Both the position numbers and the translations under genes were made by a program. A stretch of 35,650 nucleotides of DNA, from assembly GCF_000378205.1 (NCBI RefSeq), contig NZ_KB899435.1, forward strand, positions 1 to 35,650, read 5' to 3'. How positions within the stretch are numbered: the first letter of the stretch is position 1; every line of letters begins with the position of its first letter. The stretch comes from Sediminispirochaeta bajacaliforniensis DSM 16054. GTDB lineage: Bacteria; Spirochaetota; Spirochaetia; DSM-16054; Sediminispirochaetaceae. This document shows, in pieces, positions 1 to 35,650 of the stretch. The notes below the pieces were generated by a model that was given only the letters and a program-made list of their open reading frames with translations, was not told where the DNA came from and did no database searches.

Positions 1-197
1 TAGGAAAGGTGGAAATGGGTCCAGTAGTCGATGCTGAAGGTGCGGGTGGAGAAGGAGAGGTGGCAGGTTTTGCATTTGAACTTTTGGATGCGGGGGGAGG
101 TTTTGGTTGAGTAGGAGCCTGTTCTAAAGAACCAGTGGCCTTTTGGAGAGAAGTGGTTGAGGCAATGGGGATTGGGGCAGAAGGGGGGATGGAACAT
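1..197 (-). CDS. Zinc-ribbon transposase-like protein, N-terminal part (runs off window)
   Basis: The minus strand reads from an ATG at 197 to the window edge as about 65 residues beginning MFHPPFCPNPHCLNH. It has a CPNPxC knuckle and a later CKTC knuckle followed by a STRTFSIDYW-like stretch. This two-knuckle zinc ribbon at the very N-terminus is typical of IS1/IS1595-like transposases and of transposase-like proteins repeated in spirochaete genomes. An AAGGAG ribosome-binding site sits about 8 bases before the ATG, so the start is credible. The catalytic part lies outside the window, so intactness cannot be judged. It is divergent from glgA. Confidence 0.55.
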   Translation of the reverse strand, partial: MFHPPFCPNPHCLNHFSPKGHWFFRTGSYSTKTSPRIQKFKCKTCHLSFSTRTFSIDYWTHFHLS

Positions 198-216
198 GGA
201 AAAACTCCTTTTTCTG

Positions 217-240
217 GTAGTTCTTACTATAAGTAACTAC
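217..240. repeat. Near-perfect inverted repeat between transposase fragment and glgA
   Basis: GTAGTTCTTA and TAAG(T)AACTAC form a 10-bp stem with one bulged T around the loop CTA. On the minus strand it contains a TATAGT sequence that could be the -10 box of the divergent transposase fragment. There is no U-run, so it is more likely an operator or element-end structure than a terminator. Its role is unknown. Confidence 0.4.
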
Positions 241-287
241 GAGAAAAGGAGATTTTATTCATTTTTCACCACGATTCCGGACAGTAG

Positions 288-316
288 TTGACTGTTAAAA
301 GAGGCCATGATCTAAT
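288..316 (+). promoter_or_regulatory. Putative sigma-70-type promoter of glgA (leaderless)
   Basis: A -35 box TTGACT (288-293) and a -10 box TCTAAT (311-316) are separated by exactly 17 bases. The glgA ATG is at 323, only 6 bases beyond the -10 box, so the expected transcription start coincides with the start codon. No Shine-Dalgarno sequence precedes the ATG, which agrees with a leaderless transcript. Confidence 0.5.
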
Positions 317-322
317 AGAACA

Positions 323-1792
323 ATGAAAATCGTCATGGTTACAAGCGAAGCCGTACCTTACGCCAAGACAGGGGGGCTCGCGGATGTTGTTCCGGCCCTC
401 TCCCGTGCTTTGATAGGACGAGGCCATCAGGTTACGATCATCATGCCCCGTTACGGCTTTATTGATACTGCCTCGCTTCGGGAACTTCCCCTTGTACCGG
501 TGATTTCACTCGGTTTTGCAGAGTATAGTTTGAGGCTCTTTACCCCTATCGATGGGAACGACGAACTATCGGTAATGTTCCTGGATCACCCTCTTTTTTC
601 TTCCAGAGAGGGGCTTTACGGGGAAAATGGCGGGCGAGCATATCGTGATAATCACATTCGCTTTGCCCTTTTGGCAAAAGGTGCCATTGAGACCTCGAGA
701 AGGTTGAATCTTGCCCCCGAGCTATTTCATCTCCATGACTGGCAGGCAGCCTTGGTTCCGGCATATCTTGCCGAATACGAAAAAACAGGAGTCATGGCGG
801 AAGCGCGAACGATTTTTACCATCCACAATATTGCCTACCAGGGAGTTTTTCCCAAGCAGGATATTCACGCCCTTGCCTTAACGTGGGGCTCCTTTTCCGA
901 TCGGCCCGCCGGCTATCACGACCAAATCAACTTTCTTAGATCGGCAATCATAAACAGTGACCATATAACTACCGTAAGCCCTACCTATGCAAAGGAGATC
1001 ATGACCGAGGCATTTGGGGAAGGTCTCCATACGCTTCTTGTCGATCATGCGGGGTCGGTAAGCGGCATCCTTAACGGTGCCGACTACAAAGAGTGGGATC
1101 CGACGGATGATCCCTTCCTTGATGTCTCTTTCGATACCGATGACCTTTCCGGTAAAGCGCTTGCAAAGAAACGGCTGCAGAAGGAGGCCGACCTTCCTGT
1201 CGATCCTTCAATCCCCATTATCGGTATGGTTGGGCGCCTCGCAGAACAAAAAGGTTTCGTGGAGCTACTTGATGAAAAGAACGGAGCCCTTCAGCGTATT
1301 CTCGAAGGCAAGAAGGTACAGGTTGTCTTGCTCGGGACAGGGGCCGCATGGATTGAATCTCGGCTTCTGAAAATATCCGAAAACCATCCCAATCTAAGGG
1401 TCTTCCTTACCTTTAGTGAAAAGCTGGCACATGTGATCGAGGGGGGAAGCGATTTCTTTCTCATGCCGAGTCGCTACGAACCCTGTGGCCTCAACCAAAT
1501 CTACTCTCTCCGTTACGGGAGTCTGCCCATTGTAACGAAAACAGGGGGGCTCGCAGATACGGTGATTCCCGAAGGCGAAGGGAAAAATTGCTCCACAGGT
1601 TTTGTCATTCCGCAGTGTAATCCCGATCAGATCGTCGAGACGGTTCGACATGCCCTTGATCTCTGGGAACATGACAGGAACGCCATCGAAGCAATGCGGA
1701 GACGTGCCATGAAGGCCCACTTTTCATGGGAAGACTCGGCGGCAACATACGAAAAACTCTACAACCGCATAATCAACCGTCCACGGCGATGA
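323..1792 (+). CDS. glgA: Glycogen synthase (ADP-glucose, GT5 family)
   Basis: The 489-residue product has the normal length for a bacterial GlgA, which adds glucose from ADP-glucose to the non-reducing ends of alpha-1,4-glucan in the cytoplasm. The N-terminal GT5 domain begins MKIVMVTSEAVPYAKTGGLA, where KTGGL is the nucleotide-sugar binding loop. The GT1-like C-terminal half holds GMVGRLAEQKG, the SRYEPCGLNQ acceptor/donor site signature and a second KTGGLADTV. The ATG at 323 is set by the family's N-terminus; there is no Shine-Dalgarno site and the predicted promoter ends 6 bases upstream. The 3' end overlaps the convergent mrfB-like gene by 34 bases. glgC lies 3.5 kb downstream on the same strand, so the two glycogen genes are near each other but not in one operon. 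Confidence 0.95.
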   Translation: MKIVMVTSEAVPYAKTGGLADVVPALSRALIGRGHQVTIIMPRYGFIDTASLRELPLVPVISLGFAEYSLRLFTPIDGNDELSVMFLDHPLFSSREGLYGENGGRAYRDNHIRFALLAKGAIETSRRLNLAPELFHLHDWQAALVPAYLAEYEKTGVMAEARTIFTIHNIAYQGVFPKQDIHALALTWGSFSDRPAGYHDQINFLRSAIINSDHITTVSPTYAKEIMTEAFGEGLHTLLVDHAGSVSGILNGADYKEWDPTDDPFLDVSFDTDDLSGKALAKKRLQKEADLPVDPSIPIIGMVGRLAEQKGFVELLDEKNGALQRILEGKKVQVVLLGTGAAWIESRLLKISENHPNLRVFLTFSEKLAHVIEGGSDFFLMPSRYEPCGLNQIYSLRYGSLPIVTKTGGLADTVIPEGEGKNCSTGFVIPQCNPDQIVETVRHALDLWEHDRNAIEAMRRRAMKAHFSWEDSAATYEKLYNRIINRPRR

Positions 1793-2937
1793 TAGAGCTG
1801 CTTACGTACCCGTTCCGAAAGAAAGGCCCGTTGTTCGAGCATCGTTTCCACTAGTTCCAAGGCAGCAGTAGGATTGTGCTCAACGTGTTCATAGTATTTG
1901 GCGAGCTCGATTCCTGCAAATAAGGAACGTTTTTGTTCCCACATCTGTCCGGCAAGCTCGGCGGCCCTTTCGCGATATCCCATACGCTTCAGGAGGAGGA
2001 CAGCTATCCTCCCCGCCCTTGCATTCCCCTCTTCCCATGCCAGCTGCAGCAATTCCAGCGCATCATCCCTGCTGCCGGTATGGTATCGCAGCTCCCCGAG
2101 AACACTCTTCTCCCGAGCGGTACAATCACAGGGGGATAGCGCCATCGACTCGAACCTACGCAAAAGGAGCAGAAGGGAAAGAAGATCCTGCAGGTGGTGT
2201 GCAAAGACGGGTTCCAGGGCCTCGATATCGAAGCTTTTCAGCCAGCTGAAATAACGATCGGGAATCTCTCTTCCGGGAATATCAAGTTCACGCCAGAGGC
2301 CAAGGATCTCCTGTTCCACGGTCGAAAGAGAACAGTCAGGAAGTCGCTCCTTCCAGAACTTACGGGCCGGATAGAGGAGATCAAGCTGCCGCGGCATGGA
2401 AAGCTGAAGAGCATGTAGCCGAAATTTGCTTGCAAGAAGGTGGCGATCGAACCCTTTACCGTTGTAGGAAAGATAGAGTAATTGCGGCTTTATAAGCTCT
2501 CCAATTGCCTCTAAAAAGTCCCTCTCGCCGGGGAAATCAGCCAGGAACAGCTGCGTGGCCTCGGGAGTGAAAAACGTATTCTTCCTTCCCTTATTTTCAA
2601 TGGGGACAAGACGTAGAAAGCCGGCCAGAAAAACGGCAGTACCGGCCCCGCCACTTAAGCCGCTCGTTTCCAAATCATAAAAAAGAAGATTTTCTGTCGG
2701 CTCGCCTGCAGGAAGTAATATGGGATGAGAAGAAAGCAGCGGACGAATATCCACGGGAGGAAGAGGCGTGACCCGCCGAAAAAGATAATCGGAGAGTTTT
2801 TCCCAGCCTCGATTGATAAACTCAGGCGAGAAATTCTTCACAGGAGCCGAAGAAGCATGAAGAGGAGGCGTTACTCCGGGCCCCTTTGATGCTCTCAGCC
2901 GGGCGAGCCTCCCTGCAAGCTGCTTTTTTTTCATCAT
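1759..2937 (-). CDS. mrfB: MrfB/YprB-type RNase H-fold exonuclease with TPR-like tail
   Basis: The protein has about 392 residues from the ATG at 2937, which overlaps the mrfA stop as ATGA; an in-frame ATG at 2961 would add 8 residues. The middle contains LLFYDLETSGLSGG, the DxE motif I of DnaQ/RNase H-like (DEDD) exonucleases, then LSYNGKGFDRHLL as a likely motif II and FAHHLQDLLSLL as a likely motif III. The C-terminal third is helical and repeat-like (GNARAGRIAVLLLKRMGYRERA), resembling TPR units. In Bacillus subtilis the YprA/YprB pair (MrfA/MrfB) repairs mitomycin C damage; here too the nuclease directly follows the helicase and shares its transcript. The functional assignment rests on family resemblance plus the conserved pairing. 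Confidence 0.8.
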   Translation of the reverse strand: MMKKKQLAGRLARLRASKGPGVTPPLHASSAPVKNFSPEFINRGWEKLSDYLFRRVTPLPPVDIRPLLSSHPILLPAGEPTENLLFYDLETSGLSGGAGTAVFLAGFLRLVPIENKGRKNTFFTPEATQLFLADFPGERDFLEAIGELIKPQLLYLSYNGKGFDRHLLASKFRLHALQLSMPRQLDLLYPARKFWKERLPDCSLSTVEQEILGLWRELDIPGREIPDRYFSWLKSFDIEALEPVFAHHLQDLLSLLLLLRRFESMALSPCDCTAREKSVLGELRYHTGSRDDALELLQLAWEEGNARAGRIAVLLLKRMGYRERAAELAGQMWEQKRSLFAGIELAKYYEHVEHNPTAALELVETMLEQRAFLSERVRKQLYHRRGRLIMRL

Positions 2938-5237
2938 CCAAGACCGGAAGCCCTGACCCATCCGTTAAGGAAACGCACGACAGCCTCCTTGCGTCCTCCG
3001 TCTATCGACAGGTCCGGGCCGCAGCAGGAGGGACAGCCACTCTCACAGCTACAGGAACTGACCCGCTCGGCCCCAGCCTTCAAAATAGCGGGAAAGGCCT
3101 TCATCATCGATTCTGCAAGACCGATTCCTCCCGGAGCCTTATCATAGAAATAGATTGCAGGAAGGGCGAAATGGGGATCGCGCAGCCGTTCGCTTACTCC
3201 AATATCACTGTGATCACACAAAAGAAAAAGCGGAGCAACGCTCAGAAGCAGACTGGCACTCCGAGCAATCACCTCTTCGGCAAGAGCAGCCTCTACCTCG
3301 GAGAACTGTCTGGCAGGTACCCCACCCTCGTCGAAACGGAGGATAAAGCTGCGAGTGTGCATCTCTTCCTCAGGAAGAGAGATATCACCATAGCCGATAT
3401 TTTCGTGTGTCGCAAATTTCAGCTTTTTATACTTTGCAACCTGGTTTCTGACAAGCACATCGGCAAGGAGAGCGCATCCCCAGGGAAAGGATTCTTCAAG
3501 ATCGATCTCCAAGGGCTTGATATCGCTTTTTACGATGGAATCGGTATAGTAGTTGAGGCTTGATTCCTGGACGTCACAGCGGCGGTTTTCAACATCAAGC
3601 CTAAGGCTTTGAAACTGGCGTCCCCGATGCAGGTAAACAGCCTTGGGAAAGAGCAGTTCCTTGGCCGAAGGCAGGTCCATTTCCCCGATCACTTCATTCT
3701 TTCCCCCTGTCGTATTAATGATAACCACATTTTCGGAAGAAGCCGATCGAAGGGACACCCCTTCCGCAGGATAACCGCGATCGGCCCAGAACCACTTAGC
3801 TCCGGTATGCCTGGCAACTCCCTCCTCCTCAAGGTAGGAGAGAAGAGGCTCGGTATCATTTCCGCCAAAACCCTCTCCTTCGGAAAAGGGAAGTTCAAAG
3901 AGTGCACACTTAAGGTGATCAAGAAGAATATAGAGATTTTCCGGGTTAACCGAGGCTGCTTCGGGCGAACGGCCGAAAAAATAGTCTTCATGTCCGACAA
4001 GATACTGGTCCGTGGGACTGGCGGAAGCGATCAGGACCGCCACCGACTCGCTGGCCCCCCGCCCTGCTCTTCCCGACTGCTGAAGCGCCGAGGAAACGGA
4101 AGCGGGTATTCCTGCCAGGACCGCGGCATCAAGGCCGCCGATATCGATACCCAGCTCAAGGGCGTTGGTGGAAACAACCCCCTTGATGCTCCCGTCCCGC
4201 AGGCCGCGTTCGATCTGACGCCGCTCTCCCGGAAGATAGCCTCCGCGGTAAGCCTCCACCCGGGTACGATGGTTCTCATTAAAATGATTCGCAAGGGCCT
4301 TGTTGATATAGTCCGCGATGAGTTCCACCCGTATCCTCGAGCGACCGAAGACAATCGTTTTTACCCCACCTCGAAGAAAACGGAGGGCAATATCACGGCT
4401 TTCGAGAACCACTCCCCGCCTGATTCCCTGGACGGCATCTACCAGGGGAGGATTGTAAAGGATAAGGTTTTTCGCACCGGAAGGAGCACCGTTTTCCTCA
4501 ATCACAGAAACAGGCTCGCCGATGATCTTTTCCGCAAGCTCTCCGGGGTTTTTAATGGTCGCGGAACAGCAGATGAACTGAATCTTTGAGCCATAGAAGC
4601 CTGCAATGCGTACCAGACGCCGCATAAGATTGGCCATATGACTACCGAAGATACCGCGGTAGGTGTGTACTTCGTCGATAACGACAAAACGGAGATTACT
4701 TAAGAATTTGATCCATTTCGGATGGTTCGGCAAGATTCCCGAATGAAGCATATCAGGATTCGAGATAACGATCCTACCGCTTTCCCGTGCCGAGACCCGA
4801 AGAGATTTGGGAGTATCGCCGTCGTATGTCGTTATTTTTACGGGCAGATCGTCGGACAAAACGATATCGTTCAGGGCCGACTGCTGATCCTGACTAAGGG
4901 CCTTCGTGGGAAAGAGATAAAGGGCCCGCGCATCCGGTTCGGCCAGGAGCCTCTGCATCACGGGAAGATTATAGGCAAGGGTTTTTCCGCTCGCCGTCGG
5001 TGTTACAACGACACAGTGTTCACCTGCACGTATCTTTTCCCAAGCCAGACGCTGATGGGAATAGAGTTGGTCGATTCCCTGCTTGCCAAGTGCTGTGACG
5101 ATACGCTCGTCCAGCTCCTCCGGAAAAGGAGCATAAGATCCTTCCTTTGCAGGAAGCCGCTTCCAGGCCCCCACGTTTGATGCGAAGGAAGGATCACGTT
5201 TTAGCCCTTCAAGAATCCCTTCAAGTGGTGATGTCAT
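2934..5237 (-). CDS. mrfA: MrfA/YprA-type DEAD/DEAH helicase with DUF1998 zinc domain
   Basis: This 767-residue superfamily 2 helicase carries VTPTASGKTLAYNLP (Walker A), FVVIDEVHTYRG (DEVH Walker B) and CCSATIKNP (motif III). Its second RecA domain has STNALELGIDIGGLDA and QQSGRAGRG. The C-terminal DUF1998 region ends in a cysteine cluster, SCSCESGCPSCCG, the four-cysteine metal site expected for MrfA. In B. subtilis MrfA is a 3'-5' helicase acting with MrfB in mitomycin C repair. The start at 5237 lies 6 bases after a TAGAAT box and has no Shine-Dalgarno site, so it may be leaderless. It is divergent from glgC and stop-start coupled to mrfB. A DISARM DrmB role is unlikely because no other disarm genes adjoin it. 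Confidence 0.85.
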   Translation of the reverse strand: MTSPLEGILEGLKRDPSFASNVGAWKRLPAKEGSYAPFPEELDERIVTALGKQGIDQLYSHQRLAWEKIRAGEHCVVVTPTASGKTLAYNLPVMQRLLAEPDARALYLFPTKALSQDQQSALNDIVLSDDLPVKITTYDGDTPKSLRVSARESGRIVISNPDMLHSGILPNHPKWIKFLSNLRFVVIDEVHTYRGIFGSHMANLMRRLVRIAGFYGSKIQFICCSATIKNPGELAEKIIGEPVSVIEENGAPSGAKNLILYNPPLVDAVQGIRRGVVLESRDIALRFLRGGVKTIVFGRSRIRVELIADYINKALANHFNENHRTRVEAYRGGYLPGERRQIERGLRDGSIKGVVSTNALELGIDIGGLDAAVLAGIPASVSSALQQSGRAGRGASESVAVLIASASPTDQYLVGHEDYFFGRSPEAASVNPENLYILLDHLKCALFELPFSEGEGFGGNDTEPLLSYLEEEGVARHTGAKWFWADRGYPAEGVSLRSASSENVVIINTTGGKNEVIGEMDLPSAKELLFPKAVYLHRGRQFQSLRLDVENRRCDVQESSLNYYTDSIVKSDIKPLEIDLEESFPWGCALLADVLVRNQVAKYKKLKFATHENIGYGDISLPEEEMHTRSFILRFDEGGVPARQFSEVEAALAEEVIARSASLLLSVAPLFLLCDHSDIGVSERLRDPHFALPAIYFYDKAPGGIGLAESMMKAFPAILKAGAERVSSCSCESGCPSCCGPDLSIDGGRKEAVVRFLNGWVRASGLG

Positions 5238-5243
5238 GAAACT

Positions 5244-5272
5244 ATTCTACCAAGCTTTTCATCTGCTGAAAA
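5244..5272 (-). promoter_or_regulatory. Putative leaderless promoter of mrfAB
   Basis: On the minus strand, TTTTCA (5272-5267) and TAGAAT (5249-5244) are 17 bases apart. The ATG of mrfA at 5237 follows the -10 box after 6 bases. The -35 box is only 4/6 to consensus, so this is weaker than the other promoters in the window. Confidence 0.35.
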
Positions 5273-5275
5273 TCC

Positions 5276-5304
5276 TTGACCCAGTGATCAAACTGATTTA
5301 CCCT
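5276..5304 (+). promoter_or_regulatory. Putative promoter of glgC
   Basis: TTGACC (5276-5281) and TACCCT (5299-5304) are separated by 17 bases. The -10 box is weak, as is common for regulated promoters. The leader would be about 35 bases long and carries a GGAAGAGGT ribosome-binding site before the GTG at 5346. It partly overlaps the divergent mrfA promoter region, so the two could interfere. Confidence 0.4.
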
Positions 5305-5345
5305 AGGTAATGTGAACTGTGATTGCTGAAGGGAAGAGGTGCTTT

Positions 5346-6629
5346 GTGAATAAACCATTGGCTATCGTATTGGGCGGAGGGAAAGGCACTAGGCTTTTTC
5401 CTCTTACGAAAGAGCGGGCAAAACCGGCGGTCCCCTTCGGGGGAAAATACAGGCTCGTAGATATACCAATCTCCAACTGTATCAACTCCGGAATTCGTCA
5501 AGTCTACATTCTTACGCAGTTCAATACTGCAAGTCTTCACAATCATATCTCAAGCACCTTCATTTTTGATGTCTTTAGTAACGGGTTTGTCGAAATTCTT
5601 GCGGCCGAACAGACTTTCGATAATAACAGCTGGTATCAAGGGACGGCGGACGCAGTCAGGAAAAACTTCTATCACTTTCACGACCAGTCGCCGAGTCATT
5701 ACATTATCCTTTCAGGAGATCAGCTCTACCGCATGGACCTGGCGGAGATGTTGAATAAGCATATCGAGAGTGGAGCCGAGGTGACCATAGCAGCTACTCC
5801 CGTCTCTCGACAAAACGCCACCGGCCTCGGCATCATCAGTGCAGATAAAAAGGGACGCGCCGTATCTTTTATCGAAAAACCTGACCCGGAAGACGATATC
5901 TCACATATGTCCTTTGACCGTTCTCTCCTGCCGGAGAATCAACCGAAAGTGGATCTAAGTAAAGAGTATCTGGCCTCTATGGGTATGTACATTTTCAACG
6001 CGAAGACCCTTGAAAAGGTGCTGGATAATAACTACACCGATTTCGGCAAGGAGATTATCCCCATTGCCATTGGTGAGCGATACGTAAACACCTATATCTT
6101 TACCGGATTCTGGGAAGACATAGGAACCATCAAGGCCTTTTATGAGACGAATCTCAATCTTGCCTCTCTTACCCCGGCTTTTAATTTTTACGATGAAAAA
6201 CGCCCCATATACACCCATCGCCGGCACCTCGCCGCAACGAAGATGAATTTTTGTACCATCAGCCAGTCCCTTGCGGCCGAGGGAAGCATCATCACCAACG
6301 CCTCAATCGTCAATTCGGTAATCGGCATCAGAACACTTATTGAGTCGGGAGCCAACCTCGATGGGGTTTACTGCATGGGAGCGAACTTCTACGAAACCTG
6401 GGAGCAGAAAAAGGAAAACGAGGAGCAGGGAATTCCCAACATCGGCATAGGTCGGGGAACTATCGTCAGGAAGGCAATCATCGATCTTAACGCACGCATT
6501 GGGGATGGCTGCAGGCTCGGCATCGACCCTATCGGAAGAAAAGATGGCGACTACGGCTATTACTGGATCGTGGACGGAATCATCGTCATCCCGAAAAACG
6601 GTATTGTTCCGGCGGGAACCATTATATAG
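5346..6629 (+). CDS. glgC: Glucose-1-phosphate adenylyltransferase (ADP-glucose pyrophosphorylase)
   Basis: The enzyme makes ADP-glucose from glucose-1-phosphate and ATP, the committed step of glycogen synthesis and the source of the GlgA substrate. The N-terminus has the pyrophosphorylase signature LGGGKGTRLFPLT with KPAVPFGGKYRLVDI next, then YQGTADAVR, LSGDQLYRMD and FIEKPDP. The C-terminal third is a left-handed beta-helix with hexapeptide-like repeats (SIITNASIVNSVIG, GIGRGTIVRKAI). I prefer the GTG at 5346 (427 residues), 5 bases after GGAAGAGGT; an in-frame GTG at 5319 adds 9 residues not typical of the family. The gene ends in an 8-base convergent overlap with the Nudix gene. Confidence 0.95.
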   Translation: MNKPLAIVLGGGKGTRLFPLTKERAKPAVPFGGKYRLVDIPISNCINSGIRQVYILTQFNTASLHNHISSTFIFDVFSNGFVEILAAEQTFDNNSWYQGTADAVRKNFYHFHDQSPSHYIILSGDQLYRMDLAEMLNKHIESGAEVTIAATPVSRQNATGLGIISADKKGRAVSFIEKPDPEDDISHMSFDRSLLPENQPKVDLSKEYLASMGMYIFNAKTLEKVLDNNYTDFGKEIIPIAIGERYVNTYIFTGFWEDIGTIKAFYETNLNLASLTPAFNFYDEKRPIYTHRRHLAATKMNFCTISQSLAAEGSIITNASIVNSVIGIRTLIESGANLDGVYCMGANFYETWEQKKENEEQGIPNIGIGRGTIVRKAIIDLNARIGDGCRLGIDPIGRKDGDYGYYWIVDGIIVIPKNGIVPAGTII

Positions 6630-7026
6630 TAACGGGCTTGTTTCGTAAGAACTCCAAAATTGAACGATCGGAATCTGCCATGGAAAGCCGTATCATTTCA
6701 TCGAGGGTGAACCAACCGATTTTCTGATGTTCTGCGAGGGTAAAACCATCCCCTAAAATTTTGATATCAAAGGCCTGTAACTCATAATCGGTACCGCGAT
6801 TTGAAAAGGCACCATGAAAAATCATTCGGCCCACCAGAATATGGATCTGAAACTCCTCGAAGAATTCCCGCTTCAGCGCCTCTTCGGGCTGTTCTCCGGA
6901 ACGGGCCTTTCCGCCGGGGAATTCCCAACTTTCACCAATACTTGTCCCCGGCTTACGGAGAGCAAGAAGGTACTTACTCCCCCGCCGTGCAATTCCCGCC
7001 GTCGAGATACGTTGCATACCCCTCAT
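6622..7026 (-). CDS. Nudix hydrolase (MutT-like)
   Basis: This 134-residue protein has a Nudix box with G39, E45, R53, E54, E57 and E58 in the expected spacing (GGKARSGEQPEEALKREFFE). The usual glycine after EEx is replaced by Q60. Its size and the start QRISTAGIARRGSKYLLALR resemble MutT-type (d)NTP pyrophosphohydrolases that clean oxidised nucleotides, but the substrate cannot be told from sequence. It lies 12 bases downstream of the small membrane protein gene and is probably transcribed from that gene's promoter. The 3' end overlaps glgC convergently by 8 bases. Confidence 0.85.
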   Translation of the reverse strand: MRGMQRISTAGIARRGSKYLLALRKPGTSIGESWEFPGGKARSGEQPEEALKREFFEEFQIHILVGRMIFHGAFSNRGTDYELQAFDIKILGDGFTLAEHQKIGWFTLDEMIRLSMADSDRSILEFLRNKPVTI

Positions 7027-7038
7027 ACCACCAGTCGG

Positions 7039-7452
7039 TTAGAGAAACAGCACTGCGGGAAACAAAAAATGAAGCACGGCGATGACCATTGCGGCGACAC
7101 CGAACACGGACTGGTTGGCGATAAATATCTTTTCGAGATGCTCACGCCCTTCACCGCCGACATCACTTTTTTGGATATAATAGTCCAGGGCCTGTATAAA
7201 CCCCAGCAGGAAGAGAGAGATAGCAGGCAAAAGGTCGCCGACAACCGGTACATCCCCGGATGTAACGGTAAGCAGCTTGAAGATACCCACAAGCACGGTA
7301 AGAATGATCAGGGAAACACGAAGACCGGGCCGGTCTTCCAGTCCCTTCCTCATCTGTACCAAAATGGGAAATCGCTCTTCAAAATAATCGGCGGCAAGAA
7401 GAGCTCCACCGATGAAATTCAGAAGTATTGCAAGGACGTAGAATTGTACCAT
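7039..7452 (-). CDS. Small multi-span membrane protein, unknown function
   Basis: About 137 residues start at the ATG at 7452, preceded by AAAGAGGGGTG at good spacing; an upstream in-frame start at 7503 would put the -10 box inside the gene and is rejected. I see about four hydrophobic stretches: VLAILLNFIGGALLAA, LIILTVLVGIFKLL, LLPAISLFLLGFIQAL and FGVAAMVIAVLHFLFPAVLFL. A charged linker (YYIQKSDVGGEGREHLEKIF) lies between the last two. I do not recognise a family; it resembles short conserved spirochaete inner-membrane proteins. It shares a transcript with the downstream Nudix gene. Confidence 0.75.
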   Translation of the reverse strand: MVQFYVLAILLNFIGGALLAADYFEERFPILVQMRKGLEDRPGLRVSLIILTVLVGIFKLLTVTSGDVPVVGDLLPAISLFLLGFIQALDYYIQKSDVGGEGREHLEKIFIANQSVFGVAAMVIAVLHFLFPAVLFL

Positions 7453-7494
7453 AACATCACCCCTCTTTGATTGGACATGGAAATCCTGATACAA

Positions 7495-7523
7495 AACATA
7501 CAAGAAAGATTGTCGGTCGTCAA
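7495..7523 (-). promoter_or_regulatory. Promoter of membrane protein/Nudix unit
   Basis: TTGACG (7523-7518) and TATGTT (7500-7495) lie 17 bases apart on the minus strand. The predicted leader is about 36 bases and includes the Shine-Dalgarno site. It separates this two-gene unit from the upstream lipoprotein-nnr block. Confidence 0.55.
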
Positions 7524-7537
7524 CAAATTCTCAAATT

Positions 7538-8080
7538 CTAGGGAAGTCCCAGTCGAAGAAGAAATGTTTCACCTGAGACATTAAGGGTTGCGGTTGCCAC
7601 TCTCACCTTCTCGGGAGAAGTAAGGCGAAGAAAAGCACGTTGGTGTTCGACAGCTCCGACGGTGATGGGAAGAACGGCATCCACTTCCTCCAGGCTTTCC
7701 CCTGAATCGGTGGAAAAACGATATGCGAAGGGGATGCCCGGGTGAATCTGCCCCTCCCGCCCCGGGGCCTTCACGAAAAGGTCAAAGTAAATCCCCTCCT
7801 CTAATCGCTCTGCGTCGAGGGTAAAGGTATAGCCTTCCCAGCGACCCCGATCTTTTCTTCCGTACATCGGGTAAAGGGTCAAGGCGATGATTGCAACGAT
7901 AACAAGGTCGACGAAGAAAATCATTGAACCACGACGGGCAAAGAAACCGCCGCGTTTACCTTTTTTCTTATAGTCATCCGGTCTGGATTTTCCGTAATAG
8001 CGTATGGGACGGTCCTCGGGAGAAAGATTCGGATCCTCACTTTCGGCACCGCCCAGACGAATCTGTCGCCGCTCGCTCAT
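7538..8080 (-). CDS. Single-span membrane protein with periplasmic beta domain, unknown
   Basis: The 180-residue product has a charged cytoplasmic N-terminus (about 50 residues, rich in R, K, D, E), one membrane span (MIFFVDLVIVAIIALTLYP, residues about 53-71) and an extracytoplasmic domain of about 105 residues with alternating hydrophobic strands (YTFTLDAERLEEGIYFDLFV, VEHQRAFLRLT, VATATLNVSGETFLLRLGL). I recognise no named domain; the topology suggests a type II anchored beta-sandwich. The start ATG overlaps the nnr stop codon as ATGA, so it is translationally coupled to nnr and expressed with the upstream lipoprotein. Genes of this shape seem spirochaete-restricted, but that is an impression only. 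Confidence 0.75.
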   Translation of the reverse strand: MSERRQIRLGGAESEDPNLSPEDRPIRYYGKSRPDDYKKKGKRGGFFARRGSMIFFVDLVIVAIIALTLYPMYGRKDRGRWEGYTFTLDAERLEEGIYFDLFVKAPGREGQIHPGIPFAYRFSTDSGESLEEVDAVLPITVGAVEHQRAFLRLTSPEKVRVATATLNVSGETFLLRLGLP

Positions 8081-9618
8081 TCTGCCGCGCTCCGGTAGCT
8101 CTCGATCCCGATATACTCGATCAGCTGCCCGGCGGTAAAAAAGCCCCTTTCCTCTGCAGCATGCTTTCCCGCCCGTTGATGAAGGGCAACAGCCTGAAGC
8201 GCCGCCTCTTGTGTCTCCATTTCATCGCGCATCAACATCGTCCCGCAGATACCGGCAAGAACATCTCCCGATCCTCCGGTTCCAAGAGCCGGGTTGTTAC
8301 CTTCAACAATCTCATATTCCCCCTCAGGAGAGGCTATGTGACTGATATGGCTTTTTAAAACAATCACACCGTTACAACGCTCAGCCATTGAAGGCAGCAG
8401 CTCCCAAGGACGGGTAAGCAGTATGGAATGAGCCTCTTCGATATCACGGCAGAGGCCGAGAGAAACCGCAAGCCCCAACGCTTCCCCAGGATGCGGGGTC
8501 ACAATCCAGCGAGTGCTCCCATCTTTGCCGGGAAGCCTCCCACCATTTTTGTTGAGCCACATACCAAGAAGCGTAATGCCGTCGGCATCGATCACGCCGG
8601 AAGCGGCATGTTCAATAACGGCGTCAAAGGCAGCAAGACGAGCCTCATTACGCCCCCATCCCGGCCCGATTACAACGGAATCCACCGAAGCAGCAAATTT
8701 CGGATCAACGCGCCGAATCATAATACCGCTCCGATCGGGGGGCGTTCTCGCAAAGATTTCGTCGTCAAGCATCAAGGAGACAAGGCCAGCCCCGCTTGAG
8801 GCGGCAGACATCGCACAGAGGAAAGGTGCACCATCGGTACAAGGAGCACCACCGATAACAAGAAGATGCCCCCTTCGATTTTTATAGGCCCAAGGTGCCA
8901 CCTCTGGTACTTGGACCTCTTCGGGTAAAAACCACTCTGCCGCCGCTTCGGCTTCGGCAATGAGGCCAGGAGGAAAGCCAACCGGTACGACAACGATCCG
9001 GCCCGCAAGTTTCCGCCCTTCAGGGCTGAAAAGCGGAAGCTTCGGTAGCTCCATGGCAAGGGTGATATCGGCCCGAACAATTACCGACCCAGCTATAGGA
9101 AAGGCATCGTCTCCCAGCCCGCTGGGAATATCAACGGCTACCTTTAGGGCCCGGCTTTCGTTGATGCGTCGCACAAGCTCCGCAGCCGTCGGGCGAAGAG
9201 CGCCTTTCAGCCCTGTTCCGGCTATACCGTCGAAAATAACATCGGCCTCCGAGATTGCGGCCAGCACAGTTGGCTTATCGCCCTCCATGCACAGCACTTC
9301 GAGCCCATAACCTTCACAAATTTTGGTCTGAAGACGAACCGATTCACCATTCTCAGAGGCAAAAAGCAAGACCTTCGCCCCGGTATATCCCTCACTAAAG
9401 GCCGCACGGGCCATAACAAGGGCATCACCGCCGTTGTTGCCCTTCCCCGCCACAAACAATAGCTTACACTCTTTATCGATCTTCTCCCGGCAGAGGGCAC
9501 GAAAATTCCGCCAGGCGTTCTGCCCAGCATCTTCCATCAAAAGCAAACCGGGAATGGCGCAATTCTCCGAGGCTTGCCGATCTATACAAGACATCACGCC
9601 ACCGGTGACAATCTTCAT
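8077..9618 (-). CDS. nnr: Bifunctional NAD(P)H-hydrate epimerase / ADP-dependent NAD(P)H-hydrate dehydratase
   Basis: About 513 residues make up a fused NnrE-NnrD protein that repairs hydrated NADH/NADPH: the N-terminal YjeF_N Rossmann domain epimerises R- and S-NAD(P)HX, and the C-terminal ribokinase-like domain dehydrates S-NAD(P)HX using ADP. Visible motifs are MEDAGQNAW and VAGKGNNGGDALVMAR in the first domain, VVIGPGWGR and VTPHPGEA in the second, and the nucleotide-site signature NPALGTGGSGDVLAG near the C-terminus. The ATG at 9618 overlaps the stop of the lipoprotein gene (TAATG) and follows GGAGGAG. The length matches the fused bacterial form. Confidence 0.93.
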   Translation of the reverse strand: MKIVTGGVMSCIDRQASENCAIPGLLLMEDAGQNAWRNFRALCREKIDKECKLLFVAGKGNNGGDALVMARAAFSEGYTGAKVLLFASENGESVRLQTKICEGYGLEVLCMEGDKPTVLAAISEADVIFDGIAGTGLKGALRPTAAELVRRINESRALKVAVDIPSGLGDDAFPIAGSVIVRADITLAMELPKLPLFSPEGRKLAGRIVVVPVGFPPGLIAEAEAAAEWFLPEEVQVPEVAPWAYKNRRGHLLVIGGAPCTDGAPFLCAMSAASSGAGLVSLMLDDEIFARTPPDRSGIMIRRVDPKFAASVDSVVIGPGWGRNEARLAAFDAVIEHAASGVIDADGITLLGMWLNKNGGRLPGKDGSTRWIVTPHPGEALGLAVSLGLCRDIEEAHSILLTRPWELLPSMAERCNGVIVLKSHISHIASPEGEYEIVEGNNPALGTGGSGDVLAGICGTMLMRDEMETQEAALQAVALHQRAGKHAAEERGFFTAGQLIEYIGIESYRSAAE

Positions 9619-10847
9619 TACTCCTCCTCGGTGATCCGATCGGAACGCCACCATACGATATCGACACCAAACGCTTTTGCCAGCAGTGCCGTCAGAATTC
9701 CGTCGGGAGAAAGATAAAAATCGCGATAGATGATCTGATCATCTTCGAGGAGTATGGTACTTCTATCAACGACCGAACCATCACGGCCCATAATCATAAG
9801 CTCAAAATCATCACCGCTTTCCGGTGCCATAAAGTAGAGGTTCCCATTTCGGTCCACACCAAGGGCCTCATAGATTGTGACGAAAGAATCGTCTTCAAGA
9901 AAGCCCCCTCCCTGCTCGTCAACGCGCTTGGCAGGAAGAACGATCCGGGAATCCCAGGTTGCCGTCTCGGTATTGAAGATACAGATGGCACTCTGATCAA
10001 AGTCGATCCCCCCTTTATCCCCTTCGCTTCGATAGTAGTCGACCATCACGTAGAGCAGGGGGGCCGTATAATCCGGGAAAACACCTTTTATTCCAGGCTC
10101 GGCATACCCCTCTCCATCCGGCATGGGAATTTCCTGAGGGGGAATATCCGATCGACTCTTCAGAGAGCCGTGATTGTCAAAGGAAAAGAGAACCCACCGG
10201 TTCGGTCCACGCGAGGCAATCCATATAGTATCATTATCAACGACAAAAATCCTCTCAACATAGGGAAAGGGCGTTCCTCCGACCCCTTCCTGTCCTAGAT
10301 AATCGAGCACCTCACCATCCTCGGAAAAGCGGAGTACGATCGTATTGAGACTACTCGCCAGCTCCTCATCGCAGGATATCTGATACTCCTGGGCCCGCTC
10401 CTCAACCAAAAGAAGCCCTGAACCGGTAACCGCGATCTCTCCGACATCGGTGAAGGGGTATTGGTAGGCCTTTCGGCTGGAGACCATATCTGATCCGCTG
10501 TCGGTATCGAGGAGAATGGGACCGGGATTAGTTTCGGCAGAGTAAAACAGGGAGAGAATATCCCCATAGCCGTTAAACTCCATCACCTTTTTCGAATTAC
10601 CATTGCCGATATAGAAGAGACCATTGCGCATTACGATCCTGGTTTTCTCCGTGTAAGGAACCCCATAGTGTTCCACAAGGTCCAGGTCATCCTCCATCTT
10701 TCCGATCTTCAAAGAAAAGAGCGTTTCCCGCTTCAGGGTATTTCCGTCACCTGCTTCGCAGGAACTAAACAGCAAGGGAAACAGTACCAAAAAACAAAAC
10801 AGACACACAGCACTGCATCGGTAATATGGGAATCTATATGCTTTCAT
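9618..10847 (-). CDS. Putative lipoprotein with beta-propeller-like domain
   Basis: The product has about 409 residues. The N-terminus MKAYRFPYY is followed by the hydrophobic stretch VCLFCFLVLFPLLF and a lipobox LLFSSC, so it should be lipid-anchored after signal peptidase II cleavage. The rest has repeated short strand units such as NGLFYIGNGNSKKVMEFNGYG, EIAVTGSGLLLVEE, DRNGNLYFMAPES and LSPDGILTALLAKA, which look like a six- or seven-bladed NHL-type propeller. No catalytic motif is seen. The ATG at 10847 is preferred over an in-frame TTG at 10856 because that TTG lies inside the predicted -10 box. It is the first gene of the unit with nnr and the 180-residue membrane protein. Confidence 0.75.
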   Translation of the reverse strand: MKAYRFPYYRCSAVCLFCFLVLFPLLFSSCEAGDGNTLKRETLFSLKIGKMEDDLDLVEHYGVPYTEKTRIVMRNGLFYIGNGNSKKVMEFNGYGDILSLFYSAETNPGPILLDTDSGSDMVSSRKAYQYPFTDVGEIAVTGSGLLLVEERAQEYQISCDEELASSLNTIVLRFSEDGEVLDYLGQEGVGGTPFPYVERIFVVDNDTIWIASRGPNRWVLFSFDNHGSLKSRSDIPPQEIPMPDGEGYAEPGIKGVFPDYTAPLLYVMVDYYRSEGDKGGIDFDQSAICIFNTETATWDSRIVLPAKRVDEQGGGFLEDDSFVTIYEALGVDRNGNLYFMAPESGDDFELMIMGRDGSVVDRSTILLEDDQIIYRDFYLSPDGILTALLAKAFGVDIVWWRSDRITEEE

Positions 10848-10855
10848 CTCGGCCA

Positions 10856-10884
10856 ATAGTAGCCCCTGCTTATGGCTCTGTCAA
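10856..10884 (-). promoter_or_regulatory. Strong promoter of the lipoprotein-nnr unit (leaderless)
   Basis: A perfect -35 box TTGACA (10884-10879) and TACTAT (10861-10856) are 17 bases apart. The lipoprotein ATG at 10847 follows after 8 bases, so the leader would be 0-2 bases. There is no Shine-Dalgarno site. Confidence 0.6.
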
Positions 10885-10897
10885 TGAATCATAAAAG

Positions 10898-10926
10898 CTG
10901 ACAACGACGCCTCTTTTTAGTATAGT
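10898..10926 (+). promoter_or_regulatory. Promoter of secA
   Basis: CTGACA (10898-10903) and TATAGT (10921-10926) are 17 bases apart. It is back to back with the lipoprotein promoter. The leader is about 43 bases and ends with AAAGGAG at 10960-10966, 9 bases before the ATG. Confidence 0.6.
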
Positions 10927-10975
10927 AGATAGGTGAATAGATAATGAGTCGTATCTGCCAAAGGAGTTAGCAATA

Positions 10976-13720
<2,745 letters not shown>

Positions 13721-13772
13721 CAAACGGCATTATACGCCAACTGTAAAGCAACGTAACAACGTACAGCAAAAA

Positions 13773-13804
13773 GGAAGGCCGCCCTTTCACCGGGTGGCCT
13801 TTTT
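13773..13804 (+). terminator. Rho-independent terminator after secA
   Basis: AAGGCCGCCC pairs with GGGTGGCCTT around the loop TTTCACC and is followed by a T-run; on the minus strand A-runs give a matching U-run. It lies between the convergent ends of secA and the M23 peptidase and may serve both. Confidence 0.7.
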
Positions 13805-13833
13805 CACGGAAGGTACGATCGATTGTGCATCGA

Positions 13834-14946
13834 TTATTTATAGAGGTAGCCCCCCAGAGGATTGACCGGTACATTATTTCGATAAAGGGCAAAATGAAGG
13901 TGAGGGCCGGTGGAACGGCCGGTGCTTCCCATCTCCCCTATCTGCTGCCCCTGACTGATGTGCTGTCCCTTGCGAACCAAAATCCTGCTAAGGTGTCCGT
14001 AGAGACTCTGAAAGCCGTGGCTGTGGCGTATCACCACATACTTGCCAAAGCCTCTGGGCCTGTCGCCAACAAGAACTACCGTCCCCTCCATGGTAGCGGA
14101 AACAGGCGTTCCCACAGGACCGGCAAGATCTATACCATAGTGCATGCTGCGAACGCCGGTAAAGGGATCGCTTCGATATCCGAAGGGAGAGGTGAGACGC
14201 CCCCTCGTCGGATAGGTAAAAAGGGTTCCCATCGCCTTTTTATAGTCATATTCACTGATCTGTCCCCCCGGAACGAAAAGAATCTGCCCGGCCGTTATCA
14301 CCTCAGACTGAAGATCGTTGGCATCCAGGATATAGTTCACGGGAACCGAAAATTTTTCGGCAATGGAAGCAATACTATCGCCGGAACGGACGGTATAGGG
14401 AATACCGTCCACATTAGGAATCTTGAGTTCCGATCCCGCATAGATCTTTCTGACATCGGTGATGTTGTTAAATGCAATCAAGGTACCGACGTCCAGACCA
14501 TTCTCATGGGCAATCTCCGAAAGGGTATCGCCCCGTTCCAGGGTATACTCCCTGCTGCTGACCGCGGTAAAGAGAACACCGTCGGGAAGGATAGGACTAC
14601 CAGAACCCTGGTTTGCCGTATCGCTATTAACATATGAAAAGAGGCTTTTATGAACCGTCGAGGCCCCCGGAGTAAGCCCCAAGTCGGGTAAAGCACGTGG
14701 CCTGGGACCGACGAAAGAGGCCAATCCGACACAGCCACCTGCCAGGATGATACTGCTCAGGGACAGGATGAGGATTTTCCTCCGCTTCGAAGGAGCAGAA
14801 CGCCGCCGCGGCTGTTGTTTCATTTCGGGAAAAAGGACGGGATCATCCTCCCTTTCATGTCCTAAGGCCCATGAAGCCCTCAATCGAGAAAAAAACGAAC
14901 GCCTTTTCCTGACCTGTTGTTTTTGATGCAACACTTCCATATCCAT
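13834..14946 (-). CDS. Membrane-anchored LysM/M23 peptidoglycan endopeptidase
   Basis: The 370-residue protein has a basic cytoplasmic N-terminus, one membrane span at about residues 58-80 (ILILSLSSIILAGGCVGLAS), two LysM peptidoglycan-binding repeats (about 132-177 and 183-226, each with YTxxxGDxxxxIA), and a C-terminal M23 domain (about 246-366). The zinc-site residues are present: H269xxxD273 (MHYGIDLAG) and the HxH H349-L-H351, plus RHSHGFQSLYGHLS. It should therefore be an active lysostaphin-type endopeptidase rather than a NlpD/EnvC-type activator with lost ligands. It likely acts in periplasmic wall remodelling during growth or division, in keeping with the divergent lepB-PBP genes. 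Confidence 0.88.
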   Translation of the reverse strand: MDMEVLHQKQQVRKRRSFFSRLRASWALGHEREDDPVLFPEMKQQPRRRSAPSKRRKILILSLSSIILAGGCVGLASFVGPRPRALPDLGLTPGASTVHKSLFSYVNSDTANQGSGSPILPDGVLFTAVSSREYTLERGDTLSEIAHENGLDVGTLIAFNNITDVRKIYAGSELKIPNVDGIPYTVRSGDSIASIAEKFSVPVNYILDANDLQSEVITAGQILFVPGGQISEYDYKKAMGTLFTYPTRGRLTSPFGYRSDPFTGVRSMHYGIDLAGPVGTPVSATMEGTVVLVGDRPRGFGKYVVIRHSHGFQSLYGHLSRILVRKGQHISQGQQIGEMGSTGRSTGPHLHFALYRNNVPVNPLGGYLYK

Positions 14947-14958
14947 ACGCTTACCATA

Positions 14959-14987
14959 TCGACAATTTTTCCCTCACATATTACTAT
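14959..14987 (+). promoter_or_regulatory. Putative promoter of lepB-PBP-DUF115 operon
   Basis: TCGACA (14959-14964) and TACTAT (14982-14987) are 17 bases apart, 29 bases before the lepB ATG, and AAGGAT precedes the ATG. The match is moderate. Confidence 0.4.
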
Positions 14988-15016
14988 AACACGCATAAAG
15001 CTTTGATAAGGATACG

Positions 15017-15439
15017 ATGATTGATTCCGCTTCTCCGTTCATATTGCTAATCTTCGCCACACTTATCGTCTTGATGGTCGTCGGATCACTCTTCGGCATC
15101 TACACCGTCGAAGGGCATTCCATGGAACCATATCTGTCTCCCGGAAGAAATGTTATTATTTTCAAGCGGATTCCTTTCGGCAGTATAAAACGTGGTGATA
15201 TACTTGTCTACAAGAGTCCCCTTGACGGTAAAACCGTGATTAAGCGTTGTGCGGGGCTTCCCGGGGACGCAATGACCGGGGAGAACGGGGAAGTGATAGT
15301 GCCCGAAGAAGCTTTCTTTGCCCTTGGGGACAATCTACCGCTTTCGGATGATTCACGCCACTACGGGGTGGTATCAAGGAAGGCCATAAAGGGAAAGGTC
15401 GTCTTTCCCCGCATCGGAGGCAGTTTGCACAGTGAGTGA
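15017..15439 (+). CDS. lepB: Type I signal peptidase (S26)
   Basis: This short signal peptidase has 140 residues. One N-terminal membrane span (ILLIFATLIVLMVVGSLFGI) is followed by box B GHSMEP with the catalytic Ser35, box D KRCAGLPGD with the general base Lys76, and box E GDNLPLSDDSRHYG (GDN 104-106). All catalytic parts are present although the protein is shorter than E. coli LepB and lacks its large second domain; it resembles the minimal Gram-positive-style enzymes. It cleaves signal peptides of exported proteins at the periplasmic membrane face. Its stop overlaps the GTG start of the PBP gene. Confidence 0.88.
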   Translation: MIDSASPFILLIFATLIVLMVVGSLFGIYTVEGHSMEPYLSPGRNVIIFKRIPFGSIKRGDILVYKSPLDGKTVIKRCAGLPGDAMTGENGEVIVPEEAFFALGDNLPLSDDSRHYGVVSRKAIKGKVVFPRIGGSLHSE

Positions 15440-17321
15440 ATCCAGTCCGGATCTTCGAAATAAACGATTTGCGTTTTTCATCCTTGTTACTGCGGTCTTT
15501 ATTCTCCTTCTTATTTGGAAATTCTTCGATGTGATGATTATTCATCCGGTAAAGGGGAATCCGGGAATCGTCCGTCCGCCACGGGTGGAACGAGGTCCGA
15601 TTCTCGACCGAAACGGTAAGATCCTTGCGGTACAAACCCGGCTTTATACGGTAACAGCCTGGATGCCCAACGTCAAGAACCCTGAGCAGAGTGCGGCTCT
15701 CCTTGGTGATCTACTCGGCCTTGAAACCGAGGATCTTCTTGCCCGAATGAAATCAAGAAGCGGATTTCTTTATGTAAAACGTAAGGTTTCTCCTTCGGAA
15801 AGCGAGGCGGTCAGGCAGCTTATTGAGGAAGGAGAACTACCGGGGATCGGATTGGAACCCGAATATGGGCGAAATTACCCGGAACGAAGCCTTGCAAGCC
15901 ATGTCATCGGTTTTGTGGGTACCGATAATGTGGGTCTAGACGGTATCGAACTCACCTATGATAATGTATTATCCCCCCCCGAAGATAAGAAAAAGCAGGA
16001 GGAAACGATCTACGGAAATCAACTCTTCCTTACCCTTGATGCCAATGTACAGTATTTTGCCGAATCCTTGGCAAAGAAGGCATGGGAAGAGCACAATCCC
16101 GATGCCGTGATGATTATGGTCATGGATGCGAAAAGCGGCGATTTTCTCGGCTGGGCCTCCTATCCCACCTTCGATCCCAACAATTTCACCTCGGCAAGTA
16201 ACAGAGAAAAGCAGAATAGGCCCGTGGTGGCGGCCTATGAACCGGGATCGGTTTTCAAGATCTTTTCCATCGCTTCGTTTCTTGACCTCGGAGGCATCAA
16301 CACTTCAAGTACCTTTTTCTGCGATGGGGCCTATGAAAAAGAGTTCCCCGCCTCGGGAGAAAGAATCGTCATCAACTGTCTTGGCCACCATGGAAGGGTT
16401 CACCCCCAGGAAATCATAAAGTATTCCTGCAACGCGGGAGCCGCCTATGCAAGCGAAACCGTAAGCAAACAGGATTTTTACGACAAGCTTACCGAATTTG
16501 GTTTCGGAACGGCCACCCATCTCCCCTTTCCCGGAGAAAGCGCCGGTATTCTTCGGAAACCGGAACAGTGGTCAGGCAGGACAAAACCGACCATTGCCAT
16601 CGGACAGGAGATCTCCGTGTCTGCCGTACAGATCGTCACGGCGGCCACGGCCTTTAGCAACAACGGTATGGTCCTTGAACCTCACATTGTCAAAAAGATC
16701 GTCTCCCCGGAGGGTAAGACCCTCGAGCGCTTCGACCGCAGGCCGATAAAGCAGGTCATAGATCCCGCAGTTGCGAATTCCGTCCTGCAAATGATGGAAA
16801 CAGGCAGCGAACGGGGCGGCACCGGCTGGCGTGGTGCCATAGAAGGAACACAGATATCGATAAAAACCGGCACAGGGGAGATGATCGACCCCAAGACCGG
16901 TACCTACTCTCCCGCTGCGGTTCTGGCCTCCTCCCTGGCCATATTTCCCAGCGATGATCCCCGCTTCATACTCTACGTGGTCATCGATCATCCCAGAGGC
17001 AGGCAGTACTACGGTGGAAGAATCGCGGCGCCCATTATCAAGGATCTGGGAGAAGAGCTGATTCGCTATTACGGTATCCCCATCACCGGAGATACCGTTG
17101 TCAGTCATGAGGGGAGCATCCGGGTTCGTATCCCGCCGGAAGCAAGCCTGACAGATGTTATGCCCGATCTCGACGGTTTCTCCAAAAAGCAGTTGATGCC
17201 GCTTCTCGATCAGGACAAAATCCCCGTAACCATTACAGGGGATGGCTGGGTCATTCACCAGAGCCCGGCCCCCGGAACCCCGATAACAAGCGATACAAAA
17301 ATCATCCTGGAACTTGAGTAA
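15432..17321 (+). CDS. Penicillin-binding protein (FtsI/PBP2-type transpeptidase) with PASTA domain
   Basis: The 629-residue class B PBP has an N-terminal membrane anchor (FAFFILVTAVFILLLIWKFF), a dimerisation domain (GPILDRNGKILA; YPERSLASHVIGFVG), and the transpeptidase domain with SVFK (SxxK, near residue 272), SCN (near 331) and KTGTGE (near 477). The last 65 residues form one PASTA domain (DVMPDLDGFSKKQLMPLL). It cross-links septal or elongation peptidoglycan; the sequence fits FtsI/PBP3-like proteins, but division versus elongation is not decided here. The GTG at 15432 overlaps the lepB stop. A run of eight C at 15973-15980 encodes part of a linker (LSPPED), a possible slippage point. 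Confidence 0.88.
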   Translation: MSESSPDLRNKRFAFFILVTAVFILLLIWKFFDVMIIHPVKGNPGIVRPPRVERGPILDRNGKILAVQTRLYTVTAWMPNVKNPEQSAALLGDLLGLETEDLLARMKSRSGFLYVKRKVSPSESEAVRQLIEEGELPGIGLEPEYGRNYPERSLASHVIGFVGTDNVGLDGIELTYDNVLSPPEDKKKQEETIYGNQLFLTLDANVQYFAESLAKKAWEEHNPDAVMIMVMDAKSGDFLGWASYPTFDPNNFTSASNREKQNRPVVAAYEPGSVFKIFSIASFLDLGGINTSSTFFCDGAYEKEFPASGERIVINCLGHHGRVHPQEIIKYSCNAGAAYASETVSKQDFYDKLTEFGFGTATHLPFPGESAGILRKPEQWSGRTKPTIAIGQEISVSAVQIVTAATAFSNNGMVLEPHIVKKIVSPEGKTLERFDRRPIKQVIDPAVANSVLQMMETGSERGGTGWRGAIEGTQISIKTGTGEMIDPKTGTYSPAAVLASSLAIFPSDDPRFILYVVIDHPRGRQYYGGRIAAPIIKDLGEELIRYYGIPITGDTVVSHEGSIRVRIPPEASLTDVMPDLDGFSKKQLMPLLDQDKIPVTITGDGWVIHQSPAPGTPITSDTKIILELE

Positions 17322-17335
17322 AGCCGAAAGGAATC

Positions 17336-19135
17336 ATGAGAAACGAGAATCTGAAGAGCAATTTGCACACCCTGGAACTCCGCTTTCCCGGGATAGGAGA
17401 GCAGCTCTCTGCGCCTGAGGATGAACAGGAGACGAAGCAGGCGCTTGCGATCAGCATTGAGTCGGCAAGGAACGGAGCGGTTACCGCAAAGGCAGGCGGA
17501 AAATATCTCCACTCCCGCTTCGATCCTGCAAGAGAGGCCCGCAGACTCATCGAAAAGGAGCTGCCCGCCGATTGCCGACTCACGATTTTCGAGGGTTTCG
17601 GCCTCGGATATCAGGTGGAGGCCCTTCTGGAAAGTCGGAAAGATGCCCTCGCCATCGTGCTCGAACCATCGACGCATCGCTTTCTTACGGCCCTCGGCGC
17701 CCGTCCCATGGAAGAGCTCCTTTCCAACGAAAACCTTAGCCTCGTGGTCGGGGCCCAGGCCGATGCAATTCCCGCCCTCCTCTCTCGTTTTCCCGAAACG
17801 ACGCCTCAGACATTCCGGCTCAGACCTCTCTACGACGCCGATCCTGAAAGCTTCGTCGATTACGACAATGCCTTGCGCCATTTTTTAGGCAGGAGGCAGG
17901 TTAATAACGCGACCCTCGACCGCTTCGCCGGAACGTGGACCCGCAACCTTTTGCGCAACGTCGGGCCTCTGGCCGAAGCTGGAGACCTTGCCCTACTTCG
18001 GGGCAAATTTTCACACCTCCCCGCCCTTCTTCTGGCGGCAGGGCCTAGCCTGGACGAGCTCCTTGATCGATTTGAGGAGATCAAAGAGAAGGTACTTGTC
18101 ATCGCCGTAGATACCGCCTGCAGGGCCCTGACCCTCAGAGATATCCGTCCCGATATCCTCGTCGTGGTGGATCCACAATACTGGAACACCAGACATCTCG
18201 ACCATGCAAAGCTTGATGAAACGGTCATGGTTTCCGAATCCTCAACCCATCCGAGAATCTTTCGACTCCGGCCCAGGCGGCTCTTCTTTTGCGGTTCCAT
18301 GTTTCCCCTGGGCATCCGTCTTGAGTCCGCAGTCGGAAGGAATGCCCACATAACCGCAGGAGGATCGGTATCGACCACCGCCTTTTCTCTCGCCAGATTC
18401 ATGGGGGTCGAGGAGCTCTACATCTCGGGGCTCGACCTCGGGTATCCCGGAGGAAGCACCCATTTTCGGGGAAGCTTTTTCGAACAGCGGGGCCACTCCT
18501 TCAGCAGCCGCTTCTCGCCCTTTGAGCATTTTACCCACCGCATCATCCATGAGGCGGGACGTGAGGAGATTCCGACCTACAACGGAAGGAAGATCGCATC
18601 GGATAGCAGGCTTTCGGTCTACCGAAGCTGGTTTGCCGAACAGGTGGCCGCCGAAACGCTGCCCAGGGTATACGCACTAAGCGGAAACTCCGCCGCCATC
18701 AAGGGAATCGAAGCCGCCGATATAGACTCGCTGCTCCGCCTCCCCGACATAGGAGAAGAGAAGCGCAGGCTGCTTGCGCTCTTACCCCAAAGGACGGAGG
18801 CCGAAATCGCCGAAAGGCGACGCGCTTTGGAAGATGCAACCAATGAACTGGCGGCCGAGCTCCGACATCTTGCAGGCATTTCGGCAAAGGCAGCGCTCCT
18901 TTCCCGCTCCATCGAAAAGGCCGCCGGCCAGGAAAAAACGGTAAGCTATACCGTCGAGCTCCTGAACGAGTTGGACAGGCAGATCCTATCGACTACCTCA
19001 AAGGATATCGCTGCCTTTCTCATCCAGCCCTTTTTGAGAGACTTCTCGCTTCACGACTCCTCAGCTAAAGGGTCGAGCCTTTATCAGGCAATCAGCGAAG
19101 CGGCGGAAGGTTATCTCGCATTTTTTCATAGCTAA
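17336..19135 (+). CDS. DUF115 / motility-associated-factor glycosyltransferase-like protein
   Basis: The central part of this 599-residue protein (about residues 215-370) is a DUF115/MptE-like domain: LPALLLAAGPSLDELLDRF, VLVIAVDTACRALT, PDILVVVDPQYWNTRHLD and VEELYISGLDLGYPGG. Members of this family (Maf) are linked to flagellin glycosylation in Campylobacter and Helicobacter and are widespread in spirochaetes, often in several copies. The N-terminal region (ERLTIFEGFGLGYQVEAL-like) resembles the usual Rossmann part, and the C-terminus is a helical tail. AAAGG precedes the ATG at 17336, 14 bases after the PBP stop, so it is the third gene of the lepB operon. The substrate is unknown. Confidence 0.82.
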   Translation: MRNENLKSNLHTLELRFPGIGEQLSAPEDEQETKQALAISIESARNGAVTAKAGGKYLHSRFDPAREARRLIEKELPADCRLTIFEGFGLGYQVEALLESRKDALAIVLEPSTHRFLTALGARPMEELLSNENLSLVVGAQADAIPALLSRFPETTPQTFRLRPLYDADPESFVDYDNALRHFLGRRQVNNATLDRFAGTWTRNLLRNVGPLAEAGDLALLRGKFSHLPALLLAAGPSLDELLDRFEEIKEKVLVIAVDTACRALTLRDIRPDILVVVDPQYWNTRHLDHAKLDETVMVSESSTHPRIFRLRPRRLFFCGSMFPLGIRLESAVGRNAHITAGGSVSTTAFSLARFMGVEELYISGLDLGYPGGSTHFRGSFFEQRGHSFSSRFSPFEHFTHRIIHEAGREEIPTYNGRKIASDSRLSVYRSWFAEQVAAETLPRVYALSGNSAAIKGIEAADIDSLLRLPDIGEEKRRLLALLPQRTEAEIAERRRALEDATNELAAELRHLAGISAKAALLSRSIEKAAGQEKTVSYTVELLNELDRQILSTTSKDIAAFLIQPFLRDFSLHDSSAKGSSLYQAISEAAEGYLAFFHS

Positions 19136-19214
19136 AACTCAAGTTTCCGGGTCCATCGCCGACAATAAAAAAGGGTGGGAGAGAACCCCGCCTCATGCAT
19201 GTAATGTGTGCATT

Positions 19215-19254
19215 AAACGGTATGCTGTTAAACGTCCAGGCATACCGTTTTTTT
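19215..19254 (+). terminator. Rho-independent terminator closing the core operon
   Basis: An 11-bp perfect stem, AAACGGTATGC (19215-19225) with GCATACCGTTT (19240-19250), spans a 14-base loop and runs into a T-tract (TTTTTTTAT in total). It lies 80 bases after the DUF115 gene and marks the end of core DNA before the island. Confidence 0.75.
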
Positions 19255-19324
19255 ATGTCTAAATCCTTATCCTGTAATGATTTTTTCTTGTGTAGCCAGT
19301 TTTGTAGCCGATTCAATTACCCTA

Positions 19325-19349
19325 TATCGTTTCCAATGATAAAACGATA
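19325..19349. repeat. Inverted repeat just upstream of integrase remnant
   Basis: TATCGTTT (19325-19332) and AAACGATA (19342-19349) form a perfect 8-bp inverted repeat with a 9-base spacer, 4 bases before the remnant's ATG. About 45 bases upstream, the heptamer TGTAGCC occurs twice. This is where an attachment core or integrase operator would lie in an intact element, but I cannot show that it is one. The rest of 19136-19353 shows only the terminator. Confidence 0.4.
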
Positions 19350-19353
19350 ACCG

Positions 19354-19605
19354 ATGCCGCGTTATAAAGAAATGTTTTCATTATATCCAAGAAACACTTC
19401 AAAGGGTAAAACAGTCTTCTATTACCGTACCTATGATGAAGGCAGCAGGCGTACTAAACGATATCCTGCCGAAGTTCAAGGAAGCGGTTAGAAGAACTGA
19501 AGATTCAGGCCGTCGTAGGGCATAAGGATAACTGCATGACGGATAAATATTCTCACTTCCGACTTCAGGACTTCAGTGCTGTTCTGGACGTACGGCGGAG
19601 ATATT
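19354..19605 (+). pseudogene. Tyrosine recombinase (integrase) remnant: N- and C-terminal ends fused by deletion
   Basis: The ATG at 19354 opens 45 codons (MPRYKEMFSLYPRN, GKTVFYYRTYDEGSRRT) ending in TAG at 19489-19491; this is an integrase N-terminal arm-binding start. In another frame, from 19497, the sequence reads LKIQAVVGHKDNC then MTDKYSHFRLQDFSAVL. That is the C-terminal catalytic block of a tyrosine recombinase with the GH pair and the nucleophile Tyr in TDKYSH. Everything between (most of the core-binding and catalytic domain, including both Arg residues) is missing. The gene cannot be functional. It marks the left edge of the AT-rich island and suggests entry as an integrative element later immobilised. 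Confidence 0.8.
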
Positions 19606-19620
19606 CAAAGGAGAGGTTTC

Positions 19621-20163
19621 ATGGGAACAGAACTGAACAATAAACTTTCCAGTATCAAGAAGGAATACTTGGAACTTCCAACCTCTGTTGAACGGATAAG
19701 CTTTCTGAAACAGACAGTAGTAAAGCTTATTCAGGATAATAATGAGAAGTGGCGCAGTATCAGGATCGAAGTGAAGAATGGTGAGCTGAATGCGGAGTCT
19801 GAAACATTGCAGCTGATCCTTGAAGAAGAAAACCTTGCCATTGGTCGGGTTCAGATCTGGCTGATGGATGAAGTAGCTCTGGCTCCAAAAAAAGAGAGCA
19901 GGAATGCGGAAGAACTATCTGATACTGAGCCGGTAAAAACAAATATGGTTCTGGCATCAGAAGCAGGTAAAATGCCTGCTGCAAAGAAGTATATGACCTC
20001 ACAGGATGTTGCGGATTACCTCGGTATTTCTGTTCATACTATTAGGCGTTGGGCTTTGGAACAAAGAATACCTGTAAGCACTCTGAACGGTAAACACAAC
20101 CGCTTTATAAAAGAAGAGATTGACAAGTGGGTACTTGAGAACGGGAAGAAGATGCTTGGTTAA
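19621..20163 (+). CDS. HTH_17/excisionase-like DNA-binding protein with novel N-terminal domain
   Basis: The ATG at 19621 follows AAAGGAG at 7-base spacing and gives 180 residues; a longer reading from 19576 has no ribosome-binding site and overlaps the integrase scrap. The C-terminal 55 residues (KYMTSQDVADYLGISVHTI, RRWALEQRIPV, FIKEEIDKWV) form a MerR/AlpA-like helix-turn-helix of the HTH_17 (excisionase) type. The first 110 residues contain a charged helical stretch and a strand-rich part (WRSIRIEVKNGELNAESETL, LAIGRVQIWLMDE) that I do not recognise. An acidic linker joins the two. It may be a regulator of the defence operon or a former recombination directionality factor of the dead integrase. 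Confidence 0.75.
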   Translation: MGTELNNKLSSIKKEYLELPTSVERISFLKQTVVKLIQDNNEKWRSIRIEVKNGELNAESETLQLILEEENLAIGRVQIWLMDEVALAPKKESRNAEELSDTEPVKTNMVLASEAGKMPAAKKYMTSQDVADYLGISVHTIRRWALEQRIPVSTLNGKHNRFIKEEIDKWVLENGKKMLG

Positions 20164-20205
20164 ATCAATTACCTGTCCAAAAACCTTAACTATTATAGAG
20201 TGTAA

Positions 20206-20234
20206 TTGCCAGTTGTCGTCGGAAGGAATATACT
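20206..20234 (+). promoter_or_regulatory. Promoter of the BREX/Septu operon
   Basis: TTGCCA (20206-20211) and TATACT (20229-20234) are 17 bases apart. The predicted transcription start is at about 20241, inside the tandem repeats described separately. The leader is about 60 bases and ends with AAAGGAG before the ATG at 20303. Confidence 0.55.
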
Positions 20235-20263
20235 AAACCGAGTTAAACCAAATTTGACCGAAT
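20234..20263 (+). repeat. Three tandem 10-bp direct repeats at the BREX promoter (candidate operator)
   Basis: TAAACCGAGT, TAAACCAAAT and TTGACCGAAT follow one another without a gap; each matches the consensus TAAACCGAAT at 8-9 of 10 positions. They begin at the last base of the -10 box and cover the expected transcription start. One-turn spacing on one DNA face suits cooperative binding by a small HTH protein, so repression by one of the two flanking HTH_17 proteins is a plausible inference. Confidence 0.5.
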
Positions 20264-20302
20264 GGAACTGATACACATGATTCAGCAAAGGAGCCCTGCG
20301 CC

Positions 20303-20500
20303 ATGGAAGAAAGATGGTTGTCTGTAGACGAAATTGGTGAATATCTCGGAATAAAGCGAGATACAGTCTATAAGTGGATAGCAGAGAAGAAAATGCCTGC
20401 GCACAGAGTCGGTCGGTTCTGGAAGTTCAAAGTAAAAGAAGTGGATGGGTGGGTTCGGAAGGATAATGCTGGTGATGGTACAGGGACAGCAGACAATTGA
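20303..20500 (+). CDS. Small excisionase-family HTH protein, first gene of the BREX operon
   Basis: This 65-residue protein is little more than one HTH_17 domain: WLSVDEIGEYLGIKRDTVYK then WIAEKKMPAHRVGRFWKFK and VDGWVRK. The VGRFWKF strand pair is the wing typical of AlpA/excisionase-like proteins. AAAGGAG lies 9 bases before the ATG. Its TGA stop overlaps the TTG start of brxF (TTGA), so it is translationally coupled to the defence operon. It could be an autoregulator acting on the tandem repeats just upstream, or a captured excisionase. BREX regulators described elsewhere (BrxR, WYL type) are a different family. Confidence 0.8.
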   Translation: MEERWLSVDEIGEYLGIKRDTVYKWIAEKKMPAHRVGRFWKFKVKEVDGWVRKDNAGDGTGTADN

Positions 20501-20910
20501 AAGATTATCAAGACAAAATGGAGAACTTGTATTACAAGATCTCCATAATAGGCAGCAAGTATAAGACCGCTTTCCTAACAAGTATTCCCGCAGAAAGAGC
20601 CATAAACATTAATGCTCTTGTATGCCAGGAGGACTATCCTGCATCGGAATTAAACTTTGAACAAATATTTTCGAGAAACATAGATTCAAAACTGAATTTC
20701 ATATGTCTCTATAATTTTGAAATCCTTTTTCGACCTGAATACCGGTTTGACCTTCTATCGTTTATTAAGGGAAAATCAAAAACTAAGAAATTTGCCATTA
20801 TCTGGCCAGGAGAAATCCAGAATGATCAGCTGGTATACAGTAGACCAGGACGACCAGATTATTACACGCATAACATAGACAATTATCTCATATATAAGGA
20901 AGAGCAATGA
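20497..20910 (+). CDS. brxF: BREX-3 protein BrxF (Walker A not recognisable)
   Basis: The product has 137 residues from TTG 20497 (coupled to the upstream stop) or 130 from ATG 20518. The second half fits BrxF as I know it: NFICLYNFEILFRPEYRFDL (Walker B-like strand), IWPGEIQNDQLVYSRPGRPD and DYYTHNIDNYLIYKEE. Position and size immediately before brxC also fit type 3 BREX. BrxF is normally described as a P-loop protein, but the N-terminal half (SIIGSKYKTAFLTSIPAE) has no GxxxxGK[ST]; only a shortened GSKYKT is seen. It overlaps brxC by ATGA. The identity rests on context plus the C-terminal pattern. Confidence 0.7.
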   Translation: MKDYQDKMENLYYKISIIGSKYKTAFLTSIPAERAININALVCQEDYPASELNFEQIFSRNIDSKLNFICLYNFEILFRPEYRFDLLSFIKGKSKTKKFAIIWPGEIQNDQLVYSRPGRPDYYTHNIDNYLIYKEEQ

Positions 20911-23900
20911 AGTACAAAGACTTAATCCAATTTGACCCAATCGAATCAGTTATTACTCTGACAGAAGCTGACAATGAACAGAAGGCTGCTGATTTAGTAA
21001 AAACCTTCGTTGTCTCCCAATCCATGGAGATCAATCTGAATGAAATTATTATCCCTAATCTTCAGTTTGAAACGCCTCGTGATCAAAAAGGGATATTTGT
21101 TGTAGGTAACTATGGTACCGGTAAATCTCACTTGATGGCATTTATATCAGCCTTGGCTGAAAATAAAGACTATTTGGACTTGGTTGGTAATTTATCTGTC
21201 AGAGAACAGGCTGCACAAATAGCAGGGAAGTTCAAAGTTATCCGCTCCGAGCTTGGTGGTGTTTCCACAACTTTACGTAATGCGATTTGTATGGAGCTTG
21301 AAAAACACCTGAAATCATTGGGAATCAATTTCACATTCCCATCTACAGATAAGATCGCCAACAATAAGGATTCCATCCATGAGATGATGGCTCTGTTTCA
21401 GGAAAAGTACCCTGACCAGGGTCTTTTATTGATACTCGATGAGCTTTTGGACTTCCTTCGGGGGCGCGAAGATGACCAGAAACTCATCCAAGACCTAGGT
21501 TTTCTCCGTGAAATTGGAGAAGTTTGCAAGAACTCTCGGTTTCGGTTTATCACAGGGGTCCAGGAATCCCTGTTTGAGAGTCCCTCTTTCAAATTTGCAG
21601 CTGATTCTTTAGGGCGAGTGTCAGAACGTTTTATTCAGGCAACGATTCAGAAAGAAGATGTAAGCTTTGTTGTATCGGAACGTCTCCTTAAGAAAACTCC
21701 CGAACAGAAGGCAAAAATCCGGGAGCACCTGGAACAATTCCAGCCGTTCTACAAACCCCTATCCGGCGGCCTCGATAATTATGTGGATCTGTTTCCTGTT
21801 CATGAGCAGTACTTTGAGAAATTCCAGATGGTCAACATTGGTGAGCAGAGGAAGATTCTTGAAGCTATTAGCAAAAAAATAGAGTCTATTCTGGAACTTG
21901 AAGTACCAGAGAAAGAAACTGGTATTTTCTCCTACGATTCCTATTGGAAAGTGATTATGGGCGATCATACCAACCGGGTAAATCCTGATGTTCGCAAGGT
22001 TATTGAGATAACAGAACGGGTGGAAAATATACTTGATGAATCCTATGAAGGATCGAAAGAGCAGGTACATGTAGCTCAGAAGATCATCTCAGCATTGGCG
22101 ATTCACCGTTTGACAACAGGAGACTTAAAAGCAGCAGTCGGATTAACCGCTGAGAACCTGAAGGATGAACTCTTTCTTTATCTCACTGTCCCTGAGAAGG
22201 ATGAAAACTTTCTTCTGACCATCATTCAGAAGGTCATCAAGAACATTATGACCACCCTTAACAGTTTGTATATCAGATTGAACGAAGAGAACCGACATTA
22301 CTACATCTACACAGACATGGGTAAAGACCCGAATCAGGAAATTCGGAATAAGGCCAGTAAGCTTTCTGCTGATAAGGAACTGACACGATACTACTTTGAG
22401 ATTCTCTCGCTTATTATGGAGCAGACTGATGTCACCTATCGTACTGGCTTTAAGATTTGGGAATATCCCTTGATGTGGTACCAAAAGAAATCTGAGATTG
22501 ACGGATATCTGTTTTTTGGAAATCCCAATGAGCGGTCAACAACTCAGCCTCCCAGAGAGTTCTATCTTTATTTCATCGATCCTTTCCGGCAGAATACCAC
22601 CGTGTCTTCGGGCAAAGATGATGAAGTGTTTATTCAATTGAAGGACGTTGATGATGACTTCGAAAAAAACTTGCGTCTCTATGCAGCTGCAAAAGAGCTA
22701 AGTTTAACAGCAGTCCAGGAGTACAAAACTGTCTATAATCAATTAGCACAGAAATACCAAAGAGAATTATTGAGCTGGTTGAAAAACAATATATCCGACC
22801 GTTTTCAGATTTCCTATAAAAACAGTACGAAGCTTTTCAAGACATGGTCTGCCAGTATCAACTTGAGAGAATTATCTGGTATTAGTGGTTCCGAGACTCT
22901 TTCATTCAAACAACAGATTGATACTCTTGCTTCAGGATTGTTGTCAGATTACATAGCAGATCAAAAGCCGGATTACCCGGAATTCTCTATCAAGATAACG
23001 AACCAGAACAGGCGTCAGACAGTTCAGGAAGCATTGAGAGCTGTTGTAAGGGGCCAAAGCAGTGGTCAGGCGAATGCGGTTCTATCTGCCCTGGACCTGC
23101 TCTCCGGTGAAGGGATTTCAGTAGAACATGCATCGATTTGCAGTGAAATTCTTGCCATCGTGAACTCAAAAGAGTCGAGTCAGGTAATCAATAGAAATGA
23201 GCTGGTCTCTGAGCGCAATGACAAAGAGTATATTTTGAATGGCTCTCTGGAAATTGATTTTCTACCCGTTTATCTGGCAGCCTTGATTAGTGAAGGATAC
23301 ATTAACCTCTCTGTAGGATCAGATCGGTATACAGCATCCAATCTTGATTCTCTTCTTTCCATTGGCTTTAATCAGATTCTTGATTTTAATCATATAAAGA
23401 AGGCTGAAGATTTCCCTCTTGTCGAGTTAAAAGAATTGTTCACCGCTTTGAAACTCCGCCCCGGTTTGATAGTACAGACCAGTACTCGAAAAGAAGCCGT
23501 CAAAGAACTTATTGATAAAGTGGATGCCCTGCTCAAGCAATGTGCCAAAGTGGAACAGAAGATCCGAAACGGCTTTGTTATCTGGGAACAGAAATTACTC
23601 TCAGAGAGTAGGTCTCAGAAATATATCGACTCTCTCGGTGAAGTCAAAGATTTTATGGAACTTATCTCCCGATACAACACTCCCGCCAAGATAAGCAACT
23701 TCAAAAAGACAACCGATGAGATAGATGCATTCAAAGAGAAGTTAGGGTTGATAACAGAAATAGAAGGGATGGAAGCCTTTGTACAAAATTTTCAGCCCCT
23801 TACCAATTATCTATCCAGGGCAGAAAGTGAAGTTCCCAATGAAGCAAAGTGGAAAGAGGATTACAACAATCTGAGAACAGATTTCACAAATAAGATAGCA

Positions 23901-24632
23901 ACTGAAGAACCATGGAAATCGAGTGATTCTCAGAGTGCATTGCGAACACAGATGCAGGCTCTGAAGGACCGTTACAAAGATGATTATATGGAGATCCATA
24001 AGCACTATCGATTAGGTCCGAAGGCTCAAGAGAAAAAGGAAGCTTTTCAACGAGATAGTCGTCTTGAGAGTTTAAGAGCATTGAGTACTATTGAATCGCT
24101 TCCTTCCCACCAACTTCGAAACTGGGAAGATACCCTTGTTTCTTTAAAGAATTGTACGCTTCTGACCATGGCCGACCTGGATAATTCACCAAAGTGCCCT
24201 CATTGTAGTTTTGAGAGGAAAAGTATTGATGAATCGAGCGTCAGTGCTGACCAGAGGATTCAGGTATTGGATTCTGAGCTGGATGATCTTTACAGCAATT
24301 GGAAATCGTTTCTGAAAGATGAAATGGAAGACCCCACGATCCAGGTGAATCTCGACCTCTTGGGAGATAAAGATTCAGCAACAGTAATAAAAGATTTTAT
24401 CAATGGAGGAGACTTGCCGGAAGTTATTTCTCCGAAGTTGATTCAAGCCATCAAAGATGTTCTGAAAGGCTTGGAAAGAGTTTCCATGAAGCAGGAAGCA
24501 TTAGTAACAGCACTTAACAAAACGGGTCTTCCTGTAACGCCCAATGAATTGAGAGAGCGCTTTGAATCTTATCTGAAAGGGATCATTGCTGGTAAAGAAG
24601 AAAAGCAGATAAGAATAGTGATCGAGGAGTAA
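20907..24632 (+). CDS. brxC: BREX-3 large ATPase BrxC (DUF6079/PglY-like)
   Basis: A P-loop ATPase of 1241 residues. Walker A GNYGTGKSHLM lies at about residues 67-77 and Walker B LLLILDELLDFL at about 172-183, followed by a sensor-like RFITGVQES. The middle and C-terminal parts are long and helical, with coiled-coil-prone stretches, and a CPHC knuckle lies at about residue 1097. Size, Walker A placement and order (after brxF, before the methyltransferase) match the BrxC/PglY family of type 3 BREX, an essential ATPase of the complex that recognises and blocks phage DNA. AAGGAAG precedes the ATG. The Septu pair follows after 3 bases, which is where pglXI would normally stand. Confidence 0.85.
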   Translation: MKYKDLIQFDPIESVITLTEADNEQKAADLVKTFVVSQSMEINLNEIIIPNLQFETPRDQKGIFVVGNYGTGKSHLMAFISALAENKDYLDLVGNLSVREQAAQIAGKFKVIRSELGGVSTTLRNAICMELEKHLKSLGINFTFPSTDKIANNKDSIHEMMALFQEKYPDQGLLLILDELLDFLRGREDDQKLIQDLGFLREIGEVCKNSRFRFITGVQESLFESPSFKFAADSLGRVSERFIQATIQKEDVSFVVSERLLKKTPEQKAKIREHLEQFQPFYKPLSGGLDNYVDLFPVHEQYFEKFQMVNIGEQRKILEAISKKIESILELEVPEKETGIFSYDSYWKVIMGDHTNRVNPDVRKVIEITERVENILDESYEGSKEQVHVAQKIISALAIHRLTTGDLKAAVGLTAENLKDELFLYLTVPEKDENFLLTIIQKVIKNIMTTLNSLYIRLNEENRHYYIYTDMGKDPNQEIRNKASKLSADKELTRYYFEILSLIMEQTDVTYRTGFKIWEYPLMWYQKKSEIDGYLFFGNPNERSTTQPPREFYLYFIDPFRQNTTVSSGKDDEVFIQLKDVDDDFEKNLRLYAAAKELSLTAVQEYKTVYNQLAQKYQRELLSWLKNNISDRFQISYKNSTKLFKTWSASINLRELSGISGSETLSFKQQIDTLASGLLSDYIADQKPDYPEFSIKITNQNRRQTVQEALRAVVRGQSSGQANAVLSALDLLSGEGISVEHASICSEILAIVNSKESSQVINRNELVSERNDKEYILNGSLEIDFLPVYLAALISEGYINLSVGSDRYTASNLDSLLSIGFNQILDFNHIKKAEDFPLVELKELFTALKLRPGLIVQTSTRKEAVKELIDKVDALLKQCAKVEQKIRNGFVIWEQKLLSESRSQKYIDSLGEVKDFMELISRYNTPAKISNFKKTTDEIDAFKEKLGLITEIEGMEAFVQNFQPLTNYLSRAESEVPNEAKWKEDYNNLRTDFTNKIATEEPWKSSDSQSALRTQMQALKDRYKDDYMEIHKHYRLGPKAQEKKEAFQRDSRLESLRALSTIESLPSHQLRNWEDTLVSLKNCTLLTMADLDNSPKCPHCSFERKSIDESSVSADQRIQVLDSELDDLYSNWKSFLKDEMEDPTIQVNLDLLGDKDSATVIKDFINGGDLPEVISPKLIQAIKDVLKGLERVSMKQEALVTALNKTGLPVTPNELRERFESYLKGIIAGKEEKQIRIVIEE

Positions 24633-24635
24633 TGT

Positions 24636-25910
24636 ATGAATATTCAGAATTTATCACTTAAATATTTCCGCGGTATCAAAAAAATGGAAATATATCTGAA
24701 TAAGCAGTTAAATGTTATCTGTGGAATCAATGGTGTAGGGAAAAGCAGCATACTCGATGCTATTTCTATCCAGTTATCATGGATAGTCGCAAGAATCCGT
24801 TCAGAGAGAGGTTCTGGGAGACCTATCAGCGAATATGACATAAAGAATAATGCAAATTTTTCGATGAGTGAGATGCTTATTGAAGAGCATAATAAACAGT
24901 ATAAAGGCAAATTAGTAAAAACAAAGAAAGGCTATTCAGTTGATGAAAAATCAAGTGTATTGGAATTATCAAATTATGCAAAAGAAATCCGGTCCTATAT
25001 TACTGATAAGGAAGAGCAAGTTTCAGTCCCTGTATTTATTTATTACAGTACAAATCGTATTGTAGATGACATCCCATTACGTATTAGAAGTAAGCATGAT
25101 TTCAACCTTTTGGAAACCTATGACAACTCTCTGGAAACTGGAGTCAATTTTCGAAGTTTCTTTGAATGGTATAGAAATCGGGAAGATTTAGAAAATGAAA
25201 AGTTCAGAGATTTGAATCAAGATAATTTATTCAATCAAGAGAAAAGAGCATATGAAGGGGATAAGCAGTTAGAATCAGTCCGTATTGCAATAGAACGAAT
25301 ATCCGGGTTTAAAGATATATCTGTGAAACGAAGTCCACTTCGAATGGAAGTAAACAAGAATGGAGAAAAACTTAGAGTAGAAAAACTATCTGATGGTGAA
25401 AAATGTCTTTTTGCAATGGCGGGGGATATGGCACGACGTTTAGCGATAGCTAATCCGACTTTGGTAAATCCGCTTGAAGGTGAAGGAGTTGTTCTTATTG
25501 ATGAAATAGATTTACATCTTCATCCTAAATGGCAGAAAAAGATCATTCCTAATTTACTTCAAACTTTTCCCAACGTTCAATTCATTGTCTCAACACATTC
25601 TCCGCAAGTTTTAAGTGAAGTTGATCATCGCTCTATTATCCTACTTTATCAGGAAGAAAATAATATCAAATATTCCCCTGTGCACCAAAGCAAAGGCCTG
25701 AGTTCAAATGAAATCCTCGAAGAAATTATGGACACCCAGCCCTTGAATAAGCAAGTAAAAGACCAACTGGATAATATTTTCAAACTGATTGATGATGAAA
25801 AAATAGCCGAAGCGAAAAAAGAAATTAGTGATTTCAAGAATCAATATGGCACCGTTCCTGAAATAGTAAGAGGAGAAACTCTCCTTTCTTTCTTTGATGA
25901 GGAGTCTTAA
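24636..25910 (+). CDS. ptuA: Septu PtuA-like AAA/ABC-type ATPase
   Basis: The product has 424 residues with an SMC/RecF-like ATPase layout: ICGINGVGKSSILDA (Walker A, residues 30-37), an insertion of about 200 residues, the ABC signature KLSDGEKCLFAMAGD (about 250) and Walker B GVVLIDEIDLHLHPKW (about 284), then FIVSTHSPQVL (H-loop). This is the OLD/PtuA-type ATPase found with an HNH partner in Septu systems and as effectors of some retrons. GAGGAG lies just upstream of the ATG and the nuclease gene follows after 3 bases. It is more AT-rich than the BREX genes by eye, consistent with separate acquisition. Confidence 0.85.
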   Translation: MNIQNLSLKYFRGIKKMEIYLNKQLNVICGINGVGKSSILDAISIQLSWIVARIRSERGSGRPISEYDIKNNANFSMSEMLIEEHNKQYKGKLVKTKKGYSVDEKSSVLELSNYAKEIRSYITDKEEQVSVPVFIYYSTNRIVDDIPLRIRSKHDFNLLETYDNSLETGVNFRSFFEWYRNREDLENEKFRDLNQDNLFNQEKRAYEGDKQLESVRIAIERISGFKDISVKRSPLRMEVNKNGEKLRVEKLSDGEKCLFAMAGDMARRLAIANPTLVNPLEGEGVVLIDEIDLHLHPKWQKKIIPNLLQTFPNVQFIVSTHSPQVLSEVDHRSIILLYQEENNIKYSPVHQSKGLSSNEILEEIMDTQPLNKQVKDQLDNIFKLIDDEKIAEAKKEISDFKNQYGTVPEIVRGETLLSFFDEES

Positions 25911-25913
25911 GGG

Positions 25914-26579
25914 ATGATCAAGATCAATAAAGGCTCATCTCCATCAGAGTTAGATCAATATAAGCGTGAATGCTCAGAATCAATTTCCAGGGGGACAACG
26001 AAACTACTCGATGATTTCTCTCGTAAAGACGATTTAAGAATATCATTGGCTGAAGAGCAGGGTTATCTTTGTGCCTATTGCATGCAGAGAATCAATCCTG
26101 AAAATGGCGATACTAAAATAGAGCATTTTCATCCCCAGACTGAGTATCCGACAGAGCAGCTGGATTATTCAAATCTTCTTCTTTGCTGTAATGGTAATCA
26201 AGGAGATCGTCCTGCTAATCAGCATTGTGATACGAAAAAGAAAAATGCTGAGATAAAATATAACCCCGCATTAAGTCCCTCAATAGAGCAGACTATTCGT
26301 TATGAAAGAGATGGGAAAATTGTTTCTGATGATGAAGATTGGAATAACCATATAGATAACGTCCTTAATTTGAATTATTCAAGGTTACGAGAAAATCGAG
26401 AATCTGTTTTAAGGGCTGTAGACCAGGCACTTGCCAAGAATTCCGGTATGAGATCAAAATCTCAAATTGATACAATCATTCAGAATTGGAAAGCCAAGAA
26501 TAGTTCTGGTGAATTAAAAGAGTATTGTGGTGCAGCCATTTATCGATTACAAAAACACCCTGCGTATAAGAGAGGATAA
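25914..26579 (+). CDS. ptuB: Septu PtuB-like HNH endonuclease (TIGR02646 type)
   Basis: The 221-residue protein has the HNH zinc-finger pattern of the PtuB/retron-effector family: CAYCMQRI (about residue 52), KIEHFHPQ (about 69), SNLLLCCNGNQG (about 84) and HCDTKKKN. The paired CxxC, the EHFHPQ histidines and the downstream Asn are the expected metal and catalytic residues. With the PtuA-like ATPase it forms a Septu module that degrades nucleic acid on phage infection. No reverse transcriptase lies nearby, so this is Septu rather than a retron effector. The stop is 6 bases before the pglXI start. Confidence 0.85.
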   Translation: MIKINKGSSPSELDQYKRECSESISRGTTKLLDDFSRKDDLRISLAEEQGYLCAYCMQRINPENGDTKIEHFHPQTEYPTEQLDYSNLLLCCNGNQGDRPANQHCDTKKKNAEIKYNPALSPSIEQTIRYERDGKIVSDDEDWNNHIDNVLNLNYSRLRENRESVLRAVDQALAKNSGMRSKSQIDTIIQNWKAKNSSGELKEYCGAAIYRLQKHPAYKRG

Positions 26580-26585
26580 CTATAG

Positions 26586-29372
26586 ATGAGTGACCAATTT
26601 GATTTTTCAGTAGATAAAGGGCCTGTAGAATGTCTGGGGAAGACTTTTCAGAATGATGAAGAACGACGCAACTACTTCACAGAATTACTCAGAGAGAAAT
26701 TGAAAGATCCTGAATTCAGATCCATAGAAGGATTTCCTCTCGGAGAAGATGAAGATATTCTGGCTCTTTCTGATCCTCCTTACTATACGGCATGTCCAAA
26801 TCCCTGGATGGGCGAATTTATAGAACAGTGGGAACAAGAAAAGCCAACAAAGCAGGAAGGATATAAGTACCATAGAGAACCATTCGCCGCTGATGTAAGT
26901 GAAGGGAAAAACGATCCAATCTATAATGCCCACTCCTACCACACTAAAGTTCCTCATAAAGCTATCATGCGATATATCCTTCACTATACGGAGCCTGGAG
27001 ATATTGTTTTTGATGGATTTTGTGGGACAGGAATGACTGGTGTAGCTGCACAAATGTGCGGTGATATCGGTACTGTCCAATCTTTGGGTTATCGAGTTGA
27101 AAGAGATGGAACCATATTGCAGGAAGAGACTGATGAAGAGGGAAAGAATGTTTGGAAGCCTTTCTCAAAACTTGGTGCAAGAAAAGCAGTTCTGAATGAC
27201 CTTTCTCCAGCAGCAACCTTTATTGCCTACAACTACAATATTCCTGTTGATATTGTCCAGTTTGAAAGGGAAGCCAAACGGATTCTGGATGAAGTGGAAG
27301 AAGAGTGTGGCTGGATGTATGAAACGATACATACTGATGGAAAAACTAAAGGAAAGATAAATTACACGGTTTGGTCTGATGTGTTTGTTTGTCCTTCATG
27401 TGTAAATGAGGTAGTTTTCTGGAATGAAGCTGTTGATCAAAAGGCCGGAAAAGTTAAGGATTCATTTCCATGCCCTCATTGTCATGCAGAAATGACTAAA
27501 CAAAATATGGATAGGGCTTGGGAAACATTCTATGATTCAGCTCTTAATGAAAATATAAAGCAAGCTAAGCAAGTTCCTGTACTCATAAATTACTCCATAA
27601 ATGGTTATAAAGGAAGATTTGAAAAGAAACCTGATGAGTTTGATTATGAATTGATTGAAAAAATTGATCAGAAAGAAATCCCTTATTGGTTTCCAACGAA
27701 TCGTTTACCAGATGGATATAATACAAGGCAACCGATTCGTTCACATGGTATTACTCATATGCATCATTTTTATACGAAGAGAAATCTTTGGACATTAGCA
27801 AGTATTTATAATCGAAGTAATCCCAATTTCTATAGCTCCCAATTGGCAATGTGGTGGACCTTAACGAAACTATACAGGTATAGATGGGCTGGAGGTGTAC
27901 CTGGCGCTGGAGGAGGACCGATGGCTGGAACTTTATATATTCCATCTATTATAAAAGATATTTCAGTTCTTTTTTCAGCAAAGGATGTGTTTAACAAAAG
28001 TATCAGGAAAAAGAAATTATTATCAAATCTCAATTTTCAACCGATATCTACTCAATCATCAGAAAACAATAAGATAAAAAATGATACATTAGATTATATT
28101 TTTATTGATCCCCCATTTGGTTCAAATCTGAATTATTCTGAGCTCAGTTCTCTATGGGAGTCTTGGCTTAAAATTATGACGAATAATACTTCTGAAGCTA
28201 TCGAAAATTCAGTTCAAGAAAAAGGTCCAGCCGAGTATAGAAGCATCATGACTTCTTGTTTTAAGGAAGCATACCGTTTACTTAAACCTGGAAGATGGAT
28301 GACTGTAGAGTTTTCAAACACCAAAGCCAGCGTTTGGAATACTATTCAAACAGCATTAACTGATGCAGGGTTTATTGTATCCAATGTAGCTGGTCTTGAT
28401 AAAAAACAAGGGAGTATTAAGGCTGTTACTACATCAACGGCTGTAAAAAAAGATTTGGTTATTTCAGCCTACAAACCTAACGGAGGCTTTGAAGACCGTT
28501 TTATAAAAGAAGCTAATTCAGAAGACGGAGTCTGGGATTTTATAGGAACCCACCTCAAATATTTAATTGTCACAAAGAAAAGTGGGGCCAATTTAGTTCA
28601 TATACCAGAACGAGATCCTCGAATTCTTTATGACCAGTTAATTTCCTACTATGTCCGAAAGGGTTACAACATTCCTCTATCCAGTCAGGAATTTCAGAAA
28701 GGATTGGCTGAACGCTTTGAAGAACGAGATGACATGTTCTTTCTTCATGATCAAGTTGTAGAATACGATAAAGCTCGTGCCAAATTTTCTGGCCAGGTTC
28801 AACTATCTCTCTTTGTTGATGATGAGAAATCAGCCATTGATTGGCTTAGAGATTATCTGAAAAGAAAACCTGGAACTTATTCAGATATACATCCCAATTT
28901 TATGCAGCAGATGTCAGCAAATAGCTGGAAAGCTGGCGAAAAACAACCAGAACTACAGGACCTCTTAAACCTGAATTTTTTACGATATGACGGTAAAGAT
29001 GAAGTACCCTCACAGATACATTCTTACCTCTCAACAAACTTCAAGGATTTGAGAAAATTAGATAAGAATGATGAAGCATTAAAGGCGAAAGCCAAGGATC
29101 GTTGGTATGTTCCTGATCCGAATAAAGAAGCAGACCTGGAAAAGGTTCGTTTGAAATCTCTGCTTAAAGAATATGAAGGATACAAAGAGGGTAAAGGCAA
29201 GCTGAAAGAGGTTCGCCGGGAAGCTCTTCGTGCCGGATTCAAACAGGACTATCAGAATAAAAACTTTAACAACATTATGCTCATTGCCAAACGCCTGAAG
29301 CCTGAAATCATCGATGAAGATGAAACTCTGCTCATGTACTTTGATTATGCCAGCATGGTGGTTGAGGACTGA
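26586..29372 (+). CDS. pglXI: BREX-3 adenine-specific DNA methyltransferase PglXI
   Basis: A methyltransferase of 928 residues. SAM-binding motif I is VFDGFCGTGMTGVAA (about 138-152) and the catalytic motif IV is FIDPPFGSNLNYSE (about 505-515). An insertion of roughly 350 residues separates them and carries two zinc knuckles, CPSC (about 268) and CPHC (about 295). Later motifs include RLLKPGRWMTVEFSNTKASV. In BREX the PglX-type enzyme methylates adenine in a short asymmetric host site, marking self DNA and setting target specificity; the C-terminal 300 residues probably hold target recognition. It ends 2 bases before the brxHII GTG start. A DUF1156-type orphan methylase was considered, but the operon context favours PglXI. 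Confidence 0.82.
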   Translation: MSDQFDFSVDKGPVECLGKTFQNDEERRNYFTELLREKLKDPEFRSIEGFPLGEDEDILALSDPPYYTACPNPWMGEFIEQWEQEKPTKQEGYKYHREPFAADVSEGKNDPIYNAHSYHTKVPHKAIMRYILHYTEPGDIVFDGFCGTGMTGVAAQMCGDIGTVQSLGYRVERDGTILQEETDEEGKNVWKPFSKLGARKAVLNDLSPAATFIAYNYNIPVDIVQFEREAKRILDEVEEECGWMYETIHTDGKTKGKINYTVWSDVFVCPSCVNEVVFWNEAVDQKAGKVKDSFPCPHCHAEMTKQNMDRAWETFYDSALNENIKQAKQVPVLINYSINGYKGRFEKKPDEFDYELIEKIDQKEIPYWFPTNRLPDGYNTRQPIRSHGITHMHHFYTKRNLWTLASIYNRSNPNFYSSQLAMWWTLTKLYRYRWAGGVPGAGGGPMAGTLYIPSIIKDISVLFSAKDVFNKSIRKKKLLSNLNFQPISTQSSENNKIKNDTLDYIFIDPPFGSNLNYSELSSLWESWLKIMTNNTSEAIENSVQEKGPAEYRSIMTSCFKEAYRLLKPGRWMTVEFSNTKASVWNTIQTALTDAGFIVSNVAGLDKKQGSIKAVTTSTAVKKDLVISAYKPNGGFEDRFIKEANSEDGVWDFIGTHLKYLIVTKKSGANLVHIPERDPRILYDQLISYYVRKGYNIPLSSQEFQKGLAERFEERDDMFFLHDQVVEYDKARAKFSGQVQLSLFVDDEKSAIDWLRDYLKRKPGTYSDIHPNFMQQMSANSWKAGEKQPELQDLLNLNFLRYDGKDEVPSQIHSYLSTNFKDLRKLDKNDEALKAKAKDRWYVPDPNKEADLEKVRLKSLLKEYEGYKEGKGKLKEVRREALRAGFKQDYQNKNFNNIMLIAKRLKPEIIDEDETLLMYFDYASMVVED

Positions 29373-29374
29373 TA

Positions 29375-32170
29375 GTGAAATACTCCATTGGAGAACTGGT
29401 ATGGTCCAGGCAGCATAAGAAAGAAGCAAAAATACTCAGTTCTTCAGAACTCTGGGACAAGGTATCCTATGAGATTCTAATTCCAGAAGAGAAAGAGATT
29501 CTTTGGGTTCAGGAAGAGGCTCTCAAGGAATTGCAGTCAGGGAGTCAAACCTCTCACCACATCGGATTCCTTGCTGCTGCGGCAAAGATTCAGGACACAC
29601 TCGGGCAGAATGTGCTGGTATCACCCTTTGAAGCTCCTGTTATTCCTCTTCCTCATCAGCTGAAATGCCTCAAAAGAGCAATGGAGAAGGACACTGTACG
29701 TTACTTGCTGGCCGACGAAGTGGGTTTAGGGAAGACCATCGAGGCTGGACTCATCCTTCGTGAATTGAAAAGCCGGGGATTGGTTAAGCGTATTCTGATA
29801 GTTGCACCGACAGGTTTAGCCTACCAGTGGGTAGCAGAAATGGAATCCAAATTTTCCGAGAATTTCCATCTGCTACAGCCCCAGGGATTTAATCAGTTGC
29901 GTGAATCAGGTTTTGTTGAAGAAAATCAGAATATTTGGGAAGTTCACAACCAGGTTGTCTGTACTCTCGATTCAGTAAAACCCTTGGAAGCACGTCAGGG
30001 TTGGTCTCAGGAGAAGGTTGATGACTACAATCAAGAGCGTTTTGACAGTCTTGTTTCTGCCAACTGGGATTTGATTATTATAGATGAAGCCCACCGTCTT
30101 GGAGGTAGTGCCGATACCGTAGCCCGTTATAAATTGGGAGAAGGTTTATCCAATGCCACACCTTATATATTGCTTCTATCTGCAACACCCCATCAGGGGA
30201 AAAGCGATGCCTTCTGTCGTTTAATGTCTTTTCTCGATAAAGAGACCTTCAGTGACGAAAGTAATATCTCCCATTCTACCGTAAGACCCTTTGTTATCAG
30301 GACCGAGAAAAGACTGGCTATCGATTCGGAGGGAAAACCTCTCTTTAATAAACGGCAGACAAAGCTGATCTCTTCCATGTGGGGAGCGGCTGATACACTT
30401 CAAGCTTCACTGTATAACAGTCTGACCGACTATGTTCGCTTGGGATATAAATATAACAAAGCGCTCTCAGAAAAGCAGACCGCCTACGGTTTCCTTATGG
30501 TTCTGTTACAAAGAATGGTTCTGTCCAGTACCAGAGCCATCAGAGGAACCCTGGAAAGAAGACTTGAACTTCTTAGAGGACAAAAGCAGGCTGGTAATCA
30601 GATCGTTCGGATGAATGAAGAGTGGAACTTCGAAGATGATTTTGATGATCAGGATGATTTATTATCCATCAATCTGAAAGAACTGGATAAAGAGATCCAA
30701 GAGGTTGAACTACTCGTGAACCTTGCCAAGGAGAGTGAAAATCACGGACCGGACCGTAAATTCTTTGACCTGATATCCATAATGCACAAGAAACAACAGG
30801 AAGAAGATGGGGCGGTCAAAATCCTCATATTCACAGAATTCGTAGCCACCCAGGAGATGCTTCGGGAGAATCTGACGGAAAGGGGATACTCCGTTGAAAC
30901 CTTAAACGGTTCAATGGACATGGATGAAAGAAAAGCTGCTATCAGACTGTTTGCCGACCAAGTTCAGGTTCTTGTTTCCACTGAAGCCGGTGGTGAGGGT
31001 TTGAACATGCAATTCTGTCATGTGGTTATCAACTATGACATTCCCTGGAATCCGATGAAACTGGAACAGAGGATAGGAAGAATTGACAGAATTGGTCAGA
31101 GCAAAATAGTTGAAGCATACAACCTAACAATTGCAGATACCGTAGAAGACCGGGTCCGTGAAGTAGTTGAGAGTAAACTTGAAAAAATCCTCCATGAATA
31201 TGGTGCGGATAAGCTATCTGATGTACTGGATTCAGAATCTACAGATTCAGATTTCAACAGGATATACACGGCTGCAATAGTTGATGAATCGACGGCACTG
31301 CAAGATGTCGACAAGCTGATTGACCAGATCAAGCGGATGATGAAACAGAAACGCAATTCCAATGCAGTACTTGGTTCCACTGGTTCTATGGACCCCGGTA
31401 TAGCAAAAGAGATAGAACAGCATCCTATTGGTTTCTGGATACAACAGATGGTTATTAATTATCTAAAGTGGAACAACCAGAACAATGCACGGATAGAAGA
31501 GGGAAAGACCGGCTACAACATCTACTGGCCCGATGGAGACTATTCTGAAGAAGTCACCTTTGATAGAGTTATATCAGATACCTACAGTCTTGATTTGCTC
31601 TCTCTTGAGAGCAGTATTATTCAGGAGTTATTGGAAAAGAGTACTCCTCTGCCGGAAAGTAAGTCCCTTCCTGTGGTTATCATTCCCGAAATCTCCAATG
31701 TCGTTGAAGGTGTATGGTCTCTATGGCAAGTCACTCTCTATTCAGATAGAAATAAACTCGTCCGATACTTTCCTCTATTTGAGAGCAAAGAAGGGAAGTT
31801 CTTTAAACCGTCTGCAGAGAAAATATGGAGTGCTCTACTATCAGGACAATCTCAATTTCAACAGGACCAAAAATCCGCTGATCTGAATCCCTCGAAGAGC
31901 AAAGCCCTGGAACAGGGGCAGCAATACTATCAATTGCTGCAAACAAAGCATGAAGAGCTGATAAACCGGAAAATCAAGAGTAAGGAGTTACTCTTTTCTG
32001 CAAGACAGAGAGCTATCAAACAGATCGGTCTGAATACTGTTCGGAACCACAGGCAGAAACAACTGAATCTTGAAGTTGAATCCTGGCAGGAAGAACTGGT
32101 TTACCTGAAACAATCTGCCCCGAAACTGGAAAATCTGATAGCTCTGTATGTGGGGAAGAGTAATGATTAG
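29375..32170 (+). CDS. brxHII: BREX-3 SNF2-like DEAH helicase BrxHII
   Basis: This 931-residue SWI2/SNF2 superfamily helicase has LADEVGLGKTIEAGLILREL (motif I, about 112), ILIVAPTGLAYQW (Ia), LIIIDEAHRLGG (DEAH, about 236) and LLLSATPHQGK (III). The C-terminal RecA lobe has ILIFTEFVATQEML, STEAGGEGLNMQ (about 539) and LEQRIGRIDRIGQ (about 565), as in DrmD/HepA-type helicases. The last 250 residues are helical with a coiled-coil-like end. Such helicases occur in DISARM and in type 3 BREX; the neighbouring brxC and pglZ decide for BREX. The start is a GTG with GAGGA upstream; the stop region overlaps the pglZ start by 8 bases. Confidence 0.85.
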   Translation: MKYSIGELVWSRQHKKEAKILSSSELWDKVSYEILIPEEKEILWVQEEALKELQSGSQTSHHIGFLAAAAKIQDTLGQNVLVSPFEAPVIPLPHQLKCLKRAMEKDTVRYLLADEVGLGKTIEAGLILRELKSRGLVKRILIVAPTGLAYQWVAEMESKFSENFHLLQPQGFNQLRESGFVEENQNIWEVHNQVVCTLDSVKPLEARQGWSQEKVDDYNQERFDSLVSANWDLIIIDEAHRLGGSADTVARYKLGEGLSNATPYILLLSATPHQGKSDAFCRLMSFLDKETFSDESNISHSTVRPFVIRTEKRLAIDSEGKPLFNKRQTKLISSMWGAADTLQASLYNSLTDYVRLGYKYNKALSEKQTAYGFLMVLLQRMVLSSTRAIRGTLERRLELLRGQKQAGNQIVRMNEEWNFEDDFDDQDDLLSINLKELDKEIQEVELLVNLAKESENHGPDRKFFDLISIMHKKQQEEDGAVKILIFTEFVATQEMLRENLTERGYSVETLNGSMDMDERKAAIRLFADQVQVLVSTEAGGEGLNMQFCHVVINYDIPWNPMKLEQRIGRIDRIGQSKIVEAYNLTIADTVEDRVREVVESKLEKILHEYGADKLSDVLDSESTDSDFNRIYTAAIVDESTALQDVDKLIDQIKRMMKQKRNSNAVLGSTGSMDPGIAKEIEQHPIGFWIQQMVINYLKWNNQNNARIEEGKTGYNIYWPDGDYSEEVTFDRVISDTYSLDLLSLESSIIQELLEKSTPLPESKSLPVVIIPEISNVVEGVWSLWQVTLYSDRNKLVRYFPLFESKEGKFFKPSAEKIWSALLSGQSQFQQDQKSADLNPSKSKALEQGQQYYQLLQTKHEELINRKIKSKELLFSARQRAIKQIGLNTVRNHRQKQLNLEVESWQEELVYLKQSAPKLENLIALYVGKSND

Positions 32171-33590
32171 TTTAGAAGATAAAATCAAAGAGGCTTTTTC
32201 AATTGATCTTATCGGAACAATACCTCTTTCCATCATCAAGACATCTCAAACCGTAATCGACACATTTGATATATCCGGCTTTTTAACACACAGAGGATAT
32301 ACCGTTTTACATAATGACCAGTATCTTCAATTCAGATGTACTTATGAAACCCTGTATCGTCAACGATTGGAAACAGGAGACCTGGAAGGATTCTCTTTGG
32401 TCATTATCACAACCGACTCTTTAGACCAGCTTGACTTTGATATCCTTGAACAAGCAGAAAGGGAATACCGGGTATTTGATTACTCTTTCTCTCAGGTATT
32501 TCCACCAGAGATTTCAGCTATTGAGAATCTGTTATCTCAAGTTCCCAAAGAAGCTGATGAGTGGATAAATTTTGCTCAGGAACTGGGGATACTTCTCTAT
32601 CAATTTCGTAAGAGCGATAAAACTCAAAAGTATGGAAGTCTCCTCATTCAATTATTGAATAAATCCAATGCGGCATTCTCAAAATGGTGTGATTCCCACT
32701 ATTCACTGATGCTTAATGCTTCCTATATCAATCCTAAAACACTGAACAATATTCTCCCTTATTTAGCCTATAAGAGGAGGAAAAAGGATATCGATAAAGT
32801 CGCTTTGCTCGTGTTTGATGGGATGTCTTTCGACCAATGGGAAATTATAAAGAGAGAGATAACCAATTTAACTACAGACTTGATTGAAGAAAATGGCATC
32901 TTCGCTATGATTCCTACTCTGACAAGTGTTTCAAGACAAGCTATTTTTTCAGGGAAGTTACCAAAAGACTACAGCCAATCTATCAATACGACTCAGAAGG
33001 AGAAGGATTTCTGGGAGAAGTTTTGGGCAGAAGAGAAACATCAAAGCATAAAGTTTATTAAACCCAAAGAAGATTTTCAGGAACAGATTGAAGAATTAAA
33101 AGCAAGTATTAAGGATAATCGCATCAAGATTATTGGAACAACTTTTTTAATCGTAGATGAACTCATGCATAAAATGAGCCAGGGCTACTCCCAGATGTAT
33201 AACAGCATTGTATTATGGCTAAGACAAGGCTATTTCAAAGATACCATTAAAGAGCTAATGGAAAATGATTTTGATATCTATATAACCGCGGACCATGGCA
33301 ACATAGAGGCCTTACCAGGACGGAAACTTAATGAAGGAATCCTTGTAGACACCAAGGGACAAAGAGTTCGAATTTATGACAGGGAATCAGCACGCGAAAA
33401 AGCCATGTCGAATTACGAGGAACTGATTAAAATAGAATCTGAAAAATATGCTCTTCCTGATAATTACTATGCCGTTGCTCAGAGCAACGCTGAGTATTTT
33501 GGGAAAGCAGGTCCAGTGATAACACATGGAGGTTTATCTGTTCAGGAAGTTCTTGTTCCTTTTATCCATATCAAGAAGGAGCAAAAGTAG
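32163..33590 (+). CDS. pglZ: BREX alkaline-phosphatase-superfamily protein PglZ
   Basis: From ATG 32163, overlapping the helicase stop (ATGATTAG), the product has 475 residues; an in-frame ATG at 32148 adds 5. The alkaline-phosphatase-fold core shows KVALLVFDGMSFDQWEII (metal-site Asp, about 217), IPTLTSVSRQAIFSGKLP (nucleophile region), YITADHGNIEALPG (metal site, about 374) and VITHGGLSVQEVLVPFI (about 453). PglZ is the hallmark of all BREX types; its biochemical role is debated (metal-dependent nuclease/phosphodiesterase or scaffold). The N-terminal part is much smaller than in type 1 PglZ (about 800+ residues), fitting type 3 or a reduced variant. It is stop-start overlapped with the next gene (TAGTG). 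Confidence 0.85.
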   Translation: MISLEDKIKEAFSIDLIGTIPLSIIKTSQTVIDTFDISGFLTHRGYTVLHNDQYLQFRCTYETLYRQRLETGDLEGFSLVIITTDSLDQLDFDILEQAEREYRVFDYSFSQVFPPEISAIENLLSQVPKEADEWINFAQELGILLYQFRKSDKTQKYGSLLIQLLNKSNAAFSKWCDSHYSLMLNASYINPKTLNNILPYLAYKRRKKDIDKVALLVFDGMSFDQWEIIKREITNLTTDLIEENGIFAMIPTLTSVSRQAIFSGKLPKDYSQSINTTQKEKDFWEKFWAEEKHQSIKFIKPKEDFQEQIEELKASIKDNRIKIIGTTFLIVDELMHKMSQGYSQMYNSIVLWLRQGYFKDTIKELMENDFDIYITADHGNIEALPGRKLNEGILVDTKGQRVRIYDRESAREKAMSNYEELIKIESEKYALPDNYYAVAQSNAEYFGKAGPVITHGGLSVQEVLVPFIHIKKEQK

Positions 33591-34312
33591 TGGCATTACG
33601 AGAAAAGACAATAGGTTATGATAGGCTTCTTAAAAATGATTTACTTAACAAAGTAGCCTACTTTGTAGGAGATGGAAATAATCCCGAAGACGTTAAGTCC
33701 AAACTCAGGGCTTCATTTGAAGACCAGACAAGTGATGCGCTACGAAAGACAATAAATCTGCTGATGGGAATATGGTCTACTGTCCCTGAAGAGATAGTGC
33801 CCTTAAGAGACCAGGCTATAAAACTTTTTTTAAAGGCATATGATTCAGAGAAGCGGATTATCCACTACTTCATGAGTATGGCCAATTATCCTTTTTTCTT
33901 TGATGTATGTCTACTCACAGGAAGAGCGCTACGCTTATCAAATTCTTTTACATCAAGACAAATCCTAACAAAGATTCAGGAAAAGTGGGGAGATCGTAGT
34001 ACAACCATCAGGGCCGTTCAAAGAACCTTGAAAACCATCGAGCAGTGGGGCTGGCTGAATAGCACTAAACAGAGAGACTACTCATTAAATGATGCTGGAA
34101 TGAAAACTATCATTCCTAAGGAGTGGCATGGCTTTATCGCCAATTGTGTTCTGTTTGGCTCATTAAGGAGCTCAATGCTCATTGAAGAGATAACCCAGAA
34201 CCCCAGCCTCTTTCCGTTTCACATTGAGTTTAATATCCATGAAATGAAACAATGGAATGGAATCCGGTTGGAGCAAAGAGGTCGTGGGGATCTCCTGGTA
34301 AGTTTGAAGTAG
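33590..34312 (+). CDS. brxA: BrxA-like small BREX protein, last gene of operon
   Basis: The GTG at 33590 overlaps the pglZ stop and gives 240 residues. The protein is helical, with a winged-helix-like stretch in the second half (SFTSRQILTKIQEKWGD, TTIRAVQRTLKTIEQWGWL). BrxA (DUF1819) is a small DNA-binding helical protein that ends the brxF-brxC-pglXI-brxHII-pglZ series in type 3 BREX, and this gene has that place and about that size. The DUF1819 pattern is only loosely visible, so the name depends mainly on position. The C-terminal segment (EMKQWNGIRLEQRGRGD) looks basic and could contact DNA. Confidence 0.55.
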   Translation: MALREKTIGYDRLLKNDLLNKVAYFVGDGNNPEDVKSKLRASFEDQTSDALRKTINLLMGIWSTVPEEIVPLRDQAIKLFLKAYDSEKRIIHYFMSMANYPFFFDVCLLTGRALRLSNSFTSRQILTKIQEKWGDRSTTIRAVQRTLKTIEQWGWLNSTKQRDYSLNDAGMKTIIPKEWHGFIANCVLFGSLRSSMLIEEITQNPSLFPFHIEFNIHEMKQWNGIRLEQRGRGDLLVSLK

Positions 34313-34335
34313 CTATTCAAGGTCTCGCATACGCT

Positions 34336-34378
34336 GGTAGGATCGTCTTACCATTATTCTATCCCCTCAGCGGGGAAT
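34336..34378 (+). terminator. Two tandem hairpins after the BREX operon, possible terminator
   Basis: GGTAGGA/TCTTACC (34336-34352, loop TCG, one G-T pair) is followed by TCCCC/GGGGA (34362-34376, loop TCAGC). The second is followed by ATAAATC rather than a T-run, so termination is uncertain. Confidence 0.35.
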
Positions 34379-34498
34379 AAATCATCGATGTACAGGTTAG
34401 GGACGCCGCCCATTCTTCGTAACCGCTCCATAAACCCCACCTGCACAAGGGAAAAGAAAAAGAAGATTCTTTCAATAGATTTCACTATTGGAGGAGAA

Positions 34499-34822
34499 AT
34501 GAAAACTACAGAATCGGATAAAGAACTGCACAAACAAATGTGGAAAGAAAGCGGATTGAGTAAAGCGGCCTATGCCAGAGAAAGTGGTCTGAACACCCAA
34601 ACCTTCTACAGCTGGTTCTATACCGAAGGGCTAAAGAGAGAAAAAAAACAAAACACATTTGTTGAAATTGTCACTGAGAACGATGCCCAAGGTAAGGAAA
34701 ATGAACATCGCCGCTCGATGACAATTGGGATCACCTTACCAAATGGCTACAATCTTATCATTTCCTCAGGCTTTCAAACGCATACACTGAATGCAGTACT
34801 TGATGTGTTGGAGGGCCGCTGA
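34499..34822 (+). CDS. tnpA: IS66 TnpA (IS3-like HTH accessory protein)
   Basis: The ATG at 34499 follows GGAGGAG at 3-4 bases and gives 107 residues; the longer in-frame reading from 34388 lacks a ribosome-binding site. The N-terminus is a helix-turn-helix (MWKESGLSKAAYARESGLNT, QTFYSWF) as in IS66 TnpA, followed by a basic linker and ITLPNGYNLIIS near the end, the usual C-terminal strand. Its stop overlaps the tnpB start (TGATG). Confidence 0.85.
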   Translation: MKTTESDKELHKQMWKESGLSKAAYARESGLNTQTFYSWFYTEGLKREKKQNTFVEIVTENDAQGKENEHRRSMTIGITLPNGYNLIISSGFQTHTLNAVLDVLEGR

Positions 34823-35169
34823 TGTTTGCTGATCTGTCTCGAGTAAAACTATTTGTAAAGCCCGGTGCAACAGATATGCGGAAACAACAAGCCGGACTGT
34901 CGGCGGTAGTACAGAACATTATGCAAGCTGATCCGTTTACCGGAAGCCTTTACTTGTTTTGCAATCGAAAGAGGAACCTATTAAAGATTCTCTATTGGGA
35001 GACTAATGGTTTTTGTGTGTGGCAAAAACGCCTTGAACAAGGCACATTCCCCTGGCCGAAGGATGAGGCAGAGGCCCGGGAGATAAATACCCGCCAACTG
35101 CGATTACTGCTTGAAGGACTTGATATTTGGCGTGCTCACAAAAGAATAAATTACACAGAAGTGGCTTAA
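34822..35169 (+). CDS. tnpB: IS66 TnpB (Orf2)
   Basis: The 115-residue product matches IS66 Orf2 closely: VKLFVKPGATDMRKQQAGLS, DPFTGSLYLFCNRKRNLLKI, LYWETNGFCVWQKRLEQGTF and the closing LRLLLEGLDIW. It appears intact in length. TnpB is required for IS66 transposition, but its biochemical role is not settled. Translational coupling to tnpA is evident from the TGATG overlap. Confidence 0.93.
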   Translation: MFADLSRVKLFVKPGATDMRKQQAGLSAVVQNIMQADPFTGSLYLFCNRKRNLLKILYWETNGFCVWQKRLEQGTFPWPKDEAEAREINTRQLRLLLEGLDIWRAHKRINYTEVA

Positions 35170-35209
35170 AGGGTATTAATGAAATTCTCTTTTTGATAGA
35201 CTCCTGAGT

Positions 35210-35377
35210 GTGATAAATGAAGAAAAGGAACAACCGATACTGTCGGAGAGTAAAGAAGAATTACGGGAGTTAGCACTTCGGCAGTATCGAGAAAATGAAA
35301 AGTTACGTGAAGAAATCCGACAACAGAAAAACGCGTATCAAATAAAGAGCCAGGAATACTGTCGCCACCGGAGGTAA
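35210..35377 (+). pseudogene. IS66 TnpC transposase, N-terminal scrap
   Basis: The frame GTG 35210 to TAA 35375 encodes about 55 residues with a charged coiled-coil start (EELRELALRQYRENEKLREE, IRQQKNAYQIKSQEY), as at the N-terminus of IS66 TnpC. The element-derived part ends near 35359; the last few codons and the stop come from the IS21 end. The DDE domain is absent in this window. Confidence 0.7.
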
Positions 35378-35408
35378 ATTGCAGGAAAACACCGGAGGTA
35401 AATTGCAG
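35366..35408 (+). repeat. Two 19-bp direct repeats in the IS21 left end
   Basis: CACCGGAGGTAAATTGCAG occurs at 35366-35384 and 35390-35408, identical, with a 24-bp period. Multiple internal repeats near the ends are known transposase-binding sites of IS21-family elements. Confidence 0.8.
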
Positions 35409-35488
35409 ACTCCGGCTTGAAAAAAGGGCAGTACTGCCTTGTAATGGTTGTAGCCAAACAATCATGAAAACAAGGAGTACGCCCTACA

Positions 35489-35650
35489 ATGCTGGAGTTA
35501 CTGATGCATGAAGCACAGATGTTGAAACGACAGGGCAAGAAGATCAGAGAAATCGCTGAATCCCTCGGAAAAAGTGAACGCATGGTTCACTACTATCTGA
35601 CGGAGCCCTCACGACCACGTAAAAAACGGAACTATCCGAGCAAGCTCGAC
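35489..35650 (+). CDS. istA: IS21 transposase IstA, N-terminal part (runs off window)
   Basis: Fifty-four codons are in the window, starting MLELLMHEAQMLKRQGKK. The helix-turn-helix IREIAESLGKSERMVHYYL and the basic RPRKKRNY stretch are the DNA-binding start of IS21 IstA. AAGGAG lies 11 bases before the ATG. The DDE catalytic domain and the istB helper ATPase would follow outside the window. Confidence 0.85.
   Translation, partial: MLELLMHEAQMLKRQGKKIREIAESLGKSERMVHYYLTEPSRPRKKRNYPSKLD

Follow-up and report, generated by a model that had tools for sequence, protein, structure and literature searches.

A 10-bp direct-repeat array at the promoter of a BREX-3/Septu operon, the probable operator of a small BldC-like repressor

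To our knowledge, the control of large, costly, and sometimes toxic defense operons is mostly unknown beyond WYL-type regulators (BrxR/CapW), CapK/S, C proteins, and RptR. Promoter control of a defense island by three direct repeats is already known from RptR, the autorepressor of type I restriction-modification (RM) defense islands in Escherichia coli, whose three repeats lie over the -10 box (PMC12255303). BldC of Streptomyces multimerizes head to tail on direct repeats of 9 bp (PMC5859096; PDB 6AMA/6AMK). RdfS binds 40 bp as a tetramer, at about 10 bp per protomer (PMC11963761), and does so without a clear consensus motif, so the strength of sequence reading varies within this fold.

Here, we analyze a Spirochaetota locus, contained in a 35.65-kb stretch of DNA (hereafter, the window), in which a small helix-turn-helix (HTH) gene, H65, heads a defense operon. 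The complete BREX type 3 set is present, in order and in one operon (brxF, brxC, pglXI, brxHII, pglZ, and brxA; PADLOC and Pfam). The relevant features are as follows, with the evidence in parentheses.

19621..20163, + strand: 180-residue protein with a C-terminal HTH_17 domain, judged to lie outside the circuit (Pfam; its G101 homolog overlaps an intact integrase gene)
20206..20211, + strand: -35 box TTGCCA (promoter scan; 10/12 jointly with the -10 box)
20229..20234, + strand: -10 box TATACT, after a 17-bp spacer (promoter scan; same adjacency in homologs)
20234..20243, + strand: putative operator unit 1, TAAACCGAGT (sequence; kept in L049 and L116)
20244..20253, + strand: putative operator unit 2, TAAACCAAAT (sequence)
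20254..20263, + strand: putative operator unit 3, TTGACCGAAT (sequence)
20287..20293, + strand: ribosome-binding site AAAGGAG, 9 nt upstream of the start codon of H65 (sequence)
20303..20500, + strand: H65, a 65-residue HTH_17/BldC-like winged-helix protein, the putative repressor, encoded first in the operon (Pfam HTH_17 1.7e-15; PADLOC mad1 2.6e-11; AF2 model)
20497..20910, + strand: brxF, whose start overlaps the end of H65 by 4 bp (PADLOC BrxF 5e-15)
20907..24632, + strand: brxC (DUF6079) (Pfam, PADLOC)
24636..25910, + strand: ptuA-like ATPase gene (Septu), within the BREX operon (PADLOC PtuA 1e-147; same place in L003)
25914..26579, + strand: ptuB-like HNH gene (Septu) (PADLOC PtuB 3e-69; same place in L003)
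26586..29372, + strand: pglXI methyltransferase gene (PADLOC PglXI)
29375..32170, + strand: brxH helicase gene, in the brxHII position (PADLOC BrxHI/BrxHII)
32148..33590, + strand: pglZ, lacking the N-terminal portion of the PADLOC profile (Pfam, PADLOC)
33590..34312, + strand: brxA (PADLOC BrxA 4e-48)

Three tandem 10-bp units, TAAACCGAGT-TAAACCAAAT-TTGACCGAAT, can be read head to tail at 20234-20263, with pairwise identities of 8/10, 7/10, and 7/10. The best promoter of the region in a promoter scan is a sigma-70-like TTGCCA-17-TATACT (20206-20234; 10/12 matches), and unit 1 begins on the last base of its -10 box (20234). Transcription would be expected to start at about 20241, which would place the array at about -8 to +22, across the -10 box, the expected start site, and beyond. 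An earlier note on this DNA had described a triple 10-bp array at the -10 box and predicted start, next to a small HTH_17 gene at the beginning of a BREX operon. Its coordinates and units are exact, and both the small gene (20303-20500) and the BREX-3 genes are confirmed. An alternative downstream promoter at 20254-20281, with TTGACC of unit 3 as the -35 box and CATGAT as the -10 box, scores only 9/12.

Only one position in the window reaches 22/30 or more in pairwise scoring of 3 x 10 tandems. The period-10 score of the array was reached by 0/3000 dinucleotide shuffles of the intergenic region; with all periods from 8 to 13 allowed, 0.17% of such shuffles attained the same fraction. In the whole 4.57-Mb genome, two adjacent copies of TWRACCNNRT match perfectly solely at the array; allowing one mismatch adds one match on another contig and one inside brxC. 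This uniqueness fits a local autoregulator. The match inside brxC, TTAATCCAATTTGACCCAAT at 20922-20941, is an operator-like site at the 5' end of the gene. We rejected it as a second operator: it is probably coding sequence, since it is partly retained in L003, where brxF has no H65 gene directly before it.

H65 contains an HTH_17 domain and nothing else (Pfam). Its AlphaFold2 model, built from nine sequences (mean pLDDT 78.5), is a small winged HTH with a beta-alpha-alpha-beta-beta-alpha order. Among its best fold matches are BldC, RdfS (Z 7.8), and lambda Xis (Z 5.5-5.7); for BldC, the Foldseek probability is 1.00 but the E value is 0.03, and the VIA Z of 7.6-7.8 is middling for a small domain. 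A phmmer search against the PDB returned nothing significant, so that sequence similarity to solved BldC-type proteins falls below significance. In its architecture, H65 is BldC-like: a stand-alone MerR-like winged HTH protein of 65 residues (65-70 in this type) with HTH_17 only and no coiled coil, dimerization, or effector domain. The direct repeats are likewise about one turn apart, and the predicted fold superposes. However, BldC is a global developmental regulator that reads 9-bp AATTnnnnC repeats (PMC5859096), whereas H65 is associated with 10-bp units found once in the genome, heads a defense operon, and is only about 20% identical.

The remaining comparisons are more distant. RdfS and Xis have an HTH_17-type fold and form head-to-tail filaments at about 10 bp per protomer (PMC11963761; PDB 8DGL, 4J2N, and 2IEF), but they are partners of integrases at attachment sites, while H65 is linked to defense operons and promoters. 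RptR is also a small first-gene regulator with three repeats overlapping the -10 box, and its binding is cooperative, as that of H65 would be; it differs in being a 79-residue dimer, apparently of another fold, with a 9-bp unit that contains the palindrome TAGCTA (PMC12255303). H65, in contrast, is a winged HTH protein with a nonpalindromic unit, and TAGCTA is absent from the H65 upstream region, whose units are TAAACCGAGT, TAAACCAAAT, and TTGACCGAAT. RptR was not found among the PDB sequence hits or the fold hits of H65, an absence that is no proof of a different fold. The WYL regulators of BREX and CBASS, BrxR and CapW, resemble H65 in that the regulator gene precedes a BREX operon and in repression of the operon promoter, which is proposed for H65 (PMC9122589, PMC9122601). 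BrxR, however, binds a pseudo-palindrome as a large dimer with wHTH-WYL-WCX architecture, and H65 has neither WYL nor WCX and a direct-repeat site. The suggestion that this circuit is unlike WYL-type BrxR control is borne out, since Pfam matches no WYL domain in either H65 or the 180-residue HTH protein. The best PADLOC match of H65 is mad1, the HTH component of the MADS system (E 2.6e-11); this is a family-level match only, and the present operon is of the BREX-3 rather than the MADS kind. We found no description of HTH_17 proteins with direct repeats at defense operons in the open-licence literature, although subscription journals (e.g., on Mad1 in MADS) may hold one.

We find that 10-bp triple tandem repeats are a conserved feature upstream of H65 homologs. 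Homologs were drawn from Spirochaetia, plasmids, Desulfobacterota, Gammaproteobacteria, Chloroflexota, viral contigs, and BREX-3 loci, and the 150 bp before each start codon was scored in a motif-agnostic way (unit number and period only) against 500 dinucleotide shuffles each. Period 10 was strongly enriched among 47 non-redundant homologs (Fisher P = 9e-17; 19/47 below 0.05 and 13/47 below 0.01), while periods 7, 8, 9, 11, 12, and 13 in the same homologs were null (Fisher P = 0.66-0.99), as were 160 control promoters from the same DNA (2/160 below 0.01; Fisher P = 0.71). The result was replicated in 18 hold-out homologs fetched afterwards (P = 1.3e-4) and survived strict dereplication to 27 homologs (P = 2.4e-5), with other periods null in both cases. 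All these P values are indicative and softer than stated, because homologs share descent. The window consensus TWRACCRART was itself enriched at period 10 (Fisher P = 5e-5 in 38 homologs; 1.3e-4 in the hold-out), with null results at the other periods tested. By this simple test, about 60% of homologs lack a significant array, and the H65-led BREX-3 loci L079 and L089 show no clear one. The earlier note had tied its reading to conservation of the repeats in homologous loci; they are conserved, the hold-out agrees, and the controls are null. As for related BREX-3 operons, which it also named, BREX-3 loci alone give Fisher P = 0.017 for the five that are left after strict dereplication, and L003, the closest relative, has no array before brxF.

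The sequence and position of the units are also informative. The TWRACC unit of the window, which starts at the end of the -10 box, is kept in close H65 homologs, with arrays of TAAACCGTGT-TAGACCGAAT-GAGACCTGAT in L049 and TAAACCGAGT-TTAACCTAGT-CTAACCAATT in L116. In L049, the array core is kept although much of the remaining promoter region differs. As in the window, the array starts -2 to 0 from the -10 end in seven loci from Spirochaetota, Desulfobacterota, and Gammaproteobacteria (L049, L050, L068, L073, L076, L080, and L116). Elsewhere, in L047 and in TTGCC-array BREX-3 loci such as L012, it overlaps the -35 box or is located farther upstream. The proteobacterial BREX-3 loci still have 3 x 10 bp, now as TTGCC-based, TTGCCAAT-like units over a putative -35 box, and the recognition helix of their HTH proteins is GRRTVYRL versus KRDTVYKW. 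Such co-change of helix and unit would be expected of repeats that the HTH protein reads, as far as a few lineages can indicate. In L092, L093, L096, and L132, where the helix is SSDTVYRW, 10-bp GGTT/CGG-type repeats overlap the -35 TTGACA box, not the -10 box.

Some arrays depart from the simple arrangement. In some homologs, the motif also scores on the opposite strand (Fisher P = 6e-4), which may reflect a few arrays with inverted units, which would be a misfit with a strict head-to-tail model. L076 and L080 have two direct units followed by an apparently inverted one (TTATTGGGAC, TTGTCAGGAT).

We propose, with a probability of roughly 0.7, that the array is the operator of an autoregulated defense-operon promoter to which H65 monomers bind cooperatively as repressors. 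The autoregulatory-operator part of this reading appears well supported by comparative evidence. We infer H65 as the binder, together with the stoichiometry, the repressive sign, and the trigger of the following model. Each 10-bp unit would be bound by one H65 monomer. As the units are one helical turn apart, neighboring monomers would sit on the same face of the DNA, touch head to tail, and bind cooperatively. Three protomers would then extend from the -10 end across the start site and about 20 bp into the transcribed region; a filament in this position would block RNA polymerase and repress H65 itself along with the whole BREX-3/Septu operon. Such a circuit could hold a costly defense operon at a low steady level, and could allow a burst of expression when the operon enters a repressor-free cell or when H65 is titrated or lost.

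The sign of regulation could be the opposite. Activators exist among MerR-fold proteins, and the array placement on or upstream of the -35 box in L047 and L012-type loci would suit activation by H65, or dual regulation of the kind exerted by the C protein of type II restriction systems. We consider this unlikely, because in the window and seven homologs the array runs downstream from the -10 box, where a bound protein normally blocks polymerase, and because the window promoter is already good (10/12 match, 17-bp spacer). It is more improbable still that H65 is an excisionase (recombination directionality factor), with the repeats as arm-type sites for element movement and regulation secondary. 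HTH_17 does include excisionases, RdfS and Xis are among the closest folds, a decayed integrase lies 0.7 kb upstream, and an integrase or recombinase is found near L045, L047, and L062. Nevertheless, H65 overlaps brxF, its homologs overlap varied defense genes rather than integrases, and the array tracks the -10 box. The integrase-linked gene of this lineage is instead that of the 180-residue protein.

This last protein, or another cellular factor, might itself bind the array, given that it adjoins the repeats and has an HTH_17 domain; the earlier note had named it as a candidate. The remains of a tyrosine integrase gene precede its gene (the pair spans 19355-20163), and in G101 the homologous gene and an intact integrase gene share a 4-bp overlap (L141:2665-4367). 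Thus, the 180-residue protein is most likely a mobile-element gene product and an unlikely partner of the array. It is present in only 4/198 Spirochaetia searched, and searches beside array-bearing H65 loci returned no full-length relatives, only HTH-domain matches to the H65 homologs themselves. Both the presence of an array and the sequence of its units follow H65-type genes, which leaves the 180-residue protein or another factor a very poor candidate. Poorer yet is the idea that the repeat arose by chance or as a by-product of promoter composition: the units are merely 70-80% identical, but the 0/3000 shuffles, the enrichment at period 10 only, the hold-out replication, and the null controls speak against it, and the conservation tests contradict it. 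The G101 integrase/HTH pair shares a contig with an H65-led DUF499 operon.

The autoregulatory reading is not confined to BREX. Homologs of H65 overlap translationally with many different defense genes. The closest homolog (83% identity), in L049, heads a DUF499-DUF3780-DUF1156 methyltransferase-PLD helicase-HerA operon; for the other loci, systems are named from the next gene alone, and comprise BREX-1 (L050, BrxA next), BREX-3 (L076, L079, L089, L090, and L058, BrxF next), a DISARM-like operon (L063, DrmD next), an Hma-like operon (L110, HmaA next), HKD/SNF2 helicase operons (L047 and L116), and type I RM (HsdM-type next gene in 9/51). Conversely, L003, the nearest BREX-3 relative, has a BrxC that is 91% identical and the embedded ptuA/ptuB in common, but neither H65 nor the array before brxF, and its homology with the window begins at brxF. 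These two observations indicate that the repressor-operator pair is a module, not a part of BREX, and it appears to have been exchanged between defense systems. Hence the circuit that the earlier note assigned to the BREX operon can be kept as a probable autoregulatory operator at the promoter, but not as a BREX-specific one, as other defense operons carry the module. In L003, an AbiEi-type antitoxin/regulator gene (L003:4670-5452) occupies the place of H65 just upstream of brxF.

More broadly, we lean toward the view that BldC-like repressors of 60-70 residues and the 10-bp direct-repeat operators of their own promoters form a widespread family, an exchangeable cassette that stands at the start of many unrelated defense operons (BREX-1, BREX-3, type I/III RM, DISARM-like, Hma-like, and DUF499/DUF1156) and is transferred whole among Spirochaetota, Desulfobacterota, Proteobacteria, and Chloroflexota. 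This suggests a widespread, little-described off-switch for bacterial immunity, and a general BldC-like direct-repeat control cassette of defense operons rather than a BREX-specific device. If so, it would be a further class of defense controller, very small and widespread, with a readable operator code, and it would tie the DNA-binding mode of BldC and excisionases to anti-phage immunity. Finding an array together with a small HTH gene could then serve as a simple test for which defense operons stay silent under laboratory conditions, and for ways of activating them for study.

Several further characteristics of the operon were observed. The Septu-like ptuA/ptuB genes (24636-26579) sit between brxC and pglXI, and the same order is seen in L003. 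The pglZ reading frame (32148-33590) aligns only to the C-terminal part of PglZ as profiled by PADLOC, from about position 308 of 666; the first ~120 residues of the frame have no counterpart in that profile, and its start overlaps brxH. Just 3' of the BREX operon, at 34822-35169, lies an IS66-family TnpB gene.
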